Positions 1 through 64,000 of a stretch of DNA of 64,000 nucleotides are shown here, in pieces (position 1 is the first letter of the stretch; each line of letters opens with the position of its first letter). A model generated the notes under the pieces. It saw nothing but the letters and a program-made list of their open reading frames with translations. It ran no database searches and was not told the DNA's origin. This stretch comes from a virus: IMG/VR virus record IMGVR_UViG_3300047157_000138, positions 1 through 64,000 of that record; one strand, 5' to 3'. Made by a program: the position numbers and the translations under genes.

Positions 1-11
1 TGGTGAATTAT

Positions 12-45
12 TATTGACCGGTTTCTTAAGTGAGACCGGTTAATA
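12..45 (+). terminator. Hairpin terminator upstream of the tail-connector gene
   Basis: Arms 12-25 and 32-45 pair over 14 bp (with G-U wobbles) around the loop TTAAGT, with a GC core ACCGGT in each arm, followed by an AT-rich run. It lies directly before the gene at 65. The first six bases of the window (TGG TGA) could be the last codons of the preceding gene, the one at 62290 in the circular map. It would end or attenuate transcription between the capsid-side gene and the tail genes. Confidence 0.6.
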
Positions 46-64
46 TTTATAACAAAAAAATAAA

Positions 65-982
65 ATGGCAGTAAATGTAGACATAGTTTATAAAACGGTG
101 TTGCTTATTCTTAATAAAGAACAGAGAGGTAACCTATCACCAGACGAATTTAACAAGGTCGCTACGCAAGTGCAACTTGAGGTATTTGAAAGTTATTTTG
201 ACACATTAAATCAGCAGCTTCGTAGACCAGACAATGATACTGAATATGCGGATCGCATTAAAAATGTAGATCAAGATATTTCTATTTTTAAAGAATACGG
301 AACCACTACTTATGTTGCTCCGGGGAAATACTTTACATTGCCTACTGCATCGGGGGCTAGTGCAGCCACTCAAAGCTTTACAGGAAACGGTACAACTATA
401 TCATTTCCATTTACTTCTATAACATCTTCACAGTTAGCAAGCAGTGTAATATCCGTTACTATAAATGGTGTTGTTACAACCGCATACACAATTAGTGGAG
501 CTAATATAATATTTAATACTGTACCTGCGAATAATGCAGTTATAGTCGTTACGGCAACCCCAGAGGACTTTTATAGGCTCGGTACAGTAATATATAAAGA
601 CAGCACAGAAGCTCAACTAGTGCAGCGAAACGAGCTTTTATACATAAACACTACACCTTTAGTTGCGCCTACTACTGCATACCCAATATATTTGTATGAA
701 AATCACAAATTGTATGTGTATCCTCAAACTATTACATCGGATGTAACTGTAAGTTATTTAAGAAAACCTTTGGATGTAATTTGGAATTTTACTATTCCTT
801 CAGGGCAAAACTATTATCAGTATAACCCTACTAATTCAGTTGACTTTGAATTATCAAAAACAGAACAGACTAATATTATACTAAAAATATTACTTTACTC
901 TGGAGTTGTAATAAGAGACCCGCAAATAATTAATGTAGCTGCTCAACAAGTTCAACAAGAAGTTCAACGCTCAACATTATAA
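65..982 (+). CDS. Tail-connector protein (tail tubular protein A-like)
   Basis: 305-residue virion protein, first of the tail genes. In the circular map it follows the packaging, portal, scaffold, capsid and one further virion gene, the position of head-tail connector/tubular protein A in podoviruses. Residues ~1-95 and ~168-305 look like one helical/beta connector protein. Residues ~100-165 are an inserted beta-rich module (starting near SFTGNGTTISFPF, ending near ATPEDF) of the kind found in phage tail proteins. A similar module is near the start of the next protein. The start ATG follows an A-rich leader without a Shine-Dalgarno site, typical of Bacteroidetes. The 3' two fifths are repeated at 63114-63553. 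The assignment rests on position and general look, not on a diagnostic motif. Confidence 0.65.
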   Translation: MAVNVDIVYKTVLLILNKEQRGNLSPDEFNKVATQVQLEVFESYFDTLNQQLRRPDNDTEYADRIKNVDQDISIFKEYGTTTYVAPGKYFTLPTASGASAATQSFTGNGTTISFPFTSITSSQLASSVISVTINGVVTTAYTISGANIIFNTVPANNAVIVVTATPEDFYRLGTVIYKDSTEAQLVQRNELLYINTTPLVAPTTAYPIYLYENHKLYVYPQTITSDVTVSYLRKPLDVIWNFTIPSGQNYYQYNPTNSVDFELSKTEQTNIILKILLYSGVVIRDPQIINVAAQQVQQEVQRSTL

Positions 983-1430
983 GATATGCCTATACCTAAT
1001 GGAGGTTTAATAACCGAAACTAATGAACAATATTACGCTGGTGCCCAGCGATTCTTATCTGATGGGAGCGGAAAAGTAACTACTACATTTAACACAGATT
1101 TAGTATTTTCTACTTCAAATACAGCGTTGCCAGAATATGCATTAAATAATTTTCAAATTTACACTAGTGCTAATAACGCTCCAGGAAGTTATACTGAGTA
1201 CTCTGGAACTTATAACGTTGTAAATAACCAAATAACCTTTACATCAGCACCTGCCGCTAATACGTATATAGTAGTACAGTTGAAATCTTTAGACGGCGGT
1301 AACTTTGGCAACAAGCAAGCTATAGGAACAGCTGTTCAAGAAAATTATGGTAGTTATGGTTATACTTCTTTAAACAATATTATAAACGGATTTATAGCTA
1401 CTTATGTAGGAGAACATAAATTAATACCAG
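562..1430. repeat. Terminal direct repeat, first copy (circular overlap)
   Basis: Matches 63114-64000. From 986 onward the two copies are identical with a constant offset of 62570. Between 562 and 985 the second copy has 18 extra bases. The repeat marks where the sequence comes full circle. Upstream of 562 the copies are unrelated. Confidence 0.95.
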
Positions 1431-2197
1431 ACGTAAAAAGAACAGATGTAATATTCCACGCTAAAAGAGGTTTGCAGGAATTTAGTTATGATACTTTAAG
1501 AAGTATTAAGTCCCAAGAATTGACTATACCTCCTAGCTTGAGTGTTATAATACCTCAAGACTATGTGAATTACGTTAATATATCTTATATAGATGCTTTA
1601 GGTGTTAAACACCCTATATATCCTGCAAATAATTTGACTATATCTCCTTATGAAGTGCCAATTCAAGATGGAGACGGAGACCCCACTCAAGATTACTTTG
1701 GGGACAATTTAGAGGGCACATCCATAACGATGGAAAGATGGGCAGAGGCTAATGATAATTTGCTTAACGGAAATATTAGCGCTAGAGATTATTGGGCTTA
1801 TTCAGGCTGGCTAACAGGTAACCCAATCTTAGGGGAACGATACGGAAACAACCCTCAGTACACTCAAAGAAACGGTTGGTTTAATATGAACGAAAGAGAC
1901 GGGACAATAGCTTTTTCTTCTAACCTAAAGGACCGCTTAATCGTGCTGGAATATATTTCAGATGGGTTAGCTTACGAATTGGATTCAAGAATCCCTAAGA
2001 TGGCTGAAGAAGCATTATATGCTCATATATTATATTCTATATTAGCGTCTAGAATTAATCAGCCTGAGTACGTTGTACAAAGATTAAAAAGAGACAGATC
2101 GGCTAAGCTAAGAAATGCAAAAATAAGATTATCAAATGTTAAGCTTGAAGAGATTGTTCAAGTAATGAGAGGTAAATCTAAATGGATTAAATCATAA
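986..2197 (+). CDS. Virion/tail structural protein
   Basis: 403 residues, starting 3 bases after the previous stop. Residues ~15-105 form a beta-rich insertion-type module (SDGSGKVTTTF...ANTYIVVQL). The rest has the character of a connector/tail protein with a helical C-terminus rich in Arg/Lys (RLKRDRSAKLRNAKIRLSN). The tight coupling to the connector gene and the following tail gene suggests it joins the tail tube or gatekeeper complex. I do not recognise a named family. The first 445 bases are repeated at the end of the window. Confidence 0.6.
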   Translation: MPIPNGGLITETNEQYYAGAQRFLSDGSGKVTTTFNTDLVFSTSNTALPEYALNNFQIYTSANNAPGSYTEYSGTYNVVNNQITFTSAPAANTYIVVQLKSLDGGNFGNKQAIGTAVQENYGSYGYTSLNNIINGFIATYVGEHKLIPDVKRTDVIFHAKRGLQEFSYDTLRSIKSQELTIPPSLSVIIPQDYVNYVNISYIDALGVKHPIYPANNLTISPYEVPIQDGDGDPTQDYFGDNLEGTSITMERWAEANDNLLNGNISARDYWAYSGWLTGNPILGERYGNNPQYTQRNGWFNMNERDGTIAFSSNLKDRLIVLEYISDGLAYELDSRIPKMAEEALYAHILYSILASRINQPEYVVQRLKRDRSAKLRNAKIRLSNVKLEEIVQVMRGKSKWIKS

Positions 2198-2201
2198 TTA
2201 A

Positions 2202-5200
2202 ATGGCTCAACAAATAAAAAACACATTTCTAAAGTCTAAGATGAATAAAGATCTTGACGATAGAATATTGCCTAACGGCGAGTATAGAGATGCTCGGAAT
2301 ATATCTGTTGGTAGATCCGAAGACGACGACGTGGGCGCCATTAGAAAACGTATAATAGGCAATAATCTTAGTTGCTAGGAACAGATGTTGGCAATGGGCT
2401 TACTGTAATAGGTATAAAAAGTAGCAACTCTACGGATCAAATATTTGTTTTTCTAACAGATTACACCGATCCTAACCCTTCTAGCGCCTACGGACGCTCC
2501 ATCTACCTCTAAACACTACATTTACGTCTATACGACAATACTTCGGGAGATTATACCCTTTTAGTCCAAGGCGAATTCTTAAACTTTTCCACGACTAATC
2601 GTATAATAGGTATAAACTTAATTGAAAATCTATTATTTTGGACGGACAATAGAAACCAGCCACGTAAAATAAACATTGCACTATTTACGAGCAATACTAA
2701 TGGCGCAAGGTCTTCCAGCACTTCTACGCAAGAATACTACACGCAAGAGCATCAAATTTCTGTAGCAAAGTACAGTCCTTACCAGGCCATACAGCTGTAC
2801 AATAGAATAGATTTAGTGGTTAACACATCTACAACAGCGTACTTTCAGGTAGCTGGAAATCAAGTTTCAGCATTAACTCCATTTATAGGGGCAGCCGTTG
2901 TTTCTGCTGAACAAGGTACAGCTATAACAGGGCTAGACCATCATATAAAGGTAACCGGCGTACAGCTTGTACAGGTGCAGTAATACCCGAAGTATCCGTC
3001 TCTCCTAGCTTTGGAACGGCTTTGACTGCTAATACTTACGTTTCTTTGATTATTTCCACTATGACCAATAAGACTGGCGATTCGGATTGGCCAGGGTGAT
3101 CCAGACTACTTAGAAGATAGATTCGTTAGGTTTAGTTATAGATTTAAGTATGACGATAACGAGTATTCTTTAATGGCGCCTTTTACTCAGATTGCTTATA
3201 TCCCAAAGCAAAATGGATATTTTTTAAACGGTGATGAAGATGCAGCATATCAATCTACTATAGTTAATTTTATGGAAAACCAAGTTCAGAATATAGGACT
3301 AGTTATTCCATTGCCAACTAATGCTAATAGAATAGTACGCGATTATAAAATAAGTGAGGTAGAAATATTATTTAGAGAGAGCGATAGCTGTTGCGGTTAA
3401 GGTTTTGGAAAGCGTAACTGCTGGCGAAATTTCAGGGGCTAGTGGCAGTTGATAATTATTATACTTACGACTACCAGTCAAGAAAGCCTTACAAGACCCT
3501 GCCAGAAGCTCAAACGGTTCGTGTTTATGACAAAGTGCCCGTAAGAGCGTTCTCTCAAGAAAGTTCCGGTAATAGAATTATATACGGTAACTATAGAGAC
3601 CAGCACACTCCGCCTTCGAGCATAAACTACAACTGTAGAATATCTACAAAAAAGTAGCACAGGCAAGTACAATAACTGGATTGAATACCCTAATCATTCG
3701 GTTAAAAGAAACAGAAATTATCAAGTAGGGTTTGTGCTGGCTGACAAGTTCGGTAGACAATCTCCTGTTTTATTGTCTTCCGTGGATAATGGAATTACTA
3801 GCGGCGGCCAATTTTATTCGGGATCGACAATATATAGCCCTTACGATATTGCCGCTACGGATACAAGATGTTCAAGAATTGGTTTGGAGACGCTATAATG
3901 GTATTGGTGAATTCAGAAGTATCTTCAACTAGAAATCTGTCAGAAGGAACCCCTGGACTTATACGCTGTGAAGCAAAATGCGGCTACATCTACTGCAGAG
4001 GGTTACGCCACCACTAGTCAGCCGTTATAGTAGATGATGACACTTATACTTTTAAATTAGACGAAACTAATTTCGCAAACAATAACAATATACCGAGAAT
4101 AGGAGACTATTTAAGAGGAGCTTACGAAGATTTTGTTAAGGTAACAAATATTGTAGAAACAAACCCTGCGCAAAATTTGTATGAAGTTACTACTACAGGT
4201 AGAGTCAACGACGTTTACCTTCGGGCTGACAATTTGCCTTCTAATACCGCCGATTTAAAATTTGCTTATACCATAAATGATTTGGGTTGGTATAGTTATA
4301 AAATAGTTGTAAAACAAACCGAGCAAGATTACTACAATGTGTATCTGCCCGGAATACTTAATGGATACCCTGGGCAGTCCGGGGCTGTTAACCCATCTGG
4401 CTCTGATACACCTGGTGGAATTGACAATGGTTTATTCCCTACAGATGAAACCAATCTCACTGCGTTTGCAGTATTATTTAACGATAACATTAATAAAATA
4501 CCCAGAGATTTAGCGGAGGTAGGGCCTGATCAAAAACAATATAGGAGCTCTGTTACATTGTATTTGGTAGGGTAACTAATTTAATGACTACATCGAGTAC
4601 CTGCTCCGCCGTTTGGAAATCCTTCAACGCCTTACAACAGTCAATATTATGCTAGAATTAATTCGGAAGGCAAAACGGCAATATCGCATACATCGACAGC
4701 TATAGCTAGGGCCAAAGAAGTAAATATGGGGTATGCAGATTTATCAAATGATTTTCAAGCAAGTCGCCCTCGAATCCAAAAACAATTACTGGGGGAGGAA
4801 AAGGAGATGAAGTTTTTTATCAAATAGATACTAACCCATTAATTACTAGAATTTCTACAGTGGATAAGCCTATAGGGGCTACTGCGTTAAATGAAACATC
4901 AACTTCGAGCAACGATAATGTTCCTACAGGGACTGCTAACATGCTCCCTTACTTGGCAATATACGAAACCGACCCCGTGGAATCATTGCTTGATATCTAC
5001 TGGGAAACAGCTAGCGAGGGGTTAATAGTAGACTTAAACGCGGATGTTCTTTCCGGTTCAGGGGGAGCTACTTCTTTTAAAGATGTGACTTGGGTTATTT
5101 GACTGAGGCAACGACTCCTGCTGGAAGTTTTGTGACTACATCGTTTTTTGAACCTGTTAATGTGGAAGGGGAGGTTTATTCCAATCCCTACGACCGCTGA

Positions 5201-6960
5201 GTTGATTTCTCAATTTAATACGGCAACGGTGATTCTGTGGAGCTATTTGAATTGTTTTCAGGAACAGGGTCCAATGCAGGCGAATATAAAATAAAGTACA
5301 TAGGCGACAACCCAATGGTATTCGGCGCTGATAGTCGTACATTAGACGTTTATTCGTTTATCATAAGAGTCACTACAAGTGACGGTGATGTTAGCGATCT
5401 GACTCTAGCTGGTCAAATAGAAGGTTTTGGCGCTTTAAAAAATATAGCTCCTGACATACACACGTAATATCTGCCTTTCCCACTACAAAAGATACTAGGA
5501 GTAATTCTTCCTGCTTTAGGTGCTAGCTGGGATATGGGCAACAGCAAACCCTAGAAATGGTAGCGGCTACACGGCACAAAATAGATCTCAACTTGAGTAT
5601 ACTATTACCGGAGGCACATACCCAGATAATTGGGAAATGGATAAAGATAATGGTGAAATTACACAAGCGATTGCGGGAGATATTATTGGATGCGTAATAT
5701 TTGAAGGTAATCCTAATGGTACATATACTGTAGACATCACCGTAACCGACGCGAACGGCGTTACGTTCCCGTCAACGGGGTCTAATGATTATAAACAACG
5801 CAGTGTTACTACGGACTACATCTATAACTATAGGTTATGCCTCTGTTAATGCATCAGCAAAAAGCGGAACTTGTACTGTTAACCCTAATCCATCCGCACC
5901 TACTTCCGATGTTATTGTAGCCAATACCACACCTGTTACGGGATTGTGGTATATAACGGCGGGCAATACTTCTACATATCTTGATTTTAATAACTTTTAT
6001 ACAACTTACGGTATAACTGCTAACGATAAAATTAGAATTGGTACTGGGGCGCATGAAAGTGGAACTTTAACAATTACCGCTAATTTTAAACAAGAAAATT
6101 TACAAACACAAGCAATAGCTAGTAAATTTAAGCTTACTAATGTCCATTATTATTATAGAACTGTAGATACAAGTGGTAACCCTATCGGCACTTGGCAATT
6201 TATACCAAGAAGTGGTGAATTTAATAGATCAGGAATTAGTGAAAAAATAACAGCGCCTAGTTATAATGACCCTAAATACTTTGTTGGACCATTTGAGGTT
6301 AGCGGAGGAGCTATTAGTCAAGGCGATAGTAAATGGCTGCAGCTTGTGAGGGCTTTTAATTTCTTACAAATAACAGAAGGCCAAAACGTAGCAAGTGTTG
6401 AGTATGCTTTTGTAATAGAAGGTTTACAGCGAACAGCTGGAAACAACGATCAACCTATTGCTGGATGGATCAATGCCGATGATTTACACTACCCTGCTTG
6501 TATTCCGTGGCAAGGCGCTAATATAGCTTCGTCCTCTTATAATGGGACCAATAAAGAATACCGATATTTTAGATCAGCTCCAGGAGGCACTAGTCCTAAT
6601 ATAGCGCAGCCTAGTTCAGGTAACGTGTTATATGCTGAAACTCCTTTCGGAGAATATGTCGATCAATTTTATACAGACTCAGCTATGCAAAATGCTTATT
6701 TACCAGGAATTAACCCAGCATTTGTAAGTTTTAAACTTGATCTAAACTACGGCACAAGTGGAATAGGAGTTCTTAAAGATTATTTAGGATTTGCAATAGG
6801 AGATATGACTTGGTCAACTCAATTAAATAGTTCTGATGGCGTTAGAGCGCAGAATAGTGGGCCTACTGTGGGTGTAAATACAACACCTACATTTTTAAAT
6901 TATTCCGCAGAGGGGCCAAATAACGCAGCAGGTTTAAGTAGAATAAATACCACACAATAA
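2202..6960 (+). CDS. Large stabilisation / tail tubular protein B-like protein (frame broken by indels)
   Basis: The start MAQQIKNTFLKSKMNKDLDD, followed by LPNGEYRDARNISVGRSEDDD, resembles the N-terminus of 'stabilisation proteins' of crAss-like and related Bacteroidetes podoviruses, which sit at the portal-tail junction. Conserved-looking pieces continue in changing frames: LIENLLFWTDNRNQPRKINI near 2615-2675, RYKFKYDD-type sequence near 3140, and NYQVGFVLADKFGRQSP near 3717. The final 391-residue stretch (5785-6960) is open. The intact protein would be ~1580 residues. About ten frame changes between ~2360 and ~5800 have no stop-codon or slippery-site logic and are best read as sequencing indels. 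The next gene starts 2 bases after its stop. Confidence 0.7.
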
Positions 6961-6962
6961 AC

Positions 6963-8546
6963 ATGGCAGCAAACATAGAACTTAAATACTTTAATACATT
7001 CTGGTTAAAAAAAATCAAGACAATAACTGATGTTGTTCCAGGTAAAACAGGTATAACATTTCAAAGTCGATCTGGTCCTGTTTTTACGGTGTCCCCGGGC
7101 GTTACGGAAACTCAGGCTAATGTAGGGCAAGAAATAACCATGAGCTGGACTTTTTCGGGAACAGACTACACATTTTCTACTACAATCGTTAGCCGAGGTT
7201 CTGGAACTGTTACTGCTTTTACTGTTGCTGCAGTACCCTCTACGCCAATTACAGCTGGAACTCCTATAGTTTTTGGTAAAATAATAAATTTTGACAACAT
7301 ACCACAAGCTTATGCTTCTACTCCGGCTAGTGATTGGCTTATAGAAGAATCAAGAATACGAGGAGGATACAACAATACGTCGGTAGACTTTGGAGTTAAA
7401 GCTTATTTAGTAGAAGACGAACCTAAGCAATCTCATAAGTTTAGTGGCTTAATACATTCAGGTGTATTTAACTCTAGAACTGGTTTTAACGCAACTAATC
7501 AGTTTAGTGTAGGTGAAGATATAACAAGGACTATAGATCCAGCTAATGGTTCTATACAGCGTTTATATGCAGAAGATACTAACCTTATTATATTCCAAGA
7601 AAATAAAGTAAGTAAGTCTTTAATAGATAAAGACGCTATATATTCAGCGGAAGGGAATGCCAGCATTACGAGCCGTAATTTAGTTATAGGCCAGAATGTA
7701 GCTTATGCAGGAGAATACGGAATTAGTAAAGATCCTGAATCTTTTGCTGTTAATGGTTACAGAAAATATTTTACGGATAAAGATCAAAACGTAGTATGTA
7801 GACTATCAATGGATGGCATTACCGTAATATCAAACTACGGTATGACGGATTTCTTTAGAGATAAATTGTCTAAAGCAACATCTGGCAAAATTATAGGAGG
7901 ATGGGATGCTCATAATAAACAATATGTTTTATGTATGTCGGGACCAAACTTAGATGAAAGCTCAGAACCTATTCAATCTTTTGTAACGTTATCTTTCGAC
8001 GATAAAGTAAAAGGTTGGACTAGTCTTTTTGATTACAATCCTAATCAAATAATAAGTTTAAATAACGATTATTTTACAACTAATTCAGGTAAGCTATACC
8101 AACATTATACGTTAGCGCCTAACGCATCGGACAGAGCAGTATTTTACGGAACTAGATATAACTCCAATGTAACTTTTATATTCAACGGAGCACCTTCTAC
8201 GGTTAAAAACTTTCAAACTATAAACTACGAAGGCGATAGCGGGTGGAGAATGAATAGCTTTACGACTAATACGGATACAGCTTTACCAATAACTGAATCA
8301 GTTTTTGCAACTACACTGGAACAAATGCAAAATGCATTGCTAATAAATAGGTTCAAAGTAAAAGAAGACAAGTACTATGCTGATCTAGTTAACAGTACTC
8401 CGTCTCAAAGCGGGGAAGTTGTTTGGGGCGCTTCATCTTCCGGCTTAAAGGGATTCTTTGGTGAAGTAAAAATGGAAATAAATAATGCAGGAGCAGGTAA
8501 AAAAGAATTATTTGCAGTAAGCACAGGGTTTGTGCAATCATCTTAA
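6963..8546 (+). CDS. Tail protein, probably beta-propeller-like, partner of the preceding stabilisation protein
   Basis: 527 residues, open throughout. It is dominated by short beta-strand segments with repeating hydrophobic/Gly-Asp turns (GGWDAHNKQYVLCMSG, VTLSFDDKVKGWTSL), as in propeller-type tail proteins. Residues ~30-105 form a separate Ser/Thr/Val-rich module (TGITFQSRSGP...). In related phages similar sequence forms the distal half of the stabilisation or tail-tubular B protein, so this may be the second half of a split tail-tubular B. No enzyme motif was seen. Confidence 0.55.
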   Translation: MAANIELKYFNTFWLKKIKTITDVVPGKTGITFQSRSGPVFTVSPGVTETQANVGQEITMSWTFSGTDYTFSTTIVSRGSGTVTAFTVAAVPSTPITAGTPIVFGKIINFDNIPQAYASTPASDWLIEESRIRGGYNNTSVDFGVKAYLVEDEPKQSHKFSGLIHSGVFNSRTGFNATNQFSVGEDITRTIDPANGSIQRLYAEDTNLIIFQENKVSKSLIDKDAIYSAEGNASITSRNLVIGQNVAYAGEYGISKDPESFAVNGYRKYFTDKDQNVVCRLSMDGITVISNYGMTDFFRDKLSKATSGKIIGGWDAHNKQYVLCMSGPNLDESSEPIQSFVTLSFDDKVKGWTSLFDYNPNQIISLNNDYFTTNSGKLYQHYTLAPNASDRAVFYGTRYNSNVTFIFNGAPSTVKNFQTINYEGDSGWRMNSFTTNTDTALPITESVFATTLEQMQNALLINRFKVKEDKYYADLVNSTPSQSGEVVWGASSSGLKGFFGEVKMEINNAGAGKKELFAVSTGFVQSS

Positions 8547-8556
8547 ATTGAATTAA

Positions 8557-9021
8557 ATGAATAATGAATTATCAATCAATTTTATAAAACAATTAGAAGC
8601 ATTACAGAATGTGCTTATAGAAAGCAATGACGAAGAGGTTTATGGAGACGGTAAAAGTTTAGTCAACAACGAAGAGTTTCCAATAACAAATAATTTTACC
8701 GACGGGTTATATATGCGCCAAATGAAAATGAAAGCTGATACCATGGTTATAAGTGCTATACACCATACAAATCATTTTTGGTTTTTATTGTCCGGCAAAG
8801 TTATAGTACAAGCAGACAACGAAACTGTTGAGCACATAGCTCCCTGCTGGTCGTACTCCTTAAAAGGAACCAAAAGATTAATAAAATGTGTAGAAGATTG
8901 TATTTGGATAAACGTAATAGCTAATCCTTCTAACAATACAGATATGAAAAAAGTTGAAAATGAATTTTTTTCCATTACAATGGAAGAATATAATAAAAAA
9001 GAAAAATTATGTCAGGAATAG
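8557..9021 (+). CDS. Cupin-like small protein
   Basis: 154 residues. The central part (residues ~55-125) fits a single-domain cupin beta-barrel: HHTNHFWFLLSGKVIV for the first motif and then a second short strand set. The His pair in HHTNH could bind metal. Similar cupin-like proteins occur among tail genes of marine podoviruses, where their role is unclear. The end overlaps the start of the next gene by 13 bases, so the genes are translationally coupled. Confidence 0.55.
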   Translation: MNNELSINFIKQLEALQNVLIESNDEEVYGDGKSLVNNEEFPITNNFTDGLYMRQMKMKADTMVISAIHHTNHFWFLLSGKVIVQADNETVEHIAPCWSYSLKGTKRLIKCVEDCIWINVIANPSNNTDMKKVENEFFSITMEEYNKKEKLCQE

Positions 9022-9737
9022 CAATGGGAATTGGAGCTGCCGTATCTATAGTAGGTGGTATAATAGGTAACTCTAAAGCTAAAAAAGCAGCAAAGCGAGC
9101 TGCTCAGGAAAGAGACAGGATTAACAAAAAAATAAATGCTTTTGAAAGAAATAGACAAGCGGTTATAAATCCTTACAGTGATGTTAAATCGTTAGCTGGT
9201 TTAGCTACTGATCTTAGTAGCGAAATGTCAAATCCTTATGCTACTTTAGGGGTAGCTACTAGCGCGGCTGAAATACAAATGGAACAAACTGATTTAGCTT
9301 TAGCTGCAACATTAGATACATTACAAGCTACAGGAGCAAGTGCCGGCGGCGCAACAGCTTTAGCTAATGCAGCAGCTCGTAGTAAAAAAGAGGTGTCTGC
9401 TAATATAGAACAGCAAGAAGCTCAGAATGAAAAGCTTGCTGCTCAAGGAGAAGCGGATCTGCAAACTAAACAAATTGCTGAAAAAGCAAGAATACAAGGA
9501 ATACAAATATCTGAAGGAGGTAGAGAACAAGTGGCTCAGGCCCAAGGAGAAGCGTTTAAGTTTGAAGCTCAAGAAGGACGAGACCAAGCAACTCTTGATA
9601 GAATGGCTGCAGGGCTTACTCAACAGGAAGCTAACATAGCTAATGCAAACCAAGCAGCTGCCGCTAGTACATCAGCTGCAATATCTAGTATTGGAAATAT
9701 TGCATCAGCAGGAATTGGACAATTGGGCCCGCAGTAA
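9009..9737 (+). CDS. Internal virion protein (gp14-like)
   Basis: 242 residues. The N-terminus is a glycine-zipper hydrophobic helix (GIAMGIGAAVSIVGGIIG), followed by a long Ala/Gln/Glu-rich coiled-coil region. This resembles the small ejected core protein of T7-like phages (gp14), which inserts into the outer membrane during DNA entry. It precedes two further internal-protein candidates, matching the T7 gp14-gp15-gp16 order. The assignment is by architecture and gene order. Confidence 0.6.
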   Translation: MSGIAMGIGAAVSIVGGIIGNSKAKKAAKRAAQERDRINKKINAFERNRQAVINPYSDVKSLAGLATDLSSEMSNPYATLGVATSAAEIQMEQTDLALAATLDTLQATGASAGGATALANAAARSKKEVSANIEQQEAQNEKLAAQGEADLQTKQIAEKARIQGIQISEGGREQVAQAQGEAFKFEAQEGRDQATLDRMAAGLTQQEANIANANQAAAASTSAAISSIGNIASAGIGQLGPQ

Positions 9738-9766
9738 AAAATTAAAACACCGTAAAGAAAATAGGC

Positions 9767-11272
9767 ATGAGTTATAGAAATCCACAAATAATACAAGACA
9801 GGTCTGGCGAAATACTAGCTGAAGGCATAAAGAGCTTCGGAGCTTCCATAGCTCAGGGTATTACCGTAAGAGGAGAAAGATTACGAGAAGAAAGAGAAAA
9901 AAGAGAGTTAGAAAATAAGCAGTTTAATAAAGATCTAATATCACTATCTAATGCTAAGGCTGAAGACGCAGCATTATTTAATGAGGGTATAAAAGGTGTA
10001 GGAGAGTCTATGCGCCAAGAACTATTAAAAGCCAATGAAGCCTCTTTGCAAAGAATTTACGAAATAAAAAAATTACAACTGTCTGGTAATGTAGATCCGG
10101 CTTTATCCGACGAGCTGGCAAGGGAAAAAATGAAAATACAAGGATATAATGAAATGGCTGAAACGGGTATTGCACAAACAGCAGTGTTAACAGATCTTGT
10201 AGAAAACTGGGACGAAGGAGGTTCAACAATATTTTTAAACAACGGTCCTGACGGAACTGATGCGGAATCCAAAGCTTTTGCTTTTGGTTTTGGCGGACAT
10301 AAAGATTATGAATCAGGATTTAGATGGGAAGATGGCGAGATGGTTGCTTTTGCTAAGAAAAAAGGAGAAGGTAATCAAGAATATGTAATACCTAGATCTA
10401 GCTTTACACAGAGAATGAATTCGTTAACTAGGGAAATGGACAATATGCAAGTCAATGTTTCTGACGAAGTAGGCAGCAAGGTCTTTGATGAGGGAGGTGC
10501 AGGAAGTAATTTTAATGACTCTATAAAAACACGTAGCGAATATTCGTACCAAACACAAGAAGGTACGGGCAAAACTATGAAGGTTCAAACAATGTTCATT
10601 GATAACACTGCAAAAATGGATGAAATACGTAACCAAACAATTAACGATGTAAAAGCTAGCTTAGATGGGGTTGATGGAAACAAGCAAGAACTTAATCACT
10701 ATTTAGATAGTGTAGCAGCTACACGAACTGTAGATGGCAAAGAAGAGGTGGTTGATGCGGATGATTGGTTGAGCATGACAGAAGAAGAAAAATCCGCTCT
10801 TGCAAAAAAAGTGGGGGATACTTTATTTTTTAATAGAACAAAATTAGAAGAAAAAGACGGCCAATATTTTAAAGTATTAGAGTCTAAACCTGTAGATGAC
10901 CAAAAAGAAAGTTATGATTACATACTTAATAAATTTGAATCTAAAGAATTTAATGACAATAAAGAATGGGCTTCCGAGGTTAGTACTTTAATGGGCTATG
11001 GAGACGATGAGAAGTTTGAACTTCAAGCAGATGGTAGCTTTAAGGTGGAAACCAAAGAACGGGAAGAACCTGATTACAGCGGAATAACAGGAAATCCAGA
11101 AGAGAGGGAAAGGAAAAAAGCTGAAAGAAAAGCAAATGCCCCTTTTAAAACTAAGATTATAAACATTGACAGAAGAACATTGACTAATAGATTAATGAAA
11201 GGTGCAGGCTTGTCTTACGCGGATGCTGATAAACTGGCAGCGAAAATAATGAAAAAGAAAAAAACAAATTAA
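9767..11272 (+). CDS. Internal virion protein (gp15 position)
   Basis: 501 residues, hydrophilic and strongly charged. A long coiled-coil segment lies at residues ~35-125 (ERLREEREKRELENK) and a Lys-rich C-terminus ends in KIMKKKKTN. It sits between the gp14-like gene and the giant gene, the place of the second ejection protein in T7-like phages. No catalytic motif was seen. The assignment is positional. Confidence 0.5.
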   Translation: MSYRNPQIIQDRSGEILAEGIKSFGASIAQGITVRGERLREEREKRELENKQFNKDLISLSNAKAEDAALFNEGIKGVGESMRQELLKANEASLQRIYEIKKLQLSGNVDPALSDELAREKMKIQGYNEMAETGIAQTAVLTDLVENWDEGGSTIFLNNGPDGTDAESKAFAFGFGGHKDYESGFRWEDGEMVAFAKKKGEGNQEYVIPRSSFTQRMNSLTREMDNMQVNVSDEVGSKVFDEGGAGSNFNDSIKTRSEYSYQTQEGTGKTMKVQTMFIDNTAKMDEIRNQTINDVKASLDGVDGNKQELNHYLDSVAATRTVDGKEEVVDADDWLSMTEEEKSALAKKVGDTLFFNRTKLEEKDGQYFKVLESKPVDDQKESYDYILNKFESKEFNDNKEWASEVSTLMGYGDDEKFELQADGSFKVETKEREEPDYSGITGNPEERERKKAERKANAPFKTKIINIDRRTLTNRLMKGAGLSYADADKLAAKIMKKKKTN

Positions 11273-11282
11273 ATAATTAAAT

Positions 11283-14200
11283 ATGTATAAATACCGAATA
11301 GGCAAAAAAGAAGTTGTATTTAATTCCCCAGAAGAAAGAGAAAAAGGATTAGCAGAAGCTGAGGCAGCAGGGTTAACCATAGAGCTTATATACGATCACA
11401 GTGAAGAAACTGGTGATGGTTCTTTTAATATAAAAGATGATTGGGAAACTGATGATTTTACAACCGGTAAAGATTTAGATAAGGTTTTTCAAACAGATGC
11501 TGCAGAGGGTGCGGATGTGGTGTCAGAAACTACAGCACAAGATACGGAATTATCCTTGGAGGATGGTTCTTCGGTATCAATAGAGCCTCTTGAAGGTGAT
11601 GATTTAGCAGTTATAGAGGGATCAGACCCTATTACTGAAACTATAAAGTTTGCTAGTCTTCCTGAAGAGGTTAAAAAAGAAACAAGATTCCAAGCGGGGA
11701 TAGCTAACACCATTGCAAAAACTTTCGTGGAAAGAGATGTTTTTCAATTAGAAGATAAATTACCTGGTCAAAATGTAAGCGAGATGGATAAAGAGGGTAA
11801 GCTAACTATGCTAACTTCCGAAGCTATCAACAATTATTTTGCAAGTCAGCCAGGCGAAACTTTATTAGACAACGAACAAATAGATGCAATAGCTTTTAAT
11901 ATTGTAAACGATTTAAAGCAAGCTGAAATAGCCGAAATAAATAATAAAAGCAGTATAGCTGCTAAAAGACTAAAAGATCCAGACGCTTTTGTAGCTACTT
12001 CTATTAATAATAGCTTTGATAAAATGACTAAGCCTCAGCAAGAGCTTATAGTTGCTAGACAAAATCTTGCAAATGCTAATAAAATATTTGAAGGCGAAGA
12101 TTATAAACAAAGAATGGCTAATGCTCAAAATATAATAGATCTTGAGGAAAAAGTAAGTGTTGCTAGAGACAATTATAAAAAGGGAGCCACCGGTCTTTCG
12201 GATATTAACACTGGAAAACAATTAACGCGGCCAGAGCTTATTCAATATGAGTTAGAGGGCAAAGAAACAGCAGATTATTCTGATGAAATAAAAGATTTAA
12301 TAAAATCTTTACCTACTACTAGCGAAAAGCTAAAATCTTCATGGATAGGAAATACTATTGAAATTCAAGAACTTAATGAAGAACTACAAAATAAAGTAAC
12401 ATTAGTTTCAAAGCCCGGCAGAGGCGATGGTATACAGCGAGAGTATACTTTTGAACAACTAATGAAGCTCAGAAACGCAGGTACAGACTTAGAAATATTC
12501 GATGTAGCCGTAGGAGAAGATGAGCAGTTAGCTCAAAGCATTAGCAACGATATGTTTGACAATTACAATAATCGTCGTAGAGCTCTTAATATAAAACAAC
12601 AAGCTTTAGACGAACTGTATTTGTACGACATTGACCCTGGATCTGTTGAAAAAAAAGGTACTGGTTTACTTTCACAGTTTGAAAAAACAGCTTTAAAAGC
12701 TACCTTTGGAGATGTTATTGAAGATATTTACCCTCAAACGCAGAGGGATTTATTAGATGTTACAGAAAATGTATTTTCGGATTTAGGCATAGAGACAACT
12801 GAAGCTCAAAAAAAGAATTTTGAAAGAACTTTTGGAATGCAAGTTGCAGAAGGGGTTGGTTATTTTGTACCTGAATTGGCTAAGTTTGCTGTAGCTAACG
12901 CAATAACCGGAGGTGTTTTAGGAACTGCTAAAACAATGGTACAAACTGCTAATGGTTGGAAAGCTATTACTTGGGCTAATAGAATAAATCAATTAAAAAG
13001 AAGTGGAAGTACTTTAAATAAAGCAAAAGGCTTAGTGTTCGATGCTATCGTTGAAGAGATTAAATTTAAAGGAGTAACCGGTGGTGAATCTGCCACTGGA
13101 GCTGGGGCTGGTTTTGCATTAGGCGGAGCCGGGTTTAGAGCGTTGCCTTTTAAATTAAGCCCTAAAGTATTAAGCTATAGAAACCAAGCTGTAATAAACC
13201 CTATATTTAATAAAGTTGTAGGCGGCGGAATTGGTGGTGCTACATCTTCAGAGGTTGCTTTAGTTGTTGAGGATATGTACAAAGCAGCTACTACCGATAA
13301 AGATTTACTTAACCTACTTAAGAAAAGTTTTGTAGAAGATGCTGATGGCAACGATGTAGACGTTTTAGAAAGATACTTTGTTAATGCTGCTGTATTTTCT
13401 GCTATAGGGGTTACTCACATGAGACCTAAAGATATTAGAAAAATATCTACTGTTAGAAACCTTAATAATCAATATAACGGCAAACTAGACCTAGAAAACG
13501 CTATTAGAAAAAAAAATAAGGCTAAAGGCAAAATTATAGAAAAAGAAATGTCTGAGGTTGAGTATAATAATCTTATAGATAAAATTTTTCAAACGGAAAG
13601 TATTTTAGCAGTAGCTGATAAAGGTTATAATGAATTAGATTTATCTAAAATTAGAGAGCAAAGAGATGACGCTCAAAATTGGTTAAGTACAGATCCTAGC
13701 AAAAGAAGCGATGCTTTTACAGATTCCGCTCAAGCTAGAGCCGTTATAAATAAGTACGATCAGTCCATTACTAGAGTAAGATCTGTTATCAATAAAACAT
13801 TAGAAAACGTTGAAGAGTCTAATATTCTTGGTAATGATTTTAAATACAAGGTTGTAGACACCCTTCCTGAAGGAGACAAAGGATTATTTCTTCCAAAGTC
13901 AAATGAAATTATAATAAATTTAAGCGAGTTTAAAGCGGGTGTTACTGAACATGAAATTAACCATGCTATCATTAATAAGCTCATAACATCTAATTCTGAG
14001 TTAGCTATAGGACTAAGAAAAATAATAGAAGCCGATGTATCCGCTAAGCTAAAGGGAATAGAATTTAAGCTAGGAGAAGAAGACTTAGAATTAAGCGAAT
14101 GGATAGATAAAACTCATGCGGATAAAGACGAAAGAGGTAAAGCAGACGAGTATATATCATACCTAACTGAAATGTTTAATAACCCCAAATACCGAGAAAA

Positions 14201-17200
14201 ACTTATTGATACTGGTGTTATAAGCGATTTAAAAAATTCTATTAGCACTGTAATGGAAAACTTTGGAATGAAACGGGGGAGCGTAGCAGATCGTATAAAT
14301 TTAAATGAAAATAATCTAAATAGAGCTAGCGATATTCTTGCATTTTTTGACCAACTAAGTAATGGAGGCAAAAAAGCCAGTAACTGGAGAAGTAAATTTG
14401 ATACTTACAATTTATTAGCCACTGATATTAAAAATTTAGAATTAGTAGATATTCCTACGGGTAAAAAAGTAGAGAGCATAGAAAAAGGGGTTGAAGAAGT
14501 TATGAAATCTAGTAGCATGAAAGAAGCTACCGAAGATTTTAAAAACAAAAACTTAGCTAAAATAAATGCTGAATTTGAAAAAATGAAAGCAGAAGGCCAA
14601 GATGCTACGTCTATAGGGTTTAATATTGGACTTAAGTTTCAAGATATAGCTAATAAAACAATGGAATCTTATTTGAGGGCTAAAGATCTTAATATTAATG
14701 CTGATACCAAATATGATATTGTTGCGGATTTAATGTATGAAGCAATACCAAAAGCTGTTAATGCTTATGTAGAAGGGCAAAGATTTATAGACTACGTTAA
14801 AGAAAACAATCTTTCTAAAGAAGAAGCAGCTGTTGAATTTAAAAATAGAAACCTTCGAGAAACTTCCGGAACTGAAAGATTTGAGCGTCTATATGGAATG
14901 GCTAAAGGTGAAGTTAAGCAAGCAACTATTACTTCATACCTTTTAGGAAATTTAACTAATCAATTAATAGGTGTTTTTAAAATGCCTAAATACGAAGGTA
15001 TATTTAAAAATGTTTCTTTTGATGCTCAGAAAGTTGATAAACTACAAGCTGAAGGTGAGCTGGATATTCCGGTGTCAGAGCAAGGGTTTGTAGACACATC
15101 TTCCCCTGTTAAAAATGTGCAAAGAACTAGGAAATCTGCTGAAAGCATGCTTGGCTTATCTGAAAAAACTATAAACACCGTAAATAAAGTAGTTGAAAAC
15201 ATAACTAAAAAGCCAATTACGGACATTGACGCTAAAAGCAAAGGAGATATTGACATGGGTCCTGGCGGTAAAGTTAATATAGTTATGCTAGATAATAATA
15301 GAGCTCGTGTAACATATCCAGATGGCAAGAAAGAAATAATGCTGGGTGCTCGTTCTCCATTAAATATTATTAAAAAAATAATAAAAAAGTTTAGATCTGA
15401 AGCTTTCCAAAAGCTTCGGGCACCGAAAGCAACAGAAGCAGAAAAAATTAAAGCTCAAGAAGAGTTTAATGTGTATAGCAAGCTTACCGATTCGCCTCCT
15501 AAGTTTGTTAAAGAAAAGATATTAAAAACAGAATTAGGCTTAGCTGTTGAAAAAGGAATATATGAAGAAATATCTAAAGACGCGGGGGAGTTAGGCACTA
15601 CAGAATATCAAGGTTTTATTGATAGATCATTTCCATTATTTAAAACTTATTTAAGTCAAAGAGCTATTAATAAAAGATTTCCAGATTTTAAAGAACCTTT
15701 GTTAGGGCCTGATGGAAAACAAGTAAGAGCTAAAACAGCAGCTGGAGCTCCATTGTTTCTTAAGAAAAATATAAAACTAGCGGAATGGAGAAAATATTTC
15801 ACAGGTAAAGATAGTCCGGATTTACAGCTTAGAAGAACATCGTTACTAGAAGCGCTTTCTAGAGAGTTAGGTTTTGATAGGGTTATGGAAATAACTATAG
15901 ATGAAGGACTTAGAAAACAATTAGAAAATGATCAAATAGCAGTTAATAACGAATTAGATAATTCTTACGTAGCTTTATTCCAAAAAGCAGTTGACAGAGG
16001 TGAAGCAAATGGAGGTGCTATGGCTTCTAAAGCTCTTATAGAAAGCTCTAAAGGGTCTGGTAAAGACTTAAAGGAACTTAAAAAACAATGGTTAACCATA
16101 TTCGTTCCTGGAGAAATAGTTGACAAAGAAAAGTTGAAAAAAGAAAGACCCAACGACTATGAGCTTTTAGCAGATATAATTTCCAGAGTTAATGGGTTTG
16201 GTCTAGTTGAAATTCAAAAAGAGGGAGCGAAGTTAAGGGATCAAGGTGTAGGAGATTCAATAAATATTGAAGGAATTGAAACAAATCCCAATAAAACAAT
16301 GTCCACCCGAACTAAAAGCGAAAGAGAATCCTTAGGTGAATCTATGGTTATGTTTGATAAATTAGCATCTTCATTTGTTACTGAAGCATCTACTAGTCAA
16401 ACCAGCGAGGTAAAAAGATTGTTATCTAATATGTTTGGATTTACCAGTCGTATAAGTCCGGAAGGCGAACCTGTTAATGCTAATGAGTACGAAAGTATAA
16501 TAAAAAACAATAAAGGTATAGCTGAAACAATGGAAGCCAGTCCGCAACTAAAAGAAGCTTGGACTAAGGCAGAGATATTATTAAAAGAAACTTCTTTATT
16601 AGGAGAGAACGCCAAAGGAAAAAAAGATATAAATGAAGATTTTTTAACAACTACTTTTAACAGAAATATTGATGCATTTATAAACAAATTTAACGAAATA
16701 CAAGCATTACCTAAATTAAAAGGAGAGGGAGAAGTTCAAGCTATAAACAGAAGAATTAAACTTTTAGATAAATATGCTAAAACCCCTGAAGGAAAAGTTG
16801 CGATTAAAGATATACAATTTAAAGATGCTTTATTAGAGGCTTCATTGTTAACCTTTGGAGAAATGTTTAATTTTGGTAGCAAGTCACAAAAAGCTAAAGT
16901 TGCCGATTTACTTGCTTCTACTCTGTTAAACAACGATGGCGTAGGCTTTAGAGCATTTTCGTCACAAAAATACTTTGCTTTTACAGCCGAAGCTTCTTTA
17001 AAAAGAGCTAAAAACGAACATTTAGATCCTAAGCAAAAGTTTGGTGTTAGGGTTATGGACGCTTTTATAAAAGGTGATTTGTCAAATCCTGAAGCTGTTA
17101 AAGCATTAACCTCTGGATATAACAGTTTATACGGATCTGAAAGATATCAAAAAATAGCAGACAGTCGAATTGGAGCTGTAAGATCTTTACCTAGCTATAA

Positions 17201-20078
17201 AAAAATGATAGCAGCTACGGCTAAGCCTACTAAAAAAGATGCTAGAAGGGTAAAGAAAATGATAGATGGAAAACTAACATCTAAGGACCTAGATGCACTA
17301 TCTAGAATATATGATATAACTACAGGAAAAAGTGCGTTAGAAGAGCTTATGTCAGACACAGCGGCTAATTTAAACGCTTCAATCATAAAGGCTGAGTCTA
17401 GTGCTTTCAAAACCAATGCAAAACTTTTTAAATCCGGTAAAATGGAGGAGTCTAATAACCTTTCTACCAAACAACAACTGGATCAATTAGAAAGTAAAAT
17501 AGATAGAAAAAGACTTCAGATAACTGATGAAAAAACAGGTGAAGTAAGATTTGAAGGAGACAAAGAATATAAAACTAGAATGGAAGAACTGGAAGCTACT
17601 TCTCCTGAATTATTCTTACCTAAGGAGCTTGCCGGAATGATAGAAAGGAAAGGCGGCGTGAAGGCAGATGAAGAAATATCGGATTCTAAAGCTTTTATGG
17701 AAGGTAAGAAAAGACGAGATGATTTATTTTTACCATCTAATTCTGAAGATCTTCAAGGTTTACTATATAAAGTTTATGGTAAAGGCAAGCAAGGAGAAGA
17801 GGATATGGCTTTTATGAAAGAACATATACTTAGACCATTGACTAGAGCTGAGAACGATTTAAGTGTTTATAGAATGAATCTAGTAGTAGACTATAAAACA
17901 CTTGAAGCTAAAATGAAGGAGCTTGGAAATAATAAAGCTGAAAGAGAGGCGGTTAAAAGAGTAGAAAAACTTGGGTATAACATTGACCAAGCAGTAAGAG
18001 TTTATATATGGAATAGGTTGAACGAAAAAATTCCTGGTATTTCAGAGGTTGAGGTTGCACAATTAGCAGGGGCAGTTCATAACTCAGAAAGACTTCAGGC
18101 TTATGCTAAAGGTATAATGAACATAACAAAAACATCTGATAAATATCCTAAACCTACAGCGAACTGGTTTAGAAGTAATGTTCAGTATGATTTATTTACT
18201 TATGCTACCGATGGTGTACGTGCCGATTTCTTAGCTCCTTGGCAAGCTAATGTGGATGCCATGTTTGACAAACAAAACCTGAATAAGTTAGAGGCTAGGT
18301 TTGGAGGCAAGTATGTGTATAATCTTAAACAGATGCTTAAAAGAATTGAGCGTGGTAAATCAAGGCCCGAAAGTACTAATGAATCTTTTAACAAAGCTTT
18401 AAACTATGTTAACGGATCTGTAGCTACTATTATGTTTTTAAACATGCGATCCGCAGCTTTACAAACTATATCTGCGGCTAACTATGTCAACTGGACAGAT
18501 AACAATCCTGTTGCTATAGGTAAAGTCATCGCGGAAAACCCTGCTGAATTTATAAGAGTTGCTAAAAAAATATGGAGCTCCGATGCACTTAAAGATAGAA
18601 GATCCGGACTTAGAATAAATGTAGAAGAAGCTGAAATGGCTAAAGCTATAAACCAAGGGGGCAGAACAAATCTTCAGGGTTTATGGGATACTATGGTTAA
18701 AGTAGGGTTTAAACCTACTCAAATGGCAGATAGTTTTGCTATTGTAACAGGAGGTACTCCTTTTTACATGAACAGAATGAAAACTTATGAAAAGCAGGGG
18801 TTAAGTAAAAGTGAAGCAGAAAACAAAGCTTTTGAAGACTTTTTAGATGTCACTCAAGAAGGACAACAATCATCACAAATGGACCGTGTTTCTAATATAC
18901 AAACAGGTTTAATGGGTAGGTTAGTATTTTCATTTAACAATACACCTTTTCAAATGTCAAGAATACAAAAGAAAGCTGCTCTTGATTTAGTGAATAGAAG
19001 AGGTAGTGATCGTGCTAATGCGTCAAGACTAGCTTATTATGCTTTCATGCAAAGTACTTTGTTTTACGGATTGCAGCAAGGATTTTATGCAACACTTATG
19101 TCTGACGACGATGACAAATTAACCGAAAAACAACAAGAAGAAAAGTATAAAGACTTTGAAAAAAGAGTGGATAAACTAGGTAAAAGTGTATTTCAAGGAA
19201 TACTAACTGGCTCTGGACTACCTGGAAAAGTTGTAACAACTTTGTATAATACTGTAGACAAAGCAATCGAAGAATATGATAAAGGTTATCAGGGTAAAGA
19301 CTTTTTTCCTATATTAAATCAAGCCTTGTCTATATCTCCAACTCTTGGTAGTAAAGCTAGTAGGTTAGGTAGAAACTGGGAAAGTTTAATATACACTGAT
19401 TTCACTAAAAAAGGTAGAGAAATTAGAAATACTTATAGTGATTTTGATCCTAGAAATCCTAATGCTAAAGCTTACTTATCTATGTTTGGAACTCTAACTA
19501 ATATACCTTTAGATAGAATTGTTACTAAAATGGAAAATATTCAAGGAGTTCTTGATGACCAATCCTCTGGTTGGGAAAAAGTTGCAATGACACTTGGTAC
19601 ACCTAAATATCAATTACAAACTAAAGAACAAAACGAAGCTGATAGGCAAGCTAGAATAGATAAATTTTATAAAGAAAATACACCAAAAGGCGATCGCGAT
19701 TTTAATGCCATATCTGATTTAAATAAAAAAGAACAATTAAAGTTTATGACAGATCTTGATATAGAAAGTAATAAATATTTCAAAATTAAAAACGACGAAG
19801 AAAAAAGAATTAATTTTATAATTAGAAAAGGATTAGAAAAAGGAATAGACTTAGAAGTTGAAGCAGAAAAATATATAATAAAAAAGCCAGAAAGATCTGC
19901 TGAATATAAGGAGCTAGCTAAACTTACTAAAAAACAGCAGTTAGAATTAATGACAATTTTAGACATTGGTGATGAATATTTTAAATTAAAAGATGGAAAA
20001 GAAGAGGATCGCGTTAATTGGATCCTTAAAAAACAAAAAGAAAAATCAAACAATAATAAACAAAACTCTTTAAAATAA
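11283..20078 (+). CDS. Giant internal virion / ejection protein with HExxH motif (2931 residues)
   Basis: Single 8.8-kb open frame, intact throughout. It is largely alpha-helical and polar. Features: acidic N-terminus (~1-120); hydrophobic Gly/Ala stretch at ~523-550 that could cross or insert into a membrane; H890-E-I-N-H894 preceded by TE and followed ~60 residues later by ADEYISYLTEMF, a pattern fitting a zincin-type metallopeptidase; further helical blocks; Lys/Glu-rich C-terminal tail. Giant multi-domain ('large polyvalent'-type) virion proteins of this kind are known in Bacteroidetes phages and take the place of T7 gp16, carrying enzymes into the cell. Peptidase activity is inferred only from the motif. 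Confidence 0.6.
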   Translation: MYKYRIGKKEVVFNSPEEREKGLAEAEAAGLTIELIYDHSEETGDGSFNIKDDWETDDFTTGKDLDKVFQTDAAEGADVVSETTAQDTELSLEDGSSVSIEPLEGDDLAVIEGSDPITETIKFASLPEEVKKETRFQAGIANTIAKTFVERDVFQLEDKLPGQNVSEMDKEGKLTMLTSEAINNYFASQPGETLLDNEQIDAIAFNIVNDLKQAEIAEINNKSSIAAKRLKDPDAFVATSINNSFDKMTKPQQELIVARQNLANANKIFEGEDYKQRMANAQNIIDLEEKVSVARDNYKKGATGLSDINTGKQLTRPELIQYELEGKETADYSDEIKDLIKSLPTTSEKLKSSWIGNTIEIQELNEELQNKVTLVSKPGRGDGIQREYTFEQLMKLRNAGTDLEIFDVAVGEDEQLAQSISNDMFDNYNNRRRALNIKQQALDELYLYDIDPGSVEKKGTGLLSQFEKTALKATFGDVIEDIYPQTQRDLLDVTENVFSDLGIETTEAQKKNFERTFGMQVAEGVGYFVPELAKFAVANAITGGVLGTAKTMVQTANGWKAITWANRINQLKRSGSTLNKAKGLVFDAIVEEIKFKGVTGGESATGAGAGFALGGAGFRALPFKLSPKVLSYRNQAVINPIFNKVVGGGIGGATSSEVALVVEDMYKAATTDKDLLNLLKKSFVEDADGNDVDVLERYFVNAAVFSAIGVTHMRPKDIRKISTVRNLNNQYNGKLDLENAIRKKNKAKGKIIEKEMSEVEYNNLIDKIFQTESILAVADKGYNELDLSKIREQRDDAQNWLSTDPSKRSDAFTDSAQARAVINKYDQSITRVRSVINKTLENVEESNILGNDFKYKVVDTLPEGDKGLFLPKSNEIIINLSEFKAGVTEHEINHAIINKLITSNSELAIGLRKIIEADVSAKLKGIEFKLGEEDLELSEWIDKTHADKDERGKADEYISYLTEMFNNPKYREKLIDTGVISDLKNSISTVMENFGMKRGSVADRINLNENNLNRASDILAFFDQLSNGGKKASNWRSKFDTYNLLATDIKNLELVDIPTGKKVESIEKGVEEVMKSSSMKEATEDFKNKNLAKINAEFEKMKAEGQDATSIGFNIGLKFQDIANKTMESYLRAKDLNINADTKYDIVADLMYEAIPKAVNAYVEGQRFIDYVKENNLSKEEAAVEFKNRNLRETSGTERFERLYGMAKGEVKQATITSYLLGNLTNQLIGVFKMPKYEGIFKNVSFDAQKVDKLQAEGELDIPVSEQGFVDTSSPVKNVQRTRKSAESMLGLSEKTINTVNKVVENITKKPITDIDAKSKGDIDMGPGGKVNIVMLDNNRARVTYPDGKKEIMLGARSPLNIIKKIIKKFRSEAFQKLRAPKATEAEKIKAQEEFNVYSKLTDSPPKFVKEKILKTELGLAVEKGIYEEISKDAGELGTTEYQGFIDRSFPLFKTYLSQRAINKRFPDFKEPLLGPDGKQVRAKTAAGAPLFLKKNIKLAEWRKYFTGKDSPDLQLRRTSLLEALSRELGFDRVMEITIDEGLRKQLENDQIAVNNELDNSYVALFQKAVDRGEANGGAMASKALIESSKGSGKDLKELKKQWLTIFVPGEIVDKEKLKKERPNDYELLADIISRVNGFGLVEIQKEGAKLRDQGVGDSINIEGIETNPNKTMSTRTKSERESLGESMVMFDKLASSFVTEASTSQTSEVKRLLSNMFGFTSRISPEGEPVNANEYESIIKNNKGIAETMEASPQLKEAWTKAEILLKETSLLGENAKGKKDINEDFLTTTFNRNIDAFINKFNEIQALPKLKGEGEVQAINRRIKLLDKYAKTPEGKVAIKDIQFKDALLEASLLTFGEMFNFGSKSQKAKVADLLASTLLNNDGVGFRAFSSQKYFAFTAEASLKRAKNEHLDPKQKFGVRVMDAFIKGDLSNPEAVKALTSGYNSLYGSERYQKIADSRIGAVRSLPSYKKMIAATAKPTKKDARRVKKMIDGKLTSKDLDALSRIYDITTGKSALEELMSDTAANLNASIIKAESSAFKTNAKLFKSGKMEESNNLSTKQQLDQLESKIDRKRLQITDEKTGEVRFEGDKEYKTRMEELEATSPELFLPKELAGMIERKGGVKADEEISDSKAFMEGKKRRDDLFLPSNSEDLQGLLYKVYGKGKQGEEDMAFMKEHILRPLTRAENDLSVYRMNLVVDYKTLEAKMKELGNNKAEREAVKRVEKLGYNIDQAVRVYIWNRLNEKIPGISEVEVAQLAGAVHNSERLQAYAKGIMNITKTSDKYPKPTANWFRSNVQYDLFTYATDGVRADFLAPWQANVDAMFDKQNLNKLEARFGGKYVYNLKQMLKRIERGKSRPESTNESFNKALNYVNGSVATIMFLNMRSAALQTISAANYVNWTDNNPVAIGKVIAENPAEFIRVAKKIWSSDALKDRRSGLRINVEEAEMAKAINQGGRTNLQGLWDTMVKVGFKPTQMADSFAIVTGGTPFYMNRMKTYEKQGLSKSEAENKAFEDFLDVTQEGQQSSQMDRVSNIQTGLMGRLVFSFNNTPFQMSRIQKKAALDLVNRRGSDRANASRLAYYAFMQSTLFYGLQQGFYATLMSDDDDKLTEKQQEEKYKDFEKRVDKLGKSVFQGILTGSGLPGKVVTTLYNTVDKAIEEYDKGYQGKDFFPILNQALSISPTLGSKASRLGRNWESLIYTDFTKKGREIRNTYSDFDPRNPNAKAYLSMFGTLTNIPLDRIVTKMENIQGVLDDQSSGWEKVAMTLGTPKYQLQTKEQNEADRQARIDKFYKENTPKGDRDFNAISDLNKKEQLKFMTDLDIESNKYFKIKNDEEKRINFIIRKGLEKGIDLEVEAEKYIIKKPERSAEYKELAKLTKKQQLELMTILDIGDEYFKLKDGKEEDRVNWILKKQKEKSNNNKQNSLK

Positions 20079-20083
20079 AAGCT

Positions 20084-20251
20084 ATGGATATAAACGATTT
20101 GAAAATGGGATTATTAAATGCTAGCGCGTTAGCTGTGTCAATGTCTCAAATCGACAGCGTATTGAAAATAACTTTACTAATCGTTTCAATTGGTTATACC
20201 ATAAGTAAATGGCACGGGGTTGTAAAAAACAAAAAAAACAAAAAAAAATAA
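20084..20251 (+). CDS. Small single-TM protein
   Basis: 55 residues with one hydrophobic segment (VLKITLLIVSIGYTISKW) and a Lys/Asn-rich tail (VVKNKKNKKK). It lies 5 bases after the giant virion gene. Its size and topology would suit a small membrane or accessory lysis protein, but nothing specific is recognised. Confidence 0.55.
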   Translation: MDINDLKMGLLNASALAVSMSQIDSVLKITLLIVSIGYTISKWHGVVKNKKNKKK

Positions 20252-20253
20252 CT

Positions 20254-20358
20254 ATGACTGATCTAAAAGAAAAATCAAAATTTAAAAAGCTACTTATTTG
20301 GCTAATGAGCAAATGGAATTCATTTATGTACTTACTAATGTTTAAAAATTACGATTAA
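20254..20358 (+). CDS. Very small hydrophobic protein
   Basis: 34 residues (starts MTDLKEKSKFKKLLIWLMSK, ends FKNYD), a basic N-terminus and a hydrophobic C-terminal half. It starts 2 bases after the previous stop and is the last gene before the terminator. Function unknown. It is supported by tight packing rather than by homology. Confidence 0.4.
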   Translation: MTDLKEKSKFKKLLIWLMSKWNSFMYLLMFKNYD

Positions 20359-20406
20359 AAATAGAATTAAACAAAACAGGCTACCACACCTTAAAAATTC
20401 TATAAT

Positions 20407-20440
20407 AAAAAAGCCGCTACAATTAAGTAACGGCTTTTTT
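20407..20440. terminator. Bidirectional terminator between convergent operons
   Basis: AAAAAAGCCGCTAC / GTAACGGCTTTTTT pair around AATTAA with one mismatch, and with an A-run on one side and a T-run on the other. It works in both directions. It separates the + strand virion operon ending at 20358 from the - strand reductase gene ending at 20445. Confidence 0.85.
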
Positions 20441-20444
20441 TAAT

Positions 20445-22307
20445 TTAAGTAATTTCACATGCTCCTCCCGCACAAGCAAGTTCTCCGGACAAATCTGTTT
20501 CATCATCTTCTTCCTCAATTCTTGCAATGTCAACGAGTTTTAATGTTTCCATCATTTCATTGTACTTAGTCTCATCTATATCTTCAAAAGGCGCTTGAAC
20601 ATAAGTACCTCCATTGTAAGGTAACACGGATAAACCATTATAAAATTCTTTATTATCCCACATCCATTCACCAATCATATCCCATTCATCTTCTTTGATA
20701 GATACGGTAGCGGATATATTATGTGTATTCCTACCACCTCTGTGACCCGGTTTAACCCACATCTCAGATACAAATTTTACACGTTCTAATAATTCTACAG
20801 GATGTTCTGTTCTAAGCATAGATCCCTCTGGTGCTTTCTGTGGTATAGATATTACTGCTGTGTCGTGAGGCCTAAAGTATTCATCTTCAATTAACTCAGG
20901 ATGGTTTTCAGCAAGGAACTTATACATTGACTCGTTCTTACCTACACGTATTCTTCTTACATAATAATCATTATGCCAAGCATGAATACCAGATGACGTT
21001 CCTAACGTCAATGATGTAGTTCCCGCTGGTTTAACCGTTGTTGATCTAGCTGATGGGTTTATACCTATTAATTTTGCAACACGTTTATTTTCTGCTTTAA
21101 CAAGTAAAGCTGCTTTATCCATGTCTAATTTAAGTACTCTACCTGACCCAATCCCTGTAATTGAAACGCCAATTAAAGCATCTTTTTCTGTTGTAGTTCT
21201 CCATATATCTCTAAGATAATGAAAGCTCGTATATGAAGCCTGTAGCGTACCTATAAGAGCCGCGTGAGTCACACGTCTATCAAACTCTTCTTGGTTATCT
21301 AAGTCCGAACCATTAACTTCGCATAAGTTGCAAAATTGATATGGTCTAAGTGCAATTTCACAGCATGGATTAGTTCCCCAATCTTTATCATTAGTTAAAT
21401 AAAACCCTGGTTCACCTGAGCCTGATAACTCAATACGTTTCCACAGATCCATAAAGTAACCTTTGGTTAACTTATCTCTCATTAGCACAGCTGAATTGTT
21501 AGCTCTACCCCGTTGTGGATTTTGTTCCCACCAATCACCAGACTTGCATGCAATCATTGCAATATCATCTGATGAAAATAAAGATATTAAAGCTGCTCTT
21601 CTAATGCCTCCTGCTAAAACTGAATCAGCAATGTGACATATAATATCATGAGCTTGTACTGTGCTTAAATAATCTCCATCTTTTAATGAATCCAATATAC
21701 CAGTTATTTTTACTATAGCTTCTTTAAGAGGTTGGGGACCAGGTGCTTTACCTCCTGACGTTACTAACCTTGCTCCTTTAGCTCGTATATCCGAATAATC
21801 AAATTCAATTCTTGACGATCTTTTATTACCTAAATATGATTTCATCAATACTTTAATAGCATCAGCCCACCCTTCAATTGAATCCATTACTAAGAATCTT
21901 CTTGTGCGTTTTTCAAACGGCACGGTTACAGATGGCAATTTAGCTACATGATGTTGTTGTACAGAGTAACCTACACCAGTTCCGCCTAATAATAAAAACA
22001 TCGTTTCACTAAATGCAGCTACGGATTCTACCGGTAAGTAAGCGCAATTGTATATCCTGTTAGGAGATATTTCGATAGGTTTACCGCCAAATTGTAAACT
22101 ACGCATACTTGGTAATATATTTTTGCTATACACATCTTCATAAGCTAATCTTATTTCTTTTTCTAAGTTTGGAAATTTCTTTATATGCATTGATTCATTT
22201 CTAAACACAAGCTGATCCCATGTTTCACGACGCTTTGTTTCCGGTATGTACTTTGCGTATTTCATAAATACCGTTATGTCACTTAATATTCTGTTTGATT
22301 TGTTCAT
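20445..22307 (-). CDS. Ribonucleoside-triphosphate reductase, adenosylcobalamin-dependent (class II, monomeric)
   Basis: 620 residues. Reduces ribonucleotides to deoxyribonucleotides for phage DNA synthesis using a cobalamin-generated thiyl radical. All expected cysteines are visible: C88 (NCAYLP), the radical cysteine in NPCCE (C315, with N313 and E317), C326 (FCNLCE) exactly 11 residues on, and the C-terminal redox pair C612/C617 (CAGGACE), spaced as in the Lactobacillus enzyme. The protein is ~120 residues shorter than that enzyme, but the active site is complete. It requires vitamin B12 from the host or medium and works without oxygen sensitivity. It is the most downstream gene of the - strand block. 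Confidence 0.95.
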   Translation of the reverse strand: MNKSNRILSDITVFMKYAKYIPETKRRETWDQLVFRNESMHIKKFPNLEKEIRLAYEDVYSKNILPSMRSLQFGGKPIEISPNRIYNCAYLPVESVAAFSETMFLLLGGTGVGYSVQQHHVAKLPSVTVPFEKRTRRFLVMDSIEGWADAIKVLMKSYLGNKRSSRIEFDYSDIRAKGARLVTSGGKAPGPQPLKEAIVKITGILDSLKDGDYLSTVQAHDIICHIADSVLAGGIRRAALISLFSSDDIAMIACKSGDWWEQNPQRGRANNSAVLMRDKLTKGYFMDLWKRIELSGSGEPGFYLTNDKDWGTNPCCEIALRPYQFCNLCEVNGSDLDNQEEFDRRVTHAALIGTLQASYTSFHYLRDIWRTTTEKDALIGVSITGIGSGRVLKLDMDKAALLVKAENKRVAKLIGINPSARSTTVKPAGTTSLTLGTSSGIHAWHNDYYVRRIRVGKNESMYKFLAENHPELIEDEYFRPHDTAVISIPQKAPEGSMLRTEHPVELLERVKFVSEMWVKPGHRGGRNTHNISATVSIKEDEWDMIGEWMWDNKEFYNGLSVLPYNGGTYVQAPFEDIDETKYNEMMETLKLVDIARIEEEDDETDLSGELACAGGACEIT

Positions 22308-22457
22308 TTATAATACTCTTATTTTATATTCATCTTGTTTTTTAACTAATTCTTTCCAGGAGATCTTGCCTTTATTATTCCAGGACCATTTAACCCACTT
22401 AGCTATTTGCCGTTCGCCATAAGCTTTACGAGCTAATCGTTTATTGTTTCCTACCAT
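22308..22457 (-). CDS. Small basic protein between nuclease and reductase
   Basis: 49 residues, rich in Lys/Arg/Trp (RLARKAYGERQIAKWVKWSW). Its start overlaps the end of the nuclease gene by 17 bases and its stop abuts the reductase start, so it belongs to the same transcript. Function unknown. The charge and aromatic content would suit nucleic-acid binding, but that is inference. Confidence 0.55.
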   Translation of the reverse strand: MVGNNKRLARKAYGERQIAKWVKWSWNNKGKISWKELVKKQDEYKIRVL

Positions 22458-22893
22458 CTAATATAAGTTTAATCATTAATGCTACGTCTTTTTGGTTTTG
22501 AGGTTTGTATAAAGTTCTAGTTTCATTATTTAGCGTACACCAAAGCTTAAATAACTTCCAGCGTAGTGGAAACTGTTCATTAGCTCTTCCTTTGCATTCA
22601 ATTATATAATCCTTACCTGTAAAGTCAGGAGTATATTTAATACCCAGTATTTTCTTTTGGCCTCTGTCTTTCATATCACCTTTACCATTTGATTGTTTCT
22701 CAAATGATATGTTAGGGAAACGAAAACCTTCTAAAGTTTGAAACACTTCCTCTTCATACTTTTCAAATAACTTAGCGTCTTTTAAAGCTAAGTATGTATG
22801 CTTTTCTAAACCTGATCGAAATTCTATCCCATCCGCTGTAGCTTTTTTTGCACGGACGGGACCTTTCTTCTTTGATCTTTTAAAGCGTTTCAT
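22441..22893 (-). CDS. Endonuclease I-like PD-(D/E)XK nuclease
   Basis: 150 residues. Catalytic signature in order: E30 in RSGLEKHTYLAL, D90 in KYTPDF, and E99-x-K101 in IIECKGR. This is the layout of T7 gp3-type endonuclease I / phage PD-(D/E)XK nucleases that cut branched DNA and can help digest host DNA for nucleotides. The N-terminus is very basic (KRFKRSKKK). The start overlaps the end of the GIY-YIG/MazG gene by 14 bases. Its neighbours are nucleotide-metabolism genes, consistent with scavenging. Confidence 0.8.
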   Translation of the reverse strand: MKRFKRSKKKGPVRAKKATADGIEFRSGLEKHTYLALKDAKLFEKYEEEVFQTLEGFRFPNISFEKQSNGKGDMKDRGQKKILGIKYTPDFTGKDYIIECKGRANEQFPLRWKLFKLWCTLNNETRTLYKPQNQKDVALMIKLILDGRKQ

Positions 22894-23746
22894 TCTTTAC
22901 AAATGATCCGTTAATCATAGAGCCTTTACGTTTGCTTATAACATCATAGGCACTTTGTATACAGTCTTCAATTTCTAAGCCAGCTAAATGAGCTAAGTTA
23001 GTTAATACAACAACCATATCGCCAATACCATCTTTTAATTCAGGTATATCGTTTTTAATAATTGCTCTTGCAACTTCTCCAGCCTCTTCTTGCAGCTTAA
23101 CATATTGTGTTTTAACGTCACCTTTTTCATACAAACCGCGCTCGTGTGCCCAAGATCTTATAGCTGGAAATATACATTTACCACAACTTGTAGAAACATA
23201 TTCATAATTAACTTGCATCTCCATAGCTTCAGCTATATTAGCAGGCATATCTTCCTTAACAGCTTTAGCTAATGCCTTATTATACACATAACATCGGTCA
23301 TTAGTATACATTGACGTTCTAGCATTATCTTTGCACCAGTTAATTAATGTATCATTAACTACAAACTTTTGTCCGTCATTTAATTCAATTATACGACCGC
23401 GATTGTCCATAAGATAAGATACTATTTCCCTAGCATAACACGGGAAGGTTGTAGTCATATCAGTAACATTAATTTTAAATTTATCTTTTTTCATAGCTTT
23501 CTTTTTTGGCTTTTGTTTTTTCATTAAACTTTTGTAGCTTTGTCTATCTATAGGATAACCATAAAACTTTTGGTATTCTATTTCTTTTTTAGAAGCTGCT
23601 GCCATATCTCTTGATACAAATAACAACTCAACTTCTTCAGGTTCATAGCCTTGTTGTTCAAAGACTCTGTCTCCTAAATCTTTAGTCATACCTATTTTAA
23701 TTTTAGGTATGTGATAAACGTAATACATTGATTTTGTTTTACTCAT
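22880..23746 (-). CDS. Fusion of GIY-YIG-like domain and MazG-like nucleotide pyrophosphohydrolase
   Basis: 288 residues. N-terminal part (~1-75): MYYVYHIPKIKIGMTKDLGDR with a later EIEYQKFYGY, the pattern of short GIY-YIG/T5orf172-type domains (Arg in DRV and Glu in EIEYQ as catalytic candidates). Middle (~95-195): unknown, mostly helical, with one CGKC-type cysteine pair. C-terminal part (~205-280): KLQEEAGEVARAI ... DGIGDMVVVL, the EExxE/ExxD metal-binding set of MazG, which hydrolyses nucleoside triphosphates and in phages is thought to influence (p)ppGpp or damaged-nucleotide pools. Both motifs are clear. The combined function is unknown. Confidence 0.75.
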   Translation of the reverse strand: MSKTKSMYYVYHIPKIKIGMTKDLGDRVFEQQGYEPEEVELLFVSRDMAAASKKEIEYQKFYGYPIDRQSYKSLMKKQKPKKKAMKKDKFKINVTDMTTTFPCYAREIVSYLMDNRGRIIELNDGQKFVVNDTLINWCKDNARTSMYTNDRCYVYNKALAKAVKEDMPANIAEAMEMQVNYEYVSTSCGKCIFPAIRSWAHERGLYEKGDVKTQYVKLQEEAGEVARAIIKNDIPELKDGIGDMVVVLTNLAHLAGLEIEDCIQSAYDVISKRKGSMINGSFVKNETL

Positions 23747-23757
23747 AGGGTTTTGTT

Positions 23758-24585
23758 TTATTTGCCTACACTCAATGGAGCTTTTATACTAGGCAAAGGG
23801 TTATAATTATTTATTCTTATTTCATTTAATTCAGGTATGTGTAGGATACCAGCAGTATCATTAAACAAACCATAATCTAATTCTAATTCAGCACACTGAG
23901 GATTGTTATATCTTTCTATAAACTCATTAGCTTGATCAATGTGGTTATTATACAAGTGACAATCTCCCAAACTACCAATCAATCTACCTGGTTTTAATCC
24001 AGCTCCTTTAGCTAACAACTCTAATAATATTCCATACATTGCAATATCGTATGGTAAACCTAAGAATACATCAGCAGATCGTTGTTGCCACATTAAATCT
24101 AACTTACCATCATTAACATATACTTGGAAGCCATAATGACAAGGAGGCAAAGCCATTTGTGGTATATCAGCTGGATTCCATGCATTAACCATTAATCGTC
24201 TGGAGTAAGGTGTGTAATGTAAATCATGCACTAATTGATATAGCTGATCTACTCCATCAAAGTTACGCCATTGTTTACCATACACAGGACCTAATGTTTC
24301 ATCTGTTCTACTTGATCTTTCGTAGTCTGGCCTCCAATACTTAACACCATTATCTTCAAGATACTTTAAGTCTGTCCTACCGTTAAGAATCCATAGTAGT
24401 TCAGTTCTTGCTGCGTTAAAGCTAATACGTTTTGCATTAAGGAGTGGGAATCCAAGAGACATGTCATGTTCAATAATCCTTCCGAAGACTGATCTAGTTC
24501 CAGTTCCTGTACGATCTTTTTTAGCTCTACCTCCATGAAGTATAGCTGATAACAGCGCTTTGTATTCATCTTGTATGTTAATCAT
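23758..24585 (-). CDS. thyA: Thymidylate synthase (ThyA type)
   Basis: 275 residues, near the usual family length. Converts dUMP to dTMP using methylenetetrahydrofolate. The active-site cysteine is C149 in ALPPCHYGFQ. The phosphate-binding arginines lie in the DRTGTGTRSVFG segment near the N-terminus and in QRSADVFLGLPYD. It works with the reductase and MazG-like protein to supply dNTPs. The first codons overlap the end of the upstream gene by 8 bases. Confidence 0.95.
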   Translation of the reverse strand: MINIQDEYKALLSAILHGGRAKKDRTGTGTRSVFGRIIEHDMSLGFPLLNAKRISFNAARTELLWILNGRTDLKYLEDNGVKYWRPDYERSSRTDETLGPVYGKQWRNFDGVDQLYQLVHDLHYTPYSRRLMVNAWNPADIPQMALPPCHYGFQVYVNDGKLDLMWQQRSADVFLGLPYDIAMYGILLELLAKGAGLKPGRLIGSLGDCHLYNNHIDQANEFIERYNNPQCAELELDYGLFNDTAGILHIPELNEIRINNYNPLPSIKAPLSVGK

Positions 24586-24790
24586 TTGCTAATACTGATT
24601 TAATTTTTTCAACGTAATTAGCTGCATCTAACAGCTCTTCTTGCAAATGTTGTAACCAAGTTAATAAACTTGAATTGTCGCCATCTAATGTGACCTTATA
24701 CTTATTGAAGCCAACATCTGATCTACTAACTAATTGGTCAACGACCTTCTCAATTATTGGATCTCTAAATTCTATTTCTTTTTTTGTCAT
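24578..24790 (-). CDS. Small helical protein, possible all-alpha NTP pyrophosphohydrolase-like
   Basis: 70 residues. The C-terminal half, LLTWLQHLQEELLDAANYVEKI, has the EExxDaxxY arrangement of short MazG/dATP-diphosphatase-like helices found in phage nucleotide genes. It is too short for a full MazG and may act as a dimer or be a remnant. It overlaps thyA and the next upstream gene by a few bases. Confidence 0.5.
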   Translation of the reverse strand: MTKKEIEFRDPIIEKVVDQLVSRSDVGFNKYKVTLDGDNSSLLTWLQHLQEELLDAANYVEKIKSVLAND

Positions 24791-25041
24791 TTGTTATATT
24801 TTTTAAAATAATAGTTATAAAATTCATACATCTTCTGCCACACCTTATTCCTAGGATATTCTTCTGGCGATTGGTTTATGTTCTTGTTAATCTCGATTAT
24901 TAGCCACCACTTTGTAGGCGTTCCTCTAATAGTAGGCTTAGGATAAATCCTTATACCATTCTTATTACACCACATACGAGCAGCCTCATCGTCTTCATCT
25001 GAGTTATAATAACCCATCATTGATGCTTTTTTTCTAGGCAT
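24787..25041 (-). CDS. Hypothetical protein
   Basis: 84 residues, charged, with many aromatic residues (KVWQKMYEFYNYYFKKYNK). It sits between the primase-helicase gene (abutting, no gap) and the small helical gene (4-base overlap), so it is co-translated with replication genes. Family not recognised. Confidence 0.6.
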   Translation of the reverse strand: MPRKKASMMGYYNSDEDDEAARMWCNKNGIRIYPKPTIRGTPTKWWLIIEINKNINQSPEEYPRNKVWQKMYEFYNYYFKKYNK

Positions 25042-26751
25042 CTATTCCCAAGGCATATTCTGATCTTCAGCTGGTGTATGAGGAATATAACACCCACTAT
25101 TTCTATCCCAGGTAAAATGACATTCAGCGCCGTTAGTTCCTAAGTTTTGAAACTTACATTTAAGTATCTTTACTTTAACAGTGTTGAGATCATAATTTCT
25201 ATGCACTAATAATCCATGATAACTTGCATCATACCATTCACCTCCACCTTTAATAGAATACATGGTTGGCTCATCAATTTCGCCAGTCTTTTGATTCTTA
25301 TACATTTTAGTTGGGTGAGCAACAACAAATACTAACACATCGTACTTCTTAGCAAAGACTTCGATCTTCGTTAAATAATCCATAGTGTATCTATTAACAT
25401 CATCAGACTCAGCGTTAATATCTCTCACCTTGTTGAACGGATCAATAACTAGGCATTTAATACCTTTTCTTTTCACCAGCTCGGCTCCTTTCTTCAAGAC
25501 AGCTTCAAGTGAATAGCGCTCCATATCGATGTGATAGTAGTTGTCATTACAGTGATCAGCAATTTGATTCCATTTGTCTGTATCAATATCTTCTTTAGCT
25601 GGCATGCCTTGCCAGTGTTTTCTCATTAGCTTATGAGCGTGGAGAAACGTCGGTACATTTTCAGGCGAAGCGTAAGCCGTTTTCCAACCATACTTCTGGT
25701 TATAGCCGACAACCATTTGATCGACAAAATCACTTTTACCGGAAGAAGGTATACCAGTGACAGTAATGAACTGACCAGTATAAGTCGAAAAAATATCATC
25801 AAAGTTATCCAGCCCGATTTGATAACCCGGAGTGAAGCCATTACGTACAAAGTCCGTAACCTCATCTTCGATATCCCTAAACGTTGTAACGTTCTCCATT
25901 GGTACAGGTTTTGCTCCTGTAATACGCTTTGATAATTCTTCTTTTCCATGTTTTATTAAGTATTCATTAGCATCTTTACAGTCATCAAAAGTTGTTATAT
26001 AACAAACTTCCGATCCCAGACGTCTAATCATTTCATTTTGCAATGCTAATCCGGCATCGTCGGTATCTACTGCTAAGATTATTTTATCTTTATCATCAAA
26101 GTAATCAATACAGTTATCTAAATAGTCTAGGTTGTTTTGACCTAGCGTTGCACCATTAGGTACTGATATAACATTAGTTATACCTGCTTCGTGTAGTGCT
26201 AAAGCATCCATTTCACCTTCAACGATTACACAATAGTTATGTCCAACTATCGAATCGATATTATAAAATACTTTTTCAGCACCCTTAACTAGCTTAAAGT
26301 TTTTGCGACCGTCTCGGTATTTGACGTTCGTAAGTTGACCACCCATGAAGTAATTGAAATGTATAGCATTTTCTTCCTTCTGAGTTTGTGGCATCCATTC
26401 TTTACCTTCTGTAACTTTTAAATCCACTAATGTAGACTTTGATATTCCTCTACCTTTAAACCATTCAACAACAGCGTCTGATACTGTGTATTGTGAATCT
26501 TCTACAAATGGCTTAGGCTTTTCGTATACCTTTTCAGCTTTACCTTTTCTTTTATATGTATGTAATTGAAAAGCTGTATTACAGTTATGGCAAGTACCGA
26601 TACCCCTGTCCCAATCATAAGAAGCACACTTTGCTTTCTGATTCTTAGGTTTTCTATCATGAGAACACAAAGGGCATATACCTTGAGTCTTCTCGTCTAG
26701 CTTATGTTGATTGTATACATCAATCTGAAAGCCGTTTATTTCGGTAACCAT
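25042..26751 (-). CDS. Bifunctional primase-helicase (T7 gp4-like)
   Basis: 569 residues. Zinc-binding primase N-terminus: C26/C29 (CPLC) and C54/C57 (CHNC). Toprim catalytic domain: VEGEMD with E180, then DTDDAG at 229-234. RecA/DnaB-type helicase: Walker A GIPSSGKS at 333-340, Walker B in LVIDPFN, and a later VVAHPTK motif. It unwinds the fork and makes primers. It is the only core fork enzyme found here, since no DNA polymerase gene is evident. Downstream of a hairpin (26774-26808) that separates it from SSB. Confidence 0.95.
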   Translation of the reverse strand: MVTEINGFQIDVYNQHKLDEKTQGICPLCSHDRKPKNQKAKCASYDWDRGIGTCHNCNTAFQLHTYKRKGKAEKVYEKPKPFVEDSQYTVSDAVVEWFKGRGISKSTLVDLKVTEGKEWMPQTQKEENAIHFNYFMGGQLTNVKYRDGRKNFKLVKGAEKVFYNIDSIVGHNYCVIVEGEMDALALHEAGITNVISVPNGATLGQNNLDYLDNCIDYFDDKDKIILAVDTDDAGLALQNEMIRRLGSEVCYITTFDDCKDANEYLIKHGKEELSKRITGAKPVPMENVTTFRDIEDEVTDFVRNGFTPGYQIGLDNFDDIFSTYTGQFITVTGIPSSGKSDFVDQMVVGYNQKYGWKTAYASPENVPTFLHAHKLMRKHWQGMPAKEDIDTDKWNQIADHCNDNYYHIDMERYSLEAVLKKGAELVKRKGIKCLVIDPFNKVRDINAESDDVNRYTMDYLTKIEVFAKKYDVLVFVVAHPTKMYKNQKTGEIDEPTMYSIKGGGEWYDASYHGLLVHRNYDLNTVKVKILKCKFQNLGTNGAECHFTWDRNSGCYIPHTPAEDQNMPWE

Positions 26752-26773
26752 ATATTATTTAATTATTTGAGTT

Positions 26774-26808
26774 AAAAAAAGGAGAGTACACATTTCTATA
26801 TACTCTCC
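26774..26808 (-). terminator. Intrinsic terminator/attenuator between SSB and primase-helicase genes
   Basis: Read on the - strand, GGAGAGTA and TACTCTCC form a perfect 8-bp stem around a 12-base loop, followed directly by seven T. It lies 30 bases after the SSB stop and 23 bases before the primase start. It probably lowers expression of downstream replication and nucleotide genes relative to SSB. Confidence 0.8.
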
Positions 26809-26837
26809 GATAAATTTAATTAGATTAGTTATAATCT

Positions 26838-27152
26838 TTAGAATGGCAGATCATCATCTGCCGCTGCTGGCGCAGCTTGTGGTGGTGGCGCTGCCGCTCC
26901 TTCTCGAGGTGCTGTTGCAACGTTCGTACCATTTGTCCACACTACTTTTACATTTCCTAAGTAAGTTTTATCCGCTTTTGCTTCTCGCTCTTCCTTAGAT
27001 TGCTCTACAATGATTGGTCCATTGTCTCCATAGTTACCAAGCTCGTCATTAATAGTAATTGTGATTGGTAGATACGATCCTTTTTTACCCTTATAGATCT
27101 TATCTTTAGGGATTGCTGCTAAATTTAAATTAGCTTTTAAAATTGATGCCAT
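26838..27152 (-). CDS. Single-stranded DNA-binding protein
   Basis: 104 residues. A short beta-rich N-terminal part consistent with an OB-type fold is followed by a flexible Ala/Pro/Gly linker and the tip DDDLPF, which closely matches the DDDIPF tail by which bacterial SSBs recruit partner proteins. It is flanked by the primase-helicase and recombination genes. A strong terminator follows it, suggesting a need for high SSB dose. The OB fold is inferred. The tail is clear. Confidence 0.8.
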   Translation of the reverse strand: MASILKANLNLAAIPKDKIYKGKKGSYLPITITINDELGNYGDNGPIIVEQSKEEREAKADKTYLGNVKVVWTNGTNVATAPREGAAAPPPQAAPAAADDDLPF

Positions 27153-27154
27153 AA

Positions 27155-27316
27155 TTAATAAGTTTGTAATTGGTTAAACATTCTTGTTAGTTGTTCTTTT
27201 GTCGCGCCTGTGGTTCGTCGAATGTTATCGACCGCTTTGACGTGGTTCTGGTTTGTGTAAAAGTTACTAGCTTTTGTTTTTACCCCGGTAACTGTACAGG
27301 TTCTTTTGTTTGTCAT
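27155..27316 (-). CDS. Small basic protein ahead of SSB
   Basis: 53 residues from the ATG at 27316 (MTNKRTCTVTG). A longer frame opens at 27337, but that start lies only a few bases from the -10 box of the promoter at 27341-27364, so the inner start is preferred. It stops 2 bases before SSB. It contains RRTTGATKEQLTRMF, possibly a small helix-turn-helix. Function unknown. Confidence 0.5.
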   Translation of the reverse strand: MTNKRTCTVTGVKTKASNFYTNQNHVKAVDNIRRTTGATKEQLTRMFNQLQTY

Positions 27317-27340
27317 AAAAAAATTAATTAGATTCATATA

Positions 27341-27364
27341 TATTATATTCTGGTAGTCGTTTTT
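27341..27364 (-). promoter_or_regulatory. Early-type promoter motif in front of the SSB unit
   Basis: On the - strand: AAAACGACTA, then TATAATA 10 bases after AAAACG. It shares spacing and sequence with the promoters in the small-gene region (36344, 36940, 37631, 37735, 38434). It lies in the gap after the exonuclease gene and just before the small basic gene and SSB. Confidence 0.65.
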
Positions 27365-27365
27365 G

Positions 27366-28116
27366 TTATAATGTGCCAGACTTCACATAATCCTTTAAAT
27401 CAAATAGTGGATCTTCTATTAAGGTTTCATACGCTTCCATTGCTTGCGCAACTTTAGCTTTGCCTCGTTCATAAAATTCTTCAGAGCAATCATACACGCC
27501 TATTTGGTGTGTCTTTCTTACATATAACTAAGAAAACTAAATCGTAGCCAAATATCTCTTTATAAATGTACGCTTGGGAATCATAGTTATATATATTTGC
27601 ACTCTTTTTGAATTTGTTAATATCACCAGTTGTTTTAATATCTACAAGTAATCCTTGATCTTTATTAATACAATCGGCTTTACCTTTCCACCAAGTACCA
27701 TCAATTTCTTTGATACCAGGTTCTTCATTAATGGTATCACCTTTTAAAAGAGATACACAGACTTCGTTGTTTAAGATCTTAGCAATCATTTCTTCGCATC
27801 TGTCTACTTCTTTTTTAAGTAATAACATTTCTTTACCTGACTTTGCAATAGCTTCCTTATAGATCTTTGTTGTTCTTGTTGTTGCGTCTACATAAGGATA
27901 GTTAGCTTTAAGCTTTTCAGGCTCGAGTATTGCAGTGTGGAGATACCCACCGATAAGAAAGTTAATATTCGTACCGGTCGGTTTTCCAAATTGCTCAGGA
28001 TCATTTAGTAACTTATATATGTCACTGTTAGATCTATATTGTCTTCCCACACCATTGTAATACTCTTCATCATTTCGTAGTAATTCAACTACTTTTTTTT
28101 GTTCTGCTTTAGTCAT
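27366..28116 (-). CDS. PD-(D/E)XK exonuclease (YqaJ/RecE-like), one frame break near its end
   Basis: The first 208 residues are open and carry the nuclease core: an early E-rich helix, WWKGKADCINKD, and VDIKTT for the catalytic Asp...Glu/Asp-x-Lys set, followed by YDSQAYIYKE. At ~27490-27505 the frame ends at TGA. A shift by one base restores a natural C-terminus (YDCSEEFYERGKAKVAQAM...LKDYVKSGTL) that stops at 27366. The real protein is ~250 residues. It makes 3' single strands for the adjacent ERF annealing protein. The genes overlap by one base. Confidence 0.8.
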
Positions 28117-28688
28117 TAAAGTGTTTCAGTTTTTACTGGCTTTGCTGCTTCTAAGGCTTTCTTAATTGCAGCCGTCATATCGTACTTACCAGCTATTGCA
28201 CTTACATCGCCTCCTGCTTCTACAAATTTCAACGCCTTCTTATATAAAGCTGAGGTCTTACTTGTTATTTGCTCTTTTGCTTTTTTGCCTGAGTGATCGT
28301 TAGAAGCGTCCGCATCTGCAGTGTCATCGATTAGGAATAAATTACCTAAAGCGTATTTCTTTGCATAACTGGAGGCTGCTCCGTATTTTTGCGGCATACT
28401 CATACCTTTACTTAATAGGTCGACACCAACGATCGCTACAGCATGTATAGCATTGTCACTTTCTCCGTCAATAATTTTTGCAGTTGACTGCATGACCGGA
28501 GGATCAATACTAACCATCTCTTCAGATACAGTTACCGTTACATTATGTTTAATGCAAAACGGTTTTACAGCTTCCAGTATATCTTCTGCTGCTCGGTAAT
28601 AATATTTACCAAAGCCATTGTACCTGGATTTTTTAGCTTTCATTTCTGCCTGAATAGTAGCTAGTTTTTGGGTTAAATTTAATTTCAT
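28116..28688 (-). CDS. erf: ERF-family single-strand annealing recombinase
   Basis: 190 residues. Core ERF signature: GFGKYYYRAAEDILEAVKP near the N-terminus, then MPQKYGAASSYAKKYALGN and the acidic IDDTADADA. This family anneals complementary single strands during phage recombination and concatemer formation, usually with an exonuclease as its partner, here the next gene. The short upstream region (28700-28760, - strand) includes GTGTAATAATTATAAT, which resembles a degenerate late-type promoter. Confidence 0.85.
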   Translation of the reverse strand: MKLNLTQKLATIQAEMKAKKSRYNGFGKYYYRAAEDILEAVKPFCIKHNVTVTVSEEMVSIDPPVMQSTAKIIDGESDNAIHAVAIVGVDLLSKGMSMPQKYGAASSYAKKYALGNLFLIDDTADADASNDHSGKKAKEQITSKTSALYKKALKFVEAGGDVSAIAGKYDMTAAIKKALEAAKPVKTETL

Positions 28689-28776
28689 TTATATAGTGTT
28701 TATTGGTTTATAATTTGTGAACTTTGGTACATTATAATTATTACACATTTTTCAAGAAATTAATTAAGTGTGTAAC

Positions 28777-29539
28777 TTACAGGTAATCAACCACTTGTGA
28801 CGGTGAAACATTGGCTATTAATTTGCTAATTGCTTCCTTTTTTATTTGCGAAATTCTTACGCCCTTAGCGGTATTGAACTTGAATACCTAAAAATTTAGC
28901 AATTTCAACTGGCATTGCATTTTATCACAATCAAGGCCAAAAGATAATCTTATTACCTGAAACTGAGTGTCTTTCTAAATGGGATTTCATTAAGCTCAAC
29001 AAGTAAGCGTTTAATAAGATTTAAATTATATTTAGGGTGAAGTATCTTCTATCTGATGATATATATTTTCGCCGTTAGAATCTACTCCTGTTTCTAGCTT
29101 TATTAAATATGTGAATTAAAAAACATAGATACAATAGCTTCGTCACTTGTTTTTACGTATTTCATTTATCTTATGTTCAGGTATTCTCATATCTCCCCTG
29201 TTAGCATATCTATATATCTACGTATAGCTCCTTTTATTCTTTTGCTAAAGAAACTTTTTAAAGTTTTTTCAATGTCTTCAGAATCATTAAGTAGAGCCCA
29301 GTCTAATTTATCTATAGCTTTATTAACCTAGCATTACCTTCTTGTATAAGATCATTTATAGTCAGTACACCTGATGCTTGTTGTGACGTAGAAAATTTTC
29401 TAGCTAAGTTTTCTACAAGATACATAAACTTGATTATTAGCTCATTTCTAGTATATTCATCCCAAAATTTACCTTCGGGCATAGATAATTTTAAATCTTC
29501 TTTGTATCTAACGTAATTTTGTACGTTGTATTTTTTCAT
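28777..29539 (-). CDS. Phage sigma-70-family factor (frames broken by indels)
   Basis: The open N-terminal part (75 residues) ends LARKFSTSQQASGVLTINDLIQEGNA, a clear sigma region 2.1-2.2. In shifted frames follow RIKGAIRRYID (region 2), RIPEHKINEIRK (region 3 start), LLKRLLVELNEIPFRKTLSFRLSFGLDCDK-type sequence (split between frames) and VEIAKFLGIQ, a region-4 helix-turn-helix. The ending is SPSQVVDYL at 28777. The intact protein would be ~250 residues. It would bind host core RNA polymerase and redirect it to phage promoters. At least five single-base breaks are likely sequence errors. Confidence 0.75.
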
Positions 29540-29540
29540 G

Positions 29541-29664
29541 TTATTGTATTGCTACGGATAGTAAAACCATCCCAGTTAATGTGACCCACATAAGTAGTTG
29601 CCACGCGTATATTGCTTTTTGTTCTCGTGGATTGTTTATTCCACCATGCTTTTATTTTCTTCAT
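29541..29664 (-). CDS. Small membrane protein (one frame break)
   Basis: From the ATG at 29664 (MKKIKAWWNK), a one-base shift gives a continuous hydrophobic helix, WQLLMWVTLTGMVLLSVAIQ, ending at 29541. That makes ~41 residues with a basic N-terminus and one transmembrane segment. The unshifted frame is polar and unconvincing. A Cys-rich 30-codon frame overlaps just upstream (~29733-29644). Function unknown. Confidence 0.4.
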
Positions 29665-29937
29665 TGTCTTTAGTTTTACATAAGCAATATCCTTTGTCCA
29701 GCGTGCAATCGCATAGCCTCCATTGCATATTCTTATTTATTATATCTTCTTGCTTCAATTCAGTTAAACGTTAAAGTTTCGATGTTTTTTGCAAAAAGTT
29801 GTAGTTTTCTCACAAAAACATGTGATTATATATGTATAAACAAATTTTTATTGTAGTTTAATTTTATTTTTTATCAAAAAATATATATTACTAGTTTTAA
29901 ATACATTTTGCATATTCATTATATGTCACGGGTTGAT
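29665..29937. other. AT-rich intergenic stretch with an orphan late-type promoter
   Basis: Apart from a doubtful Cys-rich 30-codon frame at its left edge, no convincing gene is seen. It contains the + strand promoter motif at 29800-29830, then a short A/T hairpin (29866-29882: ATTTTTT-ATC-AAAAAAT). It separates the sigma-factor unit from the small early genes. Confidence 0.5.
29800..29830 (+). promoter_or_regulatory. Late-type promoter motif, orphan
   Basis: TGTAGTTTT and TGTGATTATA with 16 bases between GTAG and TGTGATTATA. It matches the motifs at 36452, 38680 and 47464 (spacer 15). It faces the 3' ends of - strand genes, so its transcript would be antisense to 29938-30815 or a short RNA. 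Confidence 0.55.
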
Positions 29938-30189
29938 CTATTCATTTTCTCTTTGTATCTTTCTAAGATCACTAAGTTGTTTGAATGCCGATGCAGCCTT
30001 AGTAAAGTCTTCATTAACCTCATAATACTGGATCAATAATTCTAGCTCTTTAATTTGTTGCTCGTCAGTTACCATAATGTCAAGCCATTCTGAGGGATCT
30101 TCTTGCATAACTCTTGCGTCATCTTCCAACTTTTCAAATATTCTTTTTACTATTTCCGAGGACAAATCCTCTATTTCTTGTTCAGTCAT
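29938..30189 (-). CDS. Hypothetical acidic helical protein
   Basis: 83 residues, highly acidic, with a helical C-terminal half (KELELLIQYYEVNEDFTKAASAFKQLSDLRKI) resembling a short TPR-like hairpin. Its start overlaps the end of the 3D-domain gene (ATGACTGA), so they are coupled. Function unknown. Confidence 0.55.
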   Translation of the reverse strand: MTEQEIEDLSSEIVKRIFEKLEDDARVMQEDPSEWLDIMVTDEQQIKELELLIQYYEVNEDFTKAASAFKQLSDLRKIQRENE

Positions 30190-30530
30190 TTCTATTTTTA
30201 TTTAGTGATATTTTAACGTTTTTCCATTTGCCTAAGACTATATGATTGTCTACTAAGAAGTCTATTTTAAATACGAATCTTTTATTCATTCTGTCTTCAA
30301 CGGTCCATATACCATTCATCTTACCAGCGTTTTCAACACAAACCTCAGCGCCAAAAGTAAAGCCAAAAGCTTCAAGATCGCGTGATACAGCCAGCCACCG
30401 GTGTTTACCTGGGTTATCTGCATCGATCTTTTTGTTTGACGCCGTGATGAGGGGTGTCGAGTCTGTTTGATGAGGGTACAGCGTTGTATACGGTGGCGGT
30501 TACGAGTATGTATAGCAACAGCGTTTTCAT
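30182..30530 (-). CDS. Secreted 3D-domain (Asp-Asp-Asp, double-psi barrel) protein, one frame break
   Basis: It starts MKTLLLYILVTATVYNAVPS, a signal-like hydrophobic N-terminus. After a one-base shift near 30400-30440, the chain reads DSTPLITASNKKIDADNP, then RWLAVSRDL, FTFGAEVCVE, WTVEDRMNKRFVFKIDFLVD. These are the spaced Asp residues and GxxG...DRMN...ID pattern of the 3D domain shared with lytic transglycosylases (MltA-like). About 115 residues. It could remodel peptidoglycan or act in the periplasm. Its start overlaps the end of the upstream gene. Confidence 0.7.
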
Positions 30531-30815
30531 CGATCTAATTGGTATATTAAAGTATCAATTACATCTCTAGAAACCCAGCCAGCAACTTTATCATTGCCAC
30601 AATTAATAAATTTGTCAGTAATAAAATCACCTTTAGTATTTATTAATGCAACTTCGAATGAAGTATATGAATCAGGTTCTAAGCCATTCTCGCGAGGGTT
30701 CGAGTATATACTATCACCAGCTTGAATGCTTATAGTTACTCTGCTTTTAGTTTTGAGCACAGCTCCAATACCGCCGTGAGATTGTTTGTAAATTTTAAGT
30801 CGTCTATAGTTATCA
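30527..30815 (-). CDS. Hypothetical early protein (one frame break)
   Basis: A shift near 30775 joins MITIDDLKFTN (start at 30815) to QSHGGIGAVLKTKSRVTISI and the open remainder ending IDTLIYQLDR, ~95 residues in all. It is a beta-rich, small soluble protein. The stop overlaps the start of the 3D-domain gene (ATGA). Function unknown. Confidence 0.55.
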
Positions 30816-30844
30816 TTAGTTAAATATTATCATAGTTAGTATTT

Positions 30845-31457
30845 TTAGTGGAACACGAGTCCAACTTTGTGGTTGTTAGGGTTGTACCATTTGGTTGCGT
30901 CGTAAGTCATACTCACTGCTATCGTTATAGCCAGCACTGTCAATGAGATCACTAGTAGAGCTAAAAATTCGGGTGTGGCGATCGGTCTTCTCATTTATTA
31001 AGTGTTTTTGTTTTCCTGAGTCACTGTATATAATATCATAGTTATCAGGTAGTTGTACTTCTTTAGTTAATTGTATCATATTAGTGTAAGAATAAAACTT
31101 GACATCAGGGTTATCTTTAGCAATTTGAATCCACTTATTTAAGTAAGATCTACTATAATAATCACCAGAGTCATGCACTCTTACAAAGTCGGGTTTCTTA
31201 CGTCTGATCTCTTCATTCATTGTTGGTATGAATTCATCAGTTTTACTCAACTCATATCGCTTTTCAAAAGCGGGTTGGACGTTAGACCAGATGTAAGCAC
31301 CTTTCTTAGCATAACAGAACTTAACACACTCATCAGCCATAGGACAAGTAAGTTTACCTGATGCAGATTTGTATGCGGGTATACCGAAGTTCATTAGCTT
31401 AACACCAAAGTGTTTACTAGTCTTTTTAATTTTAGAATTTTGTGTAAGTAAGTTCAT
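30845..31457 (-). CDS. GP88-family phage protein (one frame break near its end)
   Basis: 193 open residues with the family's hallmarks: NFGIPAYKSASGKLTCPMAD, ECVKFCYAKKGAYIWSNVQPA (three cysteines that could bind a metal or cluster), VRVHDSGDYYSRSYLNKWI and KFYSYTNMI. A one-frame shift near 30900 replaces the odd tail with DATKWYNPNNHKVGLVFH ending at 30845. GP88 proteins are widespread in phages of many hosts. Their function is unknown. A promoter motif lies directly upstream (31473-31499). Confidence 0.8.
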
Positions 31458-31472
31458 ATTGTTATTATTTAA

Positions 31473-31499
31473 TTATATTATCTTTATAGTTGCGTATTG
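31473..31499 (-). promoter_or_regulatory. Early-type promoter motif before the GP88 gene
   Basis: On the - strand CAGATACAATACGCAACTA then AAGATAATATAAT, ~18 bases before the gene start. It belongs to the AATACG/GATAAT subgroup, like those at 32545, 33146, 34113 and 35588. Confidence 0.65.
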
Positions 31500-31573
31500 T
31501 ATCTGCAACTAGACGTCATCCATCCAAAGCCATATTGCTAAGGAGATCATTGCTAATACTATACCAATTAGCA

Positions 31574-31830
31574 TTAGTCTAGTAGCACCATGTAAGCTTC
31601 AGGGTTTGTTTTGCGAAACCAGTTACAGAGCTTTGTTAAATTGAGTAATAAGTTTATGTTCTCTATTGGTGTACATTACTATTCGCACCCTTTTATAAAG
31701 TCATACATAGATAACTCTATATTATTTAATTTTATTGATTCACCTGAAAATGGATTTTCTACATCAGCACCGTGGGGTATAATTTACCCCCACTTTTAAT
31801 AAACCATTTAGGTAGTTCTTGATCTTTCAT
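31574..31830 (-). CDS. Conserved small phage protein (broken frame)
   Basis: Start MKDQELPKWFIK, then in shifted frames GADVENPFSGESIKLNNIELSM, YDFIKGCE, MYTNREHKLITQFNKAL and WFRKTNPEAYMVLLD, ~85 residues. The 'NPFSGE...ELSMYDFI' pattern resembles a small protein common in marine podo- and cyanophages whose function is unknown. Breaks are probably sequence errors. Confidence 0.5.
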
Positions 31831-31836
31831 ATTATA

Positions 31837-32052
31837 CTATTTTATTAAAGTGTTGTTTTTATTATTTGTATTAATAAACGCACCAGCTGATGGCGATGCA
31901 CGTAAGCCTTCCCACATACGTATGGTTCAACGTCTGATATTCGTAAGCAATGCGTTAGAACATTACAAATAATTTTTAGATCGGTTATAGTACGTTGCGT
32001 ACTGAATTGCACTGGACTCGACGATCAAGTCTTCTTTAATTATTTTACTCAT
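31837..32052 (-). CDS. Small early protein (broken frame)
   Basis: Begins MSKIIKEDLIVESSAIQYAT at 32052. Two shifts are needed to reach a plausible C-terminus containing AYEYQTLNHT and WEGLRASPSAGAF, ending at 31837. About 70 residues. Start codon lies 3 bases after the upstream stop. Function unknown. Moderate doubt about the exact frame. Confidence 0.4.
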
Positions 32053-32055
32053 AGT

Positions 32056-32540
32056 TTATTCGAATTGCGAAGCGCAGGTGTATAGCACTTCTTTGTTAGT
32101 ATTAGCACAGTGTGCTTTCTCATTAATATAATAGTTACGGTATGCAGCAACAGAATCGCCTTCAACTTTGTATTCATCGGGCATACATTGTGGCATTTCA
32201 GTTAGGACCAATATTAAATATAGGACCTGGTGTTTGTGACAATACGTCGCGACATTTAGTAATAGTTAGGTGTTCTTTATTATAACGCTTTTTATATTCT
32301 TTACCAAGAGCCATCATGTGAAAGTATAGCCAAGCGTAGTTTGATCGAGAGGTCACGTACCCATATAGCTGATGGATGGTTTTTATGTGTTAACTTATAA
32401 GGTACATCGATTTCACTGTCAAGCATTATATGTGCAGAACAGAGTAGTTGAGCGGACTCAAGGATCATTTTAACAACGTGCTTATTGTATTGTAATTGTG
32501 CAGCACGTTCAGGGTCGGAGTTTAAATAAAATATATTCAT
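32056..32540 (-). CDS. Conserved phage protein of the 'MNIFYL...KHVVKMILE' type (broken frame)
   Basis: N-terminal part open: MNIFYLNSDPERAAQLQYNK, HVVKMILESAQLLCSAH, HKNHPSAIWVRDLS. After a shift near 32335: NYAWLYFHMMALGKEYKKRY, PQCMPDEYKVEGDSVAAYRN and YYINEKAHC, ending near 32056, ~160 residues. This family recurs in tailed phages of many hosts, always small and cytoplasmic, and has no established function I can name. A promoter motif sits just upstream (32545-32572). Confidence 0.65.
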
Positions 32541-32725
32541 ACAGTTATTATCTTTAAGTTAGTGACGTATTTAAGTCTGCGAACTTTATTTAGTTGTTCT
32601 ATAGTTATTATTCGATCTAATATTTTTTGATGTTTACCAGTAGTATCTTCATTAGTATGTTTAATTTCTTTAAGTAATGAGGTATTTTGGTTGGCCAAAC
32701 ATAACCCTGATTCGATCAAATGCAA
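32537..32725 (-). CDS. Doubtful small ORF
   Basis: 62 codons from a TTG start. The sequence is helical and polar. Its last ~10 codons coincide with the promoter motif at 32545-32572, which argues that at least the C-terminus is not real coding sequence. It may be a shifted fragment of an early gene. Confidence 0.25.
   Translation of the reverse strand: MHLIESGLCLANQNTSLLKEIKHTNEDTTGKHQKILDRIITIEQLNKVRRLKYVTNLKIITV
32545..32572 (-). promoter_or_regulatory. Early-type promoter motif
   Basis: On the - strand TAAATACGTCACTAA then AAGATAATAA, just before the gene starting at 32540. AATACG/GATAAT subgroup. Confidence 0.5.
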
Positions 32726-32737
32726 TTCAACGTCAGC

Positions 32738-32886
32738 TTACATCGTCATATAGAATGAGTCGATCATTTGCTCTACTGCTTGGTCGATTAGATCTTCATC
32801 GTCACAGTATATAGACAAACCGTTGCGTATAGCATCTTGTAGTTGTTCAATGATTCGCTATTATTTTCACTGTAGATATACTTCAT
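32738..32886 (-). CDS. Small acidic early protein (one frame break)
   Basis: Start MKYIYSENNSE at 32886 (ATGA overlap with the upstream gene), then after a one-base shift IEQLQDAIRNGLSIYCDDED and LIDQAVEQMIDSFYMTM, ending at 32738. About 49 residues. Acidic, helical. Function unknown. Confidence 0.45.
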
Positions 32887-33029
32887 TCAGCAATACATAT
32901 ACTGTTAGGGTTGTGTGTACATACCCATACAGAGTAGCCGTCACGTGTAGATTCTTCGTATACATATAGATCTTGTTCTATCCCAGCGGTTATCGCTACA
33001 CGAGCTTCGTAGTGGTTTAATACTTTCAT
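32883..33029 (-). CDS. Small early protein
   Basis: 48 residues (MKVLNHYEARVAITAGIEQD...NPNSICIAE), frame intact. Beta-rich, with a single CTHNPNSIC cysteine pair. It overlaps the next gene by 4 bases. Function unknown. Confidence 0.5.
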   Translation of the reverse strand: MKVLNHYEARVAITAGIEQDLYVYEESTRDGYSVWVCTHNPNSICIAE

Positions 33030-33121
33030 AGTACAAACCAGATGAATCAGCCTCAATTTGTTTTTGACTACAGCCTAATTTTCTAACTCAGCTTCAATAA
33101 TTTCATTCAGTTAATAGTTTC
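33027..33121 (-). CDS. Broken small early ORF
   Basis: Starts MKLLTE at 33121 just after the promoter motif. After shifts it reads NEIIEAELE and LGCSQKQIEADSSGLYYES before running into the next gene. Its true end cannot be placed because of indels. Confidence 0.3.
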
Positions 33122-33145
33122 ATATTTATTATATTTAAGGGTTTA

Positions 33146-33171
33146 TTATATTATCTTTAGGTTAACGTATT
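33146..33171 (-). promoter_or_regulatory. Early-type promoter motif
   Basis: On the - strand AAATACGTTAACCTAAAGATAATA, ~25 bases before the ATG at 33121. AATACG/GATAAT subgroup. Confidence 0.6.
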
Positions 33172-33410
33172 TAATCTGCAAAATTATCAAGTGCATCAAG
33201 TATGTACTCGTAGATTTCTTTTTCTTTTTGTTCACCATCAAGTATTAATCGCTGTTCTTCTAGAGTAATACCACCATAGATTTTAGTTTTTAACGCTTTT
33301 TTAGCATCTTCAATAGAAAACATAAGGTTTACTAGTTTAGATTGGATCTTGTCGGTCGCCAAAGTATGGAGGGCAGGATCTTCTCTAAAGATTTCATAAT
33401 CTTCATTCAT
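33171..33410 (-). CDS. Hypothetical acidic protein
   Basis: 79 residues, intact frame. Acidic and helical: TLEEQRLILDGEQKEKEIYEYILDALDNFAD. Function unknown. It lies directly between a promoter motif and the tRNA-like segment. Confidence 0.55.
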   Translation of the reverse strand: MNEDYEIFREDPALHTLATDKIQSKLVNLMFSIEDAKKALKTKIYGGITLEEQRLILDGEQKEKEIYEYILDALDNFAD

Positions 33411-33429
33411 AAGTTTAGTTTAAAGTTAG

Positions 33430-33496
33430 TGGATAGTGAGGAATCGAACCTCATACTCGTCAGCAGCACACCCGGTCGGGGCATCCATACCTATCC
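33430..33496 (-). tRNA. tRNA-like segment, incomplete
   Basis: Read on the - strand, GGATAG at the 5' end pairs with CTATCC at the 3' end, and a textbook T-arm TGAGG-TTCGATT-CCTCA lies next to the 3' strand, followed by A. Between them is only ~40 nt with no clean D-arm and no convincing anticodon loop. Total length to the discriminator base is ~67 instead of 73. Adding one C after the T-arm would restore a 7-bp acceptor stem (GGATAGG/CCTATCC). Either indels in this error-rich stretch hide a real tRNA or it is a decayed one. Amino acid not assignable. Confidence 0.45.
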
Positions 33497-33541
33497 TCCT
33501 CGTAGACATTTGCTAGCAGCTTAAAGAAAGCGCTCGGTTAT

Positions 33542-33780
33542 TTATTCGCTACGATAATGTGTGGCTGGTTTCTTCTTAAGACATTTAATGTTCATCCCAG
33601 TGTAACACCACTTAATAACACGTAGTTATCTTTACAAGTTCTCTTTGAGTATTTTTAGTACATGTGTACTTGCATTGTTACTCATCACACTCGTAGTCCC
33701 ACCGTGCATGTAATTAGTCTGCAATCCGTAATACTACGTTAATATTTTATGTACTACACAGCAATGTACATTGATCCCAT
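33542..33780 (-). CDS. Shattered small early gene
   Basis: Fragments in three frames starting MGSMYIAV: HGGTTSVMSNNASTHVLKIL, KDNYVLLSGV and MNIKCLKKKPATHYRSE, the last ending at 33542. The coding impression is strongest in the C-terminal fragment. The intact product cannot be reconstructed reliably. Confidence 0.3.
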
Positions 33781-33871
33781 TTTCGCTGAACCACAAAGGG
33801 CTGGGAACTAACTAATAAATAATAAACTATAGGGTCATTTGCGTATAGCATACGCTGCCGCCCGAGCACAT

Positions 33872-34084
33872 TCAGTTAAAACTCAAATATTTTATTTCTT
33901 CATATTCAATTTTATTATTAATTCGGTTAATCGCTCATGCGTCGTTTTTAAGTATTTAAGATCAAGCTCGCTTATAACATTATCATTTAGCCAATAATAT
34001 CTTTGTTATGTATTTATTAGGTGCTTAGTCGCATACATCATAGACATTAGTAATGTAGGTATTCATCGGTTTAATTTGTATCAT
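33872..34084 (-). CDS. Broken small early gene
   Basis: Starts MIQIKPMNTYITNVYDVCD at 34084. Shifted frames give SELDLKYLKTTHERLTEL and NKIEYEEIKYLSFN ending at 33872, ~70 residues, helical. It lies downstream of the promoter motif at 34113. Function unknown. Confidence 0.4.
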
Positions 34085-34112
34085 AGTATATATTATTTTA
34101 TTGGTTACATAT

Positions 34113-34136
34113 ATATTATCTTAGGTAGTGCGTATT
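34113..34136 (-). promoter_or_regulatory. Early-type promoter motif
   Basis: On the - strand GAATACGCACTACCTAAGATAATA, ~28 bases before the ATG at 34084. Nearly the same as the motif at 35588. Confidence 0.65.
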
Positions 34137-34148
34137 CAAATTGCAACG

Positions 34149-34340
34149 TTATAAATCTTTCTTGCGTATCCAGGTTAAACCTTTGTAGTTGAACCACTTA
34201 GTTACGCCGTCTCTATCATTGATCTCGTCATATATATAGGCAAACTTGTTTGGTAGGTTGGATAGATCGAAACCGACGTGAACATCACCGTTTAATTTTA
34301 ACTCTTTTTTAGTTCTTGAAAATTTTATAGTATTTGTCAT
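34149..34340 (-). CDS. Hypothetical early protein
   Basis: 63 residues, intact (MTNTIKFSRTKKELKLNGDV...YKGLTWIRKKDL). Basic, beta-rich. Stops shortly before the next promoter. Function unknown. Confidence 0.5.
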   Translation of the reverse strand: MTNTIKFSRTKKELKLNGDVHVGFDLSNLPNKFAYIYDEINDRDGVTKWFNYKGLTWIRKKDL

Positions 34341-34342
34341 AA

Positions 34343-34477
34343 TTATAGATTTGTTTTTTGGTAATAGTTAATTCTTTCTTCGACATCAGAGCGGGATATT
34401 TCACCCGCCATTTGCCGTAATACATCAGTAGTCATATCGATCTCTTTGCCGTTAGGGCATGTAGTTATAAACTTCAT
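34343..34477 (-). CDS. Hypothetical early protein
   Basis: 44 residues, intact (MKFITTCPNGKEIDMTTDVL...). It starts at the last base of the upstream stop codon (TAATG-type overlap) and ends 2 bases before the next start, so it belongs to one polycistronic message. Confidence 0.5.
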   Translation of the reverse strand: MKFITTCPNGKEIDMTTDVLRQMAGEISRSDVEERINYYQKTNL

Positions 34478-34812
34478 TATATTTGATCTTTAAGTACATC
34501 CGGAAATGAAGTAGCTACTCTACCTTCAACTAATTTTTCTGCTTCACGAGAAACATTGTGTATCAGGTTGTTAAGTTCTTGTGGACCATATAGTTTGGTA
34601 TATAGTTCGCGGAATCCATCGGATTTAACACTTTTATTGTTTAGGAACCACGTTATTTCAGTGTCCATAGTATCAAGTTTGAATCCGGTTTTTTGATCAC
34701 CGTATACGTATGCATATACTAGTACTTCAGCACGGATCAGGGGATCGACGTGTATAGCAACGTTGGTGTTCATGTTAAAAGAAATTTGGTCATTTAAGTG
34801 TACTGCTCTCAT
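34477..34812 (-). CDS. Hypothetical early protein
   Basis: 111 residues, intact. Mixed alpha/beta with no recognisable motif (MRAVHLNDQISFNMNTNVAI...FPDVLKDQI). The frame includes a copy of the recurring decamer GTGTATAGCA (34750-34759), here read in the opposite orientation to the promoters. Confidence 0.55.
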   Translation of the reverse strand: MRAVHLNDQISFNMNTNVAIHVDPLIRAEVLVYAYVYGDQKTGFKLDTMDTEITWFLNNKSVKSDGFRELYTKLYGPQELNNLIHNVSREAEKLVEGRVATSFPDVLKDQI

Positions 34813-34815
34813 AGT

Positions 34816-35016
34816 TTATTTATTTAAAGTGTTAATTATATTTTTTATAGTTTTATTAGTAATATTTTCTAGGGCTTCCCAGTATTCGTCACCATCAAGG
34901 TCGATGTTTACATACTCTAGTTGATGGTTAATAGTGTCATACATTTGATCGATAGTTACTTCAGCGATCTGTGTTGCGAGGTGATCAGCGTTAGTTCCAA
35001 TCACGGTATTCTTCAA
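34816..35016 (-). CDS. Hypothetical early protein, start uncertain
   Basis: 66 codons from a TTG start, overlapping the end of the next upstream gene by 26 bases. Sequence QIAEVTIDQMYDTINHQLEY is convincing. The true start may be obscured by an indel. Acidic, helical. Function unknown. Confidence 0.45.
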   Translation of the reverse strand: MKNTVIGTNADHLATQIAEVTIDQMYDTINHQLEYVNIDLDGDEYWEALENITNKTIKNIINTLNK

Positions 35017-35107
35017 TTACGTTAGACATTTGTTCTCTAGTTAACGACCAATAGTCGACGCCAGGGTATAGACGGTTTGCGATGTTAAACATTTGTGTGT
35101 TACTCAT
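34991..35107 (-). CDS. Very small early protein
   Basis: 38 residues (MSNTQMFNIANRLYPGVDYW...EEYRDWN), intact. Aromatic-rich. Function unknown. Confidence 0.45.
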   Translation of the reverse strand: MSNTQMFNIANRLYPGVDYWSLTREQMSNVIEEYRDWN

Positions 35108-35126
35108 AGTTATTAGTTTTATAGGT

Positions 35127-35318
35127 TTATAGTTCTTCGGTTAAGTGGTCAAGGGCTAATTGGTAGCCATAGTTTTTTGCCATTTGCATTAGTAAAAAGT
35201 CATTTACACCGTTATTACTTTGTGCAAACATATCTAGTACTTCTTCGGTAGGTGTGGCAACAATACCACGATCTAACATTTGTTGTTTGGTTGATATAAA
35301 GTCTTGTATAGTTTTCAT
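35127..35318 (-). CDS. Hypothetical early protein
   Basis: 63 residues, intact, acidic helical (MKTIQDFISTKQQMLDRGIV...LALDHLTEEL). It starts 2 bases after the upstream stop. Function unknown. Confidence 0.55.
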   Translation of the reverse strand: MKTIQDFISTKQQMLDRGIVATPTEEVLDMFAQSNNGVNDFLLMQMAKNYGYQLALDHLTEEL

Positions 35319-35320
35319 AG

Positions 35321-35555
35321 TTATTTTAATTTAGAGTTAAACATTGGCATTTTAGGTCTGATTTCAGTGAGTATGGTATCACATGGATCAGGTAGTATTT
35401 CATAACACTGATTGAAAGAGTCATTAATGTATTTAACTTGATCATCGCTAAAAGGGGGGTTGATTTTAGTTAAATCATCTTCAGGGTGAACAAAGGGAAT
35501 AGAGTTGTTGCATAGTAGTTAAAAACTGAATGGCTTGGTTTTTTGTAGTAATCAT
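35321..35555 (-). CDS. Small early protein (two frame breaks)
   Basis: Start MITTKNQAIQFLTTMQ at 35555. Shifts give NNSIPFVHPEDDLTKINPPF and SDDQVKYINDSFNQCYEILP, then DPCDTILTEIRPKMPMFN, ending at 35321. About 78 residues. The first shift is near a CAA repeat and the second at a C6T5 run, places where base-calling errors are common. Function unknown. Confidence 0.5.
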
Positions 35556-35587
35556 AGTTTATAGTATTTATTATTATTAATTTCAAA

Positions 35588-35613
35588 TATATTATCTTAC
35601 ATAGTGCGTATTA
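35588..35613 (-). promoter_or_regulatory. Early-type promoter motif
   Basis: On the - strand AATACGCACTATGTAAGATAATA, ~33 bases before the gene start at 35555. It overlaps the 3' flank of the previous gene by only a few bases. Confidence 0.65.
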
Positions 35614-35622
35614 TATCTGCAA

Positions 35623-35922
35623 CTATTTCGCTCTAATTTGGTCGGCACTACAATATGCCCACATTACTTTATTTATAAAGGTTATACGGTCAACCGAAAC
35701 TTCCTCGATCGGAAAGGTGTATAGCATGGTTTCATAGAATTCCATTAACCCTCGGTCATTCTCTGCATACTCTGCTTTGAATACTTCGTATTCATCACCT
35801 TGCATGAAACTCATTCCGCATAGTTTATTTAGTACATTGTACTCTAGGTACATCCACCGATCATTCTCTTCTGACCATATATGTTTTATAGTAGTCACTC
35901 TTAATTCTTCTTTATTCTTCAT
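35623..35922 (-). CDS. Hypothetical early protein
   Basis: 99 residues, intact, acidic and aromatic-rich (HIWSEENDRWMYLEYNVLN...). No known motif. Its start overlaps the end of the upstream 41-residue gene by 11 bases. Confidence 0.55.
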   Translation of the reverse strand: MKNKEELRVTTIKHIWSEENDRWMYLEYNVLNKLCGMSFMQGDEYEVFKAEYAENDRGLMEFYETMLYTFPIEEVSVDRITFINKVMWAYCSADQIRAK

Positions 35923-36037
35923 TTTGTTGGTTTATTTTAATTAATACTTCTCTTACGTCTTCTCTGTGGTCGTACTGATCTAAGTAGTCGTATAATACTT
36001 CTTTTACCACATTCCATTGCCATTTTTCTATGTTCAT
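35912..36037 (-). CDS. Very small early protein
   Basis: 41 residues (MNIEKWQWNVVKEVLYDYLD...INQQNEE), intact, acidic helical. It is coupled to the next gene by overlap. Function unknown. Confidence 0.5.
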   Translation of the reverse strand: MNIEKWQWNVVKEVLYDYLDQYDHREDVREVLIKINQQNEE

Positions 36038-36062
36038 AGTTTATTTATTTTTAGGTTGACAG

Positions 36063-36308
36063 TTATTTAAGGTCGAAAGCGTATAACATACGTAGTCGAT
36101 CGAGTTCATTATATATTAATTCTCTAGTGTAATAGTAGTTACTACGTTTTGCGTTATAATTAGTGCGTTTAGTGTTAATTTGGTATAATCTTTTATTATT
36201 ATGTTTTAGAGATACTCTAACATAACCGGATTTATAGGTGTAACCTAATCTTCCATCACTCATTTCACATTTAATTGTACCGTTTTTACTGATGTTTAAT
36301 ACTTGCAT
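36063..36308 (-). CDS. Small basic beta-rich protein
   Basis: 81 residues, strongly basic (RVSLKHNNKRLYQINTKRTN and more Tyr/Arg), with an N-terminal SH3-like strand pattern (ISKNGTIKCEMSDGRLGYTY). It might bind nucleic acid, but that is a guess from composition. A promoter motif lies just upstream. Confidence 0.5.
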   Translation of the reverse strand: MQVLNISKNGTIKCEMSDGRLGYTYKSGYVRVSLKHNNKRLYQINTKRTNYNAKRSNYYYTRELIYNELDRLRMLYAFDLK

Positions 36309-36343
36309 AGTTTATTATATTTAGTTATTATTATTATTTGATT

Positions 36344-36368
36344 TTATTATATATAGGTGGTCGTTTTT
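36344..36368 (-). promoter_or_regulatory. Early-type promoter motif
   Basis: On the - strand AAAAACGACCACCTATATATAATA, ~36 bases before the gene start at 36308. AAAACGAC/TATAATA subgroup. Confidence 0.65.
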
Positions 36369-36451
36369 ATTAGTTAACCCAACGACAAGGTATTTTTAAG
36401 TGTTTACAAGTGACTACAAACACTTAATATTAAAAGTTTTTTCTAAAATAC

Positions 36452-36481
36452 CGTAGTTTTCACCAAAAACGTGTAATTATA
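36452..36481 (+). promoter_or_regulatory. Late-type promoter motif in front of the candidate structured RNA
   Basis: CGTAGTTTT and TGTAATTATA with a 15-base spacer. No + strand gene follows. Instead the transcript would start just before the inverted-repeat RNA candidate at 36505-36612. Confidence 0.65.
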
Positions 36482-36504
36482 ATAGTATTTATAAAAAACT
36501 CTAA

Positions 36505-36612
36505 TTATAGTGTAACTTAGTTATATAGAGTTAAATTAATCACTGGTCTTATAGTGAGTCTTTGACTCTACTTTGTTAGTTTTACTTAACTACATAGTAG
36601 TTTACACTATAA
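36505..36612 (+). ncRNA. Candidate structured non-coding RNA
   Basis: TTATAGTGTAA (36505-36515) pairs perfectly over 11 bp with TTACACTATAA (36602-36612). Inside are a 10-bp hairpin (36526-36535 with 36561-36570, one G-U) topped by a 5-bp stem (36540-36544/36553-36557), and a shorter hairpin around 36575-36590. No ORF fits on either strand. A late-type promoter ends 24 bases upstream. No T-run terminator is seen. The symmetric repeat could alternatively act as DNA (origin or protein site), because a + transcript also converges on the - strand gene at 36633. Confidence 0.5.
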
Positions 36613-36632
36613 ATACCCTAGTGAGAACCGTT

Positions 36633-36899
36633 TTAACAACAATTACATCGATTCCATTCTTTACCGTTTCTACATGTTTCACCTAACACATCGAATTCTT
36701 CAATATAGAAGTGGATCAAAGATTCTGCGGTGAAAAATACTCTCCACTGTGTGGTTTGTTCTATATATCCGTCTTCCCATTCTTCGACGTTTCCGTCATT
36801 CACCCAATTTACAAATACATCGACCATATAGTTACGGTTTTCTTCACTGAGATCACCATGTAGGTTGATCAGGTAATTTTGGTACTCTTCTCTAAGCAT
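36633..36899 (-). CDS. Hypothetical acidic early protein
   Basis: 88 residues, intact. Acidic with many aromatics (DVFVNWVNDGNVEEWEDGYI). The C-terminus is NRCNCC, with a further Cys nearby, so metal binding is possible. Function unknown. It has its own promoter motif at 36940. Confidence 0.55.
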   Translation of the reverse strand: MLREEYQNYLINLHGDLSEENRNYMVDVFVNWVNDGNVEEWEDGYIEQTTQWRVFFTAESLIHFYIEEFDVLGETCRNGKEWNRCNCC

Positions 36900-36939
36900 A
36901 GTTATTATATTTAATTATTAGTATTTTTTAACTTCCTAT

Positions 36940-36973
36940 ATATTATATTAAACTAGTCGTTTTTGCTATACAC
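36940..36973 (-). promoter_or_regulatory. Early-type promoter motif with GTGTATAGCA element
   Basis: On the - strand GTGTATAGCA is followed directly by AAAACGACTAGTTTAATATAATA. The downstream gene starts at 36899. Confidence 0.7.
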
Positions 36974-37095
36974 ACCACTCTGTTATGTGGTAAAAAATCG
37001 ATCTTTTTGGGGAAAATACGGTGAATTTGACTAAAGAACATAGGTATGCTATACACACAGTGTAGATTACTGTATGTTGTGGTTAGTTGGTTATA

Positions 37096-37218
37096 TTATA
37101 GTTTATTTATTAGATCATCTAGTGTTATTTGTAACGATGTTTTAGTTACGTTTCCGTTTAGATACTGGTTTAGCTCGTCGATCGTAGCTAGGATTTCGGT
37201 TTTAATTTCTAATTTCAT
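37096..37218 (-). CDS. Very small early protein
   Basis: 40 residues (MKLEIKTEILATIDELNQYL...LDDLINKL), intact, acidic, helical, with heptad-like leucines suggesting a coiled coil. Function unknown. Confidence 0.5.
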   Translation of the reverse strand: MKLEIKTEILATIDELNQYLNGNVTKTSLQITLDDLINKL

Positions 37219-37268
37219 AATTATAGTATTTATAGTTTAATATTTATTTATTGGCCGAAGCCTAAAGC

Positions 37269-37586
37269 CTACTTTTCAGTAGACTTTGCTTCAGTAATTT
37301 CAGCTAGATGTCTAACTGTGCTTGGTAGGTTAGTACTTTGTGACCAGTACTTTCTTTTAATCCAACAAGCTTGTAGTTGTAGCTTAGGTAACATAGCTTC
37401 TAGTATAATATCATGATTATAAGTAACTTTTTGATTTTTATTATTTATAAAAGTTATTATTTGATTTCTACCCAGCCAGCTTTCTCTGACTACAAAGTTC
37501 TTTCTAGTGATCGGAGGCCAGATCTTAGCTTTATCTTCGTTTGACATTGTTTTTAAAGCTTTTTGCATAATTTCATTTGTGTTCAT
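37269..37586 (-). CDS. Hypothetical basic early protein
   Basis: 105 residues, intact, basic (KRKYWSQSTNLPSTVRHLAE). No motif recognised. Two promoter motifs lie upstream (37631 and 37735) without another gene between them, suggesting strong expression. Confidence 0.55.
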   Translation of the reverse strand: MNTNEIMQKALKTMSNEDKAKIWPPITRKNFVVRESWLGRNQIITFINNKNQKVTYNHDIILEAMLPKLQLQACWIKRKYWSQSTNLPSTVRHLAEITEAKSTEK

Positions 37587-37630
37587 AATTTTAAATTTTA
37601 AGTTATTATTTATTATTTTTATTATTTGAT

Positions 37631-37656
37631 TATATTATATTAATATAGTCGTTTTA
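37631..37656 (-). promoter_or_regulatory. Early-type promoter motif
   Basis: On the - strand TAAAACGACTATATTAATATAATA, ~45 bases before the gene start at 37586. It is the nearer of two tandem motifs. Confidence 0.65.
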
Positions 37657-37734
37657 GTTATTTTAATTAATTTAATTAAATTTAATATTTATTTTTATAT
37701 TTATTTTAATTATTATTATTATTAACTACCCTTT

Positions 37735-37767
37735 TATTATATTAAAGTAGTCGTTTTTGCTATACAC
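37735..37767 (-). promoter_or_regulatory. Early-type promoter motif with GTGTATAGCA element
   Basis: On the - strand GTGTATAGCA followed by AAAACGACTACTTTAATATAATA. Two further copies of the GYGTATAGCA element follow at 37770-37779 and 37791-37800, making a cluster of three. Confidence 0.7.
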
Positions 37768-37781
37768 GTTGCTATACGCAT

Positions 37782-37818
37782 TTAAAAAAATGCTATACAC
37801 GCTTAGCCCTTGCGGGCT
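37782..37818 (-). terminator. Possible terminator after the 59-residue gene
   Basis: On the - strand AGCCC-GCAA-GGGCT forms a 5-bp stem 16 bases after the stop at 37834, but the T-run lies ~15 bases beyond the stem, so this is weak. Confidence 0.3.
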
Positions 37819-37833
37819 GTCGCGCGTTTTACG

Positions 37834-38013
37834 TTAGCTTCTCAGATACTCGTACTCACTTCTCAACTTCGCGTTGAACTCTTGTGCATTTCTCCAGAGA
37901 TCCATCTGAGCGTCCAGCAGATCCATCTCCTGCTCAAAGCTTAGTATTTGCCAGTCTGGATTTTTCTGGTTGATCAGGTTGTGTGCTTCTTGTAATCTAT
38001 TTGACTTCTTCAT
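37834..38013 (-). CDS. Small helical protein
   Basis: 59 residues (MKKSNRLQEAHNLINQKNPD...FNAKLRSEYEYLRS), intact, helical with a coiled-coil look and two Trp in QEMDLLDAQMDLWRN. Base composition is richer in G+C than in neighbouring genes. Function unknown. Confidence 0.5.
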   Translation of the reverse strand: MKKSNRLQEAHNLINQKNPDWQILSFEQEMDLLDAQMDLWRNAQEFNAKLRSEYEYLRS

Positions 38014-38014
38014 T

Positions 38015-38092
38015 TTAGTTTCGTATTGCGGAACCAGCTGCTGATCCCAGGTTAGACATTACTTCATTGATCTTTTTTAGAATTGCTTTCAT
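38015..38092 (-). CDS. Tiny ORF ahead of the 59-residue gene
   Basis: 25 codons (MKAILKKINEVMSNLGSAAG...), abutting the next start (1-base gap). Amphipathic helix pattern. Small size makes it uncertain. Confidence 0.3.
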   Translation of the reverse strand: MKAILKKINEVMSNLGSAAGSAIRN

Positions 38093-38136
38093 ATTATAGT
38101 TTTTATTAGTTACATTATTATTATTTTTATTTATTA

Positions 38137-38325
38137 TTATTTTATATTTAATATTTTATAATTATAATATAATAATTTTAATTCTTTTTCAAAAGCTATT
38201 AAATCTTTTTTATTTATTAATATTATTTTTTTATTTTTATTTAATATTATTAATTTATTTTTTAATATATTTTTATTTAATATAATTTTAATAATATCTA
38301 AAGAATATAATTTTATTTTAAGCAT
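38137..38325 (-). CDS. Doubtful very AT-rich ORF
   Basis: 62 codons, almost only Ile/Leu/Lys/Asn/Tyr. The DNA is nearly pure A+T, so an open frame here means little. A promoter motif does lie ~110 bases upstream (38434). It may be coding or just an AT-rich replication/switch region. Confidence 0.3.
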   Translation of the reverse strand: MLKIKLYSLDIIKIILNKNILKNKLIILNKNKKIILINKKDLIAFEKELKLLYYNYKILNIK

Positions 38326-38433
38326 AATATTTAATTTTAAATTTAATTTATTAATTTATTTTTTTAATTTTATTTAATATAATTTAATATTTATTTTTAT
38401 ATTTATTTATATTACTCTATCTTAGTTATTATT

Positions 38434-38465
38434 ATTATATATTAGTAGTCGTATTTGCTATACAC
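38434..38465 (-). promoter_or_regulatory. Early-type promoter motif with GTGTATAGCA element
   Basis: On the - strand GTGTATAGCA followed by AATACGACTACTAATATATAATAA. First early promoter after the switch region. Confidence 0.65.
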
Positions 38466-38679
38466 GTTCGCGATGCTCACGCCCGATAGTTCCCGCCGAA
38501 AGCTCTAAGTAAAACTCGCAATGCTTTCTGCAAAACTCAAAGCAAAAGTCAAAAGTTATTTACCTAAACTCAGAATCAAAGGGGGACTGGGTGAAATGAA
38601 TTGCGTTTCCTGTAGCAAAAAGTTTTTTAAATTAAGCATGTAGCCCTATACCTCTTATTATATAATAACAATTTTTACC

Positions 38680-38709
38680 TGTAGCTTTTGGAAAAAACGT
38701 GTAATTATA
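38680..38709 (+). promoter_or_regulatory. Late-type promoter of the tail-fibre block
   Basis: TGTAGCTTTT and TGTAATTATA with a 15-base spacer, 26 bases before the ATG at 38735. Confidence 0.7.
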
Positions 38710-38734
38710 TATAACCATATAATAGAATGTAAAG

Positions 38735-39028
38735 ATGGCTTGTAAACAGAAATTATCTCCTAAAGCGAAGAAGGCTAAGGCTGCTAGAGATTTGGCTTAT
38801 GCTAAGACGGCGGATAGGCGTAAGAAGAAGGCGCATGCACAGCGGGAGCGTCGACGGGCTAAGAGAGGTGGAAAGAATGTAGATGGTAAGGATTGGGATC
38901 ATAAGGATGGTAGATGGGAAACTGTGGCTAGGAATAGAGCTAATGATGGTGAAGGGACGAAGAAGGAGGGCAAAAAGAAATATAAGGTACCGAAGCGCAA
39001 GCGAAGGGTAAAAAAGAAAAAGAAATGA
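38735..39028 (+). CDS. Small, extremely basic protein
   Basis: 97 residues, about half Lys/Arg (KRKRRVKKKKK at the end). A conserved-looking middle, GKDWDHKDGRWETVARNRAN, recalls small basic proteins seen beside tail-fibre genes in marine phages. It may bind DNA or RNA or be packaged. Lysine is mostly encoded by AAG here, unlike the AAA-rich neighbours, hinting at recent transfer. It overlaps the next gene by 4 bases. Confidence 0.5.
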   Translation: MACKQKLSPKAKKAKAARDLAYAKTADRRKKKAHAQRERRRAKRGGKNVDGKDWDHKDGRWETVARNRANDGEGTKKEGKKKYKVPKRKRRVKKKKK

Positions 39029-39927
39029 GTAGAATAACTACATACCGTAATATAACTTCTTTATCGATACACGATTTGTTGTTAATTTCAGACATGGGTA
39101 CTATTGGTAATCCTACTAAGACGGTTACTGTTGGTGATCTTATTGATTTTGGGGTTGGTTCTGGTACGCCTTTGTATCTACCTATGTGGACTAGCGATGG
39201 TAATTTGACGGATAGTAACTTCTTTCAGACTAGTACGGGGAGTATTAGGACGGATGACAATACCTTATTGGGTTTTGGTAAGGATGGTGGTAGAAGTAAT
39301 ACAAGATTACATATAACCACTTTGAAGGATGGCACTACGTCAAACCCTCCTGGGGTAGCCTTCGTGGTGGAGGAGTTAACGCCTGGTGTGTCAAAGGGAG
39401 ATTCCAATGTTCTTATGGCTATGACTATGGACGGAGGAAACGGTTATTTCTATGTAAGGAACGGTAGTGCAAAAGGTAAGTTTACTTTTTACGGATGGGA
39501 TGGTAGTTCTTTTGACAAGTACCTTACCATAGAGAATACGGGTAAGTTAAATATGGAGTCGCATCAGATAACTGGTGTTGCAAATCCCACGAGTGCCCAA
39601 GATGCGGCTACTAAGGCTTATGTTGATGCGCAGTTTACCGGTAATGTAGATGGGTCTGGTACGGCTGGGTTTATACCTAAATGGAGTGATACAGATACTA
39701 TAACAAATAGTATAATGCGGGAGAGTGGGACGGTTGTTTCTATAGCAGGTAGTGTACAGATTGCGGATGACACTGCGGCCGCTTCGGCTTCCAAGGCGGG
39801 CACATTTAGGTACAGAACAATAACTTCTGGTTCTACATTAGCATCGCTATGCGAAATGTGTATGCAGACAGGAGGAAATACTTACGCTTGGGTAACGATA
39901 GTTTCGCATACTTGGCCAAACGAGTAA
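39025..39927 (+). CDS. Tail fibre / fibre-attachment protein
   Basis: 300 residues. N-terminal ~35 residues (TYRNITSLSIHDLLLISDMG) look like an attachment segment. The middle is beta-rich. At ~185-200 is ANPTSAQDAATKAYVDAQ, the repeat typical of phage tail-fibre shafts. The C-terminal domain (FRYRTITSGSTLASLCEMCM...) is probably the tip. It likely contacts the host receptor together with the next two proteins. Confidence 0.7.
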   Translation: MSRITTYRNITSLSIHDLLLISDMGTIGNPTKTVTVGDLIDFGVGSGTPLYLPMWTSDGNLTDSNFFQTSTGSIRTDDNTLLGFGKDGGRSNTRLHITTLKDGTTSNPPGVAFVVEELTPGVSKGDSNVLMAMTMDGGNGYFYVRNGSAKGKFTFYGWDGSSFDKYLTIENTGKLNMESHQITGVANPTSAQDAATKAYVDAQFTGNVDGSGTAGFIPKWSDTDTITNSIMRESGTVVSIAGSVQIADDTAAASASKAGTFRYRTITSGSTLASLCEMCMQTGGNTYAWVTIVSHTWPNE

Positions 39928-39948
39928 ATATAATATTAAAGCAAAACA

Positions 39949-42900
39949 ATGGGATACGGAAAAACATATAAAACTAAATGGCTTGAGGATTTAAGTGGTA
40001 ACCAAGGTACTGCTAATCAGGTCCTGATTTCAACATCGTCAGGTATTGCTTGGGCAACGGCTTCCACTATTATAGGTGGCCCTTACCTACCACTTTCTGG
40101 TGGTACAATGACTGGTAATACCACTCATGGAGATAATGTGAGATCTCTTTACGGAGCAAGCAGCGACATGCAAATATACCATGACGGGTCTAATAGTTAT
40201 GTTAGGGATGTAGGAACTGGTAGATTGTGGATAGATTCAAATGGCCAAGGAGTGAGTATTATATCTGATGGTAGCGGTTCAACACCAATGGCTCATTTCT
40301 ATAAAGATGGAGCGGTAGAACTTTATCACAATAATGTAAGAAGATTTAGAACAAACGATTTAGGTGGAGTAAGTATCGATCATACTAGCGGCAGTCTTGG
40401 AAACAGTTTTTTCGGAGGAGTTAGTGGAGCTAGTAACGGATTCCAAATTGCTAATTCGAGTAGTAATGAAATTACTTATACATTTCAGAACGGGAGTAAT
40501 TCTCAAGTTTTAAAGATACTAAATAACGGCAACGTTGGGATTGGTACTACTAGTCCTGATGAAAAATTAAGAGTTGATGGTAATATCAAATCTGCTGGAG
40601 ATTTTATAGGTGCTGCTTTAAAGTTAGGTTTTGCTGGTTCTGCAAATATAACTACAAATGATACTAATGAAGATTTATTAATAAACCCTAACGGAAGTGG
40701 AGATATACTAATGCATACAACTTCCACAGGCAACGTAGGTATAGGGACTAGTAGTCCTATTGCTAAGTTAGAGGTTGATGGCGATATACACCCTGCGTCA
40801 AATGTTTCTTATAGTTTAGGCTCATCAGCAAAATCATTTCTATTTACAAATACCTATGCAGTTAGTAGCGCAGGGAACTTGCAGCTCCTTGCAGGAGGCT
40901 CAGAAGCTATGCGCATAATCTCCTCAGGTAACGTAGGAATAGGGACTACATCTCCTTTAGCAAAAACTCACATATCAGCTTCCGGAAACTTGGCTATTCC
41001 GGGATTAGATGCAACATTAGGAACTGCAACATCTTTAGCTATTGGTAATAACGGAGGAACTGTTGTTTTAGCTGCCGGTGTAAGTAATACAAACGTATCT
41101 TGGTTACAAGGTAGACAAGGAACCGGAACGGGTAATGCTTTTAATATTTCGTTAAACCCATTAGGAGGTAACGTAGGTATTGGAACTGCAAGTCCAAGTG
41201 CTAATTTAGATATAGAAGATTCTAGTGGAGTTACTGTTGATATAAACAGTACAAGTGGAGATGGATTGTTTAGATTCCAAAGTGCTGGAACAACAAAATG
41301 GTCTATGGGGAGAGATAATACACAACAAAATTTTGTTATTGCTAATTCTTCTGGTTTAGGTGTGTCTAATGTATTAACGTTGGCTCATTCTACAGGTAAC
41401 GTAGGAATAGGGACGACTAGTCCTGGCACAGCCTTGCAAGTTGGTGGATTAGATGATGGTAGTAATTATGATATAACATTAGGTTGGAACGCTGTTAGTT
41501 CTCAAGCCGTAGGTACTAAAAGATCTGCTTTAACTTTCAAGACTAGTCAAACAGCAGTTAACAACGAAGACATATACAAGTGGGATATAGCTATGGTTAC
41601 GGCACCTGCTACTGCCTCAAACGAGCCTTTTGGTTCTAATTTAGCTTTCTTAAGAAGCACAAGAAGTTCAACATCTGTTGATGAAACAACCATGATACTT
41701 ACACAGTCGGGCAACGTCGGGATTGGGGTAACAAATCCTCAAGATTTCAACACTGAGGCTAATAATTTAGTTATTGGTACAGGGTCAGGAGCGGAAGGAA
41801 TGACAATCTACGGAGGGTCTTCTGGAGGGTCTTATATCTATTTTGCAGACGGAACAAGTGGGTCTGCTCTATACGAAGGCTTCCTTCAGTACCGACATTC
41901 AGAGAGAGCTATGCGTTTTGGTGTTGGTACAGGAGTGAAGATGACATTAGATGTAAATGGCCGCCTTGGTATCGGGACGACGAATCCTAAAGGAAAACTA
42001 GAAATTCAAAGGTCACAAGTTACGACTCAATTTGATAGAGATTGTTTTTTAAGACTGCACCCTACAGCAACAACTAACAGTGGTGGGTTTACCAATATGA
42101 TGTTTGGAACATCAGCTACTAATAATTATGGAGTTGCCATAGGTGGTAAAAAAGCAGGAACTGGTGATACAAGTTCCAACAATAATCCTGAATTTTCTGT
42201 AAGAATATTAAATGATTCAATTACAGGAACAGAAGTATTAAATATAAATACTGCTGGTAACGCAACTTTTTCAGGGGATGTAAGCTTAGCGGATAATAAA
42301 AAAATAACTTTTGGAGCTGCTCCTGACTTTGAGATATATCACAATTCTACAACAAACGTAAACCATATATCTTCACTACTCGGTAGACAATTATCTATAA
42401 GTTCAGATGCAACAATTTTTTCTGGTAATGTAGGAATAGGGACTACTGCTCCGAGTGAGAAGTTGGAAGTAAATGGTATTATAAAAGCAGTACACACAGA
42501 TAACACTTATGCAAAACTTAAAGGTACGGGCTTATATTTCAACAGAAGTAATGTTTATATAGCACCCGAAGGAGATAACGTTTCAGCACTTAATGTAGGT
42601 TTAAATGGTCAAAGATGGTCACAATTAAAACTTAATGCTGATACCTTTACAATTTCAAGAGCAGCAGTTGAATTTATGAGGGTTACAAGTAGTGGTAACG
42701 TTGGGATAGGAACTACAAGTCCTAGTGAGAAGTTGGGAGTTGTTGGGAATGCAAATGTTCTCGGTAAATTTGCAGTAGGTATTTCTGCTGCACACCCAAG
42801 TCTTGATTTTTATAACAATGGAACTGCTTATTTTAATGGATCTACAACAGTAGATGATAATTTCTTTGTTACTAATGGTAACGTAGGGGTAGGGACTGCA

Positions 42901-43092
42901 TCTCCAAATGCTTCATCTTTACTTGATGTTTCAAGTACAACAAAAGGTGTTCTATTACCAAGAATGACCACAACACAAGTAAATGCCATATCATCTCCAG
43001 CAAATGGACTTACAGTATATAACACAACCTTAAACACTTTATGCTTTTACAACGGAACAAGTTGGCAAAAAGTTACAAGTGCAAATATGTAA
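39949..43092 (+). CDS. Long tail fibre with GNVGIGTTSP repeats
   Basis: 1047 residues. N-terminus: WLEDLSGNQGTANQVLISTS and LSGGTMTGNTTHGDN, then MQIYHDGSNSYVRD, both common in marine phage fibres. From residue ~194 to ~980, ten copies of GNVGIGTTSPxxKLxVDG-type units are separated by 50-110 residues of variable beta-rich sequence. The C-terminus GVLLPRMTTTQVNAISSPAN ... NTLCFYNGTSW is the ending of many Bacteroidetes surface and fibre proteins. It most likely forms a trimeric beta-structured fibre for adsorption. This gene is the strongest pointer to a Bacteroidetes host. Confidence 0.8.
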   Translation: MGYGKTYKTKWLEDLSGNQGTANQVLISTSSGIAWATASTIIGGPYLPLSGGTMTGNTTHGDNVRSLYGASSDMQIYHDGSNSYVRDVGTGRLWIDSNGQGVSIISDGSGSTPMAHFYKDGAVELYHNNVRRFRTNDLGGVSIDHTSGSLGNSFFGGVSGASNGFQIANSSSNEITYTFQNGSNSQVLKILNNGNVGIGTTSPDEKLRVDGNIKSAGDFIGAALKLGFAGSANITTNDTNEDLLINPNGSGDILMHTTSTGNVGIGTSSPIAKLEVDGDIHPASNVSYSLGSSAKSFLFTNTYAVSSAGNLQLLAGGSEAMRIISSGNVGIGTTSPLAKTHISASGNLAIPGLDATLGTATSLAIGNNGGTVVLAAGVSNTNVSWLQGRQGTGTGNAFNISLNPLGGNVGIGTASPSANLDIEDSSGVTVDINSTSGDGLFRFQSAGTTKWSMGRDNTQQNFVIANSSGLGVSNVLTLAHSTGNVGIGTTSPGTALQVGGLDDGSNYDITLGWNAVSSQAVGTKRSALTFKTSQTAVNNEDIYKWDIAMVTAPATASNEPFGSNLAFLRSTRSSTSVDETTMILTQSGNVGIGVTNPQDFNTEANNLVIGTGSGAEGMTIYGGSSGGSYIYFADGTSGSALYEGFLQYRHSERAMRFGVGTGVKMTLDVNGRLGIGTTNPKGKLEIQRSQVTTQFDRDCFLRLHPTATTNSGGFTNMMFGTSATNNYGVAIGGKKAGTGDTSSNNNPEFSVRILNDSITGTEVLNINTAGNATFSGDVSLADNKKITFGAAPDFEIYHNSTTNVNHISSLLGRQLSISSDATIFSGNVGIGTTAPSEKLEVNGIIKAVHTDNTYAKLKGTGLYFNRSNVYIAPEGDNVSALNVGLNGQRWSQLKLNADTFTISRAAVEFMRVTSSGNVGIGTTSPSEKLGVVGNANVLGKFAVGISAAHPSLDFYNNGTAYFNGSTTVDDNFFVTNGNVGVGTASPNASSLLDVSSTTKGVLLPRMTTTQVNAISSPANGLTVYNTTLNTLCFYNGTSWQKVTSANM

Positions 43093-43123
43093 TAAATAAA
43101 TTAATAAATAAAAAACAAAAATT

Positions 43124-43486
43124 ATGATTACTTACGAATGGAATTGCAAAACAGTAGACTGCTATGTTGAAACGCAAGGCGAATCTGATGTAGTGTACAA
43201 TGTGCACTGGATCGTAAACGGAGCTTCAGAGGCTTTAGATCCAGAAGGAAATCCTTACGTATCTACTAGTATTGGAACACAGGCTTTAAATATAGATGAT
43301 ATTACTGACTTTATACCTTTTGACCAGGTTACAAACGAAAAAGTTGTAGAGTGGACTAAAAGCGCAATGGGAGAAGAACAAGTAGCATCTATTGAAGCGG
43401 GTATTGCATCGGCTATTGAGTTACTTATAAACCCAGTTACTGTTACACTGCAGTTAGTGGATACTATGGACATACCTCAAGATTAA
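43124..43486 (+). CDS. Conserved marine-phage virion-associated protein
   Basis: 120 residues: MITYEWNCKTVDCYVETQGE, VVYNVHWIVNG, then FIPFDQVTNEKVVEWTKSAM. This pattern recurs in small proteins next to fibre genes of T4-like cyanophages and other marine phages. Its function is not known to me. An A-rich leader precedes the start. Confidence 0.55.
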   Translation: MITYEWNCKTVDCYVETQGESDVVYNVHWIVNGASEALDPEGNPYVSTSIGTQALNIDDITDFIPFDQVTNEKVVEWTKSAMGEEQVASIEAGIASAIELLINPVTVTLQLVDTMDIPQD

Positions 43487-43505
43487 TTAAAAAAAAACAA
43501 TAAAA

Positions 43506-43796
43506 ATGGGACAATACGCAAATCAGCCAGATTTTGGCACAGAAGCAGCTGCGGTAACTGCTAGTAATACTATAAGTAATGCAAAAGATTTAAAAGGTGC
43601 TTGCTTATACGTAGGAACTGGTGGTCACGTTAAAGTAATATTAGCGGGAGTAACCGGGGCTAGTGGGTCTGGTTTACCTACAGCTTCAGAAGCAGTAATT
43701 TTTAAGAATATACCAGATGGGTCATTTTTACCTGTAATAGTAAGTTACGTATTAGCTACAGGTACAACGGCTACGGATTTAATATCTATTAAGTAA
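43506..43796 (+). CDS. Small conserved structural-region protein
   Basis: 96 residues, beta-rich (AKDLKGACLYVGTGGHVKVI...FKNIPDGSFLPVIVSYV). Similar short proteins accompany fibre genes in marine phages, possibly as a spike or decoration component. Its stop overlaps the next start (TAATG). Confidence 0.5.
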   Translation: MGQYANQPDFGTEAAAVTASNTISNAKDLKGACLYVGTGGHVKVILAGVTGASGSGLPTASEAVIFKNIPDGSFLPVIVSYVLATGTTATDLISIK

Positions 43797-43948
43797 TGGG
43801 AGGTCAATCCATAGGCAATGGTATATGGTGGCCAATAACTAAAACGATTATACCAGGGTTAATAGCGAGGTTGTGCGCAAGGGCTACGTATTGTGAAAAT
43901 AAATCTTGTACCACTGCGACATTAAAAAAATTAGAAAATATAACATAA
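43796..43948 (+). CDS. Small protein between fibre-region genes
   Basis: 50 residues (MGGQSIGNGIWWPITKTIIP...KKLENIT), with two closely spaced Cys (YCENKSC). The TAATG overlap with the upstream gene supports translation. Function unknown. Confidence 0.5.
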   Translation: MGGQSIGNGIWWPITKTIIPGLIARLCARATYCENKSCTTATLKKLENIT

Positions 43949-43954
43949 TATAAC

Positions 43955-46900
43955 ATGTCAAATCTACTGAAAAAAGCATCAATAATTACTACACCCACCG
44001 CCTATGATGACGGTAGAATTTTAAGTGTTAAGCCTAGCGAAAATTTATATGGCCCTGAACTTGTAACCAACGGAGATTTTAGTAATGGAACTACAGGGTG
44101 GAGTAGTCCAGATTATAATTCTACGTTGTCAATAGTAAATGGACAAATGAAAATTGTAAGCACCCTGTCCTTAGGTAGGGTATCACAAGCAATAACAACT
44201 GAAGTAGGTAAAAAGTATTTAATAAGTGCAACTACTACCAATATAGATAGTAGTACTGGTACTCAAATTAAGGTTTCTAATGCAGCTAATTTAGATGGTG
44301 CTACTTATAGTTCAGAATTTAATGCAACTACAAACCCTTTAACTATTACGCATAGATTTATAGCAACTGCAACAACAACTTATATAGGAAGTTCGCAAGG
44401 CTCAAGCGTTGGACAATCTGCTTTATTAGACAATGTTTCAGTAGTAGAAGATTTAAGTGGAGATTTTGACTTTTCAAGAGGTAGTGCTGCGACAAGAGTT
44501 AATGCACAAGGTTTAGTAGAAAACGTACAGATACTATCAAGTGAATTAGCACAGAACGGAAACTTTAGTGAAATAGGTTCAGAAGAAGTATCTAACGGAA
44601 ATTTTAGTCAAGAGGGTAGTGAGTTAGTTACAAATGGAGATTTTAATAACGGTAGTACTGGTTGGGCAGGTGATGATGCAACTTTAGATGTAAGCAATAA
44701 TACTGGGAAAGTAGTAGTAATATCTAATAGTGTAGCTGGTATAAAAACAAACGGGGTAAATAGCTTTATTCAAGGTAAACAATATAAATTAACTTTTGAT
44801 ATTGTTAGTGCAACTGGCGGGTTAGTCAGTGGTACTATAAAAGAATATTCTAATTCAAATATTGTAGGTTCTTGGAATGGGATAGGCAGCTATACTATTT
44901 ATTTTACATACCAAAGTTCATCATCGCAATTAAGATGGTTAAGTTCATCAAGCGTTGGGGATATATTAGAAATAGACAACGTATCAGTAAAAGAAGTCGG
45001 TCAAAATTGGACGTTTGGAACTGGGTGGAATATGGGAGATAGCAAAGCAACTGTTACAAATTCATCTACTTCAAGTATTTATCAAGATGTTTTGAATACT
45101 TCAAAATCATATAAAGTTACGTTTGAAATAACAGAAATAACAAGTGGTGGGTTAAGAATTGGAATAGGTCAAAATTTTAGTGATTATTTTACACAAGTTG
45201 GAACTTATACTTATTATGGACAATCATCCCTTGATACTCTTCTTAGAATAAATCCATCAAGTGGAACAAACGCTTCAATAGACAACGTATCAGTAAAAGA
45301 AGTAGGGCAAGATTGGGGCTTTACAAGTATTAAACTTATAGGAGCCAATACCTTTAAAAATACTGGTACTAATGGTAAACTTCAACAATCATATGCAAGT
45401 ATTGTTGGTGCTAAATATAGACTTTCCTTTACTATAAATAGCGGAAATTGGAATGTGGTTGCTTCAACAGTTAATAATACTGCTGGAATTATTGAACAAA
45501 CTGGAACAACATCAAATTCTGGAACGATTGAGTTTATAGCTGCTACAACAACAACATACATACTTTTATATAATATAGGTGCATCTGGTACAGAAGCAAG
45601 TATAACAAATATATCATTATTGCAAGTAACAGATGATACAGACTTACCAAGAATAAACTACGAGGGTTTCAGTTATCAAGATGTATTGGGGAGTGAACTT
45701 ATTACTAATGGAGATTTTGCAGTAGACGGCAGTTGGGTTAAAGGCACAGGTTGGACTATAAGCGGTGGAAGTGCAAACGGCAGTAGCACAACTAGCGATT
45801 TATATCAAGAAAATGTAGTTGTAGCTGGTAAAAAATATAAAGTTACATACACTATTTCTAATTACGTTAGTGGCTCTGTAAGGGTTGAATTGCCAAATAA
45901 TTCTTCCGCCGGAACAGAAAGGTCTGCAAATGGTACTTATACAGAAACAATTTTATCTGGAGGTACACTCGTTTTATTTGATGCAAGAACATCTTTTACT
46001 GGCTCAATAGACAACGTGTCAGTTAAAGAAATAACTGGTCAAGAAGTAGTGCCTAATAGTGGATGTGGAAGCTGGTTATTTGAACCACAGAGTACTAATT
46101 TAATAACTTATTCAATCGAATTAACAAATAGTAGTTGGGTAAAGACAGGTGTCTGGAACTGGCATCTGCTCCAAGTGTAACATCTAATTATTCTATTTCT
46201 CCAGATGGAACACAAAACGCAGACAGAGTTATTTTTAATTTAAACGGAGGTTCTGCGAATGCAGATGTTTCTCAAGTTTCTGCAACTCTTGGTTCAGTAT
46301 CAAGTGCAAGTTATACTAATTCAGTTTACATAAAATCAAATACTGCAAATGATTATGATTTAGTTATCACTAAACCAAGTGGTGGTCACGTATGTACTAA
46401 AACCATTACTACTACAATGGCAAAGATTTGATACTACTGATACGAAGCGTAACTAATATAAGTATTAGAATTAGATTGAGAGGAGATGAATCAACATCTG
46501 ATTTTGCAGATGTTTCTATTTGGGGGGTGCACAATTAGAAGAAGGCGATTACCCTACATCGTATATTCCTACATCTGGAGGTACAGTAACGAGGGCGGAG
46601 GATACTTGTAAACGCTGGTAATGACCAAGTATTTAATTCAACAGAGGGAGTATTGTATGCGGAGATAAGTGCCTTTGCGGATAATTTTGCAAAATAGATA
46701 TATAAGTATTTGTGATGGAACTTTTGATAATGCGACATATATTATGGTGATGCAAGCAAATAATTTCCGCCCGTTTTAGAAGTGGTGGGGGAAGTTGTTA
46801 GCAATATGTTTTTCGCAGTTTCAAATATAACGGCATTAAATAAAGTAGCTATAAGTTGGAAATTAAATGATTTAAATTTTTTGTTAATGGTGTTGAAGCA

Positions 46901-47059
46901 GAGGATTAAATACAAGTGGTGTATTATCACCTACGGGTTTAAATACATTAGGTTTTCAGCAGACGAGGAGGAATGCCATTCTACGGAAAAACAAGAAATT
47001 TAAAAGTTTACAACACCGCATTAACAGACGCAGAATTAATCGCATTAACAACAATTTAA
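43955..47059 (+). CDS. Adhesin-like tail protein with repeated jelly-roll modules and a LamG-like C-terminus (3' part broken)
   Basis: Open for 741 residues, then continued in shifted frames to 47059, ~1030 residues in all. At least four carbohydrate-binding-type modules each begin with [15 protein letters not shown]-like sequence and end with IDNVSVKE(V). A linker [11 protein letters not shown] leads to a further beta domain ([13 protein letters not shown]...YTNSVYIKS), then [17 protein letters not shown] and a concanavalin/LamG-like end ([17 protein letters not shown]). These modules usually bind sugars, so a receptor-binding or capsule-binding role is likely. Breaks occur only after ~46170, matching an indel-rich stretch. 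Confidence 0.7.
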
Positions 47060-47069
47060 AAAAATAATT

Positions 47070-47433
47070 ATGAATATTTACAAAACAGTATTTGATACTG
47101 AAGAACAAGGAAAAGAAGTTTTAATCGAAAAAGGTGTATGGGAAGAAGTAATCAGACGAAAATGGCGTTACATCTATGCAATATATCAACGGAACAAAAT
47201 CAGTAGTTGTTATTGGTAAAATAGTAGATGTACCAGCGGCTTATGATAAAAAAGGTAGGGTTATAAAACCAGCTATTTATTACCCAGGCCGGGCATACGA
47301 TATAATGACAACAGATACATTAGATTTTGGAGATAAAGAAGTATATCCGGGAAATACATCTGCACATCAGTTTTATGGTTATCCACGCGGAGCGGAAGTA
47401 CCCAAAGAAGATATAGCGGAAGAAGAAGAATAA
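47070..47433 (+). CDS. Small protein after the adhesin (one frame break)
   Basis: Starts MNIYKTVFDTEEQGKEVLIE. A shift near 47160 joins it to SMQYINGTKSVVVIGKIVDV...YPRGAEVPKEDIAEEEE. About 120 residues, beta-rich with an acidic tail. Similar short proteins follow fibre genes in marine phages. Function unknown. Confidence 0.5.
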
Positions 47434-47463
47434 GTCTCCGTTGTAATAAATAAGACATATAAT

Positions 47464-47493
47464 TGTAGCTTTTACAAATTATATGTGATTATA
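47464..47493 (+). promoter_or_regulatory. Late-type promoter of the chaperonin-lysis-packaging block
   Basis: TGTAGCTTTT and TGTGATTATA with a 15-base spacer. It lies immediately upstream of the GroEL-like coding sequence. Confidence 0.7.
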
Positions 47494-47554
47494 AATAACT
47501 AAAGATGGTGTAACTGTAGCGGAATTATCCGTATTATTAGATCCTGTTGAAAAC

Positions 47555-48883
47555 ATGGGAGCATCATTAGTTAAGCAAGCTGCTAGAAGAACGGTTGCTG
47601 AGGCTGGAGATGGAACAACAACCTCTACGGTATTAGCACATGCAATATTAAAGGAGTTTGCTAAATCACCTATGAAGTTTACTAGTAGGGAAAAAAGAGA
47701 TGCAATAAACAGCATTGTAGATAAAACTTTAAAGCATTTAGAAAAGCAAGCTAAACCGGTTAATGGGGATATGATAGATGAAGTTGCTACAATATCAACT
47801 AACAACGATGCAGAATTAGGTAAATTAATTGCTGATGCTTATAGAGCTGTAGATCTGACAGGAGTTGTTATGATGGAAACAGCCCAAGACGGTAATACGA
47901 GCATCGAAATAGTTGAAGGTGTGCAATACGAAAAAGGATTTACAAATAATCATTTTGTAACTAACCACGCAAGTAATACAGCAGAGTTAAGTAACCCTAA
48001 AATATTGTTAGTAGATTCAGCTGTAGATACTATTAGACAAATACAAACCATACTAGAGTATGTTATAAAGAATAACCTACCCTTACTTATAGTCGGTGAT
48101 GTTGACGCTAAAGTTGCAGCAGCACTTGCAATGAATAAAAATAAAGGCTCTATAAAAGTCAATATAATTCCAGCTCCCACACATGGAGTAAATAGAAAAG
48201 AAATATTTGACGATTTAGCTTTGCTTACAGGAGCTACTGTAATAAGTGAAAACTTAGGTGATGATTTAGACCTTATTGATTTATCATGTTTAGGTACTTG
48301 CGTAAAAGCCGTATCTACATTTAAAGATACTGTTTTTCAAATAGCTGATGAACAATCAGAAGATATTAAACTAATTATTGAAAGCATAAAAGAACAATTG
48401 CTTATAGAGAGCAATCCCAACAAAGTAGTTAAGCTTGAAAAAAGATTAGCTATGCTAGCTGCAAAACTTGCAATAGTAAAAGTTGGAGGTAATTCTGAGG
48501 TTGAATTAAATGAAAAGAAAGATAGAGTAGAAGATGCAATATGCGCAACTAAAGCTGCTATAAAAGAAGGTGTGGTTGCCGGTGGCGGAGTTGCACTAAT
48601 TAATGCAATCCGAAGTATAAAACCAAAGTCATCTAGCGAAGAGCTAGTTATTGAAGCTTTGTATTATCCTTGCAAAACAATTATGAAAAATGCAGGATTA
48701 GAATATGAGCCCATAAATAAAAAAGACTTTGGGGTTAATGTTGAGACTGGAAAAACAGTAAATATGTTTAAAGCAGGTATTATAGATCCTGTATTAGTTA
48801 CCAAGTCGGCATTAAAGAATGCTGCCTCAGTTGCTTCGACTATTTTGTCTACCAACTGTGTTATGTCTAACGTAAGAGGATAA
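47555..48883 (+). CDS. groEL: GroEL-like chaperonin, apparently lacking its N-terminus
   Basis: 442 residues from the first ATG. The same frame is open back to 47495 and encodes ITKDGVTVAELSVLLDPVEN, which is GroEL sequence including the D52 equivalent, but no start codon precedes it. Present: AGDGTTTSTVLAHAIL (ATP site), apical domain (YEKGFTNNHFVTN, LLIVGDV, GATVISENLG), RVEDAICATKAA with the catalytic D398 equivalent, and EGVVAGGGVALINAI. Missing: the first ~50-65 residues with the TLGPKGRN phosphate loop, and the C-terminal GGM tail. Folds proteins in a double ring with GroES, the next gene. Either the 5' end was lost in assembly or the phage makes a shortened chaperonin. Confidence 0.9.
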   Translation: MGASLVKQAARRTVAEAGDGTTTSTVLAHAILKEFAKSPMKFTSREKRDAINSIVDKTLKHLEKQAKPVNGDMIDEVATISTNNDAELGKLIADAYRAVDLTGVVMMETAQDGNTSIEIVEGVQYEKGFTNNHFVTNHASNTAELSNPKILLVDSAVDTIRQIQTILEYVIKNNLPLLIVGDVDAKVAAALAMNKNKGSIKVNIIPAPTHGVNRKEIFDDLALLTGATVISENLGDDLDLIDLSCLGTCVKAVSTFKDTVFQIADEQSEDIKLIIESIKEQLLIESNPNKVVKLEKRLAMLAAKLAIVKVGGNSEVELNEKKDRVEDAICATKAAIKEGVVAGGGVALINAIRSIKPKSSSEELVIEALYYPCKTIMKNAGLEYEPINKKDFGVNVETGKTVNMFKAGIIDPVLVTKSALKNAASVASTILSTNCVMSNVRG

Positions 48884-48884
48884 T

Positions 48885-49145
48885 ATGAACGCAATAGGTA
48901 GAAACATAATAATAAAAAAATTAAAAGAAGGTGTTACTAAAACTAAAGGGGGTTTACTCCTTGCTGAAACGCACCGTGAGGATATAAGATACGTAGAAGC
49001 CACTGTGGTGTCTACAGGGTCTGAATGTGCGGGAATAAACAAAGATGATGTTATATACTATGATAGGCACGCTGGCCATAAGATAGAACTAGATAAAGAA
49101 ACCTATCACGTTATTAAAGCACAAGATGTAGTATTTGTTTTATGA
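48885..49145 (+). CDS. groES: GroES-like co-chaperonin
   Basis: 86 residues, close to the bacterial length of ~95. Signature parts: IGRNIIIKKL at the start, mobile-loop region GVTKTKGGLLLAETHRED with the hydrophobic GGLLL that would grip GroEL, VSTGSECAGINKDDVIYYDR, and the closing ETYHVIKAQDVVFVL. It starts 1 base after the GroEL stop and overlaps the next gene by 4 bases. Together they form a phage-encoded chaperonin pair, presumably for folding the capsid or the giant virion proteins. Confidence 0.9.
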   Translation: MNAIGRNIIIKKLKEGVTKTKGGLLLAETHREDIRYVEATVVSTGSECAGINKDDVIYYDRHAGHKIELDKETYHVIKAQDVVFVL

Positions 49146-49588
49146 GAAAGTTAACAGGTCAAGAATTAAAAGAAATAGGACTGTTAAAACATTATAGAGT
49201 AATACGAAGATGGGCTTGCAAAAAAACAGGTTTAACCGATGCTGATCTAGAACTTTTAATATATTTCGATTGTTTAGGTAAGTTTACAAGGAAAGACTTT
49301 GAAGATGGTATACTTATTTACTCTTGGGATAATAGGAGGTGGAATAGGCTGCTTAAAGAAGGCTGGATAGTCAAATGGAGGGGATACAACGGAGCTGATA
49401 AAACTTATAGTATATACGAAATCAGTTTTAGAACAAAAAATATAATACAACAGATTTATAGGATAATGCTCGGCAAAGAAGATATACCAACTTCTAAAAG
49501 ACGTAATCCAGCAATGAAACGAATTTCTTACAGTGATAAAACTTTAGCCACTGCTATAGAAAAAATTAACAAAGATAAAACAAGATAA
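49142..49588 (+). CDS. Hypothetical protein, possibly winged-helix
   Basis: 148 residues, basic. LTDADLELLIYFDCLGKFTR, then DNRRWNRLLKEGWIVKWRGY, and a strand pair (DKTYSIYEIS) resemble a winged-helix DNA-binding domain of MarR type. C-terminal tail basic. Starts inside the last codons of GroES. A regulator of late genes is conceivable but unproven. Confidence 0.5.
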   Translation: MRKLTGQELKEIGLLKHYRVIRRWACKKTGLTDADLELLIYFDCLGKFTRKDFEDGILIYSWDNRRWNRLLKEGWIVKWRGYNGADKTYSIYEISFRTKNIIQQIYRIMLGKEDIPTSKRRNPAMKRISYSDKTLATAIEKINKDKTR

Positions 49589-49590
49589 TT

Positions 49591-49923
49591 ATGTCAGGAA
49601 TAACGTCAGCGGTTGGAGCAATGGGAAGTTTTTTTGCAGATAACCCAGCAATTAAAGCCATACAACAGGCTCAAAAAAGAACGGAAGCTCAACCAGCAAG
49701 TCAAACAGCCGGAGTAGCTGGAGTCGCTCCTGTGTCGCCAGCGCCAGCAACAGATGCAAGCGCGTTAGAAGCTAGAATAGCCGCTTTGGAATCGGGGAAC
49801 AGCTCGTCCGCACCATCTTCTATGGCTCCTCAAGCTATGGCTGTTGGCGAAAATATTTACGGTTCTCAAGAAGCAAGAAATAGATCTATTGATCCTAACA
49901 TTTTTAACAGAAGATTTAATTAA
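49591..49923 (+). CDS. Small Ala/Pro/Ser-rich protein
   Basis: 110 residues with a low-complexity middle (QTAGVAGVAPVSPAPATDAS) and a short coiled segment (ALEARIAALESGNSSS). Probably a flexible virion or linker protein. It starts 2 bases after the previous stop. Function unknown. Confidence 0.5.
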   Translation: MSGITSAVGAMGSFFADNPAIKAIQQAQKRTEAQPASQTAGVAGVAPVSPAPATDASALEARIAALESGNSSSAPSSMAPQAMAVGENIYGSQEARNRSIDPNIFNRRFN

Positions 49924-49931
49924 TAAACGAT

Positions 49932-50156
49932 ATGGAATATACAAAAAACACAAATCCTAGCCCCCCGGGTAATAGCCCTAAGGGAGTAGGTGAAAGCGCT
50001 TTATGGGACGGACCCTTAAGTCAAATGGGAAGACCTCACGGAAAAGGATCTTCATCAGGAATAAAAGGAATGCAAGTACTAAAGTATCCTAGTAGCTACG
50101 AGTCTAAGCCAATCACAGAGTGTGCTAAGAAAGGGCGATACAATGAATCTTACTAA
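49932..50156 (+). CDS. Small Gly/Ser/Pro-rich protein
   Basis: 74 residues (NPSPPGNSPKGVGESALWDG...), probably disordered. It overlaps the endolysin start. Function unknown. Confidence 0.45.
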   Translation: MEYTKNTNPSPPGNSPKGVGESALWDGPLSQMGRPHGKGSSSGIKGMQVLKYPSSYESKPITECAKKGRYNESY

Positions 50157-50529
50157 AAATTTTAACAAGTCGGAGTTTGAATGCAAGTGTGGGTGTGAAA
50201 TGCCGGAAGAGGTATTATCTGAAATAACTAAACTTGCTGGCAATCTACAAGTCATTAGAGACTTTATAAGAAAGCCTATGACTTTAACAAATGCTTACAG
50301 GTGTCCAAAGCACAACAAAGAAGTAGGAGGCGTACCTAACTCTCAGCATATATTAGGTAAAGCTTGTGATATTCAAGTAAATGATATGTCCCCTAAAGAA
50401 GTGTTTGATACTATAGCAACCTTAATCGAACACGGTCATATATCCGAAGGCGGATTAGGATTGTATAATACTTTCGTGCATTACGACATAAGAAAAACTA
50501 AAGCCCGTTGGGATAAAACATCAGAATAA
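50143..50529 (+). CDS. Endolysin, peptidase M15 family (D-Ala-D-Ala/L-Ala-D-Glu type)
   Basis: 128 residues from the ATG at 50143. A GTG at 50122 would add 7 residues but overlaps the upstream gene more. Zinc ligands of the M15_3 family: H69 in PNSQHILG, D76 in ACDIQ, and H113 in FVHYDIR. A CKCGC cluster lies near the N-terminus. It cuts peptide bridges in peptidoglycan to release progeny. The holin gene follows 0.8 kb downstream in the same operon. Confidence 0.9.
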   Translation: MNLTKNFNKSEFECKCGCEMPEEVLSEITKLAGNLQVIRDFIRKPMTLTNAYRCPKHNKEVGGVPNSQHILGKACDIQVNDMSPKEVFDTIATLIEHGHISEGGLGLYNTFVHYDIRKTKARWDKTSE

Positions 50530-50840
50530 TGGCAACAAAAAAAGCAGCACCAAAAAAACGAGGTAAAGCTCCTTCCCGTAAAAAATCAGAGGGCAACTAC
50601 GCAAAAGTAAAAAAGGGAAAAGGTACAGGTAAGAAAGCTGGTGGCGGAATGACCGCTAAAGGAGTTGCCAAGTACCGTAAAGATAATCCTGGCAGCAAAT
50701 TAAAAACTGCCGTGACTACACCTCCTTCAAAACTTAAGAAAGGTAGCAAGGCTGCTAAAAGACGTAAATCATTTTGCGCGAGATCCAAAGGTTGGACGAG
50801 TGAAAGAGGATTAGCTGCACGAAGAAAATGGAACTGCTAA
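50529..50840 (+). CDS. Small Lys-rich basic protein
   Basis: 103 residues, ~35% Lys/Arg. It ends KRRKSFCARSKGWTSERGLA ARRKWNC, with the CARSKGW...SERG pattern shared in spirit with other tiny basic genes in marine phages. It overlaps the endolysin stop by one base. It may bind nucleic acid. Function unknown. Confidence 0.5.
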   Translation: MATKKAAPKKRGKAPSRKKSEGNYAKVKKGKGTGKKAGGGMTAKGVAKYRKDNPGSKLKTAVTTPPSKLKKGSKAAKRRKSFCARSKGWTSERGLAARRKWNC

Positions 50841-50841
50841 T

Positions 50842-50976
50842 ATGAAAAATAAAAAAAATTGCGGTTGTCTTAGCAAATATATGAAGCCTTCTATTAAAGG
50901 TGTAAAAGGCTCAAAAGGAAGAAAAGGCTGGGACGCAAAACCAGTATTTAGAATAACCAATCCCGGTAGAAGATGA
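50842..50976 (+). CDS. Tiny basic protein
   Basis: 44 residues (MKNKKNCGCLSKYMKPSIKG...NPGRR), with a CGC motif. It overlaps the next gene by 4 bases (ATGA). Function unknown. Confidence 0.5.
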   Translation: MKNKKNCGCLSKYMKPSIKGVKGSKGRKGWDAKPVFRITNPGRR

Positions 50977-51095
50977 AAAACAAAACAAATAAAGACGCTT
51001 GTTATTACAAGATAAAGGGAAGCTATAAGGTATTTCCATCTGCGTACGCTAGCGGTGCAATTGCAAAGTGTCGTAAGAATAAAGGGAAAAAGTAA
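50973..51095 (+). CDS. Tiny basic protein
   Basis: 40 residues (MKNKTNKDACYYKIKGSYKV...CRKNKGKK). The core YYKIKGSYKVFPSAYASGAI and the ending resemble the conserved 'small basic, SAYASG' phage ORFs. It overlaps both neighbours. Function unknown. Confidence 0.5.
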   Translation: MKNKTNKDACYYKIKGSYKVFPSAYASGAIAKCRKNKGKK

Positions 51096-51352
51096 TGGCT
51101 GTTCGTAAAACAAAAAAAGGAGCGGCACTAAAAAGGTGGTTTAAAGAAAAGTGGACCGACGAAAAAGGTAATGTTTGTGGATCTACAAAAAACAAAAAAA
51201 CCAAAAAGTGCAGACCCTCTAAAAGGGTAAGTTCTAAAACCCCAAAGACCTGGAAAGAAATGTCTCCAGCTGAAAAGAAAAAAGCTGTAGCGGAAAAGAA
51301 AAGAACAGGTATGGGTAAAAGAACTTCCTCCCTAAAAAGAAAAAAGAAATGA
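51095..51352 (+). CDS. Small Lys-rich protein of the 'KRWFKEKW' type
   Basis: 85 residues, very basic (KKGAALKRWFKEKWTDEKGN, CGSTKNKKTKKCRPSKRVSS). A Cys pair (VCGST..KKC) lies in the middle. This pattern (K-W-F-K-E-x-W-x-D) recurs as small genes in marine and algal-virus-associated phages. Function unknown. It overlaps the holin start. Confidence 0.5.
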   Translation: MAVRKTKKGAALKRWFKEKWTDEKGNVCGSTKNKKTKKCRPSKRVSSKTPKTWKEMSPAEKKKAVAEKKRTGMGKRTSSLKRKKK

Positions 51353-51831
51353 GTGACAATCCTAATTTAAGAAAAAACGGTGGGGACGGAACGTTTGTGG
51401 GCAATGCTCTAAGAACTATAGCCGGCGTTACGCCAGATATACTTAACATAGTCGGTACTCTTACCGGGGCGGAAGGTTTTAATAAACTAAGTGACGCAAT
51501 AAGAGGTAGTTCAAGTATATCTCCAGAAGATAAAGATGTATTACTAAAAGAGCTGGAAAAAGACATTGTAGTAGAACAAGAAATATCTAAACGTGAAGTT
51601 GAAATAAGTAAGCGCTGGGAGTATGATATGAAATATGGAAGTTGGCTAGCGAGAAATATAAGACCTTTAGTAGTTGCTAACTTTACATTCCTAATAGATA
51701 TAGTAATTATAACTTCGCAATGGGGCAGACCTTTGGCTGAAGCATACTTACCTCTTTTAATGACAATGGGAGTTACCGTAATAGGTGGTTACTTTACACT
51801 AAGAGAGTACGGAAAAACAAAACAAAAATAA
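51349..51831 (+). CDS. Holin (3-TM type)
   Basis: 160 residues. An N-terminal soluble, helical part is followed by EKDIVVEQEISKREVEISKR and three hydrophobic stretches from ~residue 108 (RNIRPLVVANFTFLIDIVII, YLPLLMTMGVTVIGGYFTL). This is the layout of the 3TM holin family that opens the inner membrane to let the endolysin through. It is near the endolysin in a compact lysis cluster. Confidence 0.75.
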   Translation: MSDNPNLRKNGGDGTFVGNALRTIAGVTPDILNIVGTLTGAEGFNKLSDAIRGSSSISPEDKDVLLKELEKDIVVEQEISKREVEISKRWEYDMKYGSWLARNIRPLVVANFTFLIDIVIITSQWGRPLAEAYLPLLMTMGVTVIGGYFTLREYGKTKQK

Positions 51832-51835
51832 AATT

Positions 51836-51994
51836 ATGCCTTACAAAAAAAAGCCTACAGCTAAAACAATAAAACAATCCCGAGCTAGAAGAAACCAGAC
51901 CCTTGTCCCAAGCATGAGCAGAAGAGCTTACGACAAGCAGTTTTCTACTACAAAAGGGCATACTAATAATGCAAAAAAAAGAAAAAAATCATGA
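51836..51994 (+). CDS. Small basic protein
   Basis: 52 residues (MPYKKKPTAKTIKQSRARRN...NNAKKRKKS), Lys/Arg-rich. It overlaps the next start (ATGA). Function unknown. Confidence 0.5.
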   Translation: MPYKKKPTAKTIKQSRARRNQTLVPSMSRRAYDKQFSTTKGHTNNAKKRKKS

Positions 51995-52212
51995 ACAAGT
52001 ACGACAAAAAAATGATGCATGAAAGAGAACTAATCTACGATGCAAAAGGACAACTTCACCGAGCTGACAAAAAATATAAAGCTGGTGATAAAAAAGCAAA
52101 ACAAACAATGATTCACGACCGTGAATTAATATACGATGCTAAAGGAGCTATTCACCGAACTGATATGGCTAAAAAGGGAGGACACCCTATCCATAAGCAC
52201 ATGAGAAAATAA
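51991..52212 (+). CDS. Protein of two tandem ~35-residue repeats
   Basis: 73 residues. Two near-identical units: HERELIYDAKGQLHRADKKY and HDRELIYDAKGAIHRTDMAK, each preceded by a Lys-rich spacer, with a His-rich tail (HPIHKHMRK). Internal duplication is clear. Function unknown. Confidence 0.55.
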   Translation: MNKYDKKMMHERELIYDAKGQLHRADKKYKAGDKKAKQTMIHDRELIYDAKGAIHRTDMAKKGGHPIHKHMRK

Positions 52213-52274
52213 CAGATAGGACTGTACAAACCTAAATAAACATAAACATAACCATAAACAAAAACAAAAACAAA

Positions 52275-52658
52275 ATGGCAAAATTCATTAAATTTAACGT
52301 AAAAAATTCAGCAGCTGTACAGCCACTAGGACCAACAGAAGGAATCTTAGTAAATGTTGAAGACATCACAAAAGTAACTGCAACTGGAGCAACAGGAGCG
52401 AATGCTAAAACCTTAGTAATAGGTTTAACTGGAAGAAATTCTGAGGCTGGTTACAAAACTTTAACTTTAGCTGTATCTACTAGTATTTCTGCTGCAGTTA
52501 ATCCAACATTAACATCAGGTAATGCTAACCCGTTAGTATCTGCGGTAAGATCCGCAATGACTGCTAACCCAGGAGGAGTAGTTGCTACGGTTAATGTAGG
52601 AGTTGACAATGCTGCTGCACCTAAGCAAATGTATTTTAGAACTGCAACATTTGCATAA
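52275..52658 (+). CDS. Conserved small beta-rich protein
   Basis: 127 residues, Ala/Thr/Val-rich, mostly beta (ILVNVEDITKVTATGATGAN, KTLVIGLTGRNSEAGY). It resembles small virion-associated proteins of marine phages. An A/C-rich leader and a strong hairpin downstream (52669-52702) suggest an abundant transcript. Function unknown. Confidence 0.5.
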   Translation: MAKFIKFNVKNSAAVQPLGPTEGILVNVEDITKVTATGATGANAKTLVIGLTGRNSEAGYKTLTLAVSTSISAAVNPTLTSGNANPLVSAVRSAMTANPGGVVATVNVGVDNAAAPKQMYFRTATFA

Positions 52659-52668
52659 TAAATTAAAT

Positions 52669-52702
52669 ATAGTCTTGCGGGATTAATATCTCGCGAGGCT
52701 AT
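52669..52702 (+). terminator. Strong hairpin after the 127-residue gene
   Basis: 15-bp stem, 52669-52683 with 52688-52702, with three G-U pairs and the loop TAAT, GC-rich in the middle and followed by an AT stretch without a clean T-run. It probably acts as a terminator or mRNA 3'-end stabiliser. Confidence 0.65.
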
Positions 52703-52752
52703 TATTAATAATATAAATATTGCTTATAAAATTAACAATTAAATCTAATCAA

Positions 52753-53094
52753 ATGAAAAATTTATTTATCACATTATTATTGCTGGCATCAAGTCAATTA
52801 TTTGCGCAACAAGAATTAAGTGGGCTATGGGAATGCGAAGATTCTTCTTATTTAACTACAATAGTGGCTTCAGAATACGCAGTTTTGGATGTGTTTAATA
52901 CAAGCTTTGAAGAGCACAGAGTAATACCAGAAAAAATAATAAATTATAAAAACAACAAATTAATAACTAACCTAAAAAATACTCACAACGGATATTCGGT
53001 AAGTATTGAATACTCATTACAAAATGATGATACCATTTTATGTACTTACACTGGAGACCTTACGGGAGATTTTATATTAACTAGATTAAAATAA
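52753..53094 (+). CDS. Secreted beta-barrel-like protein
   Basis: 113 residues starting MKNLFITLLLLASSQLFAQQ, a typical signal peptide of Bacteroidetes with cleavage after FAQ. The mature part (ELSGLWECEDSSYLTTIVAS ... YTGDLTGDFILTRL) is beta-rich and lipocalin-like, with single Cys residues in WECE and ILCTY. An inner start is chosen because an upstream in-frame ATG (52720) would bury the signal peptide. It could act in the periplasm, for example in superinfection exclusion, but that is speculation. Confidence 0.6.
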   Translation: MKNLFITLLLLASSQLFAQQELSGLWECEDSSYLTTIVASEYAVLDVFNTSFEEHRVIPEKIINYKNNKLITNLKNTHNGYSVSIEYSLQNDDTILCTYTGDLTGDFILTRLK

Positions 53095-53100
53095 AAAGCT

Positions 53101-53547
53101 ATGGCATATATGCAAAAACCCGGTAGAGCTCCGTTAGAAAACAAAAACTTTGAAGCTTTAACCAATGGTACATCTTTAAAAAATGATAATGACAAGAAAG
53201 ATCCAAAAACGGGTAAAAAGAAAACAGTAAAATCTTATAACGTAAAAACCGGTAAAGAATCTCTTAAAAAAGTTACAGCTAAGTCTGGAGACGCTGAATT
53301 ATCTAAAGAACTAGGAGGCACTTTAACTTTTGAAAGTGCAGATCAAAGCAAAAAATCTTTAACAAAAAAGAAGTCGGACCCAAAAACAGGGGGAGGAGTA
53401 AATAAAAGTACTACAGCTACGAGGGCTACTTATGGCGCTCTTCCTAAAGGATTTAAAGGTAGAGCAAAAGATAAAAATAACAAAATAGTAGACTTCTCAA
53501 CTAGTAATAACGATTCAAGAAGAAAAGAAAAGTTTAGATTATATTAA
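53101..53547 (+). CDS. Lys-rich disordered protein
   Basis: 148 residues, ~27% Lys/Arg, low complexity (KKDPKTGKKKTVKSYNVKTG). No folded domain visible. Function unknown. Confidence 0.5.
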   Translation: MAYMQKPGRAPLENKNFEALTNGTSLKNDNDKKDPKTGKKKTVKSYNVKTGKESLKKVTAKSGDAELSKELGGTLTFESADQSKKSLTKKKSDPKTGGGVNKSTTATRATYGALPKGFKGRAKDKNNKIVDFSTSNNDSRRKEKFRLY

Positions 53548-53575
53548 GAATTATTAACAATTAAATTAAATTAAA

Positions 53576-53845
53576 ATGAGTAAAGTAAAAGAAATGAAAT
53601 CAGAAAATCTATCAATCAGTAAGGAACAACTAGAAAAAGTACAAGTGTTGCAAAGTGATTTGCAAAGGTATTGTGCTCATATTGGAGGACTAGAGGTTGA
53701 AAAAGCAAAAGCAATTTATCAGATAAACATGCTTGAAAAAGACATGGAGGATTTTAAAAAATCCATAGAAGATGAATATGGTCCTATTAATATTAATTTA
53801 ACTGATGGTACTTACGACAAAGTAGAGCCCACAGACAAAGAATAG
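53576..53845 (+). CDS. Small coiled-coil protein
   Basis: 89 residues with a predicted helix over residues ~10-70 (QLEKVQVLQSDLQRYCAHIG, EKAKAIYQINMLEKDMEDFK) and a short beta tail. A chaperone-like or scaffold role is possible. Function unknown. Confidence 0.55.
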   Translation: MSKVKEMKSENLSISKEQLEKVQVLQSDLQRYCAHIGGLEVEKAKAIYQINMLEKDMEDFKKSIEDEYGPININLTDGTYDKVEPTDKE

Positions 53846-53849
53846 GGTT

Positions 53850-54077
53850 ATGAGCAATATTATAAGAAAGATAAGCATAGGTGCCGACTACAAGAACGAA
53901 GCAATGCATTACTCTGTTAAGCAGACAGTTTACGGTGGGCATGAAATTTCTCATATAATATTTGAAGAGTCAGATAATTCTTATAATATATTTATAAAAA
54001 AAGACAACGAGGTAATGCCATGGAAGAAGTTTAATTCTAACATGGCTATATCCGTTGAGTATGACTTAGAGTACTAA
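53850..54077 (+). CDS. Hypothetical protein
   Basis: 75 residues, beta-rich (RKISIGADYKNEAMHYSVKQ...WKKFNSNMAISVEYDLEY). It overlaps the next gene by one base. Function unknown. Confidence 0.5.
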   Translation: MSNIIRKISIGADYKNEAMHYSVKQTVYGGHEISHIIFEESDNSYNIFIKKDNEVMPWKKFNSNMAISVEYDLEY

Positions 54078-54613
54078 TGAGAAGTATATACGATTTTATC
54101 ATAAAGCCTGTAGGGCAAAGGTATGATAATCAGGTTAAGGTTGGAGGAGTGGACCTTATAACCAACACTTCTATAGAAAGTTTTAAACACGTTAATAATA
54201 TAGCCGAGGTTGTAGAAACCCCCGCAGCATTTGCGACACCAATAAAAAAAGGTGATCTAATAGTCGTTCATCATAATGTGTTTAGAGTTTTTTATGATAT
54301 GAAAGGGCTTAAAAAAAATAGTAGATCGTTTCTTAAGGACGGGCTTTTTATGTGTGCAATAGATCAAATATATTTGTACAAGAATAAAAAGAATTGGAAA
54401 TCATTCGGCGATAGATGCTTTGTTGCTCCGGTCAAAAATAAAGACCCTTTTAGCAGCGATAAAACAGCTAGCCTTATTGGTATATTAAAATACGGTAATA
54501 GTTCCTTAGAAGCTCTTAAAATCACTCCAGGAGATATAATTGGTTTTACACACCAGATGGTGAATGGGAATTTTTATAGACGGAGAGCGATTATATTGTA
54601 TGAAATCAAATGA
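54077..54613 (+). CDS. Tandem GroES-like protein (two co-chaperonin domains)
   Basis: 178 residues with two GroES-like halves. Half 1 (~1-95): YDFIIKPVGQRYDNQVKVGG, a loop, NIAEVVETPAAFATPIKKGD, LIVVHHNVFRVF, and the closing CAIDQIYLYK. Half 2 (~107-178): WKSFGDRCFVAPVKNKDP, SLIGILKYGNSSLEALKITP, GDIIGFTHQ and the closing RRAIILYEIK. The order 'xDRxxVxPV - loop - G.v...G - v..GD.I.f - ...D.i' is GroES-like in both. Confidence rests on pattern. It is distinct from the 86-residue GroES at 48885. It sits directly upstream of the terminase genes. Confidence 0.6.
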   Translation: MRSIYDFIIKPVGQRYDNQVKVGGVDLITNTSIESFKHVNNIAEVVETPAAFATPIKKGDLIVVHHNVFRVFYDMKGLKKNSRSFLKDGLFMCAIDQIYLYKNKKNWKSFGDRCFVAPVKNKDPFSSDKTASLIGILKYGNSSLEALKITPGDIIGFTHQMVNGNFYRRRAIILYEIK

Positions 54614-54627
54614 TATTGTAATTAAGT

Positions 54628-54904
54628 ATGAGCAACAAGGAAACGAAATTGAGTATAATCCGAGCTGGGCGAAAAGCAGTTGAAGAATTAATAAAGGTAG
54701 CGCAAGAAAAGATTGTTGACTCAGGAGATGATATATCAGCTGACAGACTTAAAAACGCTGCCGCTACAAAAAAGTTAGCAATATTTGATGCTTTTGAAAT
54801 TCTAACAAGAATACAAGAAGAAGAAGATATGTTAAACTGAATCAAGCCTAAAGAAAGCAAAAGAAAAAACTTTTAAAGGCTTTGCTGAAGGAAGATCTAA
54901 GTAA
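54628..54904 (+). CDS. Small helical protein before the large terminase (possible small terminase; one frame break)
   Basis: Open for 70 residues (NKETKLSIIRAGRKAVEELI...ILTRIQEEEDMLN). A one-base shift at ~54838 adds ESSLKKAKEKTFKGFAEGRS K, ending at 54904, for a total of ~92 residues, helical. Its position directly in front of the large terminase with stop/start overlap suggests the small subunit, but no signature confirms it. Confidence 0.45.
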
Positions 54905-57120
54905 TGTATCAGCAAACTTTATATAAAATACTAGATAACTATATAAACCTAAGCTGTTTTAAAAAGAACTAATAGGTATGCTAAGTGGGAGTATGGTTAC
55001 AATGAAGAACATGACGTAGTTATAATAAGTAAAACAGGTAAGATCGGTGAAATATACGAGATACAAGGTTTGAAAATAGCTTTACCAAAAGAAGAAAAAC
55101 CTCATGTTTTTGACGGTAATACCTGGAAATACTCAGAATATCCTAAAGAGTTAAGCAAAATAAAATCTGTATTTGACTGGGAAGAATATCCCTAGTTTTA
55201 AAGAAAAATGGTACGGTTATATAGATGATGAATTTAAAAGACGCGAAGAAGGCTTTTGGTTTATTAACAAAGGTAAGCCTACTTACATTACTGGTACTCA
55301 CTATATGTACTTGCAGTGGAGTAAAATTGACGTTGGCCACCGGACTTTCGAGAATCGAACAGATTATTCTACATATTCTGGGAAGCTTGTAAAGCCGATA
55401 GAAGAAGCTATGGTATGTGCTACCTTAAAAATAGACGGAGTGGATTCTCATTTATGTCGTCAGGTGAAACAGTCAACGCTGCTACAATATCGACAGACTC
55501 TAGATTTGGTATATTATCTAAATCAGGTGCAGATGCCAAAAAATGTTCACTGATAAAGTTGTACCAATATCAGTTAACTACCCGTTCTTTTTTAAACCAA
55601 TACAAGATGGTATGGACCGGCCAAAAACGGAACTGGCTTATAGAGTACCAGCTTCTAAATTTACAAGAAAAAAGCTGGAAATAACGAAAAGCTTAAAGAA
55701 ATGATCCGGACTTGATACAACTATTGACTGGAAAAACACAGGTGATAACTCTTATGATGGTGAAAAGCTAAAGCTACTTGTTCACGATGAATCAGGTAAA
55801 TGGGAAAAGCCTACTAACATACTTAACAACTGGAGAGTAACAAAAACATGTTTACGATTAGGTAGTAGGATAATAGGAAAGTGTATGATGGGTTCAACAT
55901 CAAACTCTTTAGACAAAGGAGGTGAAAACTTTAAAAAACTATACTACGGCTCAGATGTAGCAAAAAGAAACGCTAATGGTCAAACAAGCTCAGGCTTGTA
56001 TTCTTTGTTTATACCTATGGAATGGAACTATGAAGGTTTTATTGATAAATGGTCTATCCTGTATTTGACACTCCAACGAAAGAAACATTAGATCCTCATT
56101 TGGTAATATTAACATCAAGGTGTTATAGAACACTGGGAAAATGAAGTAGAAGGTTTAAAAGCAAGATCAAGACGGGCTTTAAACGAATATTATAGGCAGT
56201 TTCCAAGAACAGAGGAACACGCTTTTAGAGATGAAGCTAAAGAATCTTTATTTAATCTAACTAAAATATATCAGCAAATAGATTACAATGAAGACTTAAA
56301 CAACAAGTCTGCTATGTAACAAGGGAAGCTTTCAGTGGGAAAACGGAGTTAAAGATACTAGAGTAATGTTTTATCCTAATAAAGATGGTAGGTTTTTTAT
56401 ATACTTGGGTTCCTGCCTGTAGAACAACAAAATAAGTAATAATAAAAAATGGTATTAAATATCCTGGTAATGAACACATGGGAGCTTTTGGTTGTGACAG
56501 CTATGATATATCAGCGAACTGTTGGTGGTAGCGGATCTAACGGAGCGCTTCATGGATTAACAAAGTTTTCAATGGAAGATGCACCGCCTAATCATTTTTT
56601 TTAGAATATATAGCTAGACCACAAACAGCAGAAATATTTTTTGAAGACGTGCTAATGGCTTGTGTTTTTTATGGTATGCCTATATTAGCAGAAAATAACA
56701 AACCAAGATTTTATATTATTTTAAAAGCGAAGAGGTTACAGAGGTTACTCAATGAACAGACCAGATAAACATATGGAATAAATTATCTATACTGAAAGAG
56801 AAATAGGTGGAATACCTAATTCAAGCGAAGATATAAAACAAGCACACGCAGCTGCTATAGAAACATATATAAAGAACATGTTGGTATAGGAGAAAAGAAA
56901 GATGGATATGGAGATATGTATTTTCAAAGAACCTTAAATGATTGGGCTAAGTTTAATATTAATAATAGAACAAAGCATGATGCATCTATAAGTTCTGGGT
57001 TAGCATTAATGGCTTGTAATAAAAATAGATATAATCCTAAAGGTATAAAAAAATTAAAGTCTTATAGATTTAGGTTTTAAAAAATATAATAACGAGGGAA
57101 CTATTTCAAAAATAATATAA
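54904..57120 (+). CDS. terL: Terminase large subunit (frame broken by indels)
   Basis: In shifting frames the whole chain can be followed: VFDWEEYP, FINKGKPTYITGTHYMYLQW, KNRRSGFSFMSSGE (ATPase P-loop region in the RRSGFS variant form), FKPIQDGMDRPKTELAYRVP, KLLVHDESGKW (Walker B with catalytic Glu), MGSTSNSLDKGGENFKKLYY, EHWENEVEGLKARSRRALNE, GAFGCDSYDISGTVGG-like (nuclease-domain Asp), and HDASISSGLAMACNKNRYNP. The intact product would be ~735 residues. It packages the genome into proheads by ATP hydrolysis and cuts the concatemer. At least 15 breaks, all small indels. The start is an ATG at 54904 overlapping the previous stop. Confidence 0.85.
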
Positions 57121-57123
57121 TAA

Positions 57124-59534
57124 ATGAATATAAGTACTAATACTAATAGCTCTTTTCCTAGATCAGGTTGTAAGTGATGCAGAAAAAGCAACGTGGGAAT
57201 ATGGGCTTCAAGTTAGGTAGAGCTATTGAGAAGGAATGGTTCAATTAAGGTGGAAGGGTTCAAAGATACGCTACAAGCTTGGAATAATTTTCATAATTTA
57301 AGATTATATGCAAGAGGAGAACAATCGTACAAAAGTATAAAGATGAGTTAGTCTATTAATGGCGATTTGTCTTATTTAAACTTAGACTGGAAACCAGTTC
57401 CTATATTTCTAAATTTGTAGATATAGTAGTAAATGGTATGTCACAAAAGCAGTATGACTTAACTTCTTATGCACAAGATCCAGAATCTTTAAAGAAAAAA
57501 GAACTGATTTCGCAGAAGCTTTGTTGTTTGATATGCTTCAAAAAATTAACAAGCTGAAGCTTCTCAACTAGGTATAGATTTAAGTAACACTACAATATCC
57601 ACCAGACAATTTACCAGAGTCTAAAGAAGAATTAGATCTTCACATGCAAATGAACTTTACAAACAAGCTATTGAAATTGCAGAAGAAGAAGCTATTAATA
57701 ATGTTTTAGCAAAAAACAAATTTGATTTAAACGAAATCAAGCGTAAATAAGATTTAACAGTATTAGGAATAGGAGCTTGTAAAACAATTTTAATAAAGCT
57801 GAAGGAATAACAGTAGATTATGTTGATCCTGCTTATATGGTTTATTCTTATACTGAAGATCCTAATTTTGAAGACATATATTACGTAGGCGAAGTAAAAT
57901 CTATAACTATACCTGAGCTTAAAAAAACAATTTCCTAATATATCAGAAGAAGAATTAGAAAGAATACAAAAAATGCCTGGTAATCCAATATATAACAGGT
58001 TTGTAATTATGATTAAAATACTGTTCAAGTATTGTATTTTGAATACAAAACATATCATAATCAAGTTTTTAAAATAAAGAAAACAGATCAAGGTCTTAGA
58101 AAAAGCAATTGAAAAAGCCTGACAGTTTAATCCGCCACCTAATGATAACTTTGAAAGAGTTGTCAAGATCTATTGAAGTATTATACACTGGAGCTAAATA
58201 ATTAGGTAATAATACATGTTAGAATGGAAATGTCAGAAAATATGACTAGGCCTTATGCTGATACTACTAAAGTTAAAATGAGTTATTGTATATGTGCACC
58301 TAGAATGTATAAAGGTCGCATTGAATCATTAGTAAGTAAATAACTGGATTTGCTGATATGATACAGCTAACTCATTTAAAGCTACAACAAGTATTATCTA
58401 GAATGGTTCCTGATGGTGTTTTCTTAGATATGGATGGTTTAGCTGAAGTTGATTTAGGTAATGGAACAAACTACAATCCAGCTGAAGCTTTAAACATGTA
58501 TTTCCAAACAGGTTCTATAGTTGGTAGATCCCTTACTCAAGAAGGTGGTATGAATAGAGGTAAAGTTCCTATTCAGAATTAACTTCTTCATGGTCAAGCT
58601 AAAATTCAAATCTCTTAATAGGAACGTATCAATATTATTTACAAATGATACGCGACGTTACTGGATTAAACGAAGCTAGAGACGGTAGTATGCCAAATAA
58701 AGATTCATTAGTTGGTTTGCAAAAAATGGCAGCTAATGCTTCTAATGTTGCCACTAAGCACTATAATAGATTCAGTTGTTGTATATAGGTTTAAGAACTT
58801 GTGAAAATATAAGTTTAAAAACTAGCTGATATTATTAAATTTTCCTCTTAAATAGAAACGCTTTAATGAATAGTATATCTACTTTCAACGTAGAAACTTT
58901 AAAGGAAATAGAAAATTTAAATCTTCATGACTTTGGAATATATTTAGAAATGGAACCAGATGACGAAGAAAAAGCTGAATTAGCGGCTAATATAAATGCT
59001 TCATTGCAACAAGGCAGTATTGATATAGAAGATGCTATTGATATACGTGAAATTAAAAACCTTAAGCTGGCTAATCAAATGTTAAAGCTTAAGCGTAAGA
59101 AAAAGTTAGAAAGAGAACAAGCCGTAACTCAACAAAATATACAAGCCCAAGCGGCAGCGAACGCTGAAGCTTCTGAAAAAGCCGCAATGGCGGAAGTACA
59201 AAAACAACAAGCTCTTACATCTGAAAAAGTTGCTATTGAACAAGCTAAATCGCAATTTGAAATACAAAGAATGGAAAGAGAAGCTCAAATTAAAAAGCAG
59301 TTAATGGCAACTGAATTTGAGTATAATATGCAATTAGCTCAAGCTCAAATAGGAGCCACTAAACAAAAAGAAGCGGAAATAGAAGATCGTAAAGATAAAC
59401 GAGTAAAAATACAAGGCACTCAGCAAAGCGAACTTATACAACAAAGACAAACAGAAGGTATGCCTAAAAACTTTGAATCACAAGGCAATGATGTGATGGG
59501 GGGATTTGATTTATCTTCGTTTGACCCTTCTTAA
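57124..59534 (+). CDS. Portal protein (N-terminal two thirds broken by indels)
   Basis: Fragments in order: MNISTNTNSSFPR, EKATWEYGLQVGRAIEKEWF, NFHNLRLYARGEQS, YLNLDWKPVP and FVDIVVNGMSQKQYDLTSYA (typical of portals of Bacteroidetes podoviruses), FEDIYYVGEVKSITI, MVPDGVFLDMDGLAEVDLGN, and an intact 222-residue C-terminal helical/coiled-coil region (EQAVTQQNIQAQAAANAEAS). About 800 residues when repaired. It forms the dodecameric ring at the capsid vertex through which DNA passes, sitting between terminase and scaffold genes as expected. Confidence 0.8.
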
Positions 59535-59566
59535 ATAAGTATTTAATAATTATATAATATTATATC

Positions 59567-60713
59567 ATGAATGAACAAGTAAAAACGGAAGGATCTTTTA
59601 AGATTCAATCCAAGCCAAAGCTAACCGATGAACAGATAGCGGCTAAAAACAGGGAACCTTTAATAGATGTTCCCAGTAATGTAACCCGAGTAGTAATTCC
59701 TAAAGAAGAAAAAGATGCCGTTCAAGAGCCAAGCTCAGATGGTGTGGATGAGAATAAACAAGCCGAAGATGTACAAGAAGTGGAGGAAGGAACATCCGAA
59801 CCAGTCATTAAAGAAATTACCGAAGAAGAAGAAGAACAAGAAATAAAAGCTGAAGAAACAGCTATAGAGCCAGTTCCTGTTCAAAATGATTTACCAGAAA
59901 ATATAAATAAACTGGTAGATTTTATGAGAGAGACAGGAGGCACTATGCAGGACTACATAAGACTAAGTACTAATTATGAGGATGTTGATAGAGATGTTCT
60001 TGTAAAAGAATATTATAAAAGCACTAAACCTCATTTGTCACAAGAAGAAATCGATTTTATGATCGAAGATACTTTTGCATTTGATGAAGATATTGATGAA
60101 GAGCGAGACATCAAAAGAAAAAAACTCGCATATAAAGAAGAGGTTTCAAAAGCACGTAAGTTTTTAGAAGATACTAAGGAAAAATATTATGACGACATCA
60201 AGTTGAAGTCGCCTAGTCTTTCGGAGGATCAACAAAAAGCGTCGGACTTTTTTAATCGATATAAGGAGGATCAGGAAAGAAACTCCCAGAATCATGAGAA
60301 GTTTAAAGCTCAAACTGAACAATTATTCAATAAAGATTTCGAAGGTTTCGATTTTAGTTTAGGAGAAAAAAAGTTTAGGTATGGAGTACAAAATGCATCT
60401 CAGGTGGGAGAAAAACAATCGGACATCGGCAATTTCGTAGGGAAGTTCCTTGGGGAAGATGGTACGGTTAAAGATACTAAAGGGTATCACAAGGCTTTAT
60501 ACGCAGGAATGAATGCTGATAAAATAGCAAATCACTTCTACGAACAAGGCAAAGCAGATGCTATTAGAGATGTTGTAAACAAATCTAATAATACATCTAC
60601 TGAAGCTAGAAAAGCGGGCACCAGTTGAAAGTGCTCGTTTTGGTGCGTATAAAGTCAAATCAGTTTCTGGAGCGGACTCCGCAAAATTGAAAATTAAAAA
60701 GTTTAAAAACTAA
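59567..60713 (+). CDS. Scaffold / prohead core protein (one frame break near its end)
   Basis: Open for 353 residues, then a shift at ~60618 restores the C-terminus VESARFGAYKVKSVSGADSA ending KIKKFKN at 60713, ~380 residues in total. The acidic N-terminal half (EEVEEGTSEPVIKEITEEEE) and helical middle (KKLAYKEEVSKARKFLEDTK) are typical of scaffolds. It guides capsid assembly and is normally lost before DNA packaging. It sits directly in front of the major capsid gene. Confidence 0.75.
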
Positions 60714-60718
60714 TAACA

Positions 60719-62215
60719 ATGAGTTTATTACCACAATTTGGGAGTATAGTCCCATCACAAACACAGCAATTACTTGCTACAAACTATTTACAATGGAATA
60801 ACAACGGCGGAGGCGGTGGAGTTCCTACTAACTTTGCTGATTTTGCTCAGCAGTATTTACCAGAAATTTACGAACAAGAAGTAGAGCGTTATGGAAACAG
60901 AACGTTATCTGGATTTTTAAGAATGGTTGGTGCTGAAATGCCAATGACATCTGATCAAGTTATTTGGTCTGAACAAAACAGATTACACATTCTTATGATG
61001 GATGTAGTGCATCTCAAGCTGGAGCTGGTAGCTAATCGTTAATTACTCTTAACCCTGGCGCTGTTGCTGGAGTTAGAAAATGTTATTTCAGTAAATGATA
61101 CTGTTGTTGTTTTAGATCCAGCTACTGGAGCTAGAAGCTAAAGGTATTGTAGTGCATCTGTACTCCAGGTGCTGCTGGAACTATTACTATTAACCTTTTA
61201 CTGGAACAACATTTAACTGCTCAAGGATTTACAGGCTGGTTGCTGCTGGTCAGAAGTTAAAGTATTTGTTTACGGATCTGATTATTCTAAAGGAACTACA
61301 TTATCTGCTAATGGTGCTGGAAATTCAGCCGCTAGAGTTTCAGTGTAGAGCCTGTATTTACACAGTTTTCTAACTCACCAATCATTATTAGAGATCAGTA
61401 CGTTGTATCTGGATCTGATATGGCACAAATCGGATGGGTTGAAGTTGCTACTGAAGACGGAACATCTGGATACTTATGGTATTTAAAAGCTGAATCTGAA
61501 ACTCGTTTACGTTTTGAAGATTACTTAGAAATGGCAATGGTAGAAGGTGAATTAAATGCATGCTGGACTCTTAAGCAATTAACTCAGCCAGGAACACAAG
61601 GTTTATTTGCTGCTATTCAAGATAGAGGTAATGTAGAAACTGGATTTACTGCTGCTGCTGGATTAGATGAATTTGATGCTATCCTTAAAAACCTTAGATA
61701 CTCAAGGAGCTATTGAAGAAAACATGTTATTCTTAAAAGACAAACAGCTTTAGATTTTGATGATATGTTAGCTGCTATTTCTGGTGGAGCTGCTGGAGGT
61801 ACTGCTTTTGGATTATTTGAAAATTCAGAAGAAATGGCACTTAAACTTAGGATTTAGCGGATTCCGTAGAGGATCTTACGACTTTCTACAAAACTGATTG
61901 GAAATACTTAAATGATGCTTCTACACGTGGAGCAATTGTAGGAGTTAATTCAATTGAAGGTGTATTAGTACCTGCTGGAACTTCAACTGTTTATGATCAA
62001 ATCTTAGGAACTAACATTCGTCGACCTTTCTTACACGTACGATACAGAGCTTCTCAAGCTGATGATCAGAAGAATGAAGTCTTGGTTAACTGGTTCTGCT
62101 GGTGGTGCATTTACATTCAACTCTTGATGCAATGGAAGTAAACTTCCTATCTGAAAGATGTTTAGTAACTCAAGCTGCTAACAACTTTGTATTATTCAAA
62201 GGATCTAATAATTAA
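60719..62215 (+). CDS. Major capsid protein (frame broken by indels)
   Basis: Intact start MSLLPQFGSIVPSQTQQLLA and ELYNRTLSGF-type segment (YGNRTLSGFLRMVGAEMPMT). Further pieces: PVFTQFSNSPIIIRDQYVVS, SESETRLRFEDYLEMAMVEG-like (98-residue open stretch), MLFLKRQTALDFDDMLAAIS, FRRGSYDFYKTDWKYLNDAS, VPAGTSTVYDQILGTNIRRP and the end TQAANNFVLFKGSNN. About 490 residues, HK97-type fold inferred from position and length. The terminator at 62230-62254 follows. Confidence 0.8.
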
Positions 62216-62229
62216 CATTCAAATTAATT

Positions 62230-62254
62230 ATTACCCTCGTTGAACGGGGGTAAT
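62230..62254 (+). terminator. Terminator after the major capsid gene
   Basis: ATTACCCTCG and CGGGGGTAAT pair over 10 bp (one G-U) around TTGAA, 15 bases after the capsid stop, followed by TATTACTTTTATT. It gives the abundant capsid message its own end. Confidence 0.8.
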
Positions 62255-62289
62255 TATTACTTTTATTAACTATTTAATTATATTATATT

Positions 62290-63113
62290 ATGGCTAAAAA
62301 AGCTAAAAAAGCAGAAGAAACTATTGAGGTTGCACCTCAAAAGAAGCAGTTAAAGAAACAATTAAAAAAAGAAGTAAAACCACTAAACCAAGTGGGAAAT
62401 TAAAGATAGAGTTTATTATTTAACAGGAATAAAAATCTCCTTTAACATTAACAATACCTAGGTAAACATACTAGAAAACATCGCTTACTATATTTTGATG
62501 AAAAAACAGGTAAACAAAAAGAAATAAGATATGCTACTAATCAAGATTCACCATTTGTAGATGAACAAAAAGGTGAAGCAACATTAGGGTCATATTATGT
62601 TTAAAGACGGGATTTAAAAGTTCCAAAAGAAAAACAAAATTTACAAAAACTACTTTCATTATATCACCCTTTAAAAGGTAAATATATGAAGAATTTATGC
62701 AGTAGAAGAAGCTAAAGATGAATTAGATGATTTAGATCTTGCAAATAGATGCATTAAACTTGCTGCTAGAGAATATGGATATAGATCATGCAGAAGCTAT
62801 ATTAAGAGTTGAAATAGGTTCTAAAGTAATCACAATGAGTTCTAAAGAACTTAGAAGAGATTTATTATTGTTTGCTAAAAAAAACCCAGCTTTATTTATA
62901 GAATTTAGCTAATGATGAAAATGTTCAGCTTAGAAATGTTGCTATTAAAGCACAGAGGCTGGTATAATTAAATTATCTCAGATCAAAGAACATTTACTTG
63001 GGCATCAAATGATAGAAAATTAATGAACTGTTCCTTTTGATGAAAACCCTTACTCAGCATTTGGCTGCTTTTTTAAAAACAGATGAAGGTGTTGAAATTT
63101 ATAAATCTATAGA
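62290..63113 (+). CDS. Virion-associated protein after the capsid gene (broken frame, end missing)
   Basis: Starts MAKKAKKAEETIEVAPQKK (very basic). Then in shifted frames: NQDSPFVDEQKGEA, KVPKEKQNLQKLLSLYHPLK, AVEEAKDELDDLD, VEIGSKVITMSSKELRRDLL, LFAKKNPALFIEL, NDENVQLRNVAIKA, and FLKTDEGVEIYKSIEE. The intact length would be ~275 residues. The real end is probably at the very start of this window (TGG TGA at 1-6), because at 63114 the sequence jumps into the middle of the connector gene. Confidence 0.55.
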
Positions 63114-63553
63114 AGAGGACTTTTATAGGCTCGGTACAGTAATATATAAAGACGAGCACAGAAGCTCAACTAGTGCAGCGAAACGAGCTTTTATACATAA
63201 ACACTACACCTTTAGTTGCACCTACAGAAACTGCATACCCAATATATTTGTATGAGGATAATCACAAATTGTATGTGTATCCTCAAGACTATTAGCATCG
63301 GATGTAACCATGTAAGTTATTTAAGAAAACCTTTGGATGTAATTTGGAATTTTACTAATTCCTTCAGGGCCAAAACTATTATCAGTATAACCCTACTAAT
63401 TCCACGTTGACTTTGAATTATCAAAAACAGAACAGACTAATATTATACTAAAAATATTACTTTACTCTGGTAGTTGTAATAAGAGACCCTTCAAATAATT
63501 AATGTAGCCTGCTCAACAAGTTCAACAAGAAGTTCAACGCTCAACATTATAAG
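63114..63553 (+). pseudogene. Second, indel-rich partial copy of the tail-connector gene
   Basis: Corresponds to 562-982 but lacks the first ~165 codons and has 18 extra bases in about ten places, so the frame is destroyed. Since the first copy is intact, this is almost certainly uncorrected sequence at the overlap, not a decayed gene. Confidence 0.85.
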
Positions 63554-63555
63554 AT

Positions 63556-64000
63556 ATGCCTATACCTAATGGAGGTTTAATAACCGAAACTAATGAACAA
63601 TATTACGCTGGTGCCCAGCGATTCTTATCTGATGGGAGCGGAAAAGTAACTACTACATTTAACACAGATTTAGTATTTTCTACTTCAAATACAGCGTTGC
63701 CAGAATATGCATTAAATAATTTTCAAATTTACACTAGTGCTAATAACGCTCCAGGAAGTTATACTGAGTACTCTGGAACTTATAACGTTGTAAATAACCA
63801 AATAACCTTTACATCAGCACCTGCCGCTAATACGTATATAGTAGTACAGTTGAAATCTTTAGACGGCGGTAACTTTGGCAACAAGCAAGCTATAGGAACA
63901 GCTGTTCAAGAAAATTATGGTAGTTATGGTTATACTTCTTTAAACAATATTATAAACGGATTTATAGCTACTTATGTAGGAGAACATAAATTAATACCAG
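63556..64000 (+). CDS. Partial second copy of the 403-residue virion gene
   Basis: The first 445 bases of the gene at 986-2197, identical to it and cut by the window end (148 codons). Confidence 0.9.
   Translation, partial: MPIPNGGLITETNEQYYAGAQRFLSDGSGKVTTTFNTDLVFSTSNTALPEYALNNFQIYTSANNAPGSYTEYSGTYNVVNNQITFTSAPAANTYIVVQLKSLDGGNFGNKQAIGTAVQENYGSYGYTSLNNIINGFIATYVGEHKLIP

Follow-up and report, generated by a model that had tools for sequence, protein, structure and literature searches.

Two GroES-like domains arranged head to tail in one chain are known from the Cpn20 proteins of plastids and of the apicoplast (Chlamydomonas CPN20 and CPN23, Arabidopsis, Plasmodium), which keep a mobile loop and a roof in both domains (PMC3542282). 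Plant and algal Cpn20 is accompanied by a single-domain Cpn10, and plastid lids either combine Cpn20 and Cpn10 to a total of seven domains or are tetramers in which one domain is left over (PMC5780408, PMC3542282). The Chlamydomonas Clp core is also reported to carry a CPN11/20/23 heterotetramer (PMC8889267). Phage T4 encodes gp31, a single-domain protein of the GroES fold that uses the host GroEL and folds the capsid protein gp23; its roof loops are absent and its mobile loops are longer, features that are believed to make room for the larger gp23 (PMC6318259). In the open-licence (non-subscription) literature that was searched, tandem GroES is described only for plastids (plants, algae) and for the apicoplast of the malaria parasite, and no paper was found that notes this architecture in phages.

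The window analysed here is a stretch of 64,000 nucleotides from an IMG/VR virus record of 65082 bases that belongs to a marine bacteriophage; all features given below lie on its + strand. It contains, as listed, an open reading frame with an ATG start at 54077–54613 that encodes 178 amino acids, which a preliminary description had read as a candidate co-chaperonin with two GroES-like domains. Relatives of the protein are encoded by 390 IMG/VR stretches, of which the nearest 80 were kept. Residues 1–157/158 of the reading frame are 82–96% identical to these relatives and the matches end there, whereas the translated length in the relatives is 201 amino acids (80/80). In a DNA alignment with three relatives, the window shows an insertion of 2 bases immediately past 54550 and is one base short near 54574. 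The true C-terminal end of the protein, ...YCMKSNDIVIKYEQQGNEIEYNPSWAKSS, is encoded in a different frame, at 54576–54683 with its stop codon at 54681–54683, and tblastn matched the piece 54576–54680 to residues 167–201 of an intact relative, L001. Judged from these alignments, residues 1–158 of the 178-residue reading frame are real protein (54077–54550, the in-frame part of a chain of about 201 residues), and residues 159–178 (54551–54613) are an artefact of an assembly frameshift. Domain 1 occupies 54077–54388 and domain 2, which spans the two small indels, 54401–54683. The "closing ILYE strand" of the preliminary description thus belongs to out-of-frame sequence and falls away, even though the two GroES-like halves stand; the true last strand of domain 2, LYCMKSNDIVIKYE, is more GroES-like than the out-of-frame version.

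The break in the reading frame coincides with a drop from near-identity to a sister contig at 54490. Tiles 47501 to 54490 of the window match sister contigs at 99.8–100% identity, tiles 54501–58501 only at 79–90% with numerous gaps, and identity is back at 100% from 59001. A second low-identity patch with numerous small indels lies at about 46200–47500 (compared with sister contigs L001 and L188). We infer from these comparisons that error-prone sequence from a related strain was used to fill both patches (46200–47500 and 54490–59000). The terminase and neighbouring genes also appear broken within 54490–59000, and other observations on either patch may likewise be artefacts. It is therefore highly improbable that the 178-residue reading is the true product, either as a shortened variant or as a decaying gene; the frame is open as listed, but its nearest relatives are all intact, and it breaks exactly where identity to the sister contig falls from ~100% to ~80% with gaps, in the patch in which the terminase is broken as well. 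Separately, the two ends of the window share 887 bp at 97.6% identity with gaps (562–1430 versus 63114–64000), which gives a unit genome of ~62.5 kb that is probably circular or terminally redundant.

Profile comparisons place the protein among GroES-like co-chaperonins. The window reading frame matches phrog_13932, annotated as co-chaperonin GroES, with E 6.7e-19, and residues 1–182 of intact L001 align to positions 1–197 of the 200 in that profile (E 6.8e-25). This family matched 40/40 diverse members over the full-length profile, and the single-domain family phrog_3188 matched 35/40, in the C-terminal half of the member shown. Pfam Cpn10 (PF00166) is found in the C-terminal half of the phi38:1 and Calle_2 homologues at 24.1 bits (curated cut-off 21.1 bits); Pfam and NCBIfam profiles gave no match for the window-type protein (window reading frame and L001). 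A phmmer search of PDB sequences with the 178-residue protein gave no match, and profile searches of PDB sequences gave weak matches to single-domain GroES only (best E 1.4 and 0.16) and no Cpn20 chain. When the halves were searched separately with hhalign against a combined GroES profile, in line with the check proposed in the preliminary description, the C-terminal half gave a strong match (95.9%) and the N-terminal half a weak one (48.6%), both in the expected register and both above the maximum of 5.7% reached by 150 column shuffles of each half. The C-terminal half also matched Bacteroidota GroES at 95.4%. An internal repeat was not detectable by hhalign of one half against the other (2.8%).

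For the N-terminal half the 48.6% was obtained with deeper profiles, shallow ones having given 2.6%; since the initial result was negative and the later match weak, we relied on structure for domain 1. AlphaFold2 modelling of intact L001 with 40 sequences gave a pLDDT of 80.6 and a pTM of 0.75. The best solved match to this model is chain R of 7EKQ (194 residues; E 1.5e-5 over 204 alignment columns; TM 0.52, rmsd 7.4, 12% identity in the structural alignment), followed to rank 35 by GroES/Cpn10 chains, gp31 included. The entry is titled CrClpP-S2c, and its chain R was taken as CPN20 or CPN23 because of its length; the likeness to plastid Cpn20 raised at the outset is thus borne out by the best full-length solved match. 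Because domain 1 was doubtful by sequence, it was also modelled alone (pLDDT 79.4): solved matches 1–25 are GroES/Cpn10 chains (best E 2.6e-3, TM ~0.5), and the next are alcohol and enoyl-thioester dehydrogenases/reductases, whose N-terminal domain is GroES-like. The GroES-like assignment of domain 1 is well supported, mainly by predicted structures with moderate TM-scores (~0.5), and the protein as a whole very probably has a two-domain GroES fold. In most Bacteroidota genomes sampled, ordinary GroES is accompanied by a second GroES-like protein of ~125 amino acids, whose roof region contains a long insertion. It was rejected as a source of either half of the phage protein, to which it is no more similar than ordinary GroES is (5.5% and 62.6%).

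Loop and roof lengths were read from alignments between matching anchors. The first mobile-loop-like segment (residues 12–42) carries the hydrophobic motif GGVDLI in the window; it measures 28–32 residues in tandem proteins versus 23 in the GroES of the Bacteroidota hosts, and G[GA][IVL] occurs in the domain 1 loop of 33/61 members, the window included. The second loop is 15–26 residues long (16 in L001) and mostly lacks a hydrophobic motif: G[GA]?[IVL] occurs in 11/61 members and is absent from the window, while the second loop of phi38:1 is longer and carries NGLRVI. In the L001 model, residues 126–129 of this loop fall below pLDDT 50. A loop this short, disordered in the model and usually without the motif, may leave domain 2 out of contact with GroEL. 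The roof segments comprise 7–9 residues in domain 1 and 4–11 in domain 2, in contrast to 17 in host GroES with its full roof hairpin. In domain 1, HHN (residues 65–67) is invariant (180/180 sequences) and SxE (residues 32–34) is conserved and nearly invariant; neither has a GroES counterpart, and together they possibly form a binding site.

The short roofs in both domains and the degenerate second loop set the phage protein apart from Cpn20, and its origin is probably independent of the plastid protein. Domain 1 resembles gp31 in its reduced roof and longer mobile loop, as far as can be read from sequence; domain 2 has a short roof likewise, but its loop is short. Both proteins are phage-encoded and share the GroES fold, although gp31 matches the tandem model by fold only (E 0.13–0.18). 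Bacterial GroES/Cpn10 (PF00166), including the single GroES of this phage, shares the fold but has one domain.

The tandem gene sits in a conserved neighbourhood. Directly upstream lies a small conserved gene (53850–54077, 75 amino acids), a homologue of which precedes the tandem gene in MW202828. Downstream, a second small conserved gene (54628–54840, frame-disturbed, homologous to a 94-amino-acid gene of MW202828) separates it from the terminase large subunit (54953–57041), which was located by tblastn with the TerL proteins of MW202828 and an elemo phage; indels in the patch have split it over several frames. The terminase was found at 256/258 tandem-gene loci (overlapping loci counted), and in annotated phages it follows the tandem gene directly or after one small gene.

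Kilobases away, in a different module, the window encodes a phage GroEL (47494–48883; Pfam Cpn60_TCP1, E 1.4e-42, and alignment to L001). The window copy lacks its first ~50 codons, ~160 bp of L001 being deleted at 47494–47498, at the edge of a patch. It is followed by a single-domain GroES of 86 amino acids (48885–49145; phrog_3188) with GGLLL in its mobile loop and a roof of about 8 residues. Pfam Cpn10 (47.4 bits, E 2e-12) confirmed this protein as the separate GroES beside which the tandem protein had been proposed as a second co-chaperonin. GroEL is present in 14/14 long records searched, and a separate single GroES above the Pfam cut-off in 13/13, among them phi38:1, where gp005 is GroEL and gp007 is Cpn10. 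The lineage hence has three genes of the chaperonin system, of which two encode caps.

This lineage consists of tailed phages, mostly of Bacteroidota. Annotated members of the family are Cellulophaga phages phi38:1, phi40:1 and Calle (Pervagoviridae), the Flavobacterium elemo phages and Maribacter phage Panino; their proteins show full-length homology to the window protein (28–41% identity) and the same architecture, which is broken in the window copy by assembly errors, and their genes have the same terminase-side position and the same company of GroEL and single GroES. RefSeq, GenBank and PHROGs label the tandem gene "co-chaperonin GroES" or "chaperonin cpn10", and the records of these phages use such names without noting two domains. 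A "chaperonin cpn10" is listed among the core proteins of Pervagoviridae (PMC8776804), and this is probably the tandem gene, since the terminase-linked gene of Calle bears that name; for Panino, GroEL and GroES are mentioned (PMC11590407). An exact-pattern search with the Panino protein gave no viral relatives. The suggestion that a double GroES domain is rarely described in phages agrees with the literature searched, but the protein is no one-off, as GroEL together with a pair of cap genes turns up repeatedly in the lineage. A cellular home for the tandem gene was considered and rejected: 18/18 matches in the genome collection lie on MAG contigs whose labels are mixed, and the best reading is that phage contigs were binned into MAGs. 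Lineage contigs in MAGs labelled Woesearchaeota, Aliivibrio, Maricaulis, Pseudomonadales and others are probable binning contamination.

The best overall explanation, to which we assign a probability of about 50%, is that the tandem protein is a Cpn20-like co-chaperonin of head-to-tail GroES-fold domains that forms a mixed seven-domain lid with the single GroES. That it acts as a co-chaperonin of GroEL, to which it would bind, is likely. In the proposed mechanism it would serve as a lid subunit on the phage GroEL, within a ring of seven GroES-like domains made up, for example, of three tandem chains and one single GroES. Because GroEL rings have seven sites, on which two-domain subunits alone would leave one domain or site over, and because the single GroES is a constant companion, a mixed seven-domain ring is the most economical model. 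The odds on such a ring of tandem protein and single GroES are about even, as GroES may merely accompany GroEL, next to which a single GroES is to be expected in any case; their co-occurrence is thus no proof of mixing. The short roofs and the one long loop suggest that the lid would be open-roofed as in T4 gp31, and perhaps roomier. Its clients would likely be virion proteins, given the position of the gene and the precedent of gp31. For the enlarged or mixed cap for a large capsid subunit that the preliminary description envisaged, the hints from sequence are indirect: the short roofs of all three phage GroES domains, and a first mobile loop that exceeds that of host GroES in length.

The chief competitor, rather unlikely in our estimate, is a homo-oligomer of the tandem protein, either a tetramer with one domain out or a trimer with one GroEL site free. 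This would coexist with a separate GroES heptamer, giving the phage two alternative lids for its own or the host GroEL. Cpn20 of Arabidopsis and Plasmodium forms mainly tetramers that function with GroEL alone, and six- and eight-domain concatamers also work (PMC3542282, PMC5780408); the separate modules of the two cap genes would fit as well. A symmetry mismatch nevertheless persists in such lids, which the single GroES (13/13) could remove. The unequal loops, long with the motif in domain 1 and short without it in domain 2, could alternatively reflect a cap in which seven chains form a ring through one domain and the others stack into a higher dome, which would make the chamber larger. This arrangement is improbable: the whole model fits the tandem plastid chain lengthwise, which agrees with side-by-side domains despite the rmsd of 7.4, and we know of no precedent for a stacked one-domain GroES cap.

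A different job for the GroES fold, in which the protein caps or scaffolds a partner other than GroEL, such as a ring of the ClpP type or an intermediate of terminase/portal assembly, is distinctly unlikely. It would account for the fixed position of the gene beside terminase and portal, for a best solved match that is a co-chaperonin bound to chloroplast ClpP (PMC8889267), and for the invariant HHN and SxE residues and the motif-free second loop. Against it, GroEL is encoded in every record searched and domain 1 retains a GroES-like loop, often with the GG-hydrophobic motif. Returning to the Cpn20-like reading, we propose tentatively, at somewhat less than even odds, that this lineage independently evolved a plastid-like, seven-domain, open-roofed lid of tandem and single subunits on its own GroEL, specialised for virion proteins.

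In annotation, "co-chaperonin GroES" labels in these phage genomes cover two different genes. For plastids, the fit of two-domain subunits to a GroEL ring of seven-fold symmetry is a matter of long debate. The phage set of GroEL, GroES and tandem GroES, which is compact and occurs in the cultured phages phi38:1, Calle, Panino and the elemo phages, would be a tractable system in which to test independently for mixed lids and for the reason that a phage maintains two caps. If the proposal is true, the mixed lid of these phages would be the first hetero-oligomeric lid of such a kind outside plastids.
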